64,000 bases of DNA, taken from Sphingomonas piscis (lineage in GTDB: Bacteria > Pseudomonadota > Alphaproteobacteria > Sphingomonadales > Sphingomonadaceae). Within the stretch, counting starts at the first letter, position 1, and every line of letters begins with the position of its first letter. Below the pieces are notes generated by a model. The model saw nothing but the letters and a program-made list of their open reading frames with translations. It made no database searches and was not told the origin of the DNA. The position numbers were made by a program, and so were the translations under genes. Of the stretch, positions 1-64,000 are shown piece after piece. The DNA lies in assembly GCF_011300455.1 (NCBI RefSeq), contig NZ_CP049869.1:1302001-1366000 (forward strand), given 5' to 3'.

Positions 1-597
1 TATCGCGGCTGGGTCAGCTGCACCGGTCCGCGCGCCTGCTATGATGAGGGCAAGCGCGCTGCTGAAACATTGGCGTTCGACTTCCTTCGCGCCGGCCGCG
101 CCGACGTTCGCGTCGCCCGAATTTTCAACACCTACGGCCCACGCATGCGCTGCGACGACGGCCGCGTCGTCTCCAACTACATCTGCCAGGCGATCGAAGG
201 CGCGGACGTCACCATCTATGGCGACGGCTCGCAAACGCGCAGCTTCTGCTATGTCGACGATCTGGTCGAGGGCTTGTGCCGCCTGATGGACAGCGAGAGC
301 GCGGTCGGCATGCCGGTCAATCTCGGCAACCCCAACGAGCTGACGGTGGGCAACCTTGCCGACCTGGTGATCGAGATGACCGGCTCCAGCTCGCGCAAGG
401 TGCATGAACCGCTGCCCGTCGACGACCCCCGCCGCCGCAAGCCGAACATCGCCCGAGCCCAGGAGCTACTCGGCTGGGAACCGACGGTGGAACTCCGCCG
501 CGGCCTTGAGTCTGCGATTGCCTGGTTCTCACAAGCCGGCAACCGCAACATCGAAGAAGACCGGATCGACGTGCCCCTAACCGTCGCAGCCGAATAA
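1..597 (+). CDS. NAD-dependent sugar epimerase/dehydratase, UDP-glucuronate decarboxylase-like (5' truncated)
   Basis: The reading frame is open from the first base, so the gene begins upstream of the window and only about 198 C-terminal residues are present. The visible part opens with the short-chain dehydrogenase active-site helix (ACYDEGKR: catalytic Tyr and Lys spaced YxxxK). It continues with the substrate-binding block RIFNTYGPRM, the GDGSQTRSFCYVDDLV segment and a C-terminal NPNELTV/LGWEP region. These are hallmarks of extended SDR enzymes acting on nucleotide sugars, closest in pattern to UDP-glucuronate decarboxylase (UDP-xylose synthase). A cytosolic role in nucleotide-sugar supply is inferred. 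It sits 15 bases before a dehydrogenase gene on the same strand. Exact substrate is uncertain because the Rossmann N-terminus is missing. Confidence 0.85.
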   Translation, partial: YRGWVSCTGPRACYDEGKRAAETLAFDFLRAGRADVRVARIFNTYGPRMRCDDGRVVSNYICQAIEGADVTIYGDGSQTRSFCYVDDLVEGLCRLMDSESAVGMPVNLGNPNELTVGNLADLVIEMTGSSSRKVHEPLPVDDPRRRKPNIARAQELLGWEPTVELRRGLESAIAWFSQAGNRNIEEDRIDVPLTVAAE

Positions 598-612
598 GGA
601 AAGACCATTGCA

Positions 613-1587
613 ATGAACGTTCCGGCGGGCACCATGCGCGCCGCGGTGCTGACTGGCCCGCGTAGCTTCACCATCCAGGATGTTCCATTGCCCCAGCCGG
701 GGGCTCTCCAGGTGCGCATCCGCTTGGAGGGCTGCGGCGTTTGCCCCTCCAACCTGACGCCCTGGCATGGCCCCGAGTGGATGAACTTCCCGACAGACCC
801 TGGCGCGCTCGGCCATGAGGCATGGGGCGAAGTGGACGCGGTCGGCGATGGCGTAACCGACGTGCAGGTCGGCGACCGCGTTGCGGCGCTGAGTGGTAAG
901 GCCTACGCGCAATATGACGTCGCTGACGCCGTCGCTGTCGTGAAGCTTCCGGACTCGCTCAAGGACCTCGATCTCCCCGGGGAGCCCTTCGGCTGCGCGA
1001 TGAACATCTTCCGCCGCAGCGACATCAAGGCCGGCCAGACCGTCGCCATCCTCGGCATCGGCTTCCTGGGCGCCATCCTCGTCCGCCTGGCCAGCAACGC
1101 CGGCGCCCGAGTCATCGCCATCTCGCGCCGTCAGGAGTCGCTTGACCTTGCGAAGGAGATGGGCGCCGCCGAGACCATCCCGATGCACGATCACTACGAG
1201 ATCATCGATCAGGTGAAGCAGCTTACCGGTGAGCGCTTCTGCGAGCGCGTGATCGAAGCCGTCGGAAAGCAATGGCCGCTCGACCTTGCCGCCGAACTCA
1301 CGGCCGAGGGCGGCCGGCTCGTGATCGCCGGCTACCACCAGGACGGCCCGCGACAGGTCAACATGCAGCTGTGGAACTGGCGCGGCTTCGATGTCGTCAA
1401 CGCCCACGAGCGCGACCCGCAAGTGGCGCTTCAGGGGGTGAAGGATGCGGTGGCCGCGATCGACGGTGGTCTGATCGACCCCAGAATGCTGATCACCCAC
1501 CGCTACCCGCTCGACCGGATCGACGAAGCGCTGCAGGCCACCGAGGACCGCCCCGGAAATTTCGTCAAAGCCGTCATTGTCCCCTGA
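613..1587 (+). CDS. Medium-chain alcohol dehydrogenase (MDR) family protein
   Basis: A 324-residue MDR-superfamily oxidoreductase. Residues about 35-45 contain the catalytic-zinc Cys region (EGCGVCPSN), followed by GHEAWGEVDAVGDGV around residue 65. The nucleotide-binding Rossmann turn is near residue 145 (ILGIGFLGA). The structural-zinc lobe with four closely spaced cysteines is absent, so this is a single-zinc or zinc-poor subgroup resembling sugar-alcohol dehydrogenases. A purine-rich AAGGAAAG lies about 10 bases upstream of the ATG; an internal ATG at 634 is an alternative start. It lies between a nucleotide-sugar epimerase and a Gfo/Idh oxidoreductase, suggesting sugar redox chemistry. 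The substrate cannot be read from the sequence. Confidence 0.8.
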   Translation: MNVPAGTMRAAVLTGPRSFTIQDVPLPQPGALQVRIRLEGCGVCPSNLTPWHGPEWMNFPTDPGALGHEAWGEVDAVGDGVTDVQVGDRVAALSGKAYAQYDVADAVAVVKLPDSLKDLDLPGEPFGCAMNIFRRSDIKAGQTVAILGIGFLGAILVRLASNAGARVIAISRRQESLDLAKEMGAAETIPMHDHYEIIDQVKQLTGERFCERVIEAVGKQWPLDLAAELTAEGGRLVIAGYHQDGPRQVNMQLWNWRGFDVVNAHERDPQVALQGVKDAVAAIDGGLIDPRMLITHRYPLDRIDEALQATEDRPGNFVKAVIVP

Positions 1588-1588
1588 C

Positions 1589-2565
1589 ATGTTGCGCCTA
1601 GGATTTCTCGGCACCGGCTGGATCGGCCGCAACCGCATGGAAGCAATGCTCGCCACCGGCTTGGCCCAGGCCGCCGCAATCTGCGACCCCAACCCGCAGA
1701 TGCTTGAGGAAGCGCGTGCATCCGCTCCCAACGCGGGGTCGTCCCCGACCTCGACGCCATGCTCGCGCTCGGCCTCGACGGCGTGGTCATCGCCACCCCC
1801 AGCGCCCTCCACGCCGAGCAGTCGATCGCGGCGCTCAACGCCGGGGCCGCCGTCTTCTGCCAGAAGCCGCTCGCCCGCACCGCTGCGGAAGTTCAGTCCG
1901 TCCTCGACGCGGCCCAACGCAACGACCGTCTGCTCGGAGTCGACCTCTCCTACCGCCACACCGCCGCCATGCAGGCCGTGCGCGAACAAGTGGGCTCCGG
2001 CGCGCTGGGTCATGTATTCGCCGCCGACCTTACTTTCCACAACGCGTACGGCCCCGGTGCCGGCTGGTTCTGGGACCCGGCACTATCCGGCGGCGGTTGC
2101 CTGATCGACCTAGGAGTTCACCTCGTCGATCTCGCGTTGTGGATGTTCGATTTCCCCGAGGTGACCAGCGCCACCGCCTCCCTCTTTCGCGACGGACGCC
2201 CGCTCCAGCCGAATGAGGTTGAGGATTACGCCGTCGGCACGCTCCAAGTCGCGACCGGCGCGACCGTCCGCATCGCCTGCTCCTGGAACCTGTCCGCCGG
2301 CACCGATGCAGTGATCGAAGCCAAATTTTTCGGCAGCCAAGGCGGCGCCGCGATGCGCAACGTCGACGGATCCTTCTTCGACTTCACCGCCGAACGGTAC
2401 GAGGGCCGCAACACAAGCACCCTGACCACCCCGCCCGACGAATGGGGTGCCCGCGCCGCTGCCGACTGGGTCCGAACGCTCGCCGGCGGCGGTCGCTTCG
2501 CCGAGAGCACCACGGGTCTGCTCGACAGCGCCCGCGCCCTCGACCGTCTCTACGGACGCAGCTAA
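1589..2565 (+). pseudogene. Gfo/Idh/MocA-family oxidoreductase, disrupted by one frameshift
   Basis: The N-terminus (from ATG 1589, MLRLGFLGTGWIGRNR, a Rossmann fingerprint) is in one frame. The rest (from about 1739, VVPDLDAMLALGLDGVV, then FCQKPLARTAAEV with the conserved EKPxA-like lysine motif, and GGGCLIDLGVHLVDLALWMF) is in the -1 frame. The switch falls on GGGG at 1735-1738. One extra G gives a seamless protein of about 325 residues, normal for the family. Such enzymes are NAD(P)-dependent sugar or cyclitol dehydrogenases. The ATG overlaps the 3' end of the upstream MDR gene (stop 1585-1587), implying coexpression. Because only one base is missing and the downstream frame is perfectly conserved-looking, a sequencing error or very recent mutation is likely. 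A -1 slip on GGG would also restore the frame. Confidence 0.8.
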
Positions 2566-2590
2566 GCAATCCCCGAAAAAGGGGAAGCCG

Positions 2591-3520
2591 ATGCCAGCGC
2601 CATTCGACAAAGTCGCCATCATCGGCCTCGGCCTGATCGGTTCCTCCATCGCCCGCGCTACTCGCGAAGCAATGCCGGGCCTTCAGCTGTCCGGCTTTGA
2701 CGCGGAAGACGGTATTCGCGATCGTGCAAGGGGGCTTCAGCTTGTCGACCAACTCCCGGACGATGCCGCGGAAGCCGTGGATAACGCCGACCTTGTCATC
2801 CTGTGCGTTCCCGTCGGTGCGATGGGCGCCGCAGCCGCTGCCATCGCGCCCAGTCTGAAACCGGCGGCGATTATTACAGATGTCGGTTCATCCAAGGCGT
2901 CGGTAGCTGAAACGCTCCGCCAGGCGCTCCCCGGCGCCACGATCATCCCCGGCCACCCGATCGCCGGCACCGAGAACAGTGGCCCCGAAGCGGGTTTCGC
3001 GACGCTCTTCAAGGGCCGCTGGTCGATCCTCACCCCCGCCGCCGATGCGCCGATGCACGCGATCGAGAAGCTCACGGCCTTCTGGTCAGCCCTCGGCGCC
3101 AAGGTCGAATGCATGGACCCGCGGCAGCACGACCTTACGCTCGCCGTCACCAGCCATCTGCCGCACCTCATCGCCTACACGATTGTCGGAACCGCCAGGG
3201 AGTTGGAGAATGTCACCGAAGGCGAGGTGATCAAGTATAGCGCCGGCGGCTTCCGCGACTTCACCCGCATCGCCGCCAGCAATCCGACCATGTGGCGCGA
3301 CATCTTCCTCAGCAACAAGGAAGCGGTGCTGGACGTCCTCGATCGCTTTCGCGGCGATCTCGCGGGCCTCGAACAGGCAATCCGCGACGACGACGGTGCG
3401 ACCTTGCACGACTGGTTCAGCCGAACCCGTGCCATCCGCCGCGCCATCATCGACCAGGGTCAAGATGTCGCCGCCGCGGACTTCGGCCGAGCATCCAGCC
3501 CGGCGCAACCCAAGGGTTGA
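2591..3520 (+). CDS. tyrA: Prephenate/arogenate dehydrogenase
   Basis: A 309-residue NAD(P)-dependent dehydrogenase of tyrosine biosynthesis, oxidatively decarboxylating prephenate or arogenate. The dinucleotide fold is at the N-terminus (KVAIIGLGLIGSS, residues 6-18). VGSSKASV and IIPGHPIAGTENSGP (around residues 100-125), HLPHLIAY and the GGFRDFTRIAASNPTMW block are all characteristic of TyrA. The start at 2591 is chosen because the Rossmann motif begins right after it; the open frame further upstream overlaps the Gfo/Idh gene and is not conserved-looking. A GGGGAAG ribosome-binding site precedes it. It ends 4 bases before the MFS gene. No chorismate mutase or ACT domain is present. Confidence 0.9.
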   Translation: MPAPFDKVAIIGLGLIGSSIARATREAMPGLQLSGFDAEDGIRDRARGLQLVDQLPDDAAEAVDNADLVILCVPVGAMGAAAAAIAPSLKPAAIITDVGSSKASVAETLRQALPGATIIPGHPIAGTENSGPEAGFATLFKGRWSILTPAADAPMHAIEKLTAFWSALGAKVECMDPRQHDLTLAVTSHLPHLIAYTIVGTARELENVTEGEVIKYSAGGFRDFTRIAASNPTMWRDIFLSNKEAVLDVLDRFRGDLAGLEQAIRDDDGATLHDWFSRTRAIRRAIIDQGQDVAAADFGRASSPAQPKG

Positions 3521-3524
3521 ACGG

Positions 3525-4814
3525 ATGACCGACAGCGCTCCTGAACGCCGCAACACGGCGCGTATTCTCACTGCCAGCCTCGTCGGCACCTCCGTCGAAT
3601 TCTACGACTTCTACATCTATGCGACGGCGACCAGCCTGGTCTTCGGGCCGTTGTTCTTCCCCGCCAGCTCGCCGTCCGTGCAGCTCCTCTTCTCCTACGC
3701 AAGCTTCGGCCTGGCCTTCCTCGCGCGGCCCTTGGGCGGCATTTTATTCGGCCATTTCGGCGACCGCGTCGGGCGGAAGTCGACACTGGTCGCATCCCTC
3801 CTGCTGATGGGAGTTTCGACAGCGGCCATCGCCATTCTTCCAACCTATGCGATGATCGGCTGGGTCGCTCCTCTGCTTCTGTGCCTTCTTCGCTTCGGGC
3901 AGGGGCTTGGCCTGGGCGGCGAGTGGAGCGGCGCAGCGCTGCTCGCCGTCGAGAACGCACCGAAGGGATGGCGTGCCCGCTACGGAATGATGCCGCAGCT
4001 CGGCGCGCCCGTGGGCTTCATTGCGGCGAACGGCTTCTTCCTGATCCTGGCGGTGACCCTGACACCCGACCAGTTCCGCGACTGGGGCTGGCGGGTGCCG
4101 TTTCTCGCAAGCGCCGCGCTTGTGGCGCTGGGCCTTTGGGTGCGGCTGAAGCTAACGGAGACCGCCGCCTTTGCCGCGGCAGTTCGGGATGAAGCGCCGG
4201 AGCGAGTCCCGGTGAAATCCTTGCTGAAGGATCATCTCGGCCCGACGCTCGCCGGGACCCTGGGCGTGATCTGCTGCTTTGCCCTCTACTACATCGCGAC
4301 GGCCTTCGCGCTGGGTTTCGGCACGACCCAATTGGGCTACGATCGCTCGTCCTTCCTCCAGGCGCAGCTCGGCGCCATCCTGTTCATGGCGGTCGGCATC
4401 CTCATCTCGGGCTGGCTTGCCGATAAGAGCAGTGAGCGCCGGGTACTGCTTGGCGGCTGTCTTGCGACGATCCTGGTCGGGGCCACGCTTCCCGCCCTGC
4501 TCGGCAGCGGCTCTCTGGCCGGAGTCTTTGCCTTTATGGCGCTCGCATTGCTCGCCATGGGCTTCGTTTACGGGCCGCTCGGCGCATGGCTGCCGAGCCT
4601 CTTCCCGGCACGGGTGCGCTACACCGGCACTTCGGTCGCGTTCAATCTCGGCGGGGTCATTGGCGGAGGGCTGACCCCCGCATTAGCGCAGCTGATGGCC
4701 GAGCGGGGCGGCCTTATTCCGGTTGGCGCCTATCTGGCAGGCGCAGCGGTGTTGAGCGCCGTCGGCCTTATGGCCGCAGGCAAGCGCAACGAGGGATCGA
4801 CACTGGACCAATGA
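3525..4814 (+). CDS. MFS transporter, metabolite:H+ symporter (MHS) family
   Basis: A 429-residue inner-membrane transporter with about 12 hydrophobic segments. The N-terminal signature VEFYDFYIYATATSLVF and the loop GHFGDRVGRKSTL (the conserved MFS loop 2-3 motif) place it in the metabolite:proton symporter subfamily, whose members carry shikimate, proline/betaine, citrate, alpha-ketoglutarate and aromatic acids. The second-half repeat WLADKSSERRVLL is also visible. The start was set at ATG 3525, 4 bases after tyrA, since the longer open frame runs back through tyrA. Linkage to tyrA hints at an aromatic or carboxylate substrate but that is inference. It converges on the GH20 gene with 22 bases between stops. 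Confidence 0.88.
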   Translation: MTDSAPERRNTARILTASLVGTSVEFYDFYIYATATSLVFGPLFFPASSPSVQLLFSYASFGLAFLARPLGGILFGHFGDRVGRKSTLVASLLLMGVSTAAIAILPTYAMIGWVAPLLLCLLRFGQGLGLGGEWSGAALLAVENAPKGWRARYGMMPQLGAPVGFIAANGFFLILAVTLTPDQFRDWGWRVPFLASAALVALGLWVRLKLTETAAFAAAVRDEAPERVPVKSLLKDHLGPTLAGTLGVICCFALYYIATAFALGFGTTQLGYDRSSFLQAQLGAILFMAVGILISGWLADKSSERRVLLGGCLATILVGATLPALLGSGSLAGVFAFMALALLAMGFVYGPLGAWLPSLFPARVRYTGTSVAFNLGGVIGGGLTPALAQLMAERGGLIPVGAYLAGAAVLSAVGLMAAGKRNEGSTLDQ

Positions 4815-4836
4815 GGCAGCGACCTCACGCAATCCC

Positions 4837-7374
4837 TTAGGGGCGAACGGCCTCAACGATCCGGCTCGATCGGTCACCCAACGGGGTCGTTGTACGAAGC
4901 TGAACGGATGACGAGACCGGAATTGGTCGCAGGTACGTCTGCCATTGTCCTCCGTGAACACGATACTCGATCGGTGTTCCGGGAAGTTCGGAGTTCGCCT
5001 CGAGCATTCCGGTCACGCGGGCACCGGGCGGTGCCAGGCGGTACTGGATGCCGGCGACGCTCAGCTGGGCGAGGTGGAACGGCAGCTTGCCCGCGAAGGC
5101 TGCCCAGTCCTGCCGGAGCGCGGCGCCGACGTCCTTGTCCCCATAGCCGTAGGTCGCGCCTGGCTTGGACACGACTTCCCAGGGTGCGCGATGCCAGGCG
5201 CGCTCGGCGAAGGCGAGCAGGCGCGGGAACAGCATCTGGTCCACGAGCGCATCGCTCCGCACCGTCTCGCTCCACAGCTGCGCCTGCATGCCGGCGATGC
5301 GCGGGATGACCGCCGGCGCGGTCACCGTCACCGCCTGGTTCCTGCTGTTCTTCATCACGGCCGCATTGGCCGCGAGACTCTCCGGCATGAAGCTGAAGAC
5401 CTTGAACGTGTCGGTACCCCGCGTCGGCCAGTCGTAGCCGCGCTCCAGAGGGTGCGGCGCATACGGCACGTCGAAGTAAAGCACCGTCGGAACGGAGATG
5501 ACGGCGTCCCAACCGCGGCCGGCATGATCGGCCGTCTCGGCCGGAGCGGCGGTGAACAGGTCGCTCCAGATGTTCGACTGCACCTTGGCGGGCATTTTGG
5601 CTGGATCGACATGCCCCATCCCATCGCTCCAGCCGCCCACGGCAATACCGCGGCGAGCTAGCGAGGCCGAGACTTTCTCGATGAACATGGCGCCGAGTTG
5701 CGGGGCCGTGCGACGGGTTGCCGCCATTACCTTCTTGCAGGCCGGAGAGTTGGTCCACGCGCCGGCGGTCTCATCCGCGCCGATGTGGTAGGTCTTCAGC
5801 GGCGTTCCGGCTGCCGCGTGCATGGCGACGACGTCGTCGATGACTTCGTCGAGAAAGCGATAGGTGCTTTCGAGACAGACGTTGAGCGTGTTGTCCGAAT
5901 AGTGTTGGACGCTGCTGTACTTGGTCCTGTCCGCCGGTTCGACGAGGCGGAACCGCTCCGCCTCCGCTCGCTGGCCCATCCGCATCAAGCGCCGGTAGCG
6001 GGCCTCCATCGACCGGATCGCCGCACGGGAGTGGCCGGGCATGTCGAAGGAGGGGATCACCTCGATGTGGCGCGCCTTGGCCGCCTGCAGGATCTCGCGA
6101 TAGTCGGCCTGCGTCAGGAAGCCGTTCACCGCCGCGTCGCGGTCGGGCCCCGACCCGAGTTGCGGCAGCAGGCAACGGTCTTCGGCGGGATCGAAGCAGC
6201 GGAAGCCGCCGACCTCCGTCAATTCGGGGAAGCGGCCTATCTGCAGCCGCCACCCTTCGTCGTCGCCCAGGTGCAGGTGCAGCTTGTTGAGCTTGTAGAC
6301 TGCCATTCGGTCGATCAGCTTCAGCACTTGGCCTTTGCTGTGGAAGTTGCGGGCGAGGTCGAGGTGGAGCCCGCGAAATGGCAGGCGCGATTCGTCGTCG
6401 ATCACCAGCGGGCGCAACATGCCCTTTTCGAACGCGACCTGCTGGGCGAGCGACTGCAGCGCATTGGCCGCCCCGGCCGGGGTTGCGGCTTCAATCTGAA
6501 TGGCGCCATCGGCTGCCCGAAGCCGGTACGCGTCCGCCTTCAAATCGGCTGCGCCAACGCGGATGCGCAGGTCGGGCCCGCGCTCGAACGATGGAACGCC
6601 ATCGTCTGAAAGCCGGTCCAGCGCCGCGGCCACATCGCTTCGCTGCAGGCCCGCCAGTCGCAAGGTCACGCCGCCGCGCAGGTCGACGGGTTGGCCGCCG
6701 GGCCGGGACACGAAAATCGGCGTTGGGATGATGGCGATGTCCGGTGAGGTAGCGGCTCCACGACTTGCGTAGAGGTCGAACGCCCGGTCCGCCGTCAGCC
6801 AGCGCGTATCGTCGTTCGGGCCTGCCGTTGCCAGGCGCTGCTCGTCCGTCATCGGGGCCACAAACGGCAGCAATTCCATTCCGCTCGCAGGGTCGATCCG
6901 CGGCTTGGTCGCGTCGATCACGCGGGCCTGGAGCGTTCCCGAAGCAACGAACATGTTCGGCATCGGATAATAAGCGGAGAAGAAGTGACCGCCGGTCCAA
7001 AGCTGCAGCCGGTAGGTGGCGCCTCCGGCAAGATGCACGTCGGCGCGGGGCTCGATAACGTGGAGGTCGCCGTTGAGGTGCCGAACCTCGAACGCGTTGC
7101 TGACGCCCTCGATCACCGGGCTGACCGAACTGAAGTAAAGCTTGAACCGGCCGGCAGCGATGTCTGACGGAACCGTCCTAGGCATGGTCAGATCGAGGTG
7201 CGACAGGAAGCAGCCGCTCGCCTGCTGGGGACAGGTTGGCGGCCGATTATCCACGATGGTCAGTCGCACGCCCATGTTGCGGGCCAGTGCGTCGACCTCG
7301 CCTTGGGTTTGGGCGACGGCGGGGGCGAAACAGCCGATGCCGGCCAGCAGGGCGAAAAGACGTGCGACCTTCAC
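4837..7374 (-). CDS. Beta-N-acetylhexosaminidase, glycoside hydrolase family 20
   Basis: An 845-residue exported enzyme releasing terminal GlcNAc from chitin oligosaccharides. A signal peptide covers residues 1-22 (ends PAVAQ). An N-terminal carbohydrate-binding-like region occupies about 30-170, a GH20b alpha/beta domain about 205-325 and the catalytic TIM barrel about 330-700. The barrel carries HLHLGDDEGWRLQI and the catalytic Asp-Glu pair in HIGADETAGAW (D534, E535). The C-terminus has an immunoglobulin-like tail. Start is GTG overlapping the stop of the EIIBC gene (GTGA at 7371-7374), so translation is probably coupled. It is the last gene of the minus-strand nag uptake operon and supplies the sugar imported by the upstream PTS, most likely in the periplasm. 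Confidence 0.95.
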   Translation of the reverse strand: MKVARLFALLAGIGCFAPAVAQTQGEVDALARNMGVRLTIVDNRPPTCPQQASGCFLSHLDLTMPRTVPSDIAAGRFKLYFSSVSPVIEGVSNAFEVRHLNGDLHVIEPRADVHLAGGATYRLQLWTGGHFFSAYYPMPNMFVASGTLQARVIDATKPRIDPASGMELLPFVAPMTDEQRLATAGPNDDTRWLTADRAFDLYASRGAATSPDIAIIPTPIFVSRPGGQPVDLRGGVTLRLAGLQRSDVAAALDRLSDDGVPSFERGPDLRIRVGAADLKADAYRLRAADGAIQIEAATPAGAANALQSLAQQVAFEKGMLRPLVIDDESRLPFRGLHLDLARNFHSKGQVLKLIDRMAVYKLNKLHLHLGDDEGWRLQIGRFPELTEVGGFRCFDPAEDRCLLPQLGSGPDRDAAVNGFLTQADYREILQAAKARHIEVIPSFDMPGHSRAAIRSMEARYRRLMRMGQRAEAERFRLVEPADRTKYSSVQHYSDNTLNVCLESTYRFLDEVIDDVVAMHAAAGTPLKTYHIGADETAGAWTNSPACKKVMAATRRTAPQLGAMFIEKVSASLARRGIAVGGWSDGMGHVDPAKMPAKVQSNIWSDLFTAAPAETADHAGRGWDAVISVPTVLYFDVPYAPHPLERGYDWPTRGTDTFKVFSFMPESLAANAAVMKNSRNQAVTVTAPAVIPRIAGMQAQLWSETVRSDALVDQMLFPRLLAFAERAWHRAPWEVVSKPGATYGYGDKDVGAALRQDWAAFAGKLPFHLAQLSVAGIQYRLAPPGARVTGMLEANSELPGTPIEYRVHGGQWQTYLRPIPVSSSVQLRTTTPLGDRSSRIVEAVRP

Positions 7375-9077
7375 CTTGTTACCCCTTCACGCAAACCCTC
7401 GCCAAAATGCAGATGCAGCAGCGGAACGTCGCCGACCAGCAGATGAAGTCGGCGATCGTCGACGAAGGCGGCGCCGTGCGGCACTGCCTTGCCGAGAGCA
7501 TCAAGGTCGACGCGAGCGCGATCGGCGACTTTGACGCTCAGCCGACCGGCCTTGTCGTGCCAGCCCCTGACGTTTGATGGACCGCCGAGCGCGCCGAGAA
7601 TGGCTTCGGCATCTGGCGCGAAGGGCCCCACCGCCGGCGCGCGCGCAAGCTCTGCACGAATGTTGGACGCGACCTGATCGGCCACCGGGCCGAGAACGAC
7701 CTGCAGCAAGCCGGGTCCGGGACGAACGAACCCGCGCGCGCCCAACCTTCTGAGGCGCGCCTCGTCGATCGCTGCCTCCCCGACGTTCAGGCGCAGCCTG
7801 GTGGTGCATGCGTCCACGCTCCGGAGGTTCGCCGAACCGCCGAGCGCCTGAATGAAGGCGCCCGCCTTGACGTCGTCGGTGCCCTTCTCGGCGATTGTCT
7901 CGCCCGCCGGTTCCCGCCCGGGCGTCAGCAGGTTTAAGCGGGTGATGCAGAAGCGGAAGGCGGCATAATAGATGCCGGCATAGGCCAGCCCCACCGGCAG
8001 CAGCAGCAAGGGCCGGGTCGACTGGCGGAAGTTCAGAACATAGTCGAACAGGCCCGCCGAAAAGCCGAAACCTAGCCTGACCCCAAGCGCGTCCATCAGC
8101 GCCATCGACACACCGGTCAGAACCGCATGCACCAGGTAGAGCAAGGGCGCGAGGAACATGAAGGTGAACTCGATCGGCTCGGTGACGCCGGTGAGAAAGC
8201 TGGTGAGCGCAAGGCTCGTCAGCATGCCGCCGACGAGCGTGCGGCGTTCGGGCGGCGCCGAATGGTACATGGCGAGACAGGCGGCTGGCAGGCCGAACAT
8301 CATCACCGGGAAAAAGCCCGACATGAACTGGCCCGCGCTGGGGTCACCGGCGAAGAAGCGCTTCAGGTCGCCCGTCGTCCCGTGAAAGTCGCCGACGATG
8401 AACCAGGCGAGATTGTTGAGGATGTGGTGAAGGCCGGTGATGATCAGCAGCCGGTTCAACAGACCATAGAGGAAGAGGCCGACGCCGCCTGCCTGAACCA
8501 CCCAATGGCTGAGCGCATCGATGCCGCCCGCAAGGATGGGGAAGCCCAGTCCGAAGATGATCGCGCCGAGCACCCCCGCAACGCCCGCCGCGATCGGGAC
8601 GAACCGACGGCCGCCGAAAAAGGCGAGATACTCAGGAAGCCGAATGTTGCTGTAGCGGTTGTACAGCCACCCCGAGACCAGCCCGGCCGCAATTCCGCAT
8701 GGGACGCTGAGCTTGGCCATCTGCTTGGCCTTCCACGCCGCCACCGCCAGGTCGACGGCGGCCTGATCGGTAAATCCGCCGTTCGCCTCCGGAGGTACGG
8801 CCATCAGCGCTTTCGCTCCCTCAACGGCAACGAAGTAGGCGACCGCACCGGCGAGCCCGGCCGCCCCATGGTTCTCGCGCGCAAGTCCCACCGCCACGCC
8901 GATGGCGAACAAGATACCGAGGTTGGAGAAGATCGCTTCGCCGGCTGCGGCGATGAAGGTGAGGTTGAGCAGGTCCGGTTGCCCGAGCCGAAGCAGCATC
9001 GCGGCAACCGGCAGCACGGCAATCGGCAGCATCAGCGCGCGGCCGAGCGGCTGAAGCTTGTCCAACCCGATCCGCAT
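7371..9077 (-). CDS. nagE: PTS N-acetylglucosamine transporter EIIBC, with a second degenerate EIIB domain
   Basis: A 568-residue PTS permease. EIIC (residues 1 to about 385) is multi-spanning and includes FFGGRRFVPI (153-162), LLIITGLHHILNN and GVTEPIEFTFMF, all typical of the GlcNAc/glucose family. The first EIIB domain (about 403-478) has the phosphorylatable cysteine in VDACTTRLRL (Cys424). A second EIIB-like copy (about 488-562) aligns with the first but the cysteine position is replaced (NVRGWHDKAGRL), so it cannot accept phosphate there. EIIA is not fused; it resides in the neighbouring EI fusion. ATG 9077 overlaps the stop of the upstream gene by one base. The longer open frame reaching 9899 is antisense-style noise inside the upstream gene. 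Confidence 0.93.
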   Translation of the reverse strand: MRIGLDKLQPLGRALMLPIAVLPVAAMLLRLGQPDLLNLTFIAAAGEAIFSNLGILFAIGVAVGLARENHGAAGLAGAVAYFVAVEGAKALMAVPPEANGGFTDQAAVDLAVAAWKAKQMAKLSVPCGIAAGLVSGWLYNRYSNIRLPEYLAFFGGRRFVPIAAGVAGVLGAIIFGLGFPILAGGIDALSHWVVQAGGVGLFLYGLLNRLLIITGLHHILNNLAWFIVGDFHGTTGDLKRFFAGDPSAGQFMSGFFPVMMFGLPAACLAMYHSAPPERRTLVGGMLTSLALTSFLTGVTEPIEFTFMFLAPLLYLVHAVLTGVSMALMDALGVRLGFGFSAGLFDYVLNFRQSTRPLLLLPVGLAYAGIYYAAFRFCITRLNLLTPGREPAGETIAEKGTDDVKAGAFIQALGGSANLRSVDACTTRLRLNVGEAAIDEARLRRLGARGFVRPGPGLLQVVLGPVADQVASNIRAELARAPAVGPFAPDAEAILGALGGPSNVRGWHDKAGRLSVKVADRARVDLDALGKAVPHGAAFVDDRRLHLLVGDVPLLHLHFGEGLREGVTR

Positions 9078-11554
9078 CAGCTCTTCTCCGCCAACAAGGT
9101 GCGAACCTCCGCCGCCGTTCCAAGCGACAGCGCTTGTTCGGCCAGCGCGCGGCAATCTGCCGTCGTAAGGTTGCGGACGGCTGCCTTGACCTCCGGCACC
9201 GCGGCCGGGACGGCGGACAGCTCCGTCGCGCCCAGGCCGATGAGCAGGGGCGCGGCCCGCGGTTCTGATGCCAACCCGCCGCAAATGCCAAGCCATTTCC
9301 CCTTGGTCGCGGCACCCTGCGCGGCTTGAGCGATCAGGCGCAGCACGGCCGGGTGCAGCGCGTCCACCATCCCCGCCACGGCCTGATTCCCGCGATCGAC
9401 GGCAAGGGCATATTGGCTGAGATCGTTGGTGCCGACGGACAGGAAGTCCGCTTCCTCGGCCAGACTGTCGGCAAGTACCGCGGCGCTCGGCGTTTCGATC
9501 ATGACCCCCAGCGGCACATGGTCTTCGCTTCCGGCTGCCGCCTGCGCCTCCGCGAGCAAGGCACGCACGGCCCGGAGTTCGGCAACGTCGACGATCATCG
9601 GCACCATGATCCGGCACTGGTTGGCGGGAACGCTCGCGAGGATTGCGCGCAGCTGAGTCGACAGCAGGTCTGGCCGGGCAAGGCTCAGCCTGACGCCGCG
9701 GCGGCCAAGGGCGGGATTCTCCTCCGCCGGCTGATCGAGATAGGGCACCGGCTTGTCGCCGCCGATGTCCAACGTGCGGACGATCAGCGGCCTGCCGCCG
9801 AGTGCCTGGGCAATACTTCGGTAGACGTCGCGCTGCTCCTCGAACGTCGGAGCTGCCGGTCGGTCGAGGAACAGGAATTCGGTCCGGAGCAGGCCGCACC
9901 CTTCGGCGCCATATTCCACCGCGCGGGCCGCATCCTCAACCGATCCAAGATTGGCGAAGACTTCGATTCGGGTCCCGTCCGCCATGATGCAGTCCGCCGC
10001 CGCCGCCTGCTGCTGGTCCGACCGGATTGCAGATTCGGCTGTGATCGTTGCCCGGGTCCGCTCCACCTGCTCTGCGCTCGGGGCAGCATTGAAGCGTCCG
10101 GCGGTCGCATCGAGGATCGCCATCGTTCCGTCTGGAACCGACAGAATACCGTCTCCCGCCGCAACCAGCATCGGCAGCCCTGCCGATGCCGCGAGGATGG
10201 CAACGTGCGACGTCGGACCGCCGCCGGCGCTCACGATCCCGCCGACGCGGTCGGCTGGAAGCGCCATGAATTGTGAAGGCAGCAGATTGTCGGCGATGAT
10301 GATCGCGGTGTCAGGGATGGCGGTTGCGTCGATCTCCGGCTGTCCGGTCATCTTGGCGATCAGCCGCCGCTCGACATCGACCAGATCGTCGATCCGCTCG
10401 ATCAGGAAGGCGTCCCCCGTCCTGCGAATCTGGTCCGCCATCTCGCGCGTCGCCGCACGCCAAGCGTACGGTGCGCTTCGGCCCGCATCGATATGCCGCA
10501 ATGCCGCAACCGCCAGCTCCGGATCCTCGAGGATCGCGCGATGGGCAAAGGCGACGCCGCTGGCACCTTCGACCTGCTTGCCAAGCTCGTCGCGCAAGGC
10601 GTCGACGGCGCCGTGAAGCCGCGCCTGTTCCGCAGCAACGCCCACCCCATCGGCAGGCACATCGGCGTCGGCCGCAATCAACTGAACCACTGGGCCGATC
10701 GCCAGTCCGGGGGCGGCGCAGACGCCGGGAAAGCGTGGTCCCGAGGCGATTGGAACGACTTCCGCAGGACGGGGGGCAGCGGCGTTCAGCTCGCCCATCC
10801 CGCTGTCGATCAGGCTTTTGACCGTCTCCGCCGCCGCGTGCGCATCCTCGCCGGACGCCGAGATGACGATGTCAGCGCCGTGACCGATCCCGAGGGTCAG
10901 CAGGGCAATCGTGCTCCTGGCATTGCCGGACCGACCGTTGGCCTCGATCTGCACCTCGGCGGTAAAGGGCTTGAGCGCCGCAGCGATCCGTGCCGCGGGC
11001 CGGGCGTGGATTCCATGGGCCAACCGGACGACCGTTTGCAGCCGCACGGCCCCGGAGATTTGCGATGCTGATGCCGCGACCAAGCCTCCATCATCGCCGC
11101 TGCCGACCAGATGGAGCAGCGGTTCCCCCGCCCGCACTGCCCGGTTCAACGCAAGCGGCCGAACCTCATAGCCTTCGGACAGCAGGAGGATGGGTGTGAG
11201 CAGGCTCTTGGCGCCACGTGCCACCGCCTCGAGATCGATGGCGATCAGCGGGTCGCCGGCGCTCACGCGTGCACCGACCTCGGTCTTTACGGCGAACCCA
11301 CGCCCCCCGAGTGCCACCGTTTCCAGCCCAACGTGGATCAGCAGTTCCGCACCATTTGCGAGCCGCAGTGTGATGGAGTGCGAGGTCGGCGCAATGGCGA
11401 TGACTTCACCGTCCGCCGGGGCGCATAGCTCCGGCCCAAGCGGATCGATGGCGAGACCGTCGCCCATCATTCCTTCGGCAAATACGGGGTCGTCGACCTC
11501 GGCAAGTGGCCGGACCCAGCCGGTCAGCGGCGCCTTCAGCAACAGGTCGGTCAA
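9077..11554 (-). CDS. PTS multiphosphoryl transfer protein EIIA(Glc)-HPr-EI
   Basis: An 825-residue cytosolic fusion supplying all soluble PTS steps from PEP to the membrane EIIBC. Residues 1-150 form EIIA of the glucose class with active His74 (LLIHVGLETV). Residues about 165-255 form HPr with active His183 (HGIHARPAARI) and the regulatory-serine region ARSTIALL. Residues about 270-825 form enzyme I with the phospho-histidine motif GGGPTSHVAIL, the PEP-binding block LLRTEFLFLDR, and the C-terminal DLSQYALAVDR and GICGGLASE catalytic Cys. Start is TTG: an in-frame stop lies 3 codons upstream (TGA AGC ATC TTG) and no ATG is available. It is cotranscribed with the TonB receptor upstream and EIIBC downstream, which suggests a GlcNAc-dedicated phosphorelay. 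Confidence 0.94.
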   Translation of the reverse strand: MTDLLLKAPLTGWVRPLAEVDDPVFAEGMMGDGLAIDPLGPELCAPADGEVIAIAPTSHSITLRLANGAELLIHVGLETVALGGRGFAVKTEVGARVSAGDPLIAIDLEAVARGAKSLLTPILLLSEGYEVRPLALNRAVRAGEPLLHLVGSGDDGGLVAASASQISGAVRLQTVVRLAHGIHARPAARIAAALKPFTAEVQIEANGRSGNARSTIALLTLGIGHGADIVISASGEDAHAAAETVKSLIDSGMGELNAAAPRPAEVVPIASGPRFPGVCAAPGLAIGPVVQLIAADADVPADGVGVAAEQARLHGAVDALRDELGKQVEGASGVAFAHRAILEDPELAVAALRHIDAGRSAPYAWRAATREMADQIRRTGDAFLIERIDDLVDVERRLIAKMTGQPEIDATAIPDTAIIIADNLLPSQFMALPADRVGGIVSAGGGPTSHVAILAASAGLPMLVAAGDGILSVPDGTMAILDATAGRFNAAPSAEQVERTRATITAESAIRSDQQQAAAADCIMADGTRIEVFANLGSVEDAARAVEYGAEGCGLLRTEFLFLDRPAAPTFEEQRDVYRSIAQALGGRPLIVRTLDIGGDKPVPYLDQPAEENPALGRRGVRLSLARPDLLSTQLRAILASVPANQCRIMVPMIVDVAELRAVRALLAEAQAAAGSEDHVPLGVMIETPSAAVLADSLAEEADFLSVGTNDLSQYALAVDRGNQAVAGMVDALHPAVLRLIAQAAQGAATKGKWLGICGGLASEPRAAPLLIGLGATELSAVPAAVPEVKAAVRNLTTADCRALAEQALSLGTAAEVRTLLAEKS

Positions 11555-11692
11555 GATGCTTCACACGTCACTGGGATCGACCTGGCTCCTCGTCCGCCAT
11601 TCATGCGCCTGAGCGCAAGGCGAGGCAACGCCGTGGCGGCAGCGGCAGGCGATGCATGGGGGTACATGGCCTGCCGCTGCCGGATGGCCTGC

Positions 11693-14386
11693 CTAGAAGC
11701 GGAACCGGGCGCCGACGTAGAATTGCCGGCCATTGTTGTAGATGCCGCGCGGCCGGGTCGTGGTTCCGCTATATTGCTCGATCTTCTCTTCCGTCAGGTT
11801 GATGGCGTCGAAGGTGAGTGCGACGTTGCGGTTGATGTTGGCGCTGACCGACGCGTCGAGCGACGCCGTCGCTTTCTGGTTGAGCGGCGCCGCACGGTCG
11901 TAGGTGATGAAGAATTTCGACCGGTAGTTGTAGCTGAGCCGCGCCGACAGGAAGCTGTTTTCGAAATAGCCGGTGAGGTTCAGCGCATGCTTGGACACGC
12001 CCGGAACTTCGCCCTCGCCGTCGAAATTGGCGTCGGCAAAGGTGTAGTTCACGATGGCTCCGAAGCCGCCCCACAAGTTGCGCTGCGCCTGGATCTCGAA
12101 GCCCTTGTTGGTCCCGCCCGGCCCGTTGGCGCGGCGGTTCACGTCGAAGGTGCAGTTGTAAAGGTTTTCCGCCGGGTTCGCCGGCGTACAACGCGACAGG
12201 TTCGGCGTTGCTGTCTGAACCGGGAACACCTCCTGGCTGATGTCGTCAGTGATGTAGGACTTGATGTCCTTGAAGAAGACGGCAGCGGCAACCAGCGTGT
12301 CGCGATCCGGATACCATTCGAGCGAAGCATCGGCCTGGTTCGCGCGATACGGCTCTACGCGGGGATCGCCCCCGGCTGCCGTCAGCGAACCGGGGTTGAG
12401 GTTCACGCGCGGCACGATGTCGGTGTAATCCGGGCGGGCAACGGTGCGCCCGACCGCGAGCCTCAGGACCAGGTTGGGATTGAGATCGATCGCGACGTTC
12501 GCGCTCGGCAGCACGTCGGTGTAGCTGCGCTTGGCGGTCACCGGCAGGTAGACGCCGAACGCATTGTCGTTGACGGTATCGGGTCCTGCGGGAACGCCGA
12601 TCAGATTGCCGGTCGAGGTCTGCCGGGTGCGGACGACACGAACGCCGACGTTGCCGCGCCACCCGTCGCCCTTCAGCTTCAGCATGCCGTAGCCACCGAG
12701 CGCTTTTTCGCTGATCGAGTGGTTCTCCGGCGGATTGATGATTCGCGCGCGAACGCTTGCCGGCTGGCTGAAGTAGATGTCCTCCAGCGCCTGGCGGTCC
12801 ACCTGCCAGAAGCTCGTGAGCGTGCCGGGCGACGCCACTCCGTCGAGGAAGTCGCCGGGGGTCAGGCCGCCGGCAAAGTCGGTGGAATCGCACGGCCCGC
12901 CGCAGCCTTGCGCGAGTAGCGGCAGGAAGAACCCGCCGTAGGTGGTCGCGAGGAACACCGTCTTGCGGTCATGGTCAGTGTACTTTCCGCCGAACTTGAC
13001 CGCGTCGAGGATGCCGGACCCGATTTCATGCTCGTAATCGACGTAGGCGTACTTCTCTTTGTCCGTGTTCGTGATCTTGTGGAGCGAGCCGAAATCGAAA
13101 GCGAGATCGCTGGGATCCGTCGGATCCACGCCCGTGAAACTGACCTTGGGAGCGCGCCCCGTCAGGTCGTAGGTGAAGGCGCCCGGCGCCCCGCCTTCGT
13201 AGAAGGGCTGTGCCGTCGTATCCCCATGTGCCTCGGTATAGCCGGTCTTGAAGTGCAAGGTGCCGGCATCGCTCACCTGCCACTTGGCATCGAAATCGGC
13301 TGACCAGGTCTTCGCAAAGGCTTTCCGGTCGATAGCGTCGTAAACCACCGCGCGCCCACCCGGTGTCGAGGTGATCGTACCGGACACGGCGGTGCCATCC
13401 TCGATCTGCGCATTCGTCAGCGTGCCCCCGCCGCCAAGCGCATTCGAGCCCCAGGCAAGATAGTTCTGGTTGAAGTTGTCGGCCCCGAATTTGGAATAAA
13501 GTCCGGTGACGTTGATCTCGAGGTCGTCGGTCGGCTTGAACTGCAGGCCGACATTGGCGCCATAGCGTTCACGCTCCTGCTTGAAGAGCGCCGAACCGAT
13601 CAGCGATGGGACAAGGACCGGCCCACTTGCGGTCGGCTGGGTGAAATAGCCGAGCACCTCGACACCGTCCCGGCGGATATCGCGCTTCTGGTAGACCGCG
13701 CCAACCAGCACGCCGAATGTTTCCGCATCATTCTTCCAGCTGAACAGGCCGGATGCCTGCGGGTCCCAGCTCTTGCGCAGGCTGGAATAGACCATCTGCG
13801 CCGAGCCGGTCAGGGTGAATGCGTCCAGATCCAGCGGGTTGCGGGTGTGGACGTTGATGGTGCCGCCGATGCCCCCTTCTTCGACGTCCGCCTGCGGGCT
13901 CTTGTATACTTCGACGGTGCCGACGATCTCGGCCGGAAGCGTCAGATAGTTGAAGCTGCGGGTGGCGGAGAGCTGCTCCAGCACGAACCAGTCGGCAGTC
14001 GCGATGGCGTGGCCGTTGACCAGAGTCTTGGTGAGGTTCGGGGCGGTGGCGCGGAGCGACACGCGCTCGCCTTCACCGAACTCGCGATTGATGACGACGC
14101 CCGGAACGCGCTGAAGCGCTTCGGCGACATTCTTGTCCGGGAATTTGCCGATGTCCTCGGCGGTGATGACGTCCTGAACGACGTCGGCATTGCGCTTGGC
14201 CGAGATCGACTTGCGGAGCGATTGGCGAATGCCGGTGACGACGATCTCGCCATTGTCGCCCTCGCTGGCTGCCGCTGCGGCTGCAGTCGAGTCCGGTGAT
14301 GTAGAAGGGTCAGTCTGCGCCGCTGCCGGTGTCGCCATCAACGCCAGAAAGCTTGCGGATCCAATGAGCAGAGCGTGCTGTTTCAT
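11693..14386 (-). CDS. TonB-dependent receptor of the GlcNAc/chitin-oligosaccharide regulon
   Basis: An 897-residue outer-membrane receptor. The signal peptide (to PAAAQ, about residue 24) is followed by a plug domain with EIVVTGIRQSLRKSI and NVAEALQRVPGVVI, a long beta-barrel and a terminal aromatic signature ending FRF. This plug style (ITAEDIGKFPDKN) is typical of sugar-linked receptors in sphingomonads, caulobacters and xanthomonads. ATG 14386 is preferred over ATG 14392 because AGGGGA lies 6 bases upstream of it. It is the first gene of the minus-strand nag operon and faces the GntR regulator across a control region with repeated boxes, so it is presumably repressed by that regulator. 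Substrate (GlcNAc or chitooligosaccharides) is inferred from context. Confidence 0.93.
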   Translation of the reverse strand: MKQHALLIGSASFLALMATPAAAQTDPSTSPDSTAAAAAASEGDNGEIVVTGIRQSLRKSISAKRNADVVQDVITAEDIGKFPDKNVAEALQRVPGVVINREFGEGERVSLRATAPNLTKTLVNGHAIATADWFVLEQLSATRSFNYLTLPAEIVGTVEVYKSPQADVEEGGIGGTINVHTRNPLDLDAFTLTGSAQMVYSSLRKSWDPQASGLFSWKNDAETFGVLVGAVYQKRDIRRDGVEVLGYFTQPTASGPVLVPSLIGSALFKQERERYGANVGLQFKPTDDLEINVTGLYSKFGADNFNQNYLAWGSNALGGGGTLTNAQIEDGTAVSGTITSTPGGRAVVYDAIDRKAFAKTWSADFDAKWQVSDAGTLHFKTGYTEAHGDTTAQPFYEGGAPGAFTYDLTGRAPKVSFTGVDPTDPSDLAFDFGSLHKITNTDKEKYAYVDYEHEIGSGILDAVKFGGKYTDHDRKTVFLATTYGGFFLPLLAQGCGGPCDSTDFAGGLTPGDFLDGVASPGTLTSFWQVDRQALEDIYFSQPASVRARIINPPENHSISEKALGGYGMLKLKGDGWRGNVGVRVVRTRQTSTGNLIGVPAGPDTVNDNAFGVYLPVTAKRSYTDVLPSANVAIDLNPNLVLRLAVGRTVARPDYTDIVPRVNLNPGSLTAAGGDPRVEPYRANQADASLEWYPDRDTLVAAAVFFKDIKSYITDDISQEVFPVQTATPNLSRCTPANPAENLYNCTFDVNRRANGPGGTNKGFEIQAQRNLWGGFGAIVNYTFADANFDGEGEVPGVSKHALNLTGYFENSFLSARLSYNYRSKFFITYDRAAPLNQKATASLDASVSANINRNVALTFDAINLTEEKIEQYSGTTTRPRGIYNNGRQFYVGARFRF

Positions 14387-14410
14387 GTCCATTCCCCTGT
14401 TGCCCCAACT

Positions 14411-14454
14411 GCATGCCAATAGCATACCAATGCCGTACCATCATGCATACCAAT
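14411..14454. promoter_or_regulatory. Tandem ACCAAT-type boxes in the divergent nag control region (putative GntR/NagQ operator)
   Basis: Four imperfect 10-base direct repeats occur at 14411 (GCATGCCAAT), 14422 (GCATACCAAT), 14433 (CCGTACCATC) and 14445 (GCATACCAAT). Start-to-start spacing is 11, 11 and 12 bases, about one helical turn. An inverted AATTGGT copy sits at 14526-14532, nearer the regulator gene. TACCA matches the half-site TGGTA/TACCA of HutC-type GntR repressors that control nag genes. The boxes lie within the 187-base gap between the TonB receptor and the GntR gene. Operator function is inferred. Confidence 0.6.
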
Positions 14455-14573
14455 TTAGCCGTCAAGAGGTGGAAACAAAAAAGTCATGCAACAGTCTTGC
14501 TATTCTTGTCGGGCAAGAGGTACGTAATTGGTTCTAATGTTAGGGTCCGCTTTCCGGCGGATGGGGAGAGGCA

Positions 14574-15314
14574 ATGTCACTGGCCAGCGAGTTGGGGCCG
14601 CTTGATGCGCTTGGGCGAGCGCCGCTTTACCAGCGGCTGCAGCTGGCGCTGCGCGGCGCGATCGAGCGCCAGCTTCTGAAGCCGGAAGATGCACTTCCGC
14701 CCGAGCGTGATCTCGCCTCCGACTTCGACGTGTCCCGAATCACGGTCCGTAAAGCGCTCGACGGCCTGGTCGCCGACGGCCTCCTCACGCGTCGCCATGG
14801 TGCCGGCACGTTCGTCGCCGGCCGCGTCGAGAAGCAATTCTCCAAGCTCACCAGCTTTTCCGAAGACATGGCATCGCGGGGCCGAGTCCCGCGCAGCGAG
14901 TGGCTGAGCAAGGTGGAAAGCCTGGTCTCGCCCGACGAATCGCTGACGCTCGGCCTCAGTCCCGGCAGCCGCGTCTTCCGTTTCTCTCGTATCCGCTTCG
15001 CCGATCAGATGCCGATGGCGATCGAGGAATCGACCGTTCCGAGTTTCGCCCTCGGCAGCGCCGACGAGGTGGAGGCGTCTTTGTACGAAGCGCTGGACAT
15101 ACGCGGCCACCGGCCTGCCCGGGCCTTGCAGCGCCTGCGCGCCGTTCTCTTCGATGCCGAGCAGGCGAGGCTGCTGCGGATCGAGCAAGGCGCCCCGGGG
15201 TTGTTGATCGAGCGCCGCGGTTACCTCGAGGACGGGCGCGCGGTGGAGATGACCCGCAGCTGGTATCGCGGCGACGCTTATGATTTCGTGGCGGAGTTGA
15301 ACGCACAGGCATGA
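14574..15314 (+). CDS. nagQ: GntR-family (HutC subfamily) repressor of N-acetylglucosamine genes, NagQ-like
   Basis: A 246-residue transcription factor. Residues about 15-80 form a winged helix-turn-helix of the GntR type (PERDLASDFDVSRITVRKAL, GAGTFVAGRV). Residues about 95-240 form a UTRA ligand domain (TSFSEDMASRG, RFSRIRFADQMPMAIEES, SWYRGDAYDFV). UTRA repressors of this class release DNA on binding GlcNAc-6-phosphate or GlcN-6-phosphate. It is transcribed divergently from the TonB/PTS operon and overlaps nagB-II by ATGA at 15311-15314, so it is coexpressed with the catabolic genes and probably autoregulated through the upstream boxes. The symbol rests on context and family, not on a match. 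Confidence 0.88.
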   Translation: MSLASELGPLDALGRAPLYQRLQLALRGAIERQLLKPEDALPPERDLASDFDVSRITVRKALDGLVADGLLTRRHGAGTFVAGRVEKQFSKLTSFSEDMASRGRVPRSEWLSKVESLVSPDESLTLGLSPGSRVFRFSRIRFADQMPMAIEESTVPSFALGSADEVEASLYEALDIRGHRPARALQRLRAVLFDAEQARLLRIEQGAPGLLIERRGYLEDGRAVEMTRSWYRGDAYDFVAELNAQA

Positions 15315-16342
15315 CGGACGCGCAATCCACCCTGATGTTCGCCGAGGCTGCGTCGGCAGCTTCGGTGCTGGAGGAGCAGCGCCGCCGTAATCGTGCCGTC
15401 GTTTCCCAGCTCGGCGAGCGGCTGCGCGCGACCCGTCCCACCGCCGTACTGACCTGTGCACGCGGCAGCTCCGACCATGCCGCAACCTTCGCCCGCTATC
15501 TGATCGAGACGCGTGCCGGCGTTCTGACCAGCTCGCAGGCGCCGTCGATCGCCTCGGTTTACGACAGCCAGCCGCAAACCGGCCGCTCCCTGTGCATCGC
15601 CATCTCCCAGTCCGGAAAGAGCCCTGACATCCTCGCCGCGGCCAGCGCAGCGCGGCAATCCGGCGCGCACCTCCTGGCGCTGGTCAATGTCGAGGACAGC
15701 CCGCTCGCTCAGCTCGCCGACACGGTGCTTCCGCTCTGCGCCGGCAAGGAGACCAGCGTTGCCGCCACCAAAAGCTACATCGCCGCGCTTGCCGCCATCG
15801 TCGACTTGGTCGCCGAATGGACGGAGGATCAGGTTCTGGCCGAAGCGCTTGAGCAGGCACCCGATCTCCTTCGCCGATCGTGGGAAGCGGACTGGTCGCC
15901 ACTGTCCGCCGGTCTCAACGATGTCAGCGGCCTGTTCGTGATCGGGCGCGGGCCCGGCCTCGGCATCGCGCAGGAAGCGGCGCTGAAATTCAAGGAGACC
16001 TGCGGGATCCATGCGGAGGCGTTCAGCGCTGCGGAGGTGCTTCATGGTCCGATCGCGCTCGCCGGCCCGGATTTCCCGTTGCTGGTATTCCGTCAGTCGG
16101 ACGAGAGTGCCGAAAGCATCGACTCGCTGGTTCGCGAAGTGGCGTCGCGCGGCGGCAAGCTGTTCGTCGCGGGACCCACGGTCGACGGTGCCGTCCATCT
16201 TCCGGTGCAGCAGGCCCATGCGGCGATTGAGCCGATGCTCCAGATCCAGTCCTTCTATCGCGCGGTGAATGCCCTTGCGCTTGCCCGCGGGTTCAACCCC
16301 GACCAGCCCCGTAACCTGCGCAAGGTGACGGAGACGGTATGA
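15311..16342 (+). CDS. nagB-II: Glucosamine-6-phosphate deaminase, SIS-domain type (NagB-II)
   Basis: A 343-residue protein built of two SIS (sugar isomerase) domains like the C-terminal half of GlmS but lacking the glutaminase domain. Motifs are CARGSSDHA (about residue 49), ISQSGKSPDI, GKETSVAATKS and, near the end, GIHAEAFSAAEVLHGP. Stand-alone proteins of this kind in GlcNAc gene clusters deaminate GlcN-6-P to fructose-6-P in place of classical NagB. It is cytosolic. The start ATG overlaps the stop of the GntR gene, and its stop overlaps the start of nagA, giving translational coupling through the three-gene operon. No classical NagB is visible in the window, consistent with this substitution. 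Confidence 0.9.
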   Translation: MTDAQSTLMFAEAASAASVLEEQRRRNRAVVSQLGERLRATRPTAVLTCARGSSDHAATFARYLIETRAGVLTSSQAPSIASVYDSQPQTGRSLCIAISQSGKSPDILAAASAARQSGAHLLALVNVEDSPLAQLADTVLPLCAGKETSVAATKSYIAALAAIVDLVAEWTEDQVLAEALEQAPDLLRRSWEADWSPLSAGLNDVSGLFVIGRGPGLGIAQEAALKFKETCGIHAEAFSAAEVLHGPIALAGPDFPLLVFRQSDESAESIDSLVREVASRGGKLFVAGPTVDGAVHLPVQQAHAAIEPMLQIQSFYRAVNALALARGFNPDQPRNLRKVTETV

Positions 16343-17472
16343 GCCTGCACGCGCTCGCCAATGCGACGGTGCTGACGCCCGAGGGGCTGCGTGAACGTCA
16401 CGCGGTGGTGTTGGATGGCGGACGCATCGATGCCGTCGTCCCGATTGCGGATCTCCCCTCCGGCATCGCGTTCGACGATCTTGGCGGCGACACGCTGGTG
16501 CCCGGGTTCATCGATGTTCAGGTCAACGGCGGCGGCGGCGTGCTGTTCAACGATGCGCCGACGGTGGAGGCGATCGAGGCCATCGCCACCGCGCATCGCC
16601 GCTTCGGAACCACCGGCTTGCTGCCGACCCTCATCAGCGACGATCTGGATGTGGTCCAGCGGGGCATTGCTGCGGTGGACGACGCAATCGCCGCAGGCAT
16701 TCCGGGCGTGCTTGGAATCCACATCGAGGGGCCTTTTCTCAACCGGCAGCGCAAGGGCATCCACCACGCGAGCAAGATCCGCTTGCTCGACGAGGATGGC
16801 CTCGCGCTCGTGACCTCCCGAACCAAGGGGCGAACTTTGGTGACGCTGGCCCCGGAATGCACGACGCCGCATATGATCGCCCAGCTGGTAGAGCATGGCG
16901 TTATCGTTGCCGCAGGTCACACGGACGGGACCTATGCCGAGATCCGCGAGGCACTCGACCATGGTCTCAGCGGCTTCACCCACCTGTTCAACGCCATGTC
17001 CCAGCTCGGGTCGCGCGAGCCGGGCGCTGTTGGCGCCGCGCTTGAAGACCCTGCCGCATGGTGCGGGATCATCCTCGACGGGCGCCATGTCAGCGCCGTC
17101 AGCCTCAAACTGGCGCTCCGTTGCAAGCCAGCGGACCGCTTCATGCTCGTTACCGATGCTATGCCCAGTGTCGGCTCGGCCGAAAAGTCCTTCATGCTTC
17201 AGGGTCGGCCGGTGACCGTCGTCGATGGCGTATGCGTCAACGAGGACGGCACGCTTGCAGGCTCAGACCTCGACATGGCGCAAGCGGTCAGGAATGCCCA
17301 GGCGCTTCTGGGTGTAGACCTTGCAACCGCGGTGGCGATGGCAAGCGTCAATCCCGCCGCCTTCCTCGGACTGGACGGACGTCAGGGACGGATCGCGAAG
17401 GGCATGAGCGCCGATCTCGTCCAGCTGGACTCAAGCGGAGCGGTCGCAAGAAGCTGGATCGCGGGACGTTAG
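16339..17472 (+). CDS. nagA: N-acetylglucosamine-6-phosphate deacetylase
   Basis: A 377-residue amidohydrolase converting GlcNAc-6-P to GlcN-6-P and acetate in the cytosol. Visible family features are PGFIDVQVNGGGG (residues about 54-66), GIHIEGPFLNRQRKG carrying the metal-binding Glu, AAGHTDGTYAEI and GFTHLFNAMSQL with metal-ligand histidines, and the catalytic Asp in LVTDAMPSVG. Length is normal. ATGA overlap with nagB-II at 16339-16342 marks it as the last gene of the operon. Together with the PTS (which imports GlcNAc as GlcNAc-6-P) and NagB-II it completes a route to fructose-6-phosphate. A tRNA gene on the opposite strand begins 17 bases beyond its stop. Confidence 0.95.
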   Translation: MSLHALANATVLTPEGLRERHAVVLDGGRIDAVVPIADLPSGIAFDDLGGDTLVPGFIDVQVNGGGGVLFNDAPTVEAIEAIATAHRRFGTTGLLPTLISDDLDVVQRGIAAVDDAIAAGIPGVLGIHIEGPFLNRQRKGIHHASKIRLLDEDGLALVTSRTKGRTLVTLAPECTTPHMIAQLVEHGVIVAAGHTDGTYAEIREALDHGLSGFTHLFNAMSQLGSREPGAVGAALEDPAAWCGIILDGRHVSAVSLKLALRCKPADRFMLVTDAMPSVGSAEKSFMLQGRPVTVVDGVCVNEDGTLAGSDLDMAQAVRNAQALLGVDLATAVAMASVNPAAFLGLDGRQGRIAKGMSADLVQLDSSGAVARSWIAGR

Positions 17473-17489
17473 CTGCTCATCGGGGCAGA

Positions 17490-17565
17490 TGGTGCCCAGG
17501 GACGGGATCGAACCGCCGACACTGCGATTTTCAGTCGCATGCTCTACCAACTGAGCTACCTGGGC
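17490..17565 (-). tRNA. tRNA-Phe (GAA)
   Basis: A 76-base cloverleaf on the minus strand. The acceptor stem pairs GCCCAGG with CCTGGGC, with encoded CCA at the 3' end. The D-arm has AGCTCAGTTGGTAGAGC and the T-arm GGCGGTTCGATCCCGTC. The anticodon stem TGCGA/TCGCA closes the loop CTGAAAA, giving anticodon GAA. All conserved tRNA positions are recognisable. Confidence 0.98.
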
Positions 17566-17617
17566 CCACAGCGCGTGCGCTGACCGCGACTGGTGGTTCG
17601 CGCGGGCGGAGCGTCCC

Positions 17618-17809
17618 CTAACCCTCGTCTGCGCCCCTGTCCACCCCGAGTACCTCGCTCTCGGGATCGACCGGCGGACCTGGAATGGCATAGCCGTCGC
17701 CGAGCCACTGCAGGAGGTCGCGATCCTTGCAGCGGGCACTGCAGAATGGGGCGAAGTCGCTGGACGAGGGCTTCCGGCAAACCGGGCAGGGCTTAGGCTG
17801 GTTCGGCAT
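17618..17809 (-). CDS. yacG: DNA gyrase inhibitor / zinc-binding protein YacG
   Basis: A 63-residue protein with the YacG zinc ribbon: CPVC near the N-terminus (Cys8, Cys11) and CSARCK (Cys23, Cys27), followed by the conserved [14 protein letters not shown]. In E. coli the protein binds gyrase and inhibits its DNA binding. The start ATG 17809 was chosen because the zinc motif follows directly; the longer open frame upstream overlaps the RNase gene and has no family features. It overlaps the 3' end of the RNase gene by 17 bases, so the two are cotranscribed. An Asp/Glu-rich tail is usual in alphaproteobacterial members. Confidence 0.9.
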
Positions 17810-18710
17810 ACCCGCCCGACATGGTGAGCGCCCCATCCGCCCGCAAGCCGACCCCGCCGCCGATCTGCCGCGCCAATCGGTCGAGCCAGTCCGGCCTGCC
17901 CTGCAGCACCCGCACCACCGCCGGATGCGCGGCCAGCCCAATGGCACCAACCTCCCGTGCCGCCCGCCGCAACAAGGCCCGCGCCTCGAACGGCGCCCGG
18001 TCCGCCGCAAGCTCGATCAGCGATGCTCGCGACCGCGGCCGTACCACCTGCACGAAGCCGAAGCCGTTCATCGCCGTCTTCTCGAACGGTACCGGTAGGT
18101 ACGCGTCAAGCACCTCGTCCACCGCCTTCCGCTCCTCCTTGCTTCGAAGGCTCGGAAAATCGATTCCGACCGGCCCGCCGATGTCGAGCCGCCGGATCGC
18201 GCCAGCCGCGGCCCAGGCCGCCATCTGTCCCAGCCGGTCCGGCACCAGCCAGCCGTCGACGTCGATCATCGTCATTGCCGCCGTCGGCTCGATCCGGAGC
18301 TCGCCGCCTTCGAAGCGCACCACCCCGCTCCGCGCTTCTTCCAGCAACTCGTCCCAGCCGTCGATCATGCCCTCACGCCCCACCGAGAGGGGCGGTGCCT
18401 CGCACAGGGCGTCATCGGTGAGCCGTGCCAGCCCCCGCTTCCACGGCTCCGCACCGCCCAGCGCCTCGCGCGTCACTTCGACCCTGAGCGTTCGGCCCTC
18501 GCTGATCCCGCTTGCACCGCGCGGCAACAGGAACTGCTCGCCGCCCGCTTCCACCGTCACGCGCGGCGCTACCGCGACCAGCCGTCCTTCGAGCACCGCT
18601 CCGGCGGGGATAATTCCCTCGCGCCGGACCCGCGCCTCAATGATCGTGTCATGTTCGATCAGCGCCGCGCGGGTCTCGCCGATGCCATGCTCGATGATCC
18701 ATTCAGGCAA
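17793..18710 (-). CDS. RNase E/G-type ribonuclease-like protein
   Basis: A 305-residue protein resembling the catalytic core of RNase E/G but much shorter than E. coli RNase G or E. The N-terminal S1-like part begins [17 protein letters not shown] and includes VLEGRLVAV. Later [12 protein letters not shown] and [21 protein letters not shown] correspond to the RNase E/G DNase I-like region (the family motif around GGIIVIDFIDM). Neighbourhood (maf, infA upstream; yacG downstream) is the standard alphaproteobacterial arrangement for this short ribonuclease. The start at 18710 overlaps the maf 3' end by 8 bases. The canonical metal-binding aspartates cannot be assigned with confidence by eye, so activity is inferred from family and context. 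Confidence 0.8.
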
Positions 18711-19272
18711 GCGGGTAACCGGCGCTCTTCAGCAGGTGACGCGTCTCTGCCAGTGGAAGTCCGACGACGTTTGAATAGCTTCCGGCGATGTGGCGCACAT
18801 AAACTTCGCCATAGCCCTGCAGCGCATAGCCGCCGGCCTTGCCGCGCCATTCGCCATGGGCGGCGTAGAAATCCACCTCCTGGGCGGAGAGCCGCTTCAT
18901 CGCGATCATGGTTTCGACCACTCGGCTGTGCCTGCCACCTGGCCAGACCAGCGCAACGCCAGTCATCACCCGATGCCGCCGTCCTGACAGCAGCGTCATG
19001 CAGGCGCGCAGCGTCGCTTCATCCTCGACCTTGGGCAGGATTCGTCGGCCGACGGCCACGACGGTATCGGCGGCAAGCACCAGATCGTTCGGGAATCGCG
19101 CGGCAACCGCCGCCGCTTTCTCTTCCGCCAGCCTCAGCGCATGCGCCTTCGGCAGCTCGGCCTTGGGCACGCTTTCGTCGATGTCGGCAGGCGCGACCTC
19201 GTCCGGCGTCACTCCGATCCGGGCGAGCAGGTCCAGGCGGCGGGGACTCGCCGAGGCGAGGATCAGCCGCAC
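18703..19272 (-). CDS. maf: Maf-like nucleotide pyrophosphatase
   Basis: A 189-residue Maf/HAM1-superfamily house-cleaning enzyme that hydrolyses non-canonical nucleoside triphosphates. Diagnostic motifs are LILASASPRRLDLL at the N-terminus (the SxSPRR motif), LAADTVVAVGRRIL with the catalytic Asp at about residue 68, GRRHRVMTG, and the C-terminal GKAGGYALQGYGEVYV and IAGSYSNVVGLPL. Length is normal. It lies between infA and the RNase gene on the same strand with short or overlapping junctions, a conserved alphaproteobacterial housekeeping cluster. Confidence 0.95.
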   Translation of the reverse strand: MRLILASASPRRLDLLARIGVTPDEVAPADIDESVPKAELPKAHALRLAEEKAAAVAARFPNDLVLAADTVVAVGRRILPKVEDEATLRACMTLLSGRRHRVMTGVALVWPGGRHSRVVETMIAMKRLSAQEVDFYAAHGEWRGKAGGYALQGYGEVYVRHIAGSYSNVVGLPLAETRHLLKSAGYPLA

Positions 19273-19287
19273 GGCCTCGTCCTCAGA

Positions 19288-19536
19288 TCAGGGATAGCCC
19301 GGGGGACCGGCGCGGCCCGGCATGAAGCGATAGGTGATGCGCCCCTTGGTGAGATCGTAGGGCGTCAATTCCACCAGCACTTCGTCGCCGGTCAGCACGC
19401 GAATGCGGTTCTTGCGCATCTTGCCGGCGGTGTGGCCGAGGATTTCATGACCATTTTCGAGTTCGACGCGGAACATCGCGTTGGGCAGCAGTTCGACCAC
19501 CCGGCCGCGCATTTCCAGAAGCTCTTCTTTGGCCAA
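19288..19536 (-). CDS. infA: Translation initiation factor IF-1
   Basis: An 82-residue S1/OB-fold protein: [64 protein letters not shown]-1 binds the ribosomal A site during initiation. Most bacterial IF-1 proteins have about 72 residues; this one carries a roughly ten-residue Gly/Pro-rich C-terminal extension ([12 protein letters not shown]) after the usual TYRF. It is the first gene of the infA-maf-RNase-yacG group, 15 bases before maf. Confidence 0.97.
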
Positions 19537-19617
19537 ATCAAATCCTCATGTGTGTGAAAGGTGACGGAAAAGTCGCGGCCTCTTACCGCCAAGCGCCCGA
19601 AAAGTGAAGCTAGGCGC

Positions 19618-20589
19618 TTACGGCAGCAAAACCGTGGACCCAGTAGTCTTCCGAGACTCAAGCGCGCGATGCGCCTCGGCGACGTCCCTCAGTGCAAAAC
19701 GCTGGCCGATCTCGACCTTGACCTTGCCCGACTTCACGACGTCGAACAGCTCCGCCGCCGCGCGCTCCAGCTCCGGACGCGTTGCATTATAATGAAAAAG
19801 GGTCGGACGCGTCAGGAACAGCGACCCTTTTTGCGCCAGCAGCGTCGGCGATATCGGATCGATTGGACCGGATGCCTGTCCGAAGCTGGCCATCATGCCG
19901 CGCGGCGCCAGGCAATCCAGCGAGCGCAGGAACGTGTCCTTGCCGACGCTGTCGTACACCACCGGCAGCTTCTTTCCGCCCGTGATCCGCTCCACTTCCG
20001 CGACGAAGTCCGCCTCTCCCGTAATCACGGGATGGTGGCAGCCATGCGCCCGCGCCAGCGCCGCCTTCGCCTCCGTCGACACGGTACCGATCACCGTCGC
20101 GCCCAGCGAAGCCGCCCATTGGCAAAGGATCAGGCCGACGCCGCCCGCGGCGGCATGGACCAGGATCGTCTCGCCTGCCTTCAGCTCATGGATGCGGCGG
20201 ATCAGCATGTGCACCGTCATGCCCTGGAGCATGATCGCCGCGGCCGTTTCAAAATCGATCGTCTCGGGAAGCTTCACCAACTGCGCCGCGGGGATCAGCC
20301 GCACCTCGGCATAGCCGCCGGCCGGTCCGGCATAAGCGACACGGTCGCCGACCTGCACCTCGGTTACGCCATCACCCACCGCATCGACCACACCGGCGCC
20401 CTCCGATCCCGGCGTGAAGGGCAGCGGCTGCGGATAGATACCCATGCGATGGTAGACGTCGATATAATTGAGCCCGACTGCATGCTGGCGGATCCGCGCC
20501 TCGCCCGGACCCGGAGCGCCGACCTCCACCTCTTCCCAGCGCAGCACCTCGGGCCCGCCGGTCTCATGCAGCCGGATTGCTCCGCTCAC
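19618..20589 (-). CDS. NADPH:quinone oxidoreductase (zeta-crystallin-type MDR)
   Basis: A 323-residue zinc-independent MDR enzyme. It starts AIRLHETGGPEVLRWEEV, has GLNYIDVYHRMG (residues about 40-51), the VLVHAAAGGVG-type nucleotide-binding loop (ILVHAAAGGVGLI, about 145) and MMASFGQASGPIDPI, all typical of E. coli QorA-like quinone reductases that catalyse one-electron quinone reduction with NADPH. No zinc-ligand cysteines are present. Transcribed on minus, divergent from the EF-hand gene. The 3' end lies about 80 bases downstream (in transcription) from the infA upstream region without overlap. Confidence 0.92.
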   Translation of the reverse strand: MSGAIRLHETGGPEVLRWEEVEVGAPGPGEARIRQHAVGLNYIDVYHRMGIYPQPLPFTPGSEGAGVVDAVGDGVTEVQVGDRVAYAGPAGGYAEVRLIPAAQLVKLPETIDFETAAAIMLQGMTVHMLIRRIHELKAGETILVHAAAGGVGLILCQWAASLGATVIGTVSTEAKAALARAHGCHHPVITGEADFVAEVERITGGKKLPVVYDSVGKDTFLRSLDCLAPRGMMASFGQASGPIDPISPTLLAQKGSLFLTRPTLFHYNATRPELERAAAELFDVVKSGKVKVEIGQRFALRDVAEAHRALESRKTTGSTVLLP

Positions 20590-20724
20590 TTTCTATCTCC
20601 TGCAGCCTACCGTGCCCGCGGGCCGCTTTGACGAAATGGCGGCGCCGCTCATATGGGTTCAGGCGCCAGCAATCTCCAGCGGCGTTGAGCGATTGCAACT
20701 TTCAAGGATTTCAGGAGACGACCA

Positions 20725-21318
20725 TTGCGCCATGCGACCCGCACCCTTCTTGCGAGCGCACTTCTTGTCGCCGCTGCCGGCCCTGCGCTGGCCCAGACGG
20801 GAGCGAACGATCCGCTGCCACGGGCAGAGCTGGTCGCCAGCCTCGGTGCCCGCTTCAAGCTGATCGACACCAATGGCGACGGTTATTTCGACAAGACCGA
20901 ATATCTTGCCGCCCGCACCAAGGCCGAGCAGATCGAGCTTGGCCGGATCAAGGAGCTGCTCGCGCGCCAGTTCGCCGAGGTCGACACCAACAAGGACAAG
21001 TTCGTCACGGTGGCCGAGATCGACGCCAAGATGAAGAATCCGGCGCGCGCCAAAGAGGGCGTAACGGCGCTCGACAAGAACAAGGACGGTAAGCTGTCCT
21101 TGGCCGAATTTGCCGCCCAGGTCGGCAAGGTGGAAGCGACCGCCGATACCGATCAGCAGCTGACTCGCTGGGACACCGACCGCAACAATCAGGTGACCCT
21201 GGCCGAATATCAAGGCTCTGCTCTCTCCCAGTTCGACAAGCTCGATGCCAACAAGGATGGCACGTTGACCGAAGCCGAAGCGCGTGCAGGCGCCGCGGCC
21301 GCTCCGGCAGGGCGCTAG
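20725..21318 (+). CDS. Exported EF-hand calcium-binding protein
   Basis: A 197-residue protein with signal peptide (residues 1-24, ending PALAQ) and four or five EF-hand loops: DTNGDGYFDKTE, DTNKDKFVTVAE, DKNKDGKLSLAE, DTDRNNQVTLAE and DANKDGTLTEAE. Each has the DxDxDG-like pattern with acidic position 12, so calcium binding is expected, probably in the periplasm. The start is TTG 20725, supported by AGGAGA 6-7 bases upstream and by the signal peptide that follows. Sphingomonads commonly encode such proteins; their role is not established. The stop codon overlaps the stop of the opposite-strand gene at CTAG 21315-21318. Confidence 0.88.
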   Translation: MRHATRTLLASALLVAAAGPALAQTGANDPLPRAELVASLGARFKLIDTNGDGYFDKTEYLAARTKAEQIELGRIKELLARQFAEVDTNKDKFVTVAEIDAKMKNPARAKEGVTALDKNKDGKLSLAEFAAQVGKVEATADTDQQLTRWDTDRNNQVTLAEYQGSALSQFDKLDANKDGTLTEAEARAGAAAAPAGR

Positions 21319-21623
21319 AGCCGCTCGACAGCGCGGGCGCGGATCAGGATTTCGTCCTGCTCGAACTCCCGTTCGAGCTGCGCCCGCATGTCGCTCCACC
21401 AGTCCTTGTCGACGATGTCGGCAACCACTTCGAAGATGACGATCCGGTCCGCCGTGACGCCGCCTTCCTCATCTTCCCACAAACCTTCGGCCGGCGCCCG
21501 CGTGAAGGCGGTCAGACCGCCGAATCGATCGACCAATTCCCTGCGAAGCCGGGTGAACAGCTCGCGCGGCTGATCCGACCCATCGTTGCGGGTCAGCGGC
21601 AGGAAGATTTCGATCACGTGCAT
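21315..21623 (-). CDS. Conserved-looking hypothetical protein
   Basis: A 102-residue protein I do not recognise (starts MHVIEIFLPLTRNDG). It is soluble, acidic, with an EIFLPL strand, a FTRLRRELVDRFGG helix and an IVIFEVVADIVDKDWW segment. The repeated beta-alpha layout would fit a small ferredoxin-like fold. Start 21623 (MHVIEIF) is preferred over 21662 because the extra 13 residues are Pro/Ala-rich and overlap nothing conserved. Coding is supported by even high-GC codon usage and by its stop sharing CTAG with the convergent EF-hand gene. Confidence 0.6.
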   Translation of the reverse strand: MHVIEIFLPLTRNDGSDQPRELFTRLRRELVDRFGGLTAFTRAPAEGLWEDEEGGVTADRIVIFEVVADIVDKDWWSDMRAQLEREFEQDEILIRARAVERL

Positions 21624-21675
21624 CGCCGGTAGCAACGCGCCCACTGGCGCCGGGCTCCGCATCGGCCTATGCCCG

Positions 21676-23935
<2,260 letters not shown>

Positions 23936-23940
23936 GCCGA

Positions 23941-24090
23941 ATGGCTGATCTTTATCTCAAGCGCCTCGAATCGGAGCGCAGAACGCTCTGGGCCACCTGC
24001 CGCCTCAAAGGCCTGCCCAAGGACACGCCCGAGCGAATGCGGATTGCGGAGATCGACCGGCTGATCGCCGAGCATAAGGCCAAGGCATGA
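23941..24090 (+). CDS. Small hypothetical protein, 49 residues
   Basis: ATG 23941 follows the DUF4287 stop by 5 bases and runs to TGA 24090, whose last bases overlap the next start (ATGA 24087-24090). The peptide is charged and helical (ADLYLKRLESERRTLWATC ... DRLIAEHKAKA), which would suit a short amphipathic coiled helix. I do not recognise a family. Tight spacing on both sides, with stop-start overlap, supports it being a real gene in the thiC-DUF4287 transcription unit. Confidence 0.6.
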   Translation: MADLYLKRLESERRTLWATCRLKGLPKDTPERMRIAEIDRLIAEHKAKA

Positions 24091-24332
24091 CCGCGCGTTC
24101 CGGCGAGATCGTCACCACGGATGAAGCGCTGCCGCCCGCCATCGGCAACGAAGCCGGTCCGCTGTCGACCCCGCAGACCGCCCGCACCCGCATTAGCATC
24201 GCTGACCGCGTCATCCTCGACGCGGAGGTGAAGGCGACGCCGCTCGGCCTCCTTGCCATCGGCGGGCTGGTGACGGCGATCCTTCTATCGGTGCCGCCAA
24301 TTATCCGCGCCGCGCGCGAACGGGAGCGTTGA
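24087..24332 (+). CDS. Small single-pass membrane protein, hypothetical
   Basis: 81 residues. The hydrophilic N-terminus is followed by one hydrophobic segment (about residues 52-72, GLLAIGGLVTAILLSVPPII) and a basic end RAARERER, predicting a C-terminus in the cytoplasm. No family is recognised. The ATG overlaps the stop of the preceding 49-residue gene (ATGA), so the two are probably translated together. Confidence 0.55.
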   Translation: MTARSGEIVTTDEALPPAIGNEAGPLSTPQTARTRISIADRVILDAEVKATPLGLLAIGGLVTAILLSVPPIIRAARERER

Positions 24333-24460
24333 TCGAGTCTTGTACAAGGCAACGTGCCTCTAAACTATCGAAGGGTGTCCGAGGTAGCCGCTCTCAGCCG
24401 ACTTCTGATCGTGGAAACCGAGAGAAGCGGAGAGACTGTTAGCCTTGACGACATAGCAAC

Positions 24461-24478
24461 AAGGGCCCGAAGGCCCTT
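24461..24478 (-). terminator. Intrinsic terminator hairpin downstream of the yaiI-like gene
   Basis: On the minus strand AAGGGCC-TTCG-GGCCCTT forms a 7-bp stem capped by an extra-stable C(UUCG)G loop, followed by TTGTTGCT, a weak T-tract. It lies about 60 bases past the stop of the minus-strand gene at 24537. The remaining non-coding DNA between 24333 and 24536 shows no other recognisable element. Confidence 0.6.
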
Positions 24479-24536
24479 GCCATTACAAGGAAGGATCAAG
24501 CTGAGAGTGTTGGGCGCTCCAAGCCAAGCTCGACGG

Positions 24537-24962
24537 TCATTCCGACAAAGCGCTCGCGTTCGTGAACGGCGCCGGGCCGCCGATGCCGTCGCCGGCACCT
24601 GCCCGAAGGTCAGCCATAATCGCCCGGGTAGCGATGGCGCCGCCGATGCTTGCGGCGGTGAACGGCTTGCCATTGGGCGCGATGACGCTCGCCCCTTTCT
24701 TCAGGCAACGGTCGGCCAGCAAGATGTCGCCGGTGACCACCACCGTGCCGCCGTCCGCAGCCTCCGCGATCCAGTCGTCGGCCGCGTCGAAGCCGGAGCC
24801 GACCACCACCCGCTCGATCAGCGGATGGGCGGGAACGCGCAAATGGCTGTTGCTGACGACCTTCACCGGCACCTCACGGCGCCAGGCGACCTTGTAGATC
24901 TCGTCCTTCACTGGACAGGCGTCCGCGTCGACGAGGATCTGCACGGCATTCGGGCCCGCCAT
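24537..24962 (-). CDS. yaiI: YaiI/YqxD family (DUF188, UPF0178) protein
   Basis: A 141-residue protein of the YaiI/YqxD family: ILVDADACPVKDEIYKVA, VSNSHLRVPAHPLIERVVV, GFDAADDWIAEAA, GTVVVTGDILLADRCLKKGA and a GGPAPF end. The family adopts a PIN-like fold with conserved Asp residues, but its substrate is not established. Family members usually continue a further 10-15 residues (a DRSxFL-type tail) after the GGPxPF block; here it stops soon after with an unrelated sequence, so the C-terminus may be altered. Transcribed on minus toward the UUCG hairpin at 24461-24478. Confidence 0.85.
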   Translation of the reverse strand: MAGPNAVQILVDADACPVKDEIYKVAWRREVPVKVVSNSHLRVPAHPLIERVVVGSGFDAADDWIAEAADGGTVVVTGDILLADRCLKKGASVIAPNGKPFTAASIGGAIATRAIMADLRAGAGDGIGGPAPFTNASALSE

Positions 24963-24984
24963 GGCGACGTCCCTTTCCGGCGGA

Positions 24985-25101
24985 TCAGTCCTTCGTCAAG
25001 CCGCCACCGCCCTTGGTCGACGGGTTGGCCGCGATCGTCTTAACCTTCTCCTTCTTCGGCTTGCGCGCTTCTTTGTTCGATTTCGCCTGACCCTTGGCCA
25101 T
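24985..25101 (-). CDS. Small basic hypothetical protein, 38 residues
   Basis: MAKGQAKSNKEARKPKKEKV followed by KTIAANPSTKGGGGLTKD. About a quarter of residues are Lys, so it is likely disordered and could bind nucleic acid, but no function is known. AAGGAGA lies 5 bases before the ATG, a strong ribosome-binding site. It sits 22 bases upstream of yaiI on the same strand and just downstream of the terminator of the Cys-rich peptide gene. Such lysine-rich mini-proteins recur in alphaproteobacteria (recalled). The longer open frame upstream of this start is not supported. Confidence 0.7.
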   Translation of the reverse strand: MAKGQAKSNKEARKPKKEKVKTIAANPSTKGGGGLTKD

Positions 25102-25163
25102 GCCCGTCTCCTTTGATTGCAAACGCCCCAACGCACGAGACGGCAAAGCGGGCCGAGGAGATG

Positions 25164-25198
25164 GGAAAAGGGCCGCGCCATCCAGCGGCGCGGCCCTT
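25164..25198 (-). terminator. Intrinsic terminator of the cysteine-rich peptide gene
   Basis: On the minus strand AAGGGCCGCGCC-gctggat-GGCGCGGCCCTT forms a perfect 12-bp stem (25168-25198) followed by TTTTCCC. It starts 5 bases after the stop codon of the gene at 25203-25304. Confidence 0.8.
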
Positions 25199-25202
25199 CT
25201 CG

Positions 25203-25304
25203 TCAGCAGCTGCAATTCTTGCAGGTGCACGGGCTGCAGCGGCAACCGCCGCGCGTGTCGAGCTTGGCGGCCTTGACCTGCTGTTCGGTGTGCTGGCTGG
25301 TCAT
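25203..25304 (-). CDS. Metallothionein-like cysteine-rich mini-protein, 33 residues
   Basis: The peptide MTSQHTEQQVKAAKLDTRGG is followed by CRCSPCTCKNCSC, six cysteines in a CxCxxCxCxxCxC array, the spacing used by metallothioneins to bind Cu(I), Zn(II), Cd(II) or Hg(II). AGGAGA 6 bases before the ATG is a strong ribosome-binding site. A MerR-type promoter with a palindromic spacer lies at 25350-25380, and a 12-bp terminator hairpin starts 5 bases past the stop, so it is a self-contained transcription unit. It is shorter than known bacterial metallothioneins (about 50-60 residues) and has no His-rich zinc-finger part. Metal binding and buffering is inferred from the cysteine pattern and promoter; no family match could be tested. 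Confidence 0.75.
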   Translation of the reverse strand: MTSQHTEQQVKAAKLDTRGGCRCSPCTCKNCSC

Positions 25305-25349
25305 GTCATTTCTCCTTCTGATGACCCTGCCCGTAAGTGGGCCTCACCC

Positions 25350-25380
25350 CTTTAGCTTCCGTACCATGGTACGGGGTCAA
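25350..25380 (-). promoter_or_regulatory. MerR-type promoter/operator for the cysteine-rich peptide
   Basis: Read on minus: -35 TTGACC (25380-25375), then the perfect palindrome CCGTACCATGGTACGG (25374-25359), then AAGC and -10 TAAAGG (25354-25349), a 20-base spacer. MerR-family activators bind such palindromes inside overlong 19-20 bp spacers. The arms CCGTAC/GTACGG around a 4-base centre are the same as in the classical mer operator (TTGACTCCGTACATGAGTACGGAAG, from memory). The predicted transcript starts about 37 bases before the ATG at 25304. Confidence 0.7.
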
Positions 25381-25429
25381 GCAGAAAAATGCTGTCCTAC
25401 AACGCGGGGTTTGTGCCTTACCCTGTTCG

Positions 25430-25768
25430 ATGAGCTACCAGCGAACCAAGCCCCTCCTCGCCACCCCGCCCCGCAGCGATGGCTGGACCGCCAAGCGTCA
25501 TCTGCGCTTCCTCACTGTTCTCCTCCACACCGGCAATGTCCGGCTTGCGGCCGAGTGCGTCGGGATGACCCGCGAAAGCGCCTATCGCCTCCGCAGCCGC
25601 GATCCCCACGGCTTGTTCGCCCACATCTGGAAAAAGGCGATCGCGCTCCCCGCCTGGCCGCCCGAAAGCGGCGAAGTTGACAAAGGTCACACTCGCATCA
25701 CCCTCGACAGGCTCGCTACGGAGGGGAGTGGCGACCCGCGGATCTTCGTCACCACGTCAACTTCGTGA
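25430..25768 (+). CDS. Helix-turn-helix protein, sphingomonad-type, function unknown
   Basis: A 112-residue protein. Residues about 17-60 (KRHLRFLTVLLHTGNVRLAAECVGMTRESAYRLRSRDPHGLFA) form a helix-turn-helix: a scaffold helix, then NVRLAAECVGMTRESAYRLR as the recognition pair. Many sphingomonad proteins with this SAYRLR motif exist without assigned function. The C-terminal part after residue 70 is low in recognisable structure and may be shortened relative to relatives. ATG 25430 was chosen as the conserved part follows it; the frame also opens earlier, across the MerR-type promoter. It is divergent from the Cys-rich peptide gene, 50 bases from that gene's -35 box. It is not a MerR-family protein. 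Confidence 0.65.
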   Translation: MSYQRTKPLLATPPRSDGWTAKRHLRFLTVLLHTGNVRLAAECVGMTRESAYRLRSRDPHGLFAHIWKKAIALPAWPPESGEVDKGHTRITLDRLATEGSGDPRIFVTTSTS

Positions 25769-25900
25769 CTTTCGGCCAAGCCGCCGGAGCCGAAGACGAC
25801 CGGAGGTCACCTCGCGGCTTGATTCCTCGACGGCGCCGCCCTTTCTCGATCTGGTCTTTTGCCTTACTCCGCCCATCAGCCGCGTTGAACGGAGACCCGA

Positions 25901-26113
25901 ATGAGCGACGAGAAGGTCAAAGGTCCCGCCTCCTACTTCCCCTCCATCGAGAAGAAGTACGGCCGCCCCATCGCCGAGTGGAAAGCCCTGCTCCGCGCCC
26001 GCCCGCCGGCGAAGCATATAGAGCATGTGGCCTGGCTGAAGAGCGAACATGCGATGGGCCACGGCCACGCCAACGCCCTCGTCGCCCACACGCTGGCCGA
26101 GGACAAGGGCTGA
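25901..26113 (+). CDS. DUF4287-domain protein (copy 2)
   Basis: 70 residues, closely similar to the protein at 23729-23935 (KVKGPASYFPSIEKKYGRP, KHIEHVAWLKSEHAMGHGHANALVAHTLAE). Function unknown. It heads a run of three small genes: the DUF1801 gene starts 3 bases after its stop and the YciI-like gene overlaps that one. Confidence 0.85.
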   Translation: MSDEKVKGPASYFPSIEKKYGRPIAEWKALLRARPPAKHIEHVAWLKSEHAMGHGHANALVAHTLAEDKG

Positions 26114-26116
26114 ACC

Positions 26117-26509
26117 ATGAGCCCATCGGCGGAAATCGACGCGATCATCGCCAAGTTGAGCGACTGGCGTGGAGCTGCCCTGCAGCGGCTGCGACATCTA
26201 ATCCGCGACGCCGACCCGGCAATCACCGAGGAGATCAAGTGGCGCAAGCCCTCCAACCCGGACGGAGTCCCGACGTGGAGCCGCGACGGCATCATCTGCA
26301 CGGGAGAGGCCTACAAGGATAAGGTCAAGCTGACCTTTGCCGCCGGGGCGTCGCTGCCCGATCCCGCAGGCGTCTTCAACGCCAGCCTCGACGCCGGGAC
26401 ACGACGCGCGCTCGACATTCGCGAAGGGGACCAAGTGGACGCCGAGGCATTCAGCGCCATCGTCCGTGCCGCCGTCGCGTTCAACCAGACCAGAATGGCC
26501 GGTAAGTGA
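26117..26509 (+). CDS. DUF1801-domain protein
   Basis: A 130-residue protein of the DUF1801 (YdhG-like) fold. Motifs are RLRHLIRDADPAITEEIKWRKPSNP near residue 25, where the EEIKW core is the family hallmark, then GIICTGEAYKDKVKLTFAAGA and a C-terminal helix. Family members are small cytosolic proteins of unknown function, structurally related to frataxin-like folds. The gene lies 3 bases after DUF4287 copy 2 and overlaps the next gene by GTGA. Coexpression with a DUF4287 protein is a recurrent pairing (the two domains can be fused in other species, from memory). Confidence 0.82.
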   Translation: MSPSAEIDAIIAKLSDWRGAALQRLRHLIRDADPAITEEIKWRKPSNPDGVPTWSRDGIICTGEAYKDKVKLTFAAGASLPDPAGVFNASLDAGTRRALDIREGDQVDAEAFSAIVRAAVAFNQTRMAGK

Positions 26510-26808
26510 AGCACTTCATTCTCTTCTACACGCTCAGCGCCGACTATCTCGAACGGCGCGCTGAGTTCCGGACCGAGCATCTTCGCCTCGCCTGGGAAGC
26601 ACAGGAGCGCGGCGACATCGTGCTCGCGGGCGCGCTGAGCGATCCTGCCGACACCGCGGTCCTTCTGTTCAAGGGCGAAGACGGCCGCGCCGCCGAAGCC
26701 TTCGCGCGAAGTGATCCTTACGTGACCAACGGCTTGGTCGAGCGATGGGAGGTGCGGCCGTGGACCACCGTGATCGGCGATCTCGCTGCAACGCCCGTCC
26801 GGCCCTGA
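26506..26808 (+). CDS. YciI-like protein
   Basis: A 100-residue single-domain YciI/YCII protein (dimeric ferredoxin-like fold). It starts KHFILFYTLSADYLERRAEFRTEHLRL, with the HLRL-type histidine, and contains GDIVLAGALSDPADTAVLLF and FARSDPYVTNGLVERWEVRPW. The SDPYV/GL motif and conserved His-Asp pair suggest a small enzymatic or binding pocket, but the role is unknown. Start GTG 26506 overlaps the DUF1801 stop (GTGA), which implies coupled translation. Confidence 0.85.
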   Translation: MKHFILFYTLSADYLERRAEFRTEHLRLAWEAQERGDIVLAGALSDPADTAVLLFKGEDGRAAEAFARSDPYVTNGLVERWEVRPWTTVIGDLAATPVRP

Positions 26809-26850
26809 CACATTCCCGTTACGGAACGCGCATTTAAGCCTTTCGAAACC

Positions 26851-27366
26851 ATGGCGTTTGTGCTTCGTTACCGGTTCATGCTTGGAGAGCGTGCCCTTCT
26901 CTGCTTGCCCCTCGTCGCGCTGATCGGTGCGGCGCCGGCGCAGCCGACTCTCGACCCGCTGCGCTTCTTTGAAGGGCGCACGGTGTCGCAAAGCACCGTC
27001 AAGATCATGCTGAAGAAGCCCTATTCGGCGCGCAGCATCGGTCAGGGGCGGATCGAATCGGACGGCAGCCTGACCCTTGTCCAGCAGGTGCTCGACGAAG
27101 GTCAGCCGGCGAAGCAGCGCCGCTGGCGCGTCCGCCGAGCCGACGCCGACAGCTTCACCGCGGTGATGACGGAAGCTGTCGGGCCGGTTGCGATCGATCG
27201 GGTGGGTCCGGCCTACCGCTTCCGCTTCAAGATGAAGGATGGCCTCAACGTCGAGCAGTGGATGAAGCCGCTGCCCGGCCTGAAGGCCGCGGAGATGAGC
27301 GCCAAGATCAAGAAGATGGGCGTCACCGTCGCCAAGTCCGAAGGCACGATCCGAAAGATCGGCTAA
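26851..27366 (+). CDS. Exported hypothetical protein, DUF3833-like
   Basis: A 171-residue protein with a signal peptide (about residues 10-31, ALLCLPLVALIGAAPA). The mature part is beta-rich with FFEGRTVSQSTVKIML, GRIESDGSLTLVQQVLDEG, RRWRVRRADADSFTAVM and VGPAYRFRFKM. The order of F-G-x-T, G-x-(L)-x-Q and RxWR blocks resembles DUF3833, a lipocalin-like family, but it lacks a lipobox. An internal ATG at 26878 is an alternative start. It stands 42 bases after the YciI gene and converges on a small lipoprotein gene. Confidence 0.6.
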   Translation: MAFVLRYRFMLGERALLCLPLVALIGAAPAQPTLDPLRFFEGRTVSQSTVKIMLKKPYSARSIGQGRIESDGSLTLVQQVLDEGQPAKQRRWRVRRADADSFTAVMTEAVGPVAIDRVGPAYRFRFKMKDGLNVEQWMKPLPGLKAAEMSAKIKKMGVTVAKSEGTIRKIG

Positions 27367-27373
27367 GCGGCGC

Positions 27374-27685
27374 TCAGGCGCACCGCCCCGCCGCTTTGGC
27401 GACAGCAATCGGCACTGCCGGATCACGGACCTCGCTGCCGATGCGAAGGAGGTCGGCCCCGTTCAGCCTTCCGGGCGTGACGTCGCCGCTGCGATAGGCG
27501 CGGGCCGCGGCTGCGAGCTGGCGAAGCTGGCCGATCGACAGATCTCGCTCCAGCGAGCCGCCGACACACTGGGCACGCGACGGGTCGAGCCCGGCCTTGG
27601 TGAGTTCCGCCGCGATCCGGTCCGACGTGTTGACGCAGGCGGCGAGCGTCAGCGTTGCGGTGAGGAGGAACAGGAATTTTTTCAC
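27374..27685 (-). CDS. Small lipoprotein, hypothetical
   Basis: 103 residues from GTG 27685. KKFLFLLTATLTLAAC forms a lipoprotein signal with lipobox LAAC, cysteine at about residue 17. The mature part contains two further cysteines (QCVGG; the terminal GRCA) and a region rich in Leu/Ala helices (LSIGQLRQLAAAARAYRSG). No family is recognised. Anchorage to the inner or outer membrane from the periplasmic side is expected. The start was placed at the GTG preceding the lipobox rather than at 27721. Confidence 0.65.
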   Translation of the reverse strand: MKKFLFLLTATLTLAACVNTSDRIAAELTKAGLDPSRAQCVGGSLERDLSIGQLRQLAAAARAYRSGDVTPGRLNGADLLRIGSEVRDPAVPIAVAKAAGRCA

Positions 27686-27710
27686 GAGGGACGCAACGCA
27701 CCAAGCGCCT

Positions 27711-28148
27711 TCAGGCCGCATCGAACTTGTGGTCGTTGCTGACCCACAGTGCCAGCCAGATCAGCACCGGCTGCAACAGCATTCGGGGGATGTGGTATCC
27801 CCAGCCGAGCCGCGGGTGTGCCGATCCTATGTCGATCAGCATGTGGTTGATGTTCGCTGGGAAGACGCAGACGGCATAAATCGCCAACCCGATCCCGCCG
27901 GCGCGCCGAAGTGCTGCGGACCAGGGCTGAAGCAACGCAACGCCACCGGCCGCTTCGGCAATGCCGGTGAGGGTGATCACCAGCGGCTTTGCCGGCACCC
28001 AGTTCGGCGTGATCGCGATCAGTGCCTCGGGAAAGAGGAAGTGCAGAATTCCGACGGCGATGTACCCGCCGCCGAGCAGCCAGCGCAGTCCAGTCCGAAG
28101 TGTAGACGGGCTTACGGCCGCACCTCGCCTTCCTCGCCGCCATCCCAC
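27711..28148 (-). CDS. DoxX-like membrane protein
   Basis: About 145 residues with four hydrophobic segments: LRWLLGGGYIAVGILHFLFP, LVITLTGIAEAAGGVALL, AGGIGLAIYAVCVFP and LLQPVLIWLALWV. The pattern and the HFLFPEALIAITPNWVP segment fit the DoxX/DoxD superfamily of small quinone-pool-associated membrane proteins. No ATG lies before the first membrane segment, so GTG 28148 is the best start; it overlaps the 3' end of the upstream gene by 37 bases. The exact start is uncertain. Function is not inferred beyond membrane location. Confidence 0.6.
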   Translation of the reverse strand: MGWRRGRRGAAVSPSTLRTGLRWLLGGGYIAVGILHFLFPEALIAITPNWVPAKPLVITLTGIAEAAGGVALLQPWSAALRRAGGIGLAIYAVCVFPANINHMLIDIGSAHPRLGWGYHIPRMLLQPVLIWLALWVSNDHKFDAA

Positions 28149-28546
28149 CAGTGAACGCGGCCAGCGTGGACCTTGATAAGCGTCAGGCGAGGCGTATCGA
28201 CGCCCTGTTCGAACCAGCGGTCGAGATCGCTCGTCCAATGCTCAGCGAAGCTTGTCTTGTCGCGAATCAGCTCGGCCTCGCCCTCCACGGCGATGAAGAT
28301 TCCGGGTTGGCCGAGAAGGCTCGCCTTGCCCTGGAACGCCAGCGCAACGTGGCGGTCGGCGTCGATCTCCCGCACCTTGTCGGTGTCGCCGTCGCTGAAG
28401 AAGTAGCTGTCGCCAGTGTAGGTGACTTCGCGGTTATTCGACATCGGCCGCGCCGACATACCGCCGTCTTCTCGGCGGGTGGTCAGCATGCAAAAGTCGA
28501 TGTCGCGCATCGCCCCGCTGATGTCGTCGAGTGTCTTGTCGGCCAT
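28112..28546 (-). CDS. Pyridoxamine 5'-phosphate oxidase-fold protein (general stress protein 26-like)
   Basis: A 144-residue flavin-binding split-barrel protein. It contains DIDFCMLTTRREDGGMSARPMS (residues about 16-37), YFFSDGDTDKVREIDADRHVALAF and IFIAVEGEAELIRD, the layout of the GS26-type subfamily of PNPOx-like proteins. These bind FMN or related cofactors and are often general-stress induced; a true PNPO role is unlikely since it is short and lacks the PLP-binding C-terminus. It is transcribed with the DoxX-like gene, which it overlaps. Confidence 0.85.
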   Translation of the reverse strand: MADKTLDDISGAMRDIDFCMLTTRREDGGMSARPMSNNREVTYTGDSYFFSDGDTDKVREIDADRHVALAFQGKASLLGQPGIFIAVEGEAELIRDKTSFAEHWTSDLDRWFEQGVDTPRLTLIKVHAGRVHWWDGGEEGEVRP

Positions 28547-28710
28547 GGTCTTGGTCTCCTCATCTCCTCAACGAAGCGGGCGGCACCGGGTCGCAGTCCT
28601 GACCAAACGGCGGTACTTCGAAACGTCTTTTCAGCGCTTCCTCACGCCGTGCTCATGCCGCTCACCGGTCGACACGATAGTGCCTGCTCGACGAGAAGGA
28701 GGCAGATCTC

Positions 28711-29244
28711 ATGACGATGGCGAACGGCGAGATGAACATTCGGTGGGTGCGCTGGGCCGGGTGGAGTGGCGCGGCGGGGCTGATTGCGGCGCCCCTCGTT
28801 GCGATGAAGGTAGCACCGCAGTCGGGCGTGGATTGGTCGGCCGGCGATTTCCTGTTCGCCGCTGCGCTGCTCGGCGTGATCGGGCTGATGCTCGAGCTTG
28901 CGGTCCGCCGTGCCCACGATTGGGCCTACCCTTTCGGCGCGCTGATCGGCATCGGCACCGGCGCACTGATGATCCTCAGCAATCTTGCGGTCGGCTACAT
29001 CGGCGACGGCAGTGCGCCGATCAATCTGGTGCTGCTCGCGATCCCGGTTGTCGCGCTGGTTGCGTCGATATGCGTTGGTGGCAAGGCGGGGCGCTTGGCC
29101 GTGATTATGGCGCTCGCCGCTTTGGCGCACGCGATTGCCGGTGCGATCGGCTACCGGCAGGACACGCGTACCGGACTTATCACCCTGGTGTTCGTTGCTC
29201 TGTGGTCGAGCGCCGCAGCGCTGTTTCGTAAGTCCGGGCGCTAG
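28711..29244 (+). CDS. Hypothetical polytopic membrane protein
   Basis: A 177-residue protein with about five hydrophobic segments (AGWSGAAGLIAAPLVAM, FLFAAALLGVIGLMLEL, PFGALIGIGTGALMILS, INLVLLAIPVVALVASI, LITLVFVALWSSAAALF). No conserved motif is recognised. AAGGAGG lies 8 bases upstream of ATG 28711. A second in-frame ATG follows at residue 3. It converges on the esterase gene, sharing CTAG (29241-29244) as both stops. Confidence 0.6.
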   Translation: MTMANGEMNIRWVRWAGWSGAAGLIAAPLVAMKVAPQSGVDWSAGDFLFAAALLGVIGLMLELAVRRAHDWAYPFGALIGIGTGALMILSNLAVGYIGDGSAPINLVLLAIPVVALVASICVGGKAGRLAVIMALAALAHAIAGAIGYRQDTRTGLITLVFVALWSSAAALFRKSGR

Positions 29245-30197
29245 CGCTTCGCCGGCATCTGGCCCCGCCAGATCCAACGCAGCACATCCGGGAGGATCTG
29301 GCCACCGTGATCATCGCTGTGACCGCCCGTGCCCCAGACGTAGCGGACGTCGTAGCGCGGCCCCTTGTCGCCTTGTTTGTCGGCATTGGTGTTCGCCCAT
29401 TGGAGCGCCTTCACCATCTGCTGGTTGGCCAGGAACCAGTTGCCATGTTCGTTGTCGAGGTCGGCGCTGCCGTCCTGAAGGAAGATGCGAATGGGGCGGA
29501 TCGGGCTCTTGCGGATCATTCCCGGGTAGAGATCGCCGCCGGGAACCAGAGGGGTGGTCGCAGTCGCCGCGCGATAGCCGATCGACGTGTAGCTGCCGAT
29601 GAAGCTGATGACGTTGCCGAACGCCTGCGGACGGTGCCAGGCGGCGGTGAAGGCGGCGATGGCACCGCTGCTGGTGCCGCCGATAACCCGGCGCCTTGGA
29701 TCGCTGCTGAACCGCCAGCGCTTGGCAACCTCCGGCATCAGCTCGTCGGTGAGCATCCGCACATAGTCGTCGTCTAGGTCATCATATTCCTCAACCCGGT
29801 GGTCCGGGTTGCTCATGCCCAGATTGTCGGGATAGCGCTGGCTGAGGTTGCCGGGCGTGACGAACAAGCCCAGCGTCGGTGGAATCTCCTTCTTGGAAAT
29901 CAGGTTATCGAGCGCATTCTGCACCCGCAGCGAGCCGTCCGGATTGGTGGCGCGCTGTCCGTCCTGAAAGACGAGGAGGTTCGGAGGCCGTGCCGGACTG
30001 TAGCCAGCGGGGACGTAGACCCAGTAACGGCGAACCGTGCCGGGAAAAATCCTGCTGTGGAACTCGAACGGGCCTTTAAGGGTGCCATGCCGGACGGACG
30101 GGTCGGCGCGAGATGCGGCGGTGAGCGGATAAACCGTCTGCCCTGCCGCACTCGTGGCGGCGCAGCACAGCAGGCCGCCAATCATGATGGTTCGCAT
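29241..30197 (-). CDS. Exported esterase, enterochelin-esterase-like
   Basis: A 318-residue alpha/beta hydrolase of the esterase D/Fes type with signal peptide (residues 1-20, SAAGQ). Key blocks are RRYWVYVPAGYSP, LLVFQDGQRA, the nucleophile elbow GGTSSGAIAAF (catalytic Ser, position about 183 by context), an acidic region and GGHSDDHGG with the likely catalytic His. Such proteins hydrolyse acyl or sugar esters, or siderophore lactones, outside the cytoplasm; the substrate is unknown. It has no neighbours in an operon. The stop overlaps the convergent membrane-protein gene by 4 bases. Confidence 0.85.
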   Translation of the reverse strand: MRTIMIGGLLCCAATSAAGQTVYPLTAASRADPSVRHGTLKGPFEFHSRIFPGTVRRYWVYVPAGYSPARPPNLLVFQDGQRATNPDGSLRVQNALDNLISKKEIPPTLGLFVTPGNLSQRYPDNLGMSNPDHRVEEYDDLDDDYVRMLTDELMPEVAKRWRFSSDPRRRVIGGTSSGAIAAFTAAWHRPQAFGNVISFIGSYTSIGYRAATATTPLVPGGDLYPGMIRKSPIRPIRIFLQDGSADLDNEHGNWFLANQQMVKALQWANTNADKQGDKGPRYDVRYVWGTGGHSDDHGGQILPDVLRWIWRGQMPAKR

Positions 30198-30251
30198 TCC
30201 CGCTTCCTTCCCGCTTCAGCCTAGCCGGGCATAAGCGCCAGGCAAGCGGCG

Positions 30252-30286
30252 GAAAAGAAAAGGGCGCCTGCGGCACGCAGACGCCC
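30252..30286 (-). terminator. Intrinsic terminator of the Met-rich lipoprotein gene
   Basis: On minus, GGGCG-t-CTGCG-tgc-CGCAG-g-CGCCC (30262-30286) is followed by TTTTCTTTTCC. It starts 24 bases beyond the stop of the gene at 30310-30573. Confidence 0.85.
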
Positions 30287-30309
30287 TCATCGGGTCGATG
30301 CCCGACTGA

Positions 30310-30573
30310 TTACATCGCGTTGCCGGACGTGTTCATGTCGGTCATGTTGGTTTCGGCCGTCATGTTTCCGCTGGAATCCATCGTGCCGTTGACGTCCATG
30401 GCATTCATGTCGGCGGTCATGTTCATGTCGCCCATGTTCATGTCGGACGTGCCCATGTTCATGTCCATGGTCGACAGGTTGGCGTCAGCCGCCGTATTTT
30501 CCTCGGTGTTGCCGCCGCAAGCTGCGAGAACGGCACAGCCAAGGCCAATGGCGACGAATTTCATAATCTTCAT
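30310..30573 (-). CDS. Methionine/asparagine-rich lipoprotein, hypothetical
   Basis: 87 residues. A lipoprotein signal (KFVAIGLGCAVLAACGG) places the lipidated cysteine at about residue 19. The mature chain is low complexity, dominated by Met, Asn, Asp and Thr, with repeated MxMxM-like units (STMDMNMGTSDMNMGDMNM, then TNMTDMN). Met-x-Met spacing is used in periplasmic copper proteins, so weak Cu(I) binding is possible but purely inferred. Start ATG 30573 (KIMKF) is chosen over 30603 for the proper signal. The gene has its own terminator. Confidence 0.7.
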   Translation of the reverse strand: MKIMKFVAIGLGCAVLAACGGNTEENTAADANLSTMDMNMGTSDMNMGDMNMTADMNAMDVNGTMDSSGNMTAETNMTDMNTSGNAM

Positions 30574-30716
30574 TTGTATTCCCCTGACGTGGTGATTGTG
30601 CAAGCGCCCACCGACGATTGAACGTCGCGATTGTTCCTACAGTTTGGCGCATCGTGGCAAGCCACTGGCCCAAAAACCGTAGCGCAGGTCAGTGCGCCCC
30701 GCCTAAGCGCGGCGCG

Positions 30717-31058
30717 ATGAACCGCGTCACCTCCCTCTTCTCTTATGGTACGCTGCAGCAGCCGGACGTGCAGCTCGGCACCTACGGACGCCGTTTGGAG
30801 GGTAGGGCCGATGTGCTGGTCGGCTTCCGGCTCGAGCCAATCACAATTCACGATCCCGACGTCGTGGAACTGTCGGGGATGGAGGTTCACACCATTGCCG
30901 TCCCAAGCGCGGGCGATCACGACCGGATCAGCGGTGTGGTGTTCGACCTTACGCCCGATGAAATTGCGGCCACGGACGATTATGAAGGGGGCAATTACCG
31001 GCGGGTGGAGGTGCAGCTGCTGAGCGGACGACGCGCCTTTGTCTATATCGCGCCCTGA
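30717..31058 (+). CDS. Gamma-glutamylcyclotransferase-like (AIG2/GGCT) protein
   Basis: A 113-residue GGCT-fold protein: LFSYGTLQQPDVQ at the N-terminus is the substrate-binding YGTL motif. GVVFDLTPDEIAATDDYEGGNYRRVEVQL contains the conserved catalytic-type Glu (DxYEG block), and the C-terminus reads RRAFVYIA. These act on gamma-glutamyl peptides, or on gamma-glutamylamines in the GGACT subgroup. Cytosolic. The start at 30717 is chosen since the motif follows immediately. Confidence 0.88.
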   Translation: MNRVTSLFSYGTLQQPDVQLGTYGRRLEGRADVLVGFRLEPITIHDPDVVELSGMEVHTIAVPSAGDHDRISGVVFDLTPDEIAATDDYEGGNYRRVEVQLLSGRRAFVYIAP

Positions 31059-31066
31059 CGCCCCGC

Positions 31067-31591
31067 TCAGCTTCGCTTCAGGGCTCGCACTGCAGCAAGC
31101 GTCATGTCGACATGCTTGCTCCAGTCGCCTTCCGAATGGACCATGGCGATCCGGCCGTTGGGCGCGATGACGTAGGATGTGCGGTTGGTCAGGCCGGAAT
31201 TGCCCATCGCGACATCATATTTGCCGATCACGTCCTTCGTCGCGGTCGCGACCGGGAAGGCGTTGCGGCACGCCTCGGCACTGAACTTCTTGAGGGTGGG
31301 GAGGTCGTCCGCCGACATGCCAACCACCTGGGCACCGGCCTTGCGGAACTGGGGCATTGCGTCGGAGAAGGCCTTCGCTTCCAGCGTGCAGCCCTGGGTG
31401 AATGCCTTGGGGAAAAAATAAAGAACTAGTGGTCCCTTGCGGAGCTGCTCGGTCAGGTGGAGGCGGAAGTCCTTGCCGCCGCGAGCGCCGGTGACAAAGA
31501 AGTCGGGGGCGACTGCGCCCTGCTTCAAGGCCGCGGACGCGGGCAGCGCGGCAACGGCAGCAACGATCAGTCCGGCAATTAGCTTGCGCAT
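31067..31591 (-). CDS. Exported peroxiredoxin, AhpC/TSA (BCP-like)
   Basis: A 174-residue thioredoxin-fold peroxidase with a signal peptide (residues 1-20, LPASA), so periplasmic. VLYFFPKAFTQGCTLEAKAFSDAM carries the peroxidatic cysteine in the PxxxTxxC motif (here KAFTQGC). A second cysteine in SAEACRNAFP may be the resolving one. NRTSYVIAPNGRIAMV completes the fold. It reduces peroxides using an unidentified electron donor. No operon partner; the GGCT gene converges on it. Confidence 0.9.
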   Translation of the reverse strand: MRKLIAGLIVAAVAALPASAALKQGAVAPDFFVTGARGGKDFRLHLTEQLRKGPLVLYFFPKAFTQGCTLEAKAFSDAMPQFRKAGAQVVGMSADDLPTLKKFSAEACRNAFPVATATKDVIGKYDVAMGNSGLTNRTSYVIAPNGRIAMVHSEGDWSKHVDMTLAAVRALKRS

Positions 31592-31718
31592 GGTGAGATT
31601 CCCTTAAGGTCGGGGCGCAGGATAGTGAGGCTGTCGCCACGTGCAACCGTGGAGGGCATCTGGACGCCTTCGCGGCGCATACCCACTTAGGCGGGATCAG
31701 AAAGCAAGGGAGAGGTTG

Positions 31719-32027
31719 ATGGCGAATGGTCCGATGACGTGTCCGGTGGACGGCGCGACACTGGTGATGAGCGAGCGGTCCGGGATCGAGATCGATTATT
31801 GCCCCACCTGCCGCGGCGTTTGGTTGGACCGCGGCGAGCTCGACAAGATCATTGAGCGAAATGCAGCCTCACAGGCCGCAGCGCAGCCGTCTCCAGCGCC
31901 GCAAGCTCCGCCCGCGCCCACCCCGCCGCAGGGTCCTTGGGGTGCTCCTCAGCCTGGCTATCACCAAGGCTATGGTCACAAGCCGCACAAGCGGCGGAAG
32001 TCGTTCCTAGAGGAATTATTCGACTAG
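31719..32027 (+). CDS. TFIIB-type zinc-ribbon protein
   Basis: A 102-residue protein. A zf-TFIIB zinc ribbon covers residues 1-45: TCPVDGATL gives the first knuckle, YCPTCRGVWLDRGELDKII the second with the family-specific CRGxWLDxGEL signature. A Pro/Gln/Ala-rich linker follows, and then a basic HKPHKRRKSFLEELFD tail. Function of these short proteins is unknown. ATG 31719 is preceded by a purine-rich GGGAGAGG ribosome-binding site; the longer frame upstream is not supported. Confidence 0.88.
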   Translation: MANGPMTCPVDGATLVMSERSGIEIDYCPTCRGVWLDRGELDKIIERNAASQAAAQPSPAPQAPPAPTPPQGPWGAPQPGYHQGYGHKPHKRRKSFLEELFD

Positions 32028-32042
32028 GGTGCAGTGCGTCGG

Positions 32043-32228
32043 TCACCGGCTGGACGCCAACCAGCCGGTCAGGACATAGAGGATCGGCACCACGGGGAAC
32101 GTTGCGAAGGCGAGCACGACGAGGCCGAGGCGGATCAGCAGCGGATCGACATTGGTCAAATCGGCAAGACCCGCGGCCACGCCCATGATCTTTCCGTCGC
32201 GCTTGTTGAGAAGAAAACGGCTGGTCAT
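32043..32228 (-). CDS. PspC-domain protein
   Basis: A 61-residue single PspC domain: RFLLNKRDGKIMGVAAGLADLTNVDPLLIRLGLVV, then one membrane segment (VVLAFATFPVVPILYVLTGW). PspC proteins sit in the inner membrane and signal envelope stress in the phage-shock response. No pspA, pspB or pspF is visible nearby. It follows a 36-residue peptide gene with 25 bases between, and the pair lies behind a sigma-54-type promoter, in keeping with the sigma-54 control known for psp genes. Confidence 0.88.
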   Translation of the reverse strand: MTSRFLLNKRDGKIMGVAAGLADLTNVDPLLIRLGLVVLAFATFPVVPILYVLTGWLASSR

Positions 32229-32252
32229 TTCGAAAGCTCCGATAGAGGTGGG

Positions 32253-32363
32253 TTAGGCAACCGGCAGCGGGCCGACGGCGGTGCTGAGAAACAGCATGGC
32301 GGTGACGAACGCGGCGGCGAACGCGGTGGCGTGCTGGCGGCTGGCGGTGAAGATGGCAGTCAT
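32253..32363 (-). CDS. Small membrane peptide upstream of the pspC-like gene, 36 residues
   Basis: MTAIFTASRQHATAFAAAF followed by VTAMLFLSTAVGPLPVA. A short basic N-terminus, then one hydrophobic helix ending in Pro-Val-Ala, resembling a signal-anchor or secreted leader. AAGGGAA lies 7 bases before ATG 32363. It is the first gene after the sigma-54-type promoter at 32419-32435. Coding is supported by the ribosome-binding site, its position and the alternating hydrophobic pattern. No family is assigned. Confidence 0.6.
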   Translation of the reverse strand: MTAIFTASRQHATAFAAAFVTAMLFLSTAVGPLPVA

Positions 32364-32418
32364 TGATCATTCCCTTTTTCTGGTTCGTGGCCCTTGAGTG
32401 GGTCCACGCCACCATTAA

Positions 32419-32435
32419 TGCAGGGAGCGTGCCAA
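32419..32435 (-). promoter_or_regulatory. Sigma-54 (-24/-12) promoter for the small peptide and pspC-like genes
   Basis: Read on minus: TTGGCACGCTCCCTGCA matches the RpoN consensus TGGCACG-N4-TTGCA at all but one position. The predicted start is about 45 bases before the ATG at 32363. Directly upstream is an 8-base inverted repeat ACTGAAAA-N9-TTTTCAGT (32436-32460), of unknown role. Confidence 0.75.
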
Positions 32436-32550
32436 ACTGAAAAACTCGTTTGTTTTCAGTAGGCGGTGACTGGGTCATCGTTGAAGTTGGCGCAATTCAC
32501 ACCGCCGTTTGGGAAATATCGCCAACCCGCTTTCCCAAGAAGCGCAGCGA

Positions 32551-32603
32551 CGAGGCAATCCAGCGCAGCACTGGATTGCCTCGCTCCCTTGCTATGACAA
32601 ACG
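32551..32603. repeat. Dispersed hairpin repeat, TGGATTGC family (copy 1)
   Basis: CGAGGCAATCCAG-cgcagca-CTGGATTGCCTCG is a perfect 13-bp inverted repeat (32551-32583), followed by CTCCCTTGCTATGACA. The right half matches the element TGGATTGCTTCG...CAATGACG seen again at 36083-36119. It lies just beyond the stop of the SDR gene (minus, 32608) and could act as its terminator hairpin. Confidence 0.7.
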
Positions 32604-32607
32604 TCGG

Positions 32608-33462
32608 CTACCCGTTGACGACAGTGCCGCCGTTTGGGTGCAGCACCTGGCCGGTCATGTAGCTTGAGTCCTCGCAGGCGAGGAACAGAAAGCTGGGCGC
32701 GACCTCGTTCGGCTGCCCCGGGCGGCCCATGGGCGCATTCTTGCCGAACTCGGGCACTTTCTCCGGCGGTTGCCCGCCTGACGGGTTGAGCGGCGTCCAG
32801 ATCGGACCCGGCGCGACGCCATTGACGCGGATGCCGTCCTTCAACAGCGATTGGCTAAGCGAGCGGGTAAAGGCGGTAATGGCACCTTTGGTCGAGCTAT
32901 AGTCGAGCAGGATTTCCTCCCCCTGATAGGAGGTGATCGAGGTGCAGTTCACGATGGCGGAGCCGCGCTTCAGATGCTGGCGCGCCGCCTGCGTCAGGTA
33001 AAACATCGAAAAGATGTTGGTCTGAAAGGTGCGCTTCAGCTGTTCTTCGCTGATGTCGCGGATGTCCTTGGCCCAATGCTGCTCGCCGGCATTGTTGACG
33101 AGGATATCTAGACCGCCCAGCTCGGCAACCGTACGGTCCACCACCAGCTGGCAAAAGTCCTTGTCGCCGAGATCGCCGGCAATGGTGATCGCCTTGCGGC
33201 CCTCGCCTTCGACGATCTGCTTCGTCTTCTCTGCATCGTCATGCTCGCACAGGTAGACGATTGCGACATCAGCGCCTTCGCGGGCGTAGAGTGCCGCGAC
33301 CGCTCGGCCTATTCCGCTGTCCGATCCGGTGATGATCGCCACCTTACCTTCGAGCCGGCCGGATCCAGGATAGCGGGGCTGCCATTCGGGTTTGGGATCG
33401 AGCTGGCTCTCGTGACCAGGCTCATTGTCCTGGTGCACCATGGGTTCAATGACGTCCGACAT
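32608..33462 (-). CDS. Short-chain dehydrogenase/reductase, YghA-like
   Basis: A 284-residue classical SDR with an N-terminal extension of about 40 residues typical of the YghA group. The cofactor motif is KVAIITGSDSGIGRAVA (TGxxxGIG, about residues 41-56), then ILVNNAGEQHW (NNAG), SAIVNCTSITSY (catalytic Ser), and the catalytic pair in LLDYSSTKGAI (YxxxK). The C-terminus has GRPGQPNEVAPSFLFLACEDSSYMTGQVLHPNGG. An oxidoreductase for aldehydes/alcohols is likely; the members are often stress-induced. Monocistronic on minus. Confidence 0.9.
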   Translation of the reverse strand: MSDVIEPMVHQDNEPGHESQLDPKPEWQPRYPGSGRLEGKVAIITGSDSGIGRAVAALYAREGADVAIVYLCEHDDAEKTKQIVEGEGRKAITIAGDLGDKDFCQLVVDRTVAELGGLDILVNNAGEQHWAKDIRDISEEQLKRTFQTNIFSMFYLTQAARQHLKRGSAIVNCTSITSYQGEEILLDYSSTKGAITAFTRSLSQSLLKDGIRVNGVAPGPIWTPLNPSGGQPPEKVPEFGKNAPMGRPGQPNEVAPSFLFLACEDSSYMTGQVLHPNGGTVVNG

Positions 33463-33537
33463 GCCTATCTCCTCTTTGCCGATGTGAACGGCGGGAGTGT
33501 CGGAGCGTTCCTGTGGTTGGTCGATTCCGGGCGGCGG

Positions 33538-33804
33538 TTAACCGCGGCGAGCGGACGCCAGAATCACGCGCGGAGCCTCGCGCTTGGGCGTGGTTGCGGA
33601 GGCGCCGAGCGGCGCGCTCACTTCGCGGCACTCAGCCATCAGTTCAGGGAAGTCGAGGTCGGTGCTACGGGCCAGCGCCGCATCAACGTTCGCGACGCAT
33701 TCTGCCTTCGTGGCGTAGTGCGTCGGCTCCGTCGCGACCGGCGTGCAGGCGCCGCTGCCGTCGGCGCAGCCTAGGATTGCGATGATGAAATAGCCTGCGC
33801 CCAT
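33538..33804 (-). CDS. Small Cys-containing protein (paralogue A flanking the ABC exporter)
   Basis: An 88-residue protein with a hydrophobic N-terminus (MGAGYFIIAILGCADGSGAC). It carries cysteines at about 13, 20, 36 and 59, and a conserved LMAECREV block. It aligns end-to-end with the protein at 35749-35991 on the far side of the ABC gene: both show a G-x-G-D/S-x-C-x-P start, P-x-x-Y, a mid Cys-Leu/Val-Ala, then L-x-AECR. The hydrophobic start without a clear cleavage site could be an anchor or export signal. No known family or function. Confidence 0.65.
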   Translation of the reverse strand: MGAGYFIIAILGCADGSGACTPVATEPTHYATKAECVANVDAALARSTDLDFPELMAECREVSAPLGASATTPKREAPRVILASARRG

Positions 33805-33920
33805 GGCACTGAATTCCCGCGATTAACTTGAATCAACAACCCAGAAATTATGCCGTTGTTCCAAACGGTTCGTCGCATTGTTTGTGCTGCAGCGCACCAC
33901 TTCCTACATGAGTGCGGCCC

Positions 33921-35738
33921 ATGACCTCCGCCGCCGCCGATCCCGTCAAACCCAACGCCAGCGTGCGTACCTTGTTGCGCTTCCTGCCGATGCTCTGGCC
34001 GGCGGGTCAGCGCGAGCTGAAAGCCCGCGTCATTGCCGCCGTTGTGCTGGTGCTTGCAGGCAAGGGCGCAGTGCTGGTGATGCCCTTCGCCTACAAGGCG
34101 GTGGTCGACCGCATGACGGGCGGCGGTGCGGTGTTCGGCATCGTTGCCATGCTGGTGCTTGCCTACACGCTGGCGCGGTTCGCGGGCGTGCTGTCGGACA
34201 ATCTGCGCAACGCCTTGTTCGAAAAGGTCGGTCAGAGGGCGGCGCTGACGCTGGCGGGCCAAGTGTTCCGCCATGTGCATGACCTGTCGTTGCGCTTCCA
34301 TCTCGAGCGGCGGACGGGATCGCTGACCAAGATCGTCGAGCGCGGGACCAAGAGCATCGACACGATGCTCTACTTCATCCTGTTCAACATCGGCCCGACG
34401 ATCATCGAGCTCGCGGCCATTTGCGCCATCTTCCTGGTGAAGTTCGGTTTCGGGCTGGTCGCGGCGACTTTGGTGATGGTGGCGGTGTATATCACCTTTA
34501 CGAAGGTGGTGACCGAGTGGCGGGCCAAGCTTCAGCGCGAGATGAACGACGTCGACAATCGCGCCATCGGCCGCGCCGTCGACAGCCTGCTGAATTATGA
34601 AACGGTCAAGTATTTCGGCGCGGAGGAGCGGGAGGCTCGGCGCTACGAGGAGGCGGTGGACGCCTTTACGCGCGCCGCCGTCCGCAACGAAACGTCGCTT
34701 GCCTGGCTTAATATCGGTCAGTCGCTGATCACCAACGCGATGATGGCCGGCGCGATGATCTTCACCGTCTGGGGCTGGAGCCAGGGCCGGTTCACGCCGG
34801 GCGACGTGGTGCTGGTCAATTCGCTCCTGATGCAGCTGTTCCGCCCGCTCGACATGCTGGGCTGGGTCTATCGATCGATCCGCCAGGGGCTGATCGACAT
34901 GGAGGCGATGTTCGAGCTTCTGGATACGCCGGCCGAGGTGGTGGACGCGGAAGGCGCCCCGCCGCTTGTTGTGAGCCAGGGCCATATTCGCTTCGAGGGC
35001 GTCCACTTTGGCTATGAGGACGGGCGCGAGATCTTGAAAGGTTTGGACCTCGACGTTCCAGCGGGCCAGACGATCGCCGTCGTCGGTCCATCCGGTGCCG
35101 GCAAGTCGACCCTCGCGCGGCTGCTTTATCGCTTCTACGATCCGCAAGCCGGGCGCATCACCATCGACGGTCAGGACCTGGCGCAGGTTCAGCAGAAAAG
35201 CGTGCGCGCCGCCATCGGCATCGTTCCTCAAGACACGGTGCTGTTCAACGACACGATTGCCTACAACATCGGCTACGGGCGCGGGGATGCCGGGCAGGAC
35301 GAGGTCGAGGCTGCAGCACGCGGTGCGTCGATCGACAGCTTCATCGCCTCGCTTCCGAACGGATACCAATCGATGGTCGGCGAACGCGGGCTGAAATTGT
35401 CGGGCGGCGAGAAGCAGCGTGTGGCCATCGCGCGGACCCTGCTGAAGAACCCGCCCATCCTCGTTCTGGACGAGGCCACCAGCGCGCTCGACACGCGGAC
35501 CGAGCAGGCGATCCAGGACACTCTAGACCGTGTCTCGCAGAGCCGCACGACGATGGTGATTGCCCACCGGCTGTCGACCATCGTCGATGCGAACCGGATC
35601 GTCGTGCTGGATCAGGGGCGGGTTGCCGAGCAGGGCACGCATGACGAACTGCTGCGGCGCGGCGGGCTTTATGCCGAATTGTGGGAGCGGCAGGCGGCCG
35701 AGCGGGTGCTCGAGGAAACGGCGCAGGCGGCTGAATAG
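33921..35738 (+). CDS. ABC exporter, fused membrane and ATPase domains, Atm1/heavy-metal-tolerance type
   Basis: A 605-residue half-transporter. The membrane domain (about 35-325) has six helices with the Atm1-like segments RTGSLTKIVERGTKSIDTMLYF and LLNYETVKYFGAEERE. The ATPase (about 355-590) has Walker A GPSGAGKST, Q-loop VPQDTVLFND, signature LSGGEKQR, Walker B ILVLDEATSALD and H-loop AHRLST. Atm1/HMT1 family proteins export glutathione-linked iron-sulfur precursors or metal-glutathione complexes. ATG 33921 is preferred over GTG 33912. It is flanked on the opposite strand by two paralogous small proteins, and no other operon members are seen. Confidence 0.93.
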   Translation: MTSAAADPVKPNASVRTLLRFLPMLWPAGQRELKARVIAAVVLVLAGKGAVLVMPFAYKAVVDRMTGGGAVFGIVAMLVLAYTLARFAGVLSDNLRNALFEKVGQRAALTLAGQVFRHVHDLSLRFHLERRTGSLTKIVERGTKSIDTMLYFILFNIGPTIIELAAICAIFLVKFGFGLVAATLVMVAVYITFTKVVTEWRAKLQREMNDVDNRAIGRAVDSLLNYETVKYFGAEEREARRYEEAVDAFTRAAVRNETSLAWLNIGQSLITNAMMAGAMIFTVWGWSQGRFTPGDVVLVNSLLMQLFRPLDMLGWVYRSIRQGLIDMEAMFELLDTPAEVVDAEGAPPLVVSQGHIRFEGVHFGYEDGREILKGLDLDVPAGQTIAVVGPSGAGKSTLARLLYRFYDPQAGRITIDGQDLAQVQQKSVRAAIGIVPQDTVLFNDTIAYNIGYGRGDAGQDEVEAAARGASIDSFIASLPNGYQSMVGERGLKLSGGEKQRVAIARTLLKNPPILVLDEATSALDTRTEQAIQDTLDRVSQSRTTMVIAHRLSTIVDANRIVVLDQGRVAEQGTHDELLRRGGLYAELWERQAAERVLEETAQAAE

Positions 35739-35748
35739 CCGCCGCGGA

Positions 35749-35991
35749 TCAGGCGAGCGGGCGCGCCTTGCCCGAGGAGCGAACCGGCGCACTGGCGCCA
35801 TTGTTGGTGCGCTCCGAACGGCATTCGGCGACCAGCTTGTCGCCGGGGCGGCTCAGCGCGCCAAGAATGTCGGCGCGGTCGGCCAGGCAAGCGGACTCGC
35901 TGCGATAGGCCGCCGGCATGGTCATCATCGGTTTGCAGCTGTCGCCCTGGCCGCAGGCCATCACGACCATGACGAATGAGATTGGACCCAC
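35749..35991 (-). CDS. Small Cys-containing protein (paralogue B flanking the ABC exporter)
   Basis: 80 residues from GTG 35991 (VGPISFVMVVMACGQGDSC). It aligns with the protein at 33538-33804: hydrophobic start, CGQGDSCKP versus CADGSGACTP, then PAAYRSESACLADR versus PTHYATKAECVANV, and LVAECRSE versus LMAECREV. Pairing the two fixes the start at this GTG rather than at the longer open frame to 36333, which runs through a repeat and overlaps recQ. Function unknown. It is convergent with the ABC gene, 10 bases between the two stop codons. Confidence 0.65.
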   Translation of the reverse strand: MGPISFVMVVMACGQGDSCKPMMTMPAAYRSESACLADRADILGALSRPGDKLVAECRSERTNNGASAPVRSSGKARPLA

Positions 35992-36082
35992 GACTTCGAC
36001 TCCATCAACCAGCGAATTCAGGCAGCGATAGGACGCGTCTGTTACAGTTTGGGGACTGCACATCTTTCGTGCTCCGCTCGTA

Positions 36083-36119
36083 GTGGATTGCTTCGTCGCG
36101 CCGCTCCTCACAATGACGA
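36083..36119. repeat. Dispersed repeat, TGGATTGC family (copy 2), abutting recQ
   Basis: GTGGATTGCTTCGTCGCGCCGCTCCTCACAATGACG (36083-36119) shares TGGATTGC-(C/T)TCG and the (C/T)A(C/A)AATGACG-type end with copy 1. Such elements are dispersed in sphingomonad and other alphaproteobacterial genomes (recalled). It ends 4 bases before the likely GTG start of recQ. Confidence 0.6.
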
Positions 36120-36123
36120 GGAG

Positions 36124-37905
36124 GTGACCTCCCCTCGGGACATCCTCAAGACAACCTTCGGCTTCGATCATTTCCGCGGTGTGCAGGAACAGGTGGTCGA
36201 CCGGGTCATGGCGGGACGGCACACTTTGGCGGTGATGCCGACGGGGGCGGGCAAGTCGCTTTGCTACCAGCTGCCGGCACTGGCGCGTCCGGGCACGGCC
36301 TTGGTCATCTCCCCGCTTATCGCGTTGATGCACGATCAGATCCGCTCGGCGGAAGCCTTCGGAATCCGTGCGGCATCACTGACATCCGCCGATGAGAACC
36401 GCGAGCGGACGATCGACCGCCTGCGAGCCGGCGAGCTCGACCTCATCTATGCCGCGCCGGAGCGGGCGACCACCGAGGGCTTCCGCCGGTTGATCGACCG
36501 CGTGCCATTGTCGCTGATCGCTATCGACGAAGCCCATTGCGTCAGCGAATGGGGGCATGACTTCCGGCCCGATTACCGCCTGCTCCGGCCTCTGCTCGAC
36601 GCCTTTGCGGATGTGCCAAGGCTGGCGCTGACCGCCACCGCTGATGCGCGAACGCGCGCCGACATCCTGGCGCAGCTCGGCATCGCGGAGGACGGCCTGA
36701 TCATCTCCGGCTTCGACCGTCCCAACATCCGCTACCATGTGCAGCCGCGGGACGGATTAGGTGGTCAGCTGAAGGCGCTGCTCGCCGCGCATCCGGGCCC
36801 CGGGATCGTCTACGCACCGAGCCGAGACGGAGCGGAGAAAATCGCCGAGCAGGTGGCGGGCGGCGGGCGGAAGGCGCTGCCCTATCATGCCGGGCTGGAG
36901 CCCCAGGTACGTGCCCGCAATCAAGCTGCGTTCGTCGCGTCGGAGGAGATGGTGATCGCGGCCACTGTCGCCTTTGGCATGGGCATCGACAAGCCGGACG
37001 TCCGTTTCGTCGCGCACGCGGGCATCCCAAAGTCGGTCGAGGCATATTACCAGGAGACGGGCCGCGCCGGCCGCGACGGCGACCCGGCGGAGGCATGGCT
37101 GTTCTGGTCGGCCGAGGATTTCGCCCGCGCGCGCCGCCGCATCGAGACTGAGGTGGAGCCGGATCGTCGCCCAGGTGAGCGCGATCGGCTTAACGCCCTG
37201 GCAGCCTTCGTCGAGACGGCAGGCTGCCGCCGCGCCGTGCTGCTGCGCCACTTCGGCGAGGACCCGCCGGAAAGTTGCGGCAATTGCGACAATTGCCTGA
37301 ACCCGCCGCAGACGGTGGATGCAACCGAGATCGCGCGCAAATTGCTGTCGGCGGCCTTTCGGACCGAGATGCGCTTTGGGGTCGCGCACCTCACCGACGT
37401 GCTGGCCGGCAACGACAATGACAAGGTGCGCAGCTTCGGGCACGACCGGCTGTCCGTGTTCGGCATTGCGTCGGCCGATGAGCTGCAGCTCGTGCGGCCT
37501 GTGTCGCGAGCATTGATCGCCCGCGATGCGTTGCGAGCCGATGCCTATGGCGGGCTCTCGTTCGGACCCGCAGCCAAGGCCATCTTGAAGGGCGGGGAAG
37601 AGGTGCGCATCACCGTACCGCCCAAGCGCCAGAAAGCGAAACGACCGCGGGATGGAGGCCCGGCCGATCCGATGTTCGATTCGCTTCGGGAAGCCCGCCG
37701 CGCACTGGCCAGCGAGCAGGGGGTGCCGCCCTACGTCATCTTTCATGACAGCGTCCTGCGCGACATTGCGGCAGCTCGCCCGCAGAGCCTCCACGAGTTG
37801 GCGCGAATATCCGGCGTGGGCGAAACCAAGCTTCAGCGTTATGGTCAGGCCATGCTCGACGCCGTTGCGGCGCACATTAAGGACAGCGACCATGCACCAG
37901 CTTGA
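36124..37905 (+). CDS. recQ: ATP-dependent DNA helicase RecQ
   Basis: A 593-residue superfamily-2 3'-5' helicase of recombination repair. Motif I is MPTGAGKSLCYQLPAL, motif II IDEAHCVSEWGHDFRPDY, motif III LALTATAD, motif V ATVAFGMGIDKPDVRFVAH and motif VI YYQETGRAGRDG. The zinc-binding region has CGNCDNC (after an upstream AGCRRAVLL Cys), followed by a winged-helix region and an HRDC domain (about 525-590, PPYVIFHDSVLRDIAA). GTG 36124 is the likely start; the frame is open back to 36049 but through a dispersed repeat. The stop overlaps the next gene by 14 bases. Confidence 0.95.
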   Translation: MTSPRDILKTTFGFDHFRGVQEQVVDRVMAGRHTLAVMPTGAGKSLCYQLPALARPGTALVISPLIALMHDQIRSAEAFGIRAASLTSADENRERTIDRLRAGELDLIYAAPERATTEGFRRLIDRVPLSLIAIDEAHCVSEWGHDFRPDYRLLRPLLDAFADVPRLALTATADARTRADILAQLGIAEDGLIISGFDRPNIRYHVQPRDGLGGQLKALLAAHPGPGIVYAPSRDGAEKIAEQVAGGGRKALPYHAGLEPQVRARNQAAFVASEEMVIAATVAFGMGIDKPDVRFVAHAGIPKSVEAYYQETGRAGRDGDPAEAWLFWSAEDFARARRRIETEVEPDRRPGERDRLNALAAFVETAGCRRAVLLRHFGEDPPESCGNCDNCLNPPQTVDATEIARKLLSAAFRTEMRFGVAHLTDVLAGNDNDKVRSFGHDRLSVFGIASADELQLVRPVSRALIARDALRADAYGGLSFGPAAKAILKGGEEVRITVPPKRQKAKRPRDGGPADPMFDSLREARRALASEQGVPPYVIFHDSVLRDIAAARPQSLHELARISGVGETKLQRYGQAMLDAVAAHIKDSDHAPA

Positions 37906-38293
37906 CGACAAGACCTTGGTCAGCGGGCAAATCCTGCCCGAGCAGGTGGCAGGGCTGAAAAGTCAGGGGATCACCGCCATCGTCAACAATCGCCCCGACG
38001 ACGAGGAACCGGGTCAGCCCGCCGCGGCCGAGATTAAGGCCGCCGCCGAGGCCGCCGGACTATCCTACTGTCACATCCCCATTGCGCGCGGCATCGGCCC
38101 GGCGGATGCCGAGGCGATGCGCGACGCCATCAACGGTGCCGAGGGCAAGGTTCTGGCTTTCTGCCGCTCCGGCGCGCGGTCGACCTATGCCTGGGCAGTC
38201 GCGCAGGCCGGGGAGGGACGCGCACGCGACGAGATCGAGGCCGCCGCAGCGCGCGCGGGGTACGATCTCGCACCGGTCGCGCACCTGCTTTAG
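37892..38293 (+). CDS. TIGR01244/DUF442-type protein phosphatase-like protein
   Basis: A 133-residue protein of the beta-lactamase-hydrolase-like (Blh N-terminal) phosphatase family. It has LVSGQILPEQVAGLKSQGITAIVNNRPDDEEPGQP, then YCHIPIARGIGPADAE, and the Cys-x5-Arg active-site loop FCRSGARSTYAW, which defines a dual-specificity-type phosphatase fold. Relatives are found with sulfur and persulfide metabolism genes, but here it overlaps recQ by 14 bases and has no such neighbour. Cytosolic. Substrate unknown. Confidence 0.85.
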   Translation: MHQLDDKTLVSGQILPEQVAGLKSQGITAIVNNRPDDEEPGQPAAAEIKAAAEAAGLSYCHIPIARGIGPADAEAMRDAINGAEGKVLAFCRSGARSTYAWAVAQAGEGRARDEIEAAAARAGYDLAPVAHLL

Positions 38294-38296
38294 GGA

Positions 38297-39109
38297 TCAG
38301 GCGAGCGTCCGTATCTTCGCGGTCAGGTTGTCGCGATCGGCAAGGCGTAGTCCGAAGTCGCTTTCCAGCACCGCGCAGACCTCGTCGGGCGCAAGACGGC
38401 GGCGTTGAGTATCCTCGCCAGGCTGGTGCGTCGTATAATCCAGATTGCGCAGTGCAAGGCGGCGGCCCGCCGGTGAGCGGGCGGCGACCAGCGAGAAGGT
38501 GAAGTGCGACGCCGGGCTGGTCGACGTCCACCAGTTGCCAAGCGCATCGTCAATCGCCAGCGCCTGTTCCAGCGTGAATCGGTAGGTCGTCCGCCACTCG
38601 CCGCGGATCTCGATCTGCTGACGCCACTCGCCATCCTTTTCAAGCAGGCGGAAGCGTTCGTGCGGCGTCTCCTGCGGAACGCCCGATTCCAGCCGAAGCA
38701 ACCCGGTACAGACCGCGCCGCCGAAGCCGACATCGGCCAGCACCGGACCGTCCGGCAAGTCGACCATCAGCAATTTGTGGGTGCGCGGCGTTTCGGCATC
38801 TTCATCCTGCATCCACAGCACGCGGGCGGCGAGTGGCGTGAACTTAAAGCCGAGTGTTTCGAGAACATGCGCCAGGAGACCGTTCTGCTCGAAGCAATAG
38901 CCGCCACGACCACCGTGGACGAGCTTGGCCATGAATGCGTCGGCGGTCAGCTCCACCGGAATGCCGAGAAACGGATTGAGGTTTTCGAAAGGGATGACGC
39001 CGGGATGAAGCGCGACGATCCGAGCAAGGGTCTCGCGGTCAGCGCGCGCCTCACCTTCAAAGCCGATGCGAATGAGATAAGCCTGGAGGTCCGCCGCCGA
39101 GAGGCTCAA
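38297..39109 (-). CDS. nat: Arylamine N-acetyltransferase
   Basis: A 270-residue NAT. The cysteine-protease-like triad is visible: Cys in RGGYCFEQNGLL (about residue 71), His in TPRTHKLLMV (about 110) and Asp in VLADVGFGG (about 125). Start PFENLNPFLGIP is typical. It transfers acetyl from acetyl-CoA to arylamines or hydrazines. The start (ATG 39109) overlaps the tldD stop by 4 bases, so it is coexpressed with tldD and the zinc-finger gene. Confidence 0.93.
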   Translation of the reverse strand: MSLSAADLQAYLIRIGFEGEARADRETLARIVALHPGVIPFENLNPFLGIPVELTADAFMAKLVHGGRGGYCFEQNGLLAHVLETLGFKFTPLAARVLWMQDEDAETPRTHKLLMVDLPDGPVLADVGFGGAVCTGLLRLESGVPQETPHERFRLLEKDGEWRQQIEIRGEWRTTYRFTLEQALAIDDALGNWWTSTSPASHFTFSLVAARSPAGRRLALRNLDYTTHQPGEDTQRRRLAPDEVCAVLESDFGLRLADRDNLTAKIRTLA

Positions 39110-40530
39110 GCGGCGGTGCCCCCGACCGTGATGCCGTCGATCAGCAGGCTTGGCTGGCCCACGCCCGCGGGCACCGACTGCCCACCCTTGCCGCAGATGC
39201 CGATACCTTCGTCGAGCGACAGGTCGTTGCCGATCCCCTTGACGCGGGTCAGCACGGTGGGCCCGTCGCCGATCAAGGTCGCGCCTTTGATCGGTGCGCC
39301 AACCTTGCCGTTCTCTATTCTGTAGGCCTCGGTGCAGCTGAAGACGAACTTGCCGCTCGTGATATCGACCTGTCCGCCGCCGAAGCTCTTGGCGTAGATG
39401 CCGTTTGGAACGCGCGTGATCAGCTCGTCCGGATCGTCCTGGCCGCCGAGCATGAAAGTGTTCGTCATGCGCGGCATCGGTGCGTGGGCGAAGCTCTCGC
39501 GGCGGCCGTTGCCCGTCGGTTCCATGCCCATCAGCCGGGCGTTCAGCCGGTCCTGAAGATAGCCCTTGAGAATACCATCCTCGATGAGGACGGTGCGGCC
39601 GGTGGGAGTTCCTTCATCATCGATGGTCAGCGATCCGCGCCGCTCGCCGATCGCTCCCTCGTCGATCACGGTGACGCCGGGGGCCGCAACCCGTTCACCG
39701 ATCCGGCCGGAGAAAGCGGAGCTGCCCTTGCGATTGAAGTCGCCCTCCAGGCCGTGGCCGACCGCCTCGTGAAGCAGCACGCCGCACCAGCCGGGACCTA
39801 GCACGACCGGCATTTCGCCGGCCGGCGCGGCGACAGATTCAAGATTGGTCAGCGCCTGCGCCAAGGCCATGTCGATGGCGCGGCTCCACTCTTCCGGGCG
39901 GAACAGGCGGTCGTAAAGGTAGCGGCCGCCCAAGCCGTGGTAGCCGGTCTCGCGGCGGCCGTTCTGCTCGGCGACGATCTGGACGTTGAGGCGGACCAAC
40001 GGGCGCACATCGGTCGCCATGAAACCATCGGGGCGGACGATTTCCACCACGCTCCAGCTTCCGGCAAGCGATACGCTGACCTGGGCAACACGAGGATCCC
40101 GGGCGCGGGCGGCAGCGTCGACCTGCTGGCACAAAGCGACCTTTTCGGCGAACGGCACCAGCGACAAAGGATCCGCCGCGCCATACATCGCCTGGTTGGT
40201 GCGCTGCGGCGCTGCTGCCGCCGGACCCTTCGCAGGATCGAGCAAGCTAAGCGTCGCAGCAGCACGGTCGATGGCGGCGGCGCTGATCTCATTGGCGTGA
40301 GAGAAGGCGGTGGTCTCGCCAGTCACGCCGCGCAGGCCAAAGCCGGAAGCGGTGTTATAGTCGGCGGTCTTCAGCCGTCCGTCATCGAAGGCAAACGCCT
40401 CGCTGGCCGTATATTGAAGGTAGAGTTCGCCATCATCGCAGGCGCTTAGGTGACGGGCGGCAAGCCGGCGCGCCTCGTCAGGGTCCAGCGCATCGCGGTA
40501 CAGGAAGCGCCTCGGATCCAAGGCGCTCAT
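39106..40530 (-). CDS. tldD: Metalloprotease TldD
   Basis: A 474-residue zinc-dependent protease of the TldD/PmbA family. The metal motif is LLHEAVGHGLEGDFNRKGSS (HExxxH), and the family C-terminal repeats GTPTGRTVLIEDGILKGYLQDR and GNGRRESFAHAPMPRMTNTFM are present. With its partner TldE it processes peptide antibiotics and gyrase-targeting toxins in E. coli. TldE is not in this window. The true start is ATG 40530; a longer open frame to 40755 overlaps the zinc-finger gene. Both ends overlap neighbours (ATGA), so the unit is zinc-finger-tldD-nat. Confidence 0.95.
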   Translation of the reverse strand: MSALDPRRFLYRDALDPDEARRLAARHLSACDDGELYLQYTASEAFAFDDGRLKTADYNTASGFGLRGVTGETTAFSHANEISAAAIDRAAATLSLLDPAKGPAAAAPQRTNQAMYGAADPLSLVPFAEKVALCQQVDAAARARDPRVAQVSVSLAGSWSVVEIVRPDGFMATDVRPLVRLNVQIVAEQNGRRETGYHGLGGRYLYDRLFRPEEWSRAIDMALAQALTNLESVAAPAGEMPVVLGPGWCGVLLHEAVGHGLEGDFNRKGSSAFSGRIGERVAAPGVTVIDEGAIGERRGSLTIDDEGTPTGRTVLIEDGILKGYLQDRLNARLMGMEPTGNGRRESFAHAPMPRMTNTFMLGGQDDPDELITRVPNGIYAKSFGGGQVDITSGKFVFSCTEAYRIENGKVGAPIKGATLIGDGPTVLTRVKGIGNDLSLDEGIGICGKGGQSVPAGVGQPSLLIDGITVGGTAA

Positions 40531-40727
40531 GCGGCCTGGCTGTCGGCCACCCCGCCTTCCAGCACGAAACGACGGTCGCAATAGCCGCACTCGACAAAGC
40601 CGACTTCCGGATCGATCCGCAGGAACACGCGCGGATGACCCAGCGCGGGGGAGATGTCGCCGGAGCCGTCGCAGGCGACCTGGAGCGTCTTGATCTTCAG
40701 GGTTTCGGGAGGCGGGGGAGCTTGCAT
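40527..40727 (-). CDS. Zinc-finger (zf-CHCC) protein, complex I 13 kDa-subunit homologue
   Basis: A 66-residue protein of the NDUFS6-like zf-CHCC family. It has KTLQVACDGSGDISPALGHPRVFL, then VECGYCDRRFVL: the zinc ligands are Cys19, His31, Cys48 and Cys51. In mitochondria the homologue is a complex I accessory subunit; alphaproteobacterial versions are close relatives. Start ATG 40727. The stop overlaps the tldD start (ATGA), which indicates cotranscription. Confidence 0.88.
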   Translation of the reverse strand: MQAPPPPETLKIKTLQVACDGSGDISPALGHPRVFLRIDPEVGFVECGYCDRRFVLEGGVADSQAA

Positions 40728-40811
40728 GGACCTCAAGTAGCAACGCCGGGGGCATGCTTCAATTGAGTCCGTTGCTTGTCGGTCGCGTCGGCGAGACCTA
40801 TGCCGCTGAGG

Positions 40812-41735
40812 ATGAGCGACGCCGCGATACGGATTGAGAATCTCTGCAAAACCTATGCCGGCGGCAAGCGGGCGCTGAACGATGTCTCGCTGGACATACC
40901 GCGGGGACAGATCTTCGGCCTGCTCGGTCCCAACGGGGCGGGCAAGTCGACCATGATCAACATCCTCGCCGGGCTGGTGATGAAGACGAGCGGCGCCGTC
41001 TCCATTTGGGGCTTCGACATCGACGAGCGGCCGCGCAACGCCAAGCGTGCGATCGGCATCGTCCCGCAGGAGATCTTGTTCGACCCCTTCTTCACGCCGC
41101 GCGAGGCGCTGGAGATCCAGGCCGGCTTGTACGGGATTCCGCCATCCGAGCGACGGAGCGATGCTTTGCTTGCGGCCATGCACCTGACCGACAAGGCGCA
41201 TGCTTATTCCCGGACCCTGTCGGGCGGGATGAAGCGGCGGCTCCTGGTTGCGAAGGCGATGGTCCATTCGCCGCCCATCCTGGTCCTCGACGAGCCAACG
41301 GCCGGGGTCGACATCGAGCTTCGCAAGCAGTTGTGGAGCTATGTGAAGCAGTTGAACGCCCAGGGCGTGACGGTGGTGCTGACCACCCATTATCTCGAAG
41401 AGGCCGAGGAACTGTGCGACCGCATCGCCATCATCAACCACGGTGAGGTGGTCGCGAACGAGCCGACTCGGACGTTGATCGCGCGGGCACAGGAAAAGGC
41501 GGTGGTCGTCACCGTCGACCGCGACATCGATAAGGTTCCCGAGGCGACCTGCTTTGACCGGATCGCGCAGTTGGACGAGCGAACGATCGAGATCGGCTAT
41601 CGCAAGGACAAGGTGAACGCGGGCGAGGTGCTCGCCGCCGTGCAGCGGGACGGGTTGGGGATCGTCGATGTGCGAACGCGCGATCCCGATCTCGAAGATG
41701 TGTTCCTGAGCCTTACGAGCGAGGCTGCGGCTTGA
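40812..41735 (+). CDS. ABC transporter ATP-binding protein (ABC-2 / YadG type)
   Basis: A 307-residue ATPase: Walker A LGPNGAGKSTM (about residue 44), Q-loop VPQEILFD, signature LSGGMKRRLL, Walker B ILVLDEPTAGVD and H-loop TTHYLEEAEEL. The C-terminal extension (about 220-307) is of the DrrA/YadG kind. It should energise a separate ABC-2 membrane protein, which is not adjacent, so it may act with a partner elsewhere. Start codons at 40776, 40800 and 40812 are all in frame; 40812 is used. Its stop overlaps the nadB TTG start. Confidence 0.85.
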   Translation: MSDAAIRIENLCKTYAGGKRALNDVSLDIPRGQIFGLLGPNGAGKSTMINILAGLVMKTSGAVSIWGFDIDERPRNAKRAIGIVPQEILFDPFFTPREALEIQAGLYGIPPSERRSDALLAAMHLTDKAHAYSRTLSGGMKRRLLVAKAMVHSPPILVLDEPTAGVDIELRKQLWSYVKQLNAQGVTVVLTTHYLEEAEELCDRIAIINHGEVVANEPTRTLIARAQEKAVVVTVDRDIDKVPEATCFDRIAQLDERTIEIGYRKDKVNAGEVLAAVQRDGLGIVDVRTRDPDLEDVFLSLTSEAAA

Positions 41736-43318
41736 GCCAGCAATTCGACGTACTGATCGTTGGGTCGGGCGCGGCAGGGCTGACGGCGGCGCTGAACCTT
41801 GCCGAGCATCGCAAGGTCGGGGTGATCGCCAAAGGTGCGCTGAACGAAGGGGCGACCGGCTGGGCGCAGGGCGGCATCGCCGCCGTGCTTGAAGAAGGCG
41901 ACACCTTCGACGCCCACGTCAACGACACGATGATAGCCGGCGCAGGGCTCAACGACCGGGATGTCGTCGAGCATGTCATTGCCGGCGCGCCCGCCGCCAT
42001 CGAGCGGCTGGCGGAGCTTGGCGTGCCCTTTGCGGCGGGTGAGGACGGCAATCGCTGGCACCTGACGCGGGAAGGCGGGCACAGCCACCGCCGCATCGTC
42101 CACGTCGCCGATGCGACCGGCGCGGCGGTGCAGCGCGCGTTGGAGGAGGCAGCGCTCAAGAACCCGAACATCACTTTGGTGCCCGACATGGTGGCGATCG
42201 ACCTCATCACCGGCCGGCACGCCACGAATTTTTCGACCAGTGGGGCGATCCACGGCCTTTACGCCTTCAACCGCAAGACGAAGCGGGTGGAGACGCTGAC
42301 GGCGCGGGCGACCATTCTCGCCAGCGGCGGTGCGGGGCGCGCCTATCTTTATTCCACGGCGCCGCGCGGCGCGACGGGCGACGGCATAGCGATGGCCTGG
42401 CGGGCAGGCTGCCGAGTCTCCAATATGGAGATGATGCAGTTCCACCCGACCTGCCTTTACAATCTGGAGGTCAAGAACTTCCTGATCACCGAGGCGGTGC
42501 GCGGCGAGGGCGGGCAGCTCAAGCATCCGGTCACCGGAAAGCGCTTCATGCTAGACTATGACGAGCGCGCGGAGCTTGCCCCGCGCGATGTCGTCGCCCG
42601 GGCCATCGACAATGAGATCAAGCGTGACGGCCTCGACTATGTCCACCTCGACATCTCGCACCGTGACCCAGTGTTCGTGCGCGAGCATTTCCCGAACATC
42701 TACGACCGGCTGATCGCGCTGGGGATCGACATCACCGCTCAGCCGATACCCGTGGTCCCGGCCCAGCATTACACCTGCGGCGGGGTGATGGTGGACATCC
42801 ATGGCTGCACCGATGCGCCCGGCCTGTATGCCGCGGGAGAAGTTACGGAATCCGGGCTGCACGGCGCCAATCGTCTGGCGTCCAACAGCCTGCTCGAATG
42901 CCTGGTCTTCGGAGAGGCCGCAGCGAGGCACATCCTACAATCGTGGGACAGCCTGGCCGAGGTGCCGGAGATCCGCGTCTGGGACGAAAGCCGCGTCACG
43001 AGCAGCGACGAAGAAGTCGTGATTCAGCAGATCTGGGGCGAAATCCGCCGGTTCATGTGGAACTTCGTGGGCATCGTCCGAACCACCAAGAGGCTGGAGC
43101 GGGCCAAGCGGCGCATTGACATGCTCCGACAGGAAGTCACCGATTATTATGCCAATTTCCGCGTGACGCCTGACCTGATCGAGCTCAGGAACCTGGTGGA
43201 GGTCGCGGACCTGATCATCCGATCAGCCCTGCACCGGCACGAAAGCCGGGGGCTACACTTCACGCTCGATTATCCGACGACAGCGCCCGAAGCGAAGGAC
43301 ACGCTGCTGGTGCCTTGA
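41732..43318 (+). CDS. nadB: L-aspartate oxidase NadB
   Basis: A 528-residue FAD enzyme oxidising L-aspartate to iminoaspartate, the first step of de novo NAD synthesis. FAD-binding DVLIVGSGAAGLTAAL, then GWAQGGIAAVL, the active-site GGHSHRRIVHV, EMMQFHPTCLY, FLITEAVRGEGGQL, and TCGGVMVDIHGCTDAPGLYAAGE with HGANRLASNSLLECL. Start is TTG 41732 overlapping the upstream ABC stop (TTGA). No nadA or nadC is visible. It is convergent with nirC. Confidence 0.95.
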   Translation: MSQQFDVLIVGSGAAGLTAALNLAEHRKVGVIAKGALNEGATGWAQGGIAAVLEEGDTFDAHVNDTMIAGAGLNDRDVVEHVIAGAPAAIERLAELGVPFAAGEDGNRWHLTREGGHSHRRIVHVADATGAAVQRALEEAALKNPNITLVPDMVAIDLITGRHATNFSTSGAIHGLYAFNRKTKRVETLTARATILASGGAGRAYLYSTAPRGATGDGIAMAWRAGCRVSNMEMMQFHPTCLYNLEVKNFLITEAVRGEGGQLKHPVTGKRFMLDYDERAELAPRDVVARAIDNEIKRDGLDYVHLDISHRDPVFVREHFPNIYDRLIALGIDITAQPIPVVPAQHYTCGGVMVDIHGCTDAPGLYAAGEVTESGLHGANRLASNSLLECLVFGEAAARHILQSWDSLAEVPEIRVWDESRVTSSDEEVVIQQIWGEIRRFMWNFVGIVRTTKRLERAKRRIDMLRQEVTDYYANFRVTPDLIELRNLVEVADLIIRSALHRHESRGLHFTLDYPTTAPEAKDTLLVP

Positions 43319-43324
43319 ACGCAA

Positions 43325-43349
43325 ACGGGCCCGGCGGCGCCGAGCCCGT
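43325..43349. terminator. Bidirectional terminator hairpin between nadB and nirC
   Basis: ACGGGC-c-CGGC-ggc-GCCG-a-GCCCGT forms a strong stem between two convergent genes (nadB stop 43318, nirC stop 43366). Downstream T-runs are short on both strands, so strength as an intrinsic terminator is uncertain. Confidence 0.6.
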
Positions 43350-43365
43350 CCTTGCGACTGGTTAT

Positions 43366-44223
43366 TTAGGCAGCCTGTTTGACCACCGGCAGTTCCGCAA
43401 CTTCCGCAACCAGCGCGGGGCCGCGCTTGGGCGATGTACGGAGGTGGGTCGAATATAGCGTCAGGCCGGTGAACATGATGCCGCCCACCAAATTGCCGAG
43501 CACGGTCGGGATCTCGTTCCACAGGAAGTAATCGGCGATCGAGAAGTCTCCGCCCATCATCATCGCGGTTGGGAACAAGAACATGTTCACGATCGAATGT
43601 TCGAATACCATGTAGAAGAACAGCATGATCGGCATCCACATGGCGATCACCTTGCCGCTGACATGGGTCGAGATCATCGCGCCGACGACGCCCGCAGAGA
43701 CCATCCAGTTGCACAGCATGCCGCGCACGAAGATGGTGAGCCAGCCGGCGAGGCCGTACTGCTCATAACCGAGCGTACGATCGACGCCGATGTTGGCAAG
43801 CTTCTGACCCACGGCATTGGGCTCGACCGAGAAACCGTAGGTGAAATAGACGGCCATCAGGAAGGCGGTGGTAAGCGCCCCGGCGAAGTTGCCGGTGAAT
43901 ACCAGACCCCAGTTGCGCAACACGCCGCTCCAGGTGCACCCTGGGCGTTTGTCGAGGACCGCCAGCGGCGCCAGCACGAATACGCCGGTGAGCAGGTCGA
44001 AGCCGAACAATAGCAGCATCACGAAACCCACGGGGAACAGGATGGCGCCCGCGAGCGGCTGGCCCGTTTGTACATTGATGCTGACGGCAAAGGCGGCGGC
44101 GAGCGCCAGGATGGCGCCGGCCATGTAGGAACGGATCAGCGTGTCCTTCGCGGACATGAAGATCTTCGCCTCGCCGGCGTCGACCATCTTGGTCACGAAA
44201 TCGGTGGGTTGGAGGTAAGCCAT
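43366..44223 (-). CDS. nirC: Formate/nitrite transporter family protein, nitrite transporter NirC-like
   Basis: A 285-residue FNT-family channel with six membrane helices. Conserved parts are GAILALAAAFAVSINVQTGQ, FGFDLLTGVFVLAPLA, NWGLVFTGNFAGALTTA, GMLCNWMVSAG (the NWM motif), MFEHSIVNMFLFP (with the central-pore His region EHS) and DYFLWNEIPTVLGNLVGG. It moves nitrite or related monovalent anions. It lies 30 bases downstream of nirD in the nirBDC unit, so nitrite uptake for assimilation is inferred. Confidence 0.93.
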   Translation of the reverse strand: MAYLQPTDFVTKMVDAGEAKIFMSAKDTLIRSYMAGAILALAAAFAVSINVQTGQPLAGAILFPVGFVMLLLFGFDLLTGVFVLAPLAVLDKRPGCTWSGVLRNWGLVFTGNFAGALTTAFLMAVYFTYGFSVEPNAVGQKLANIGVDRTLGYEQYGLAGWLTIFVRGMLCNWMVSAGVVGAMISTHVSGKVIAMWMPIMLFFYMVFEHSIVNMFLFPTAMMMGGDFSIADYFLWNEIPTVLGNLVGGIMFTGLTLYSTHLRTSPKRGPALVAEVAELPVVKQAA

Positions 44224-44253
44224 GGTTCGTCCCCTTGTTCGGATGTTTGGCGA

Positions 44254-44607
44254 TCAGGCGGCCTGCGGAATGACGGCGGCTCGGGCGATCAGGATGCGGC
44301 CGGCGACCACCCGCACCGGAATGGTCGGAACGCAGCCCTCATCGGGCGCCGCCGCTTCACCGGTGACGAGTGAGATCTTCCAGTCGTGCAAGGGGCAGGC
44401 CACCTTGTCGCCCTGCACGATGCCCTGGGAGAGCGGCCCGCCCTTGTGCGGACAGCGGTTCACCAGCGCGTAGACGCGGTTGTCGCCGGTACGGAACACG
44501 GCCAGTTCCTCGCCGCCTGCCACCGGAACGCTCCGCGCCCCACGCAGTGGGATCTGCTCGACCGGGCCGAGGTCCAACCAGTCGGCGATCAGGCCGTTGT
44601 CGTTCAT
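44254..44607 (-). CDS. nirD: Nitrite reductase (NADH) small subunit NirD
   Basis: A 117-residue Rieske-type protein: NRCPHKGGPLSQGI (CxH) and ACPLHDWKISL (CxxH) give a two-His/two-Cys 2Fe-2S site. The start was set at ATG 44607, which overlaps the nirB stop (ATGA), since residues beyond it do not match the family. It partners NirB in assimilatory nitrite reduction to ammonium in the cytosol. Cotranscribed with nirB and nirC. Confidence 0.94.
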   Translation of the reverse strand: MNDNGLIADWLDLGPVEQIPLRGARSVPVAGGEELAVFRTGDNRVYALVNRCPHKGGPLSQGIVQGDKVACPLHDWKISLVTGEAAAPDEGCVPTIPVRVVAGRILIARAAVIPQAA

Positions 44608-47098
44608 GCGGTCACCATCGGACGGACTTCCGCCATTGGGCTGTGGAGATAGCGGTCGGCGCCGGCGGCCCGCTCTGCCCAGGGGTCGTCCTGCGAGAAG
44701 CTCTGCGAATAAGCGAAGCGGCGGGCGAGCTCCGAGCGGAGGTCGGCATCGTCGGCGATCCGGGTCTTGATGAAGTCGAGGCCGACCCGCTCGATCCATG
44801 GTGCGGTGCGCTCGAGGTAGCGGGCCTGTTCGCGATAGAGCTGTACGAAGGCCGCCGCATATTCGAGCACGTCCTCCTCCGTTCCAACCTTGCAGAGGAG
44901 GTCGGTGACCCGGACCTTCATCCCGCCATTGCCGCCGACGTGGAGCTCGTAGCCGCTGTCGACGCAGACCACGCCCAGATCCTTGATGGTCGCTTCCGCG
45001 CAGTTGCGGGGACAACCGGACACGGCGATCTTGAATTTGTGCGGCATCCAGCTGCCCCAGGTCAGCCGCTCCAGCTTGACCCCCAGCCCGGTCGAATCCT
45101 GCGTTCCGAAGCGGCACCATTCGGAGCCGACGCAGGTCTTCACCGTGCGCAGCGACTTGCCGTAGGCATGACCCGAGACCATGCCGGCAGCGTTAAGGTC
45201 GGCCCAGACCGCGGGCAGGTCGTCCTTCTTGATGCCGAAGATGTCGATTCGCTGCCCGCCGGTGACCTTCACCAGCGGCGCTTCATATTTCTCAACGACG
45301 TCGGCAATCGCGCGAAGCTCACGCGGGTTAGTGATGCCGCCCCACATGCGCGGCACCACCGAGTAAGTGCCGTCCTTCTGAATGTTGGCGTGCATCCGTT
45401 CGTTGACGAAGCGGCTCTGCTGGTCGTCGCGATACTCGCCGGGCCAGGCGCACAGCAGATAGTAATTCAACGCCGGACGGCAGGAGGAACAACCGTCCGG
45501 CGTCGACCAATGCAATTCCTGCATTACCTGCGGAATCGCCTTGAGCTGCTTGTCGACGATATGCTTTCGGACCTCGTCGTGGGTGAAGCTGGTGCATTTG
45601 CACATCGTCTTCACCGCCCGCTCGCCGGCATATTCCGCGCCGAGCGTCAGTTTCAGCAAGCACTCGACCTGGCCGGTGCAGGAGCCGCACGAGGCGCTCG
45701 CCTTGGTGTTGGCGCGAACGGCATCGAGCGTCGTCGAGCCATTGCGGATGGCGTAGGTGATGGTGCCCTTCCAGACGCCGTTACACCCACAAATTTCGGC
45801 CGTGTCGGGCAGCGCCGCCACGGCCGAAGTAGGGTCCGCGGCGTTTCCTCCTTCGGCATAGGCCTGGCCAAGGATCAGCCGCTCGCGGAGCTCGCCGATG
45901 TCCTCGCCGCGCTTGAGAAGATCGAAATACCAGCTGCCGTCGGCGGTGTCGCCGTAGAGCACGGCGCCGACCAATTTGTCTTCGCGAACGACCAGCCTTT
46001 TATAGACGCCGCGGCAGGCATCACGAAGGACGATGTCCTCACTTTCGCCGCTGCCGCTGAAGTCGCCGGCTGAGAAGACGTCGATTCCCGACACCTTCAG
46101 CTTGGTCGAGGTGACGGAGCCTTCGTAGCCCGTGTGCTGCTCGGTCAAACCGTCGGCGAGCGAGCGGCACATGTCGAAGAGGGGCGCGACCAGGCCGTAA
46201 CAGGTGGAGCGATGCTCGACGCATTCACCGACCGCAAGAATTGACGGGTCCGAGGTGACGAGGTGATCGTCGACCTGCACTCCGCGTCCGACCTCAAGCC
46301 CCGCCGCCTTCGCAAGTTCCGTGTTGGGCCGAATGCCGACTGCCATAACGACGATGTCGGCGGGAAGCTCACGCCCGTCCTTCAGGCGGACCCCGGTGAC
46401 ATGGCTGTCGCCCATGATCTCGGCAGTGTCGGCCTGGGTGATGATCTCCATCCCCGGCGTTCCAGTTCCTGCCGGAGCAGCCAGCCGGCCGCTTCGTCGA
46501 GCTGCCGCTCCATCAGCGACCCCATCAGGTGCAGCACCGTGACCTTCATGCCGCGGAGCGACAGGCCGTGCGCCGCCTCAAGCCCGAGAAGGCCGCCGCC
46601 GATCACCACCGCATGACCGCCGCGCTCCGCCGCCTCAACCATGCGGTCGACGTCATCGAGATCGCGAAAGGTGACGACGCCGGGCAGATCCTTGCCGGGA
46701 ACGGGGATGATGAACGGATCGGAGCCGGTGGCCAGGATCAGCTTGTCGTAGGGCCGGATCTTGCCCGAGGCGGCGCGGACCAGTTTCGCCGCTCGGTCGA
46801 TCTCGACCACCGGATCGCCCGCGAGCAGCTCGATGCCGTTCGACGCATACCAGCGCTCGTCGTTGATCACGATCTCGTCGTAGGTCTTCTCTCCGGCAAG
46901 CACCGGGGAGAGCATGATGCGGTTGTAGTTCACTCGCGGCTCGGAGCCGAAGATCGTCACCCGAAAGCGGTTCGGATCGCGTGCAATCACTTCTTCGACA
47001 GCACGGCAGCCCGCCATGCCGTTGCCGATGACGACGAGGCGTGCGCGGCTGTCTGCCGCTTGCTCGCCCTTCCCTGCCGTCTCTGGATCGCGATACAT
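44604..47098 (-). pseudogene. nirB: Nitrite reductase (NADH) large subunit NirB, one-base frameshift
   Basis: With one base added it gives about 831 residues, full length. The N-terminal part (VVIGNGMAGCRAVEE, FAD/NAD fold, to ELERRG) and the rest (from MEIITQAD) are in frames differing by one. The junction is at CCCC 46452-46455 (GGGG on the coding strand), where a fifth base rejoins them. Downstream it has the BFD 2Fe-2S site (CGCNG, CGSCTGQVECLL) and the siroheme/4Fe-4S cysteines (CVGSEWC, SGCPRNCAEA). Start 47098 has GGAGA 7 bases upstream. It reduces nitrite to ammonium with NirD. All domains look intact, so a sequence error is the likely cause. The leader has NasT-type control elements. 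Confidence 0.85.
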
Positions 47099-47117
47099 TG
47101 CTCGTCTCCGAAACATG

Positions 47118-47163
47118 AAAAAAGCCGCCGTCGACCTGGCCCTTGCGGGTGGTCGGCGGCGGC
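47118..47163 (-). terminator. Leader terminator (attenuator) before nirB
   Basis: On minus, GCCGCCG...CGGCGGC (with inner ACC/GGT pairing) followed by TTTTTT (47123-47118), 19 bases before the nirB ATG. It lies downstream of an ANTAR-type hairpin and a sigma-54-type promoter in the same leader, so it is likely the antitermination target of NasT. Confidence 0.8.
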
Positions 47164-47179
47164 ATTGCCTGATCTCTGG

Positions 47180-47212
47180 GCTGCATCGGCTCCGGCCCTG
47201 GAGCGATGCAGC
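47180..47212 (-). promoter_or_regulatory. ANTAR-type RNA hairpin in the nirB leader (NasT target)
   Basis: On minus, GCTGCATCG-CTCC-AGGGCC-GGAG-c-CGATGCAGC, a 13-bp stem with one bulge and hexaloop AGGGCC. The loop has A at position 1 and G at position 4, the key ANTAR-binding residues. It lies between promoter and terminator; a first hairpin (TTCGC...GCGAA with inner TGCG/CGCA, about 47231-47261) is less canonical. Confidence 0.75.
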
Positions 47213-47284
47213 GAATGGTGAACCTCTTTGTTCGCCTGCGAAGGTCACGCAATCAAGCGAATGGCGCAAGCCCTAATGGTGCGT

Positions 47285-47302
47285 TGCAGCACGAATGCCA
47301 AT
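47285..47302 (-). promoter_or_regulatory. Sigma-54-type promoter of nirB
   Basis: Read on minus: TTGGCATTCGTGCTGCA, with GG and GC at the RpoN spacing and TGGCA and TGCA intact. The predicted start lies near 47273, giving a leader of about 175 bases before nirB that holds the ANTAR hairpin and terminator. NtrC control is expected for a nitrogen-assimilation operon but no NtrC site could be assigned. Confidence 0.7.
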
Positions 47303-47311
47303 TTTTCACGC

Positions 47312-48544
47312 TCAGTACGCCCATTCCACCTGGAGCCAGGCCTTCTCCGTGTCGGTCGCGAACTGGCGCGCATCGTAGCCCGCATATTTGGCTGTAACCG
47401 TCCACCGCCCCTTCTTCGCGGCGATGATCGCGTTCCACTCATTTCCGTAATGCTGGCCGAGCCTGTCGCTCCGGTACCGATGATAGGTCACCGCCGGGCC
47501 GATGCTGTCGAAGCCGAACTGCTTCTTCCAGCCGTAAGCGACACTTGCGTAGAGATCGCGAAGGCCGTTGGGCGGCGCGGTCAGGAACTTGTCGGCCCAG
47601 CCGTTGAACTTGTGCAGCGTCGCCAGCGGAGTCTGGAAGCTTGTGAAGGCCACTCCCTTGTCGGCACCAAGTACTTCGCGCCCAAGGACCAGTTTCCAAG
47701 GCCCGCTTTCAACCCCCGCCTCGGTGAGAAGGTAATTGGAGACATAGTCGTTGGGATTGCGCTGGTAGTCCGCCTGCGAGGCGAAGCTGAATGCATAGGT
47801 AAGCTTTGCAGCCTTCGACAACGGCTTGGCGCCTGCGACACGAATGCCGAGCGTCTTGCTCGACTGGCGATAAAGCGAAACGACCTGCTCGTTCTGATCG
47901 ATTAGGACCGCGAAAGCAGAGACGTTTCCGATCGGGGTCGGGTGGCCGAGGTTGGCGAACAGGTAATTGCCGTCCACCGCCTGCTGACGCCCGCCAACGC
48001 CATCGCGTCCCCAGATGGTCCGCACCGACCAGGAATAAGTAAGGTCTGCCTTCAGCCCCTTGGGATCAGCATATTCCAGCCGCACCGCATCGAAGGTCTG
48101 CTCATTCTGTCGCCATCCGCTGTTGCCGACGAAGCGCTGGTCCTCGATCAGGATGCGCTGCCGTCCGCCGGTCACCACCGTCCTGGCCAGACCGCGATAT
48201 TGCAGCTGCAGCCGATTCAGCTCGAGGTTCTTGGGGTCGGAAACCAGCGGGTACCCGGCCTTGCCGTTGAACCCGCTGTCATAGTCGTGGTTCAGCGGCA
48301 CGGTCGCTTCGGCCTCACCCAGCAACCGCCAAGCGCCCATGCTCGCCTCCGCGCCGCCGCGGGCCCGCAATGTCGTTGCATTCGCTTCGTCCGCGAAGCC
48401 GTCCTGGTCGACGAATTCGTGGCGGACACGAAGGTCCAGCAACGGCGTGACGGCGGTCGCTTCCGCGAAGGCCGGTGTGGCCATTGCCGATGTTGCAGCC
48501 GCTGCAATCATGGCGGCGAGCCGTCGTTTGCCCTTCTGTTTCAC
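47312..48544 (-). CDS. Alginate-export-type outer-membrane porin
   Basis: About 410 residues from GTG 48544, with a signal peptide (KRRLAAMIAAAATSAMATPAFA). The mature protein is a beta-barrel rich in alternating aromatic/charged strands, such as LRVRHEFVDQDGFADEANATT, GRQRILIEDQRFVGNSGWRQNEQTFDAVRLEY and a terminal aromatic LQVEWAY. It fits the alginate-export (AlgE-like) porin family (AlgEx/OprD-like group). In its position between nasTS and nirBDC it probably lets nitrate or nitrite across the outer membrane. TTG 48565 is an alternative start. Its stop is only about 10 bases from the nirB promoter. Confidence 0.85.
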   Translation of the reverse strand: MKQKGKRRLAAMIAAAATSAMATPAFAEATAVTPLLDLRVRHEFVDQDGFADEANATTLRARGGAEASMGAWRLLGEAEATVPLNHDYDSGFNGKAGYPLVSDPKNLELNRLQLQYRGLARTVVTGGRQRILIEDQRFVGNSGWRQNEQTFDAVRLEYADPKGLKADLTYSWSVRTIWGRDGVGGRQQAVDGNYLFANLGHPTPIGNVSAFAVLIDQNEQVVSLYRQSSKTLGIRVAGAKPLSKAAKLTYAFSFASQADYQRNPNDYVSNYLLTEAGVESGPWKLVLGREVLGADKGVAFTSFQTPLATLHKFNGWADKFLTAPPNGLRDLYASVAYGWKKQFGFDSIGPAVTYHRYRSDRLGQHYGNEWNAIIAAKKGRWTVTAKYAGYDARQFATDTEKAWLQVEWAY

Positions 48545-48560
48545 CCTGCCCCCCCATTCA

Positions 48561-48599
48561 AACAAGAAAGCCGCTCACCGGAAGAACCGGTCAGCGGCT
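48561..48599 (-). terminator. Intrinsic terminator between nasS and the porin gene
   Basis: On minus, AGCCGCT-g-ACCGG-ttctt-CCGGT-g-AGCGGCT followed by TTCTTGTTT. It lies between the nasS stop (48680) and the porin start (48544), so it either ends nasTS or, like the hairpin before nirB, acts as an attenuator for the porin. Confidence 0.8.
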
Positions 48600-48679
48600 G
48601 TGCTGGTCATCGTTCGAGCCTTCACCTCAGCTTCGAGGGGCGGCCCTATGGCGCATTGCTGCGCTGCACCATTGTTGCT

Positions 48680-49906
48680 TCAGGCGACCGGACGGATCAA
48701 CCCCGATTGCTGCTTGGCGATATATTCACCGATACGTTCCGGATCGAAGACTTCGCCATCGAAGAAGCGGTCTGGCGCGAGGGTCAGATTGCCTTTGGGG
48801 GATGCCGCCGGATAGTCGACGCCGAGACTGCCCTCCACCTTCAGGCTGGCGGTCGGCAGCGGAGTTTCGCTGAGTGCGAGCGCCCGCCGGTAGATGTCCG
48901 AGCGGAAGACCTTGGATGCGGCAAGCTCGGCTTCCCCGGACGCCGGAAGGTAGTTCCAGCGGACCAGCTGTGAGTAGATCCACAACGCCTGGCTTCGCCA
49001 CGGGAAGTTGGCGGCATGGCGATGCAGCAGCAGATAATTGGGCGAGTGGACTTCCTCGCCGCGCGAACTCAGCAGCAGCTTACCGGTCAGCGCCCGGCTT
49101 AGAAAGCGGTCGGGGCGGCCGACATATTCGTCGCGCGCCAAGATGCCGGCCAGCTCGTCGCGGTTGTCGGGTTGGTCGCACCAGCGGGCTGCATCGTCGA
49201 GCGCTCGCAGGAGATCGTCGACGGTATCGGCGTGACTTTCCGCCCAGTCTTCGCGAAAGGCCAGCAGCTTCTCCGGCCCGCTTTCCCAGATGCGCGCGCT
49301 GATTGCGACGATCTCGCCCACCCCCGCGTCGACAGCGACGCTGTTCCACGGCTCGCCGACGGTGAAGCCATCGATCTCGCCCCTACCCAGCGCGTCCACC
49401 ATCAAGGGGGGCGGAACCACGCGAAGCTCGATGTCGCGATCCGGGTCGATGCGGGCGTAAGCAAGCCAGTAGCGCAAGGCCAGCGCGTGGGACGAGAAAC
49501 GGTGCACGACGGCGATGACCGGCCGTCGGTCGAGGCTCGGCAAAACGGAGGCCAGCGCACGCGCCGTTGCCGCCGGATCGGTCACACGCTGCAGCGGATC
49601 GCCACCGAGCGCCGTCGCCAACGACCGCGAAAAGGTGATGGCATTGCCGTTGGTGTTCAGCTTGAACGGCGCCGCGATCGGCGCGCGGTGCTGGCTCAGC
49701 CCCAGGCTGACGCCCACGGCAAGAGGCGCCAGAAGATGCGCCGCCTGCACCTGACCGTAGACCAAGCGATCGCGGACGGTCGCCCATGACACGTCGCGGA
49801 CCAGATTGAGATCGATGCCCCGCGCCTCGGCAAATCCCTTCTCCTTGGCTGCGACCAGGACGGCACAATCCGTCAGGGGAATGAAGGCGATGGAAATGGG
49901 GGTCAT
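48680..49906 (-). CDS. nasS: Nitrate/nitrite-responsive sensor NasS (NrtA-like)
   Basis: A 408-residue periplasmic-binding-protein-like sensor related to NrtA, but without a signal peptide or lipobox. That fits the cytosolic NasS, which binds nitrate or nitrite and sequesters NasT in its absence. Blocks are SIAFIPLTDCAVLVAAKEKGF, VYGQVQAAHLLAPLAVG, DGFTVGEPWNSVAVDAG and PFKLNTNGNAITFS. The gene overlaps the nasT stop (ATGA 49903-49906), so the two proteins are made together, as expected for the NasS-NasT complex. Confidence 0.9.
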   Translation of the reverse strand: MTPISIAFIPLTDCAVLVAAKEKGFAEARGIDLNLVRDVSWATVRDRLVYGQVQAAHLLAPLAVGVSLGLSQHRAPIAAPFKLNTNGNAITFSRSLATALGGDPLQRVTDPAATARALASVLPSLDRRPVIAVVHRFSSHALALRYWLAYARIDPDRDIELRVVPPPLMVDALGRGEIDGFTVGEPWNSVAVDAGVGEIVAISARIWESGPEKLLAFREDWAESHADTVDDLLRALDDAARWCDQPDNRDELAGILARDEYVGRPDRFLSRALTGKLLLSSRGEEVHSPNYLLLHRHAANFPWRSQALWIYSQLVRWNYLPASGEAELAASKVFRSDIYRRALALSETPLPTASLKVEGSLGVDYPAASPKGNLTLAPDRFFDGEVFDPERIGEYIAKQQSGLIRPVA

Positions 49907-50487
49907 CGGGCTTTGCCCTCCAACAGGTCGTTCGCGGTCAGCAGCGCGTCGGCGACCTCGGCAATACGCTTGCTCTGGCGCATCGCAGCGGTGCGCAACA
50001 AGGCGTAGGCCTCGGCTTCTCCAAGGCCCTTGCTGTTCATGAGAAGCAGCTTGGCCCGGTCGATCGTCTTGCGCTCGGCAAGCTCGGTCTTCGCTTCGCT
50101 GAGCTCCCGCTTCAGGTTGGAAAACGCGTTGAAGCGGCGGATCGCCAGATCGAGGACGGGTTTGACGCGGTCCTTGCGAAGCCCATCCACCACGTAGGCC
50201 GAAACGCCGGCGTCGATTGCGGCGCCGATCATCGCCTCGTCGCTCTGGTCGACGAACATGGCGATAGGCTTGGCAAGCGCGCGGCTGACGTTGAGCATTT
50301 CCTCGAGCGTATCGCGGTTGGGCGAGCCGAGGTCGAAGATGACCACGTCCGGCGCCAGGCGCTCGACATCGGCAACGAACGCGCCGGCCGGAGCAACCCT
50401 GAAGATGTCGGTAAAGCCGGCCTCGCGAAGACCTTCCTCGACGACGACGGACCGGAGGTCACTTTCGTCGATGATCACGATTCGCAA
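49903..50487 (-). CDS. nasT: ANTAR-domain response regulator NasT
   Basis: A 194-residue two-domain protein. The N-terminal pseudo-receiver (about 1-115: MRIVIIDESDLRSVVVEEGL, DVVIFDLGSPNRDTLEEM) lacks the canonical phospho-Asp context, and the C-terminal ANTAR RNA-binding domain is at about 125-190 (ELAERKTIDRAKLLLMNSKGLGEAEAYALLRTAAM, with the conserved DRAKxxLM signature). NasT binds ANTAR hairpins and stops premature termination in nitrate/nitrite genes. It overlaps nasS. A matching leader lies upstream of nirB. Confidence 0.93.
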   Translation of the reverse strand: MRIVIIDESDLRSVVVEEGLREAGFTDIFRVAPAGAFVADVERLAPDVVIFDLGSPNRDTLEEMLNVSRALAKPIAMFVDQSDEAMIGAAIDAGVSAYVVDGLRKDRVKPVLDLAIRRFNAFSNLKRELSEAKTELAERKTIDRAKLLLMNSKGLGEAEAYALLRTAAMRQSKRIAEVADALLTANDLLEGKAR

Positions 50488-50590
50488 GCGGCAGGCCCCA
50501 TGTTGCAGTGCAGCGGAACTGCCGGTGGGCCGCCAGCTTCGTCAATCCGGCGCGAATTCTTCACGTGGTGCCGGCGCCGGCCGCCGGTCT

Positions 50591-51817
<1,227 letters not shown>

Positions 51818-51872
51818 TCAATTGTCCGACTTATTGCAGCACTCCCCCGCTGCGGCAAGCTGTTATGGGCTA

Positions 51873-52640
51873 TTACTGGATCGTGTGTTCGGAGAGCACC
51901 GGCGCGTAGCGGCTTGAAACAGGCAACCGCCGCCCGTTCTGGAGCGCGACCTCGACAACGCCCTTCCGGTCGCGGACCAGAACGTCGATCTTTCGCCATG
52001 GCACCAGGTAGGAACGGTGAACCCGAACGAAGCCCGACCTGCCAAGCACCCGCTCCGCATTGCGCATGGTCTGCCGCCAGATGACCGTCCGGCTTTCGGT
52101 GTGGAGTTCGACGTAATTGCCGGCTGCGCAGGCGAACAGGATTTCAGCCGGCGGGACCGGCGGGAAGCTGCTGCTCGGGACGACGTCGGCGTGCTCGCCG
52201 TCAGACCGCCGCAGAGGGTATAGAGCAGCTCCGAGCAGGGCGACACCGAGCAGAGGCACCCGAGTGAAGAAGGCCCGCTCGGCGCCCGATCCCAGCAATA
52301 AAGCCGCGCCGGCACTCGCAATGTAAGCCACGCTGCCGAGCAGAAGCGCGAGTCCGATCAGCGATCGCCGCGACGGCAAGGTCGCGGCGCGGTGCTGAAA
52401 GAGGAACACGCCGGCGACCCAAGGGCTGAGCGTCGCAATTGCCCAGATCATGCTTCCCAACACGTCGATCGCATGCGGCTCGAACAGCAGTTCGTAAGCG
52501 AGACAGTAGATCGCGCCGGCCGGGATCAGCAGCAATGGCGTGAGCCGCTGAATTCCACTGGATTTCAGCTTGGCCAATAGTGTTACGCTCAATCCTGCGG
52601 CTCCTCTCTTGGTCGCCATGCTGACATGAACCTTCTTCAT
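51873..52640 (-). CDS. Membrane-anchored LytTR transcriptional regulator
   Basis: A 255-residue protein with four hydrophobic segments (about 33-155: LTPLLLIPAGAIYCLAYELL, VLGSMIWAIATLSPWVAGVFLF, LIGLALLLGSVAYIASAGAALLL, VPLLGVALLGAALYP). These are followed by a C-terminal LytTR DNA-binding domain (about 165-255). LytTR hallmarks are ILFACAAGNYVELHT, MRNAERVLGRSGFVRVHRSYLVPW and NGRRLPVSSRYAPVL. It is membrane-bound, with the DNA-binding part facing the cytosol. It starts 9 bases after the TonB receptor gene ends, implying joint expression and probably control of that receptor. Confidence 0.87.
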   Translation of the reverse strand: MKKVHVSMATKRGAAGLSVTLLAKLKSSGIQRLTPLLLIPAGAIYCLAYELLFEPHAIDVLGSMIWAIATLSPWVAGVFLFQHRAATLPSRRSLIGLALLLGSVAYIASAGAALLLGSGAERAFFTRVPLLGVALLGAALYPLRRSDGEHADVVPSSSFPPVPPAEILFACAAGNYVELHTESRTVIWRQTMRNAERVLGRSGFVRVHRSYLVPWRKIDVLVRDRKGVVEVALQNGRRLPVSSRYAPVLSEHTIQ

Positions 52641-52649
52641 TGCCCAGCC

Positions 52650-54584
52650 TCACGAATTGGTGGTGATAAGAACGCGCCAATGCGCACCCGATATCGGCGC
52701 CAACGCACCGTAAGGCGTCGCATAATAGCCTTTGCGTTGGAACGCGTTGACCCGCTGCACACGCAACGACTGGTTGAGCCGTCCGAGCTTCCAGCCGTAG
52801 GTCGTCCCGACGATCGCAAACGGAACGCCGTCCACTTCCACCTTGCTTTGACTGTCGCGGCGGCGGCCTCCTTCGTGAAGAAGGTAGCCGTCGACGCTCC
52901 ATCGGTCCGTCAATTTCTGCTCAATGGCCACCGTTCCGTTGAAACGCGAGACACCCGGCGCGACTCGATTGATGGCGCCGGCCTCGACCAGCGCCCCAGA
53001 AACGCGCAGCTGCAGCACGTTGGCACCGAGCACGACCCGCGTCGTCGGGGTGACTTGGCCGGTCAGCGACGCCTCGACGCCGCGGTGTCGAACAGTTCCG
53101 ACGGGCGCGTAGAGGAGGTCGCTGCGAAGTCCGTAGATAGGCTTACGAATGTCGAACCCGGCGACAATAAGCGCGAGCGATGTGGTGAGATCGATCCGGG
53201 CGCCGACTTCATACTGGCGCGCCTCCACCGGCGGCAGGACCGCACCGCGGTTGGCCGCGAGATCCGGCGCGACGCCCGATTCTTCCAGTCCGGAGACGTA
53301 GCTTGCGAACAGACTGAGCTTAGGTAACGGCCGCCAAAGGGTCGATGCGCTGTAGAGCCAGCTTTGCTCCACGTTATGCGACTCGGCACCACCGACCGGG
53401 CGATATGACTTGGCGTACCGGGTACGGTGGGCGCCCAAGCGGAGCTGAACCGCGTCGGCGGCGAGATCGTAGCTGACACTAAGGAGCCGCTGTCTCACCT
53501 GATCCCGAGCGGCGGGTGCCCGCGAGGGGAGGTCTGCCTCCGGCACGTCGGCGGGGCGGCCCCGGAGGGCGAACGTTCCACTTGGGACCGCAATCGAGTC
53601 CGGCCGCAACGTGAGCGTGCTCCGTGCCCGCGCCGCAAGGGCGATGCGATGGTTGAGTCCGGCCAAGGAGAAGCTGCGCCCTGCCTTCAGTTCGAACGAG
53701 TCGGACCGGGCGCGGCTTCGCGGCGTGTGAAACAGGGTGCTGACCGCCGTGCCCGTCCGATCGATTTCCAGCAATGTAGTGTCCGCGTGCGGGGTGCTGC
53801 GGACCGAGCGGATGGCGGAAGCACCGAGGCGCCAACCACCGCTGCCATGCTCCGCCAATATCCCGGCGGTGCTGCTTCGGCTTCGTACCCTTGCCCAGTC
53901 GACACCATAGTTGCGGCGGGGCTTCAACGCGGGCGGCACACCATCTCCGACAGGTAGGAAAGCAGTATCCCCGTCATAAGCCTGGCGGCTGTGGTCACCG
54001 AACAGGCGGATGCGGGTGGTCGCGTTGGGCTTCCAACTCGCAACGGCCGCCATGTCGACGCGCGAACCGTCCTGACCGTTGGCCCATCGCTCGTTTGGGC
54101 TGAGGAAGCTGTGGGCTACCAAGCCAAAGGTGCCGTCATCGCTGACCAGGCTCCCAAGTGTCTCCACGCTCGGAGCGCCGTAGCCGCGGGTGCCCGCCGT
54201 CACGGACAGCGCCGAGCGTTCTCCAGGCTCCCGCAGTTGATAAGCAACGACGCCGGTGGGTGACGGCAGATCAAGCGCGGTCGCTGCAAGGCCGACGTTG
54301 ATCGACGATCCGGAAACCAGGGACTCGGACGGGAGATTGATCGGGTGAAAGAAGAAGCCGTCGATACGAAACGCACCCCCCGTCGCAATCAGGTCGAAGC
54401 CTCGCGTCGAGTAGGGACTGTAAAGCCCGACCTGGTTGATCCCGGCCGTGGCCCCGAAAGCGTCTTCTGCCGACTGTGTTGCACTTTGGTCGTCCGATGG
54501 CTGGGGCGCCGCCTGCGCCCGTGCTGGGCTGTTTACAAAAACCGCGCCGCTCAAAGCGGCCATGCAAATGGTCGTCGACCTCAT
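52650..54584 (-). CDS. TonB-dependent receptor, LytTR-linked
   Basis: A 644-residue outer-membrane receptor with signal peptide (SPARAQ, about residue 24). The plug is short and atypical: no clear TonB box or VVVTG segment, but SAEDAFGATAGINQVGLYSPYSTRGFDLIATGGAFRIDG and the TGVVAYQLREPG block are present. A long barrel follows (SVTAGTRGYGAPSVE, VEARQYEVGARIDL, VASLTGQVTPTTRVVLGANV). The barrel end WRVLITTNS lacks the usual terminal Phe. Ligand unknown (siderophore- or sugar-like). It is cotranscribed with the LytTR regulator downstream, and divergent from polA across a 211-base gap in which no element was recognised. Confidence 0.8.
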   Translation of the reverse strand: MRSTTICMAALSGAVFVNSPARAQAAPQPSDDQSATQSAEDAFGATAGINQVGLYSPYSTRGFDLIATGGAFRIDGFFFHPINLPSESLVSGSSINVGLAATALDLPSPTGVVAYQLREPGERSALSVTAGTRGYGAPSVETLGSLVSDDGTFGLVAHSFLSPNERWANGQDGSRVDMAAVASWKPNATTRIRLFGDHSRQAYDGDTAFLPVGDGVPPALKPRRNYGVDWARVRSRSSTAGILAEHGSGGWRLGASAIRSVRSTPHADTTLLEIDRTGTAVSTLFHTPRSRARSDSFELKAGRSFSLAGLNHRIALAARARSTLTLRPDSIAVPSGTFALRGRPADVPEADLPSRAPAARDQVRQRLLSVSYDLAADAVQLRLGAHRTRYAKSYRPVGGAESHNVEQSWLYSASTLWRPLPKLSLFASYVSGLEESGVAPDLAANRGAVLPPVEARQYEVGARIDLTTSLALIVAGFDIRKPIYGLRSDLLYAPVGTVRHRGVEASLTGQVTPTTRVVLGANVLQLRVSGALVEAGAINRVAPGVSRFNGTVAIEQKLTDRWSVDGYLLHEGGRRRDSQSKVEVDGVPFAIVGTTYGWKLGRLNQSLRVQRVNAFQRKGYYATPYGALAPISGAHWRVLITTNS

Positions 54585-54795
54585 GAGCGGTGGGCTCCAA
54601 AGTTGGTGAGGTCGACGCTGTGTTCAGGTGCGCTGAGGCGTCGCAATCGCGGCGGTTCGGTGGGACTAGTTTTGTGACGAGGGGACGAAATTCAGGTTCG
54701 TCAGGCGCGCTTAAAGCGAGTCCCGCGCCTTAACATGCCGGTCGATTTGTAAAGGTTGGCGGCTGCCCGGTGGCGCTGCTACATCCCCCGCCTTC

Positions 54796-57597
54796 ATGTC
54801 AGAGCAGCAGCCCCACCTCTATCTCGTTGACGGATCGAGCTACATCTTCCGTGCTTATCACCGGCTGCCGCCGCTCACGAACCGGCACGGACAACCGGCC
54901 GGCGCGGTGTATGGTTACACCACCATGCTGTGGAAGCTGGCCGACAGCCTCAACAAGGGCGACGGACCGACCCACATGGCGGTCATCCTGGATGCGTCGG
55001 AGTCCACGTTTCGCAACGAATTGTACGACCAGTACAAGGCGCACCGGCCGCCGCCGCCGGAAGACCTGGTCCCTCAATTCCCGCTGATCCGCGTCGCGAC
55101 GCGCGCTTTCTCCATCCCCTGCATCGAGGAAGCCGGGCTGGAGGCGGACGACATCATCGCCTGCTACGTCACCGCGGCCAAGGCCGCAGGGTGGAAGGTG
55201 ACCATCGTCAGCTCCGACAAGGATTTGATGCAGCTGATCGAGGACGGCAGAGTCGACATGCTCGACACGATGAACGACCGCCGCATCACCGAGGCGACGG
55301 TGCAGGAAAAATTCGGCGTCGGGCCGGAGCTGGTCGGCGACGTGCTGGCGCTGATGGGAGACAGCGTTGACAATGTGCCCGGCGTGCCGGGGATCGGGCC
55401 GAAGACCGCGACTCAGCTGATCCAGCAGTTCGGCAACTTGGAAAAGGTGCTGGCGAGCACCGACCAGATCAGCAAGCCCAAGCTAAAGCAGAACCTCATC
55501 GACCATGCGGACGATGCGCGGCTCAGCCGGGAGCTGGTGCGGCTGGTGTGCGATTCCAAGCTGCCCGAGCCTCTCGAGGATTTGGCGCTGAAGGGCATCC
55601 CAAAGGAGCCGCTCGCCGCCTTCCTGGAAGACCAGGGATTCAAGACGCTGCTTGCGCGCCTGAACGGCACGGGCGCAACGGGACGGAGCAGCAGCGGCGG
55701 CGGCATCAATGACGTCATGGCGGCGACGGCGCCGACACCGCCGTCCGAGCCCGAAGTGATCGCCGTGGATCGCTCGGCCTATGAAACGGTGACGGACGAA
55801 GGGGCGCTTGATCGCTGGATCGCGGAAGCGACGACCCAGGGCTATGTCGCCTTGGACACCGAGACGGACTGCATCGATTGCATCATTGCCAAGCTGGTCG
55901 GGGTCAGTCTGGCGTTGGGGCCAAACAAGGCCTGCTACATACCGGTCGGCCACTCGGGCGGTGACCTTCTGTCCGAGGCGCCGAGCCAGCTTCCGGCGCA
56001 ACTCGTCCTCGACAAGCTGAGGCCATTGCTGGAGAACGAGGCGGTCCTGAAGATCGGGCATAACCTAAAGTACGACTGGGTGATGTTCGACAAGGTGGGC
56101 ATCTGCGTCGCCCCGTTCGACGACACGATGCTGATGAGCTTCGACCTCGATGCCGGCCGATCGTTGGCCGGGCATGGGTTGGACGAGCTCGCCAAACAGC
56201 ATTTCGACCATGAGTGCCTTGCGTTCAAAACGATCTGCGGAACGGGCGCGAAGCAGATCACCTTCGACAAGGTGCCGCTCGACAAGGCGACGGAATATGC
56301 CGCCGAGGATGCCGACATCACGCTGCGGCTGTGGAAACGGCTGAAGCCACGCATCGCTGCCGAAGCGGCAAGCACGGTCTACGAGCGCGTCGATCGACCG
56401 CTGGTGCCGGTAATCGGCCGCATGGAGCGGCGCGGGGTCAAGGTCGACCGTGATTACCTAGCCCAACTGTCACGCGACTTCGCGACGGAGATCGCGAGCC
56501 TGGAGGAGCGGGTCTACGAGGCGGCGTGCGGACCGTTCACCATCGGATCTCCGCAGCAGCTCGGCCAGGTGCTGTACGAGCGGCTCGGCCTCAAAGGCGG
56601 CCGCAAGGGGAAGAGCGGCGCTTATTCCACCGACGTCAACGAGCTTGAGCGGCTTGCCGGCGAAGGCGTGGATTGCGCGCGGCTGGTGCTCGACTGGAGG
56701 CAACTTACCAAGCTCAAGACCACCTACACCGACGCGCTGCAGGCGCAGATCAATCCCGAGACTGGGCGGGTGCACACCAGCTTCTCACTGTCCGGCGCGC
56801 AGACAGGGCGCTTGTCATCCAACGACCCTAACCTGCAGAACATTCCGATCCGCACCGAGCTCGGCCGCAAGATCCGCGACGCGTTCGTGGCCGAGCCGGG
56901 CTATCAGCTGCTGAGCGCCGACTATAGCCAGATCGAACTTCGGCTCGCCGCCCACATGGCCGATGTGCCGCAGCTCAAAGAAGCGTTCCGCGAAGGCGCG
57001 GACATCCACAATCGCACCGCCGAGGAGCTGTTCGGCTCCACCGACCGCGACAGCCGCAACAAGGCGAAAACGGTCAACTTCGCCATCCTTTATGGCATTT
57101 CGTCATGGGGACTGGCGGGGCGGCTGGGTGTGCCGAAAGACGAGGGTCAGGCGATCATCAGCCGCTACTTCGAGCGCTTCCCGGGCATCCGCAACTACAT
57201 GGACGAGACGCTCGCATTCGTCCGTGCCAACGGCTTCACCCGTACCTTGTTCGGCCGCAAAACCCACTTCACCAACATCCGGTCGCCCAACCCCTCGATC
57301 CGCGGTGGTGCCGAACGCGCAGCGATCAATGCGCCGATCCAGGGTACCAGCGCCGACCTCATCAAACGGGCGATGGCGCGAATGGATCGGGCCCTGGTGG
57401 ACGCAGGCCTCGAAGGCGTTCGAATGCTACTGCAGGTTCATGACGAACTGGTGTTCGAAGTGCCCGATGGCCGCGAGGAAGAGGCAGCGGCGGTGATCAA
57501 ACGGGTGATGTCGGACGCGGCCGAGCCGGCGTTGAAGCTCGACGTGCCGCTCGATGTCGAGGTTGGCTGGGGCGCTCACTGGGGCGCCGCGCATTGA
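54796..57597 (+). CDS. polA: DNA polymerase I
   Basis: A 933-residue family-A polymerase. The 5'-3' exonuclease (FEN) domain covers about 1-290 (LYLVDGSSYIFRAYHRLPP, DKDLMQLI, GDSVDNVPGVPGIGPKTA). The 3'-5' exonuclease domain, about 330-515, has metal-binding Asp-Glu in LDTETDCID, so proofreading appears active. The polymerase domain, about 530-933, contains SGAQTGRLSSNDPNLQNIPIR (motif 1-like), SADYSQIELRLAAHMA (motif A), NFAILYGIS (motif B) and VHDELVFEVPDG (motif C). It fills gaps in repair and Okazaki processing. The flippase gene overlaps its stop. Confidence 0.97.
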   Translation: MSEQQPHLYLVDGSSYIFRAYHRLPPLTNRHGQPAGAVYGYTTMLWKLADSLNKGDGPTHMAVILDASESTFRNELYDQYKAHRPPPPEDLVPQFPLIRVATRAFSIPCIEEAGLEADDIIACYVTAAKAAGWKVTIVSSDKDLMQLIEDGRVDMLDTMNDRRITEATVQEKFGVGPELVGDVLALMGDSVDNVPGVPGIGPKTATQLIQQFGNLEKVLASTDQISKPKLKQNLIDHADDARLSRELVRLVCDSKLPEPLEDLALKGIPKEPLAAFLEDQGFKTLLARLNGTGATGRSSSGGGINDVMAATAPTPPSEPEVIAVDRSAYETVTDEGALDRWIAEATTQGYVALDTETDCIDCIIAKLVGVSLALGPNKACYIPVGHSGGDLLSEAPSQLPAQLVLDKLRPLLENEAVLKIGHNLKYDWVMFDKVGICVAPFDDTMLMSFDLDAGRSLAGHGLDELAKQHFDHECLAFKTICGTGAKQITFDKVPLDKATEYAAEDADITLRLWKRLKPRIAAEAASTVYERVDRPLVPVIGRMERRGVKVDRDYLAQLSRDFATEIASLEERVYEAACGPFTIGSPQQLGQVLYERLGLKGGRKGKSGAYSTDVNELERLAGEGVDCARLVLDWRQLTKLKTTYTDALQAQINPETGRVHTSFSLSGAQTGRLSSNDPNLQNIPIRTELGRKIRDAFVAEPGYQLLSADYSQIELRLAAHMADVPQLKEAFREGADIHNRTAEELFGSTDRDSRNKAKTVNFAILYGISSWGLAGRLGVPKDEGQAIISRYFERFPGIRNYMDETLAFVRANGFTRTLFGRKTHFTNIRSPNPSIRGGAERAAINAPIQGTSADLIKRAMARMDRALVDAGLEGVRMLLQVHDELVFEVPDGREEEAAAVIKRVMSDAAEPALKLDVPLDVEVGWGAHWGAAH

Positions 57598-59132
57598 CGG
57601 CAGAGGCGGAGCGCGCCGATCCGAGCGCCGATATGGCGGCACTTGCCCGGGGCGGACGGATCAACTTCTTCGGCTTCATCCTGCGGCTGCTGGCGCGGCT
57701 ACCATTCCTGTTCATCGCCGGACGCATGTATGGCGCCGAGGCGCTGGGCCGCTTCGCCTACGCGGTGCTGATCGTCGAATTCGCGGCGCAAATTGCGACC
57801 TTGGGCCTGAAGCGCGGGTTGGCGCAGCAGCTTGCGCAAACCGACAAGGCGCACGCCTGCATTGCCTGGGACGCGCTGCTGGTGGCGGGCATCGGTTCGG
57901 TCGTCTGCATGGCGCTGCTGATCCTCTTCCCGCAGGCCATGTTTCCGAACAGCGAGATCAGCGGTCTGGAATGGCTGCTACCGATTTCGGTGATTGCGCT
58001 TGCCTGGTCGGACATCACGCTTGCGGCGCTCGCCTACCGTCATGACGTCGGTGCCACGGTGCGCGCCCGGGCGATCGTGGAGCCCTGGACGATCAGCATC
58101 GTGGCCTTTGGCTGGGCCTTCGTATCGAAGCGGGATGGGCTGCTGGTCGCCTATGCCTTGTCCATGGTCGGCGCGCTGATCGCGTCGTTCATTCCTTTCC
58201 TGAAGAGCTACGGACTTCCCCGCGACTGGAGCCCCGATCCCGCCCAGCTTTGGCGCATGGCCCGGCGAAATCTGCCGGTCGCCGCCGCCGATGCCGTGGA
58301 GTGGGGCTCCCGCCGCCTGGACCTGGCGCTGCTCGGCCTCTTCGTGAACCCGGCGGTGGTCGGCATCTATTATGTCGCCCAGAACGTCGCTTCGCTGCCA
58401 TCCAAGCTGAAGACCAGCTTCGACCCGATCCTGGGCCCAGTTATCTCCCGCAACATCGAAGCCGGAAACAAGCAGGCGGTTGCAAAGCAGGTTCGGCAGG
58501 TCGGCTTCTGGGTCATCGCGGCGCAAAGTGCGGTCGCGCTTGCACTCGCAATCCCGGGCGAGGCGGTGATGGGTCTTGTCGGGCCGCAGTTCGTCGCGGG
58601 GACTGCCTCGCTGGCCCTGCTGCTGTTCGCGGAGGTGGTGGCCTCGACCGCGACGGTTAGTGAGTCGGCGCTGATCTACTGTGCGCGCAAGCGGAACATG
58701 ATGCTGAGCTTCCTGATGATCTTGTTCCAAATCCTGTTCACGGTCGCCATCATTATGGTGCTGCGCCGCTTTCGGTGGGAAGAGGTGTACCTGACGGTGG
58801 GACCCGCCGGAGGACTGGTGCTGGCATTGGCGGTAACGGCCGTTACCAAGGCGCTGCTGCTGCGCAATCTGTTGCAGGCGCCAGTGTCGGGATGGCGGTG
58901 GCAACTCGTCTGGGCCGGGATCGCGGCCGCTCTTGTAGGCTATGCCGCGACCGTGCTGCCAGAATGGCTCGAGCTGGGGCTGGGCATCCCGGCCATCCTG
59001 CTGGCCTTCGGCGGAATGTTGTGGTGGCGCGGCTTCACCGCGGAAGACCGCGAATTGTTCCGCATGCGCAAGGCCGACATCGATCAGTTGCAGGTACCCG
59101 AACCGGGCACAAGCGCGGACGCGCCGCGCTGA
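57594..59132 (+). CDS. Polysaccharide flippase-like membrane protein (MOP superfamily)
   Basis: A 512-residue polytopic protein with about 12-14 helices. It starts RGGRINFFGFILRLLARLPFLFIAGRMYGAEALGRFAYA, a typical Wzx/RfbX-type polysaccharide translocase N-terminus, and has RRNLPVAAADAVEWGSRRLDLALLG in the middle. The family flips lipid-linked saccharides across the inner membrane for surface polysaccharide assembly. Start TTG 57594 overlaps the polA stop (TTGA). No glycosyltransferase is adjacent. The gene ends 2 bases before the convergent purH stop. Confidence 0.8.
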   Translation: MTAEAERADPSADMAALARGGRINFFGFILRLLARLPFLFIAGRMYGAEALGRFAYAVLIVEFAAQIATLGLKRGLAQQLAQTDKAHACIAWDALLVAGIGSVVCMALLILFPQAMFPNSEISGLEWLLPISVIALAWSDITLAALAYRHDVGATVRARAIVEPWTISIVAFGWAFVSKRDGLLVAYALSMVGALIASFIPFLKSYGLPRDWSPDPAQLWRMARRNLPVAAADAVEWGSRRLDLALLGLFVNPAVVGIYYVAQNVASLPSKLKTSFDPILGPVISRNIEAGNKQAVAKQVRQVGFWVIAAQSAVALALAIPGEAVMGLVGPQFVAGTASLALLLFAEVVASTATVSESALIYCARKRNMMLSFLMILFQILFTVAIIMVLRRFRWEEVYLTVGPAGGLVLALAVTAVTKALLLRNLLQAPVSGWRWQLVWAGIAAALVGYAATVLPEWLELGLGIPAILLAFGGMLWWRGFTAEDRELFRMRKADIDQLQVPEPGTSADAPR

Positions 59133-59134
59133 CC

Positions 59135-60727
59135 TTAGTGCCGGAAGTGGCGCATGCCCGTGAAGAGCATCGCCAGGCCCGCGTCGTTTGCCGCTGCAAT
59201 GACCTCATCGTCGCGGATCGACCCGCCGGGCTGGATCACGGCGGTGGCGCCTGCCTCGGCAGCTGAGAGCAAGCCATCCGCAAATGGGAAGAAGGCGTCC
59301 GACGCCACGGCTGAGCCGACGGTGCGCGGCTCCGGCCAGCCGTAGGTCTCGGCGGCTTCCTTCGCCTTGGCGGCGGCGATGCGGGCGCTGTCGCGGCGGT
59401 TCATCTGACCGGCGCCGATGCCGGCGGTGACGCCATCCTTGGCATAGACGATGGCATTGGACTTCACATGCTTGGCGACCGTCCAGGCGAACAGGCAGTC
59501 CATCAGCTCCTGCTCGGTCGGCTGACGCTCCGTCACGCACTTCAGCTGATCGCGGGTGATCGTGCCATTGTCACGGTCCTGCACCAGCACGCCGCCGGCA
59601 ATCACCGCCACCGTCTGTCCGGAGCGCGCCGGATCGGGCAGGCTGCGGGTGAGCAACAGGCGAAGGTTCTTCTTGCGGGCGAACGCCTCGCGCGCAGCCT
59701 CGTCGGCGTCGGGCGCGACCACCACTTCGGTGAAGATCTGCGTAATTGCCTGCGCCGTCTCGCCGTCGAGCGGGCGGTTGCAGGCGACGATGCCGCCAAA
59801 GGCCGAGACGCTGTCGCACGCCAGCGCCTGGTTCCAGGCATCGAGCAAAGTCTCGCCGGTCGCGACGCCACAGGGGTTGGCATGCTTGACGATCACCACC
59901 GTGGGCGGGCCGTCGCGGAACTCGGCGACCAGCTCCAACGCGGCGCTGGCGTCGTTGAGGTTGTTGTAGCTGAGCTCCTTGCCCTGCACCTGCTCGGCTT
60001 GGGCGATCCCGGACGCTGACAGGCCGGCCGCGGAATAAAGCGCCGCCGATTGGTGCGGGTTCTCGCCATAACGCAGCGGCATCACCAGCTTGCTGCTCAT
60101 CGTCCGCAGCGGCGGGAAGGTCTGGCCCTGGTCGACCTTCGCGAACCATTGCGCAATCATCGAATCGTAGGCGGCGGTCAGCGCATAGGCCTTGGCCGCG
60201 AGGCGGCGGCGGAAGGCGAGGCTGGTCTTGCCGCTATTGGCGTCAAGATCGGTCAGCAGTTCTTGATAATCTGCTGGATCGGTCAGGATGGCCACGAACT
60301 CATGATTCTTGGCGGCCGAGCGCACCATCGACGGGCCGCCGATATCGATATTCTCGATGATGTCCTCACGGCTCGCACCGCGCGCAACCGTGGCTTCGAA
60401 CGGGTAGAGGTTGACGATCACGAGGTCGATGGCGCCGATGCCATGCTCCTCCATCGCCGCGGCATGATCCGGATTGTCGCGGACACCCAGCAAGCCGCCG
60501 TGCACCTTGGGGTGGAGCGTCTTCACCCGGCCGTCCATCATCTCGGGAAAGCCGGTGAGGTCGGAAATGTCGCGAACCTCGGCCCCAAGCTCGCGAAGCT
60601 TCGCCGCCGTTCCACCAGTGGAGACCAGTTCGATGCCGTGCCGCTTCAGACCCTCGGCGAGTTGGTCGAGGCCGGACTTGTCCGAAAGCGAAATCAGCGC
60701 CCGGCGGGCGGCGATCAGGTCGGTCAT
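59135..60727 (-). CDS. purH: Bifunctional AICAR transformylase / IMP cyclohydrolase
   Basis: A 530-residue bifunctional enzyme for the last two purine steps. The N-terminal IMP cyclohydrolase domain (MGS-like, about 1-190) has [34 protein letters not shown] and [18 protein letters not shown]. The C-terminal AICAR transformylase domain has [41 protein letters not shown] and a terminal [10 protein letters not shown]...[14 protein letters not shown]. The true start is ATG 60727 (a longer open frame to 60901 is unsupported). It ends the rsmB-rpe-heparinase-like-purH run on minus. Confidence 0.97.
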
Positions 60728-60744
60728 AATTCCCCTATTCGTAT

Positions 60745-62397
60745 TCAGCTGGTGCGGCGGAGCTTCCACGCGACTTCGCCGCCGATGCCGGAAAACTCGC
60801 CAACAATCACCAGTTGATTTGTGGTTCGCGGGCTTCCGCGTCCGTCGATCCACAGGCTTTCCTCGACGGTGAGGTTGCCGCCGCGTACCCGAAAATTCCA
60901 CGGCGGCGCGCCCGGTGAGCGGAGAATGGCGCCCATACCGTCAGCCGTCAGGGTCGGCTCCACATCCGGCGCGAGGTGGAAGCGGATCGCGTAAGGAACC
61001 GACTCCTTTACCTTGCGGCGTCCTTTCGGCTCCAGAGTATCGGATCCGCGGACTTCCTTGCCATCATTTCCAAGCGAGAGGCTGCGGCGATGAACCAGGC
61101 CGAAGGGGCGAACATAGCCGTCGTGGGCGGCGATCAGCCGGCTCGAGTCATTATCCTCGGAACGGTCGACCTCGACGTCTGCGACGCCCTTGCCCATCGT
61201 TCCGTCCGGCTGAATGGCTGTGGAGTTCGTATCGTCGAGGACCAGCGTGCTGTGCGCCGCGGTGGAGCGCAGCGCCTGGACGAGTTCGTCCGACAATCCG
61301 GCCGGGAGCAGTCCCTCGCCCCCGCAATTGACGAACAAGCGCTGGGCGCCGTCACTCATTTCCAACGCCAGTGTCGAGGCCGATCCGGTCAGCGCCATCT
61401 TGGCGGGTGGCGGCGGCGCGGCATCAAGCACGATGATGGTTCCAAGCGCGGACATGCGCTGATAGCCCCAGCCGCGCGCCTGACGGAGCGGGCGGGCACG
61501 CAAGCCGCAGCCTTCGACGAGGGCCTGCAGCCGCGCCGCCTCGCCGGGATTGCCGCCCTGCCAGCTCGACAGCGCGCCATCGCCCATGGTGACGCCATGA
61601 AGCGCAGCAAGGGCAGCTGCGGCGGCCGCCTCGATGCCGTCGGGAACCGTCTGCTTGGACGCGAAGTAGCAATTCCGAAGCAGACCGAGCCGGTCGACCA
61701 GCAAGGCCTGTTCGTGCGGGTTGCGGCTGATCAATCCGCCATCCTCGAACTGGGCGGTGGCAAGCGCCCGGGCTAGGCCGCTTTCGGCCCGGGCCACGCG
61801 TGGCGCGCCGCTTTGAAGTAACAGCTTGGCAGCGACCACGCCCGTCCAGGCGGTGATACGCTGAATTCCCGGCGGCGACTTGTCGGCGGCCGTCTCCAGA
61901 TGACGTGCGCCGCGCGACAGCGTGTTCAGCAGGGCCGAGCGATAGCCATTGTCCTGGCTGGACAGGATGTAGGGAGCGTAGGCGGTCCAGAAGAGTATCC
62001 GTTCGCCCCAAAGGTCGGGACGCCAGGCGGCATCCACCCGCGTGCCGTGGGCGAGCAGCCACCGGCCTGCGATCGCCTCTGCCAATCGCGCACCTTTCTC
62101 GCGGCTCGCAGCGGCGGCCAGATCGCGCAGCCAGGAAAAGCCCTGGAGGTGCTCGGCGAGTAGACCGTCCGTGCCGACGGCAAGGAAGTCCAGATCGGCA
62201 AGGGGAAGGCTCTCGTTGCCCAACTTCAAGCGGCCGGCGAGCAGGGCCTCGCCCTTCCGACGATCGCCTGCGACATGGTCCCGCGGCACCGCTACCAGCT
62301 TCAGCGGCTGACGGCCCGCGCTGGTCAGGCGGGCAAGCAGTGGACGACGGGCGAGCTTCCGGACGAGGGCGGCGTCGGCCAGCCCGCCGGCGCTCAT
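60745..62397 (-). CDS. Heparinase II/III-like protein
   Basis: A 550-residue protein of the heparinase II/III family (alpha-barrel toroid plus C-terminal beta-sandwich). Parts are [85 protein letters not shown], and then [47 protein letters not shown]. Members cleave or bind acidic polysaccharides. No signal peptide is evident, so the protein may be cytosolic and act on a cell-envelope precursor. The gene overlaps rpe (ATGA-type, 62394-62397) and precedes purH; this housekeeping placement is common in sphingomonads. Confidence 0.82.
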
Positions 62398-63056
62398 GCC
62401 TCTCCCCGAAGCGCCTTGAGATTGGCGGCGTAACGGTCGGGGCCACCGCGGAATGCTGCCGTCCCCGCCACAAGCACCGTTGCGCCGGCATCGATGACGG
62501 AAGGTGCAGTTTCGGGATCGACGCCGCCGTCGACCTCCACGTCGACCGCGAGTCCCTGCTTGGCGACTCGATTGGCGATCGCTTCAACCTTTTTGAGCTG
62601 GCTCGAGATGAACTTCTGCCCGGCAAAGCCCGGATTGACGCTCATCACCAGGATGAGGTCAATGTCCTCCAACACGTAATCCAGCATCTTGGCCGGGGTG
62701 GCAGGGTTGAGCGACACGCCAGCCCTTTTGCCGAGCGCCTTGATGCGCTGGACGGTGCGGTGGAGATGCGGTCCCGCCTCGGGATGCACGGTGATAATGT
62801 CCGCGCCGGCCTCTGCAAACGCATCCACAAAATTGTCCACCGGCGAGATCATCAGGTGGACGTCGAACGGCTTGGCGCTGTGCGGACGAAGCGCCTTCAG
62901 AACGACCGGGCCGATCGTAAGGTTGGGCACAAAGTGGCCGTCCATGACATCGACATGGATCCAGTCCGCACCCGCGGCATCAATGGCGCGCACTTCCTCG
63001 CCGAGCCGCGCAAAGTCGGCGGAGAGGATGGATGCGGAGATGCGGGGACCGGCCAT
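62394..63056 (-). CDS. rpe: Ribulose-phosphate 3-epimerase
   Basis: A 220-residue TIM-barrel enzyme interconverting ribulose-5-P and xylulose-5-P in the pentose-phosphate and Calvin routes. [68 protein letters not shown] and [22 protein letters not shown] match the family; the metal-binding His and Asp residues are in [14 protein letters not shown] and EVDGGV. It lies 16 bases downstream of rsmB and overlaps the heparinase-like gene. Confidence 0.97.
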
Positions 63057-63071
63057 TGGCCCGATTAGACC

Positions 63072-64000
63072 TTAATATGCGTTCCGGACAAGGCGCGCGA
63101 CGAAGAAGCCGTCGAGGCCGCCCTCCGCCTCAAGCATGCCGGGAAGGATCCTGAGCCATCCCTCTAGCGACGGCTGAAGACCGGGAGGCGCCTCGGTGAT
63201 CGGCTCCAGCCGAAAATTGTGGAAGCTGGCTAGGAAAGCCTGGATCACCTGTTCGCCTTCCGCCGGTTCCAGCGAGCAAACCGCATAAACAAGCGTGCCG
63301 CCTGGCTTCAGCATCGCGGCGGCATGATCCAGAAGTTGCGCCTGAACCCGCGCGTTTTCCGCAATGATGCTCGGGCGGGCACGATAGAGCACTTCCGGGT
63401 GGCGGCGGAACGTGCCGGTGGCCGAGCAGGGCGCGTCGAGCAGGATGGCGTCATACAGCCGCGGAGGTGCCCAGGTCAGCGCGTCGGAGCAGACGAGTTC
63501 GGCAGTCAGCTTGGTCCGGGCCAAATTGTCGCGCAGTCGCGCCAGACGACTTTCGCTGCTGTCGAGCGCCGTGACGTCGTGGCCCGCGGCCGCGAGCTGC
63601 ATGGTCTTGCCGCCCGGGGCGGCACAAAGGTCCAGCACCGCTGCGGCATCCGCCGGAACGAAGCGCGCCGGCAGCGAGGCGGCGAGGTCCTGCACCCACC
63701 ATTGACCCTGGCTGAAACCGCTTAGCTCGGGAATGGCGGTGCTATTTTCCATGCGGACGTGCCTTGGGGCGAGCGAAACCCCGCTTTCCTGTTCGGCGAA
63801 GGCCTTTGCCGCCTCATCGTCGGCAAAGGTGAGATCCAGCGCTGGCCGCGCCACGATCTGCCGTCGCGCCGAGGCGACGACCTGTTCACCCCAGGCCTGC
63901 GTCCACCGATACTCGACCGCGTAAGGAAGGTGCGGTGCGTCATCGGTCGCGACGCCCTTGCGGAGCAAGGTGCCGAGAACCCCGTGAACTAGCTTGCGCG
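63072..64000 (-). CDS. rsmB: 16S rRNA (cytosine967-C5)-methyltransferase RsmB (5' truncated)
   Basis: About 309 C-terminal residues; the frame is open through 64000, so the N-terminus (NusB-like domain) lies beyond the window. The methyltransferase part has SAM-binding LDLCAAPGGKTMQLA, TALDSSESRLARLRDNL, the Asp-Pro-Cys loop ILLDAPCSATGTFRRHPE (first catalytic Cys) and LVYAVCSLEPAEGEQV (second catalytic Cys), typical of RNA m5C methyltransferases. It modifies C967 of 16S rRNA. It is the first visible gene of the rsmB-rpe-heparinase-like-purH run. Confidence 0.9.
   Translation of the reverse strand, partial: RKLVHGVLGTLLRKGVATDDAPHLPYAVEYRWTQAWGEQVVASARRQIVARPALDLTFADDEAAKAFAEQESGVSLAPRHVRMENSTAIPELSGFSQGQWWVQDLAASLPARFVPADAAAVLDLCAAPGGKTMQLAAAGHDVTALDSSESRLARLRDNLARTKLTAELVCSDALTWAPPRLYDAILLDAPCSATGTFRRHPEVLYRARPSIIAENARVQAQLLDHAAAMLKPGGTLVYAVCSLEPAEGEQVIQAFLASFHNFRLEPITEAPPGLQPSLEGWLRILPGMLEAEGGLDGFFVARLVRNAY

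Follow-up and report, generated by a model that had tools for sequence, protein, structure and literature searches.

The genome of Sphingomonas piscis (2.72 Mb, one contig) contains a 33-codon gene for a metallothionein-like peptide that is preceded by a promoter of the MerR type and followed by a terminator-like hairpin, and both the cysteine array of the peptide and the operator in front of it are conserved in relatives from several genera of the Sphingomonadaceae. We consider it probable that this unit provides a minimal metallothionein-like buffer, inducible by Cu(I)/Ag(I), and that its regulator now acts in trans. The gene lies in a stretch of 64,000 nucleotides, the whole of which is referred to here as the window. 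A preliminary description made from the DNA alone had named a −35 element, palindrome, spacer, −10 element, Shine-Dalgarno sequence, ORF, and hairpin, and each of these was found again on the minus strand, correct to the base:

25380-25375, minus strand: −35 element TTGACC, read from the sequence
25374-25359, minus strand: operator, a perfect 16-base palindrome CCGTACCATGGTACGG, read from the sequence; one of two GTACCATGGTAC sites in the genome
25354-25349, minus strand: −10 element TAAAGG, read from the sequence
25317-25312, minus strand: Shine-Dalgarno sequence AAGGAG, 7 bases 5' of the ATG, read from the sequence
ATG 25304 to end of TGA 25203, minus strand: 33-codon ORF for the metallothionein-like peptide MTSQHTEQQVKAAKLDTRGGCRCSPCTCKNCSC, from sequence and conservation
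25168..25198, minus strand: terminator-like hairpin with a 12-bp stem and a 7-base loop, then TT, from sequence and folding
25424..25768, plus strand: helix-turn-helix-like gene of unsure start that abuts the operator, from a weak HTH_1 match (E 0.19)

MerR-type promoters have a spacer of 19–20 bases that includes a dyad, and here the 20 bases between TTGACC and TAAAGG hold the entire palindrome. The peptide units of relatives mostly have TTGATT, TTGACT, or TTGATC as the −35 element, and their −10 element is variable (TATAGG, CATAAG, CATAGG, and others), the TAAAGG of the window being unusual. The hairpin stem begins 5 bases past the stop codon, and the 60 bases 3' of the stop fold with −32.4 kcal/mol (z −3.7 against 100 mononucleotide shuffles); the corresponding 60 bases reach z <= −2.5 against shuffled sequences in 17 of 22 peptide units, the exceptions being L096, L100, L120, L125, and L184.

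The peptide has the very small size and the CxC and CxxC arrays of the metallothionein class, with six cysteines arranged as CxCxPCxCKxCxC, all in the last 13 residues. A peptide similarity search of 100 genomes, S. piscis included, gave a match at E <= 0.5 in 32 of them. Thirty loci that were collected by peptide similarity alone were then passed through a scripted scan, which found a Cys-array peptide in 14; all 14 have GTACCATGGTAC, or GTACTATGGTAC in L020, 59–74 bases upstream of the likely ATG, and the 16 loci without such a peptide (E 0.016–0.42) were dropped. In a second, named collection with species such as Sphingomonas hankyongi, S. alba, S. cremea, S. segetis, S. horti, and S. daechungensis, the operator, or a version of it changed at one base, is present at 13 of 13 loci, at least 8 of these 13 looking like genomes of the first set or of the genus-wide 12-mer scan described later. 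An alignment of the 14 peptides (A1) has eight invariant columns (C21, C23, P25, C26, C28, K29, C31, and C33), and the six aligned cysteines are invariant in all 22 peptides found at operator sites. The metallothionein-like mini-gene of the preliminary description is supported by this conservation of the array and by the recovery of the operator in both of the overlapping sets.

Codon comparisons point in the same direction. Pairwise mismatch at codon positions 1, 2, and 3 is 0.147, 0.197, and 0.313, so that the third position varies most, and for the last 15 codons the medians are 0.167 (dN) and 0.572 (dS), with dN below dS in 192 of the 210 pairs for which dS is defined (21 of the 231 pairs were left out for want of a defined dS). 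Between the window and four relatives, the last 29 codons give dN of 0.06–0.14 and dS of 0.26–0.55. Members are about 25–40 residues long and their arrays hold 6 to 10 cysteines, a variability that is expected of a chelator. Judged by sequence conservation, the window locus is a real gene, a mini-gene conserved in sphingomonads from soil, and its relatives in several genera of the family keep the cysteine array under purifying selection.

A profile search of 396 genomes of the order matched 16 at E <= 0.01, ten of Sphingomonas and six others. In three of these six (G252, G321, and G375) a Cys-array peptide follows the operator or a variant of it, and in three (G215, G258, and G400) it does not; L141, L143, and L144 were dropped from this set because they have no Cys-array peptide. 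The preliminary description had also held the ORF to be too short for standard gene callers, which is largely so: about 5.8 billion predicted proteins contained 6 relatives, a count that is not exhaustive because the search relies on shared 5-residue words, and their sole source name is 'hypothetical protein.' No curated model of a prokaryotic metallothionein was matched, since the window peptide had no Pfam family at E <= 1 and no NCBIfam model, the 14 member peptides gave one weak Pfam match (HTH_10, E 0.18), and the 14-row profile had no match in PDB at E <= 10. Likewise, 72,556 plasmid records gave no peptide match at E <= 1, and literature searches, which are a weak guide as most subscription papers lie outside them, returned no description of the peptide or the regulator.

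To place the operator, we surveyed it across the genus and the family. The 2.72-Mb genome has two copies of the exact 12-mer GTACCATGGTAC, which is present in 29 of the 71 genomes from the genus (its backwards control in 1 of 71), and its absence from the other 42 shows that the system is dispensable. The pattern TTGANYCYGTACNNNNGTACRG occurs in 82 of 397 family genomes and 29 of 96 genera, with 96 places listed, and its backwards control in none of the 397. Contexts were obtained for 95 of the 96 places (the G321 site is L140, already in the set) and for the genus 12-mer sites. The resulting 119 pattern matches were reduced to 117 sites by dropping L215, L218, and L220, whose context is identical to that of L213, and by adding L115 by hand; L115 misses the strict pattern, and for the same reason the genus sites L109, L124, and the second site of L099 are uncounted. 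By output, these 117 sites comprise 22 peptide genes, 86 glutaredoxin-MauE genes, the latter class being set by a loose motif with both domains present in the one member scanned (L105), and 9 others. In Sphingomonadaceae the operator thus seems mainly to drive a fusion of glutaredoxin and MauE, about 250 residues long, that lies beside a divergent MerR with two cysteines. Downstream of the fusion at L105 (L105:5031-5780) come two small proteins, the first containing Cys/His and the second rich in Cys/His, with a Met/His-rich protein between them. At L184, the one case found with both outputs adjacent, about 0.8 kb separates a peptide unit from a glutaredoxin-MauE unit, and each of the two has an operator of its own. 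The nine other outputs are the following:

L157 and L160: P-ATPases with YHS and heavy-metal-binding domains; best NCBIfam model copper-translocating, with scores below its cut-off, both genes being cut by the locus end
L175: CopC, above the NCBIfam cut-off (103.5 vs 95)
L110 (own genome) and L159: Met/His-rich proteins with no Pfam or NCBIfam match
L195 and L196: small His-containing membrane proteins without merR, perhaps for metal transport; L196 matches DUF6010 and L195 looks alike
L167 and L178: mercury mer loci with operator centre ATTG/ATGA and a merT-like first gene (MerT by Pfam at L178)

The operator centre is CATG at 19 of the 22 peptide sites and at L110, L159, and L160, TGCG at L157, and TACG at L175. 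The same operator therefore stands before known copper genes, namely CopC and the two P-ATPases, these recognised copper genes accounting for only a few of the 117 sites and having a differing centre at L175 and L157. Since the switch in front of this conserved peptide governs copper-resistance genes at other loci, the peptide is probably a miniature protein that binds copper and is produced when needed. Among neighbour families that recur at 4 or more of 19 peptide loci, judged by eye, we recognised merR and a ThiC-like gene, and no copper gene was recognised among them; the copper reading accordingly draws on the shared operator and on the own-genome regulator, not on what lies beside the peptide.

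A point that the preliminary description had not foreseen is that most peptide units have a merR gene directly divergent from them. A MerR-like gene in divergent orientation and no more than 90 bases away is present at 16 of the 22 peptide sites, 79 of the 86 glutaredoxin sites, and 5 of the 9 others, and merR lies within 1.2 kb at 19 of the 22 peptide sites, that of L184 being the merR of the neighbouring glutaredoxin unit. For many peptide units, merR probably starts at the ATG that lies in the middle of the palindrome, so that the operator would cover the start of its own regulator. In an alignment of 101 MerR rows, the two mercury MerRs have Cys in the column of the mercury ligand Cys82, and each of the 99 non-mercury rows has Arg there; these 99 rows stand for 98 distinct genes, because the L184 merR is present both in full and as a truncated copy. 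Cys117 is conserved throughout the 99 non-mercury rows and Cys126 in every one but that truncated copy (98 rows), and the two are spaced as C-x7-C in 96 of the 96 non-mercury rows with a readable motif (5 others are cut or unreadable), which is also the spacing in CueR. The subfamily accordingly has the two cysteines of CueR (TIGR02044) with no third ligand cysteine, but Arg in place of Ser77. When three MerRs were scanned against NCBIfam no subfamily cut-off was reached; for the own-genome MerR the mercury MerR model (TIGR02051) scores best, at 109.6 bits vs a cut-off of 150.85, with the CueR model behind at 91.6 bits vs 147.4.

CueR is described as binding Cu(I) through Cys112 and Cys120 with Ser at position 77, and as gaining a response to Hg, Zn, Cd, and Pb when Ser77 is changed to Cys (PMC7911910); a regulator that lacks the cysteine at that position is therefore unlikely to be a mercury sensor. 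Taken together, the absence of Cys82, the C-x7-C motif shared with CueR, and the copper genes that have the operator make copper or silver a likelier ligand than mercury. Two other readings of the regulator have to be weighed against this evidence. The first, which we regard as unlikely, is that the peptide-linked MerR clade senses Ag(I), Au(I), or electrophile stress, with the peptide serving as a general thiol buffer alongside glutaredoxin-MauE. In its favor, the MerR tree sets 14 peptide-linked MerRs of the genus apart as a clade (99/94), which makes sensing of another metal possible, they often have a basic loop between the two cysteines, such as CAKKRGGPC, and glutaredoxin is the commonest output by the loose motif. 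The tree has few columns and an unsettled bootstrap, and in it the own-genome MerR groups with mostly glutaredoxin-linked ones at an open fork with weak support (84/82). Against this reading, the sole subfamily regulator of the own genome is divergent from a Met/His-rich gene, and CopC and P-ATPases are targets elsewhere.

The second reading makes the peptide a mercury-inducible thiol trap, or one for another divalent metal, under a mercury-type MerR. The preliminary description had called the operator mer-type, and this stands for the arms: CCGTAC/GTACGG are those of the true mer loci L167 and L178 in the same family, and the MerRs score best against the mercury model. It does not extend to the metal, because the regulators found with this palindrome have Arg for Cys82 in 98 of 98 distinct genes, the centres of the two mer operators differ from the CATG of most peptide sites, a merT-like first gene is present at just two of the 117 sites, and some copper genes carry the same operator. 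The change at Cys82 and the copper targets led us to set mercury aside as the first choice, and we consider it rather improbable.

The preliminary description, having found no MerR gene in the window, had placed the regulator elsewhere, and the window indeed contains no gene of the subfamily. Three MerR-domain proteins are encoded in the genome, and the only one of this subfamily lies at about 823 kb (G000:C1:823427-823828). Its likely start is inside CTGTACCATGGTACAG at 823,820-823,835, which contains the only other GTACCATGGTAC in the genome, and it is divergent from the Met/His-rich gene of L110. The link between operator and regulator holds across the genus, where a close MerR (E <= 1e-40) is present in 29 of 29 operator-bearing genomes and in 36 of 71 overall, with 7 genomes having a close MerR and no exact 12-mer and 35 having neither (Fisher p 1.5e-13, shared ancestry uncorrected); the cut was placed afterwards, in the score gap between 5e-42 and 7e-31. 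In 6 of the 7 genomes without the exact 12-mer a variant operator lies beside the MerR (L248 in G057 gave no reading), and at 6 of 8 sites these variants precede glutaredoxin-MauE. At the merR-less sites tested, a close MerR is present elsewhere in the genome in every case, comprising the peptide sites L115 and L199, the glutaredoxin sites L098, L103, L112, and L203, and L157, L175, L195, and L196 of the other sites, which is compatible with trans control.

Synteny suggests how the window unit came to lack its neighbour. Two homologues of the helix-turn-helix-like gene at 25424-25768 lie directly past merR, with 50% over 68 residues in L106/L082 and 46% over 95 in L119/L083; L122 has a further homologue (44% over 63) some 0.7 kb past merR. 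L106/L082 belongs to the soil species S. hankyongi, in which merR and the peptide gene form a divergent pair. The two direct cases suggest that a merR of the window was deleted between the operator and this gene. With no adjacent merR and an unusual −10 element the unit could be decaying, and the window copy would then be an unexpressed relic of the loss. We consider this quite improbable, as the palindrome is perfect, the ORF, Shine-Dalgarno sequence, and hairpin are intact, and dN is 0.06 vs a dS of 0.45 against L123, the nearest of the four units compared.

Under the preferred reading of a copper- or silver-inducible buffer, the locus would be a one-gene unit on which a dimer of the MerR subfamily sits at the palindrome within the over-long spacer. 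The two C-terminal cysteines of this MerR would bind a thiophilic monovalent ion, most likely Cu(I) and perhaps Ag(I) or Au(I), and the metal-loaded protein would remodel the promoter so that RNA polymerase could make a short mRNA, ended by the hairpin, from which the 33-residue peptide would be translated. The six cysteines of the peptide may wrap a small cytosolic Cu(I)-thiolate cluster, for which clusters of the Cu4S6 type are a precedent, and the peptide would buffer the ion until export. In S. piscis itself, the adjacent merR having probably been deleted, the remaining member at 823 kb beside the Met/His-rich gene would act in trans. That the peptide instead competes with MerR for metal or binds it, shutting off the response and not protecting the cell, would suit its small size, its expression from an operator common to the divergent merR, and the feedback that removal of metal from MerR would give, but is highly improbable given that conservation is concentrated in the cysteine array and that the array reaches 10 cysteines in some relatives, which fits a role in capacity.

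Several described systems resemble the unit in part. MymT of Mycobacterium tuberculosis has a regulator that presumably lies outside the MerR family, unlike the unit here. By description, MymT is similar to the window peptide in being a small, non-annotated, Cys-rich ORF with a role in copper resistance, and it is given as 4.9 kDa with a predicted capacity of up to six Cu(I) (PMC7558416). CadR-zrd of Pseudomonas aeruginosa PAO1 likewise has a MerR-family regulator over an uncharacterised small metal-binding ORF, but Zrd has two zinc ribbons and a Zn/Cd response (PMC12301328), whereas the unit here combines a short CxC array with a MerR subfamily that has two cysteines. CueR and other monovalent-metal MerRs share with the subfamily the C-terminal C-x7-C without a third cysteine, and their systems share the dyad in a long spacer and some copper targets (PMC7558416, PMC10028694, PMC7911910). 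The subfamily differs from CueR in having Arg and not Ser at position 77/82, arms of the mercury mer type, and a score below the CueR model cut-off. The mercury mer operons of L167 and L178 have the same operator arms and divergent layout, but their MerR has C82 (GTHCEEA) and their first gene is merT-like. SmtA and PmtA are longer than the peptides described here, at about 25–40 residues, and the window peptide has no Pfam family that would join it to them. Like the window peptide, both belong to the Cys-rich metal chelator type (PMC12301328).

More tentatively, a separate MerR subfamily of Sphingomonadaceae may run a copper regulon with interchangeable outputs, which would be glutaredoxin-MauE, copper pumps, or a tiny Cu(I)-thionein, and would combine DNA recognition of the mercury type with a two-cysteine, Arg-bearing sensor; the peptide and the glutaredoxin could then form a cytosolic thiol-exchange route for Cu(I). 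To our knowledge, few bacterial metallothioneins have been described, and this peptide gene escapes annotation because of its small size. If this wider regulon reading is true, the peptide would rank among the smallest dedicated Cu(I)-thioneins that bacteria are known to have. The operator, of which a genome scan found the second GTACCATGGTAC site at the own-genome MerR, offers a handle for finding such peptides by promoter instead of by protein. In this family, moreover, copper genes are tied to a MerR sensor whose ligand set is unusual, so that the metal selectivity of MerR proteins can be tested directly. The adjacent and orphan units together provide a natural example of how a regulator is lost and how control in trans may take its place.

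A further divergent pair of merR and peptide was seen at L252 (G053), with a one-base operator variant and a longer relative of the peptide with an extended array, ACQCSPCTCAPCNCEACTC. Directly past the hairpin, the window has a short Lys-rich ORF, MAKGQAKSNKEARKPKKEKVKTIAANPSTKGGGGLTKD (24985-25101, minus strand), which had no match in a Pfam search and whose ATG is preceded by AAAGGAG. DUF4287 proteins flank the peptide gene on both sides, at 23717-23935 and 25901-26113 of the window (plus strand).
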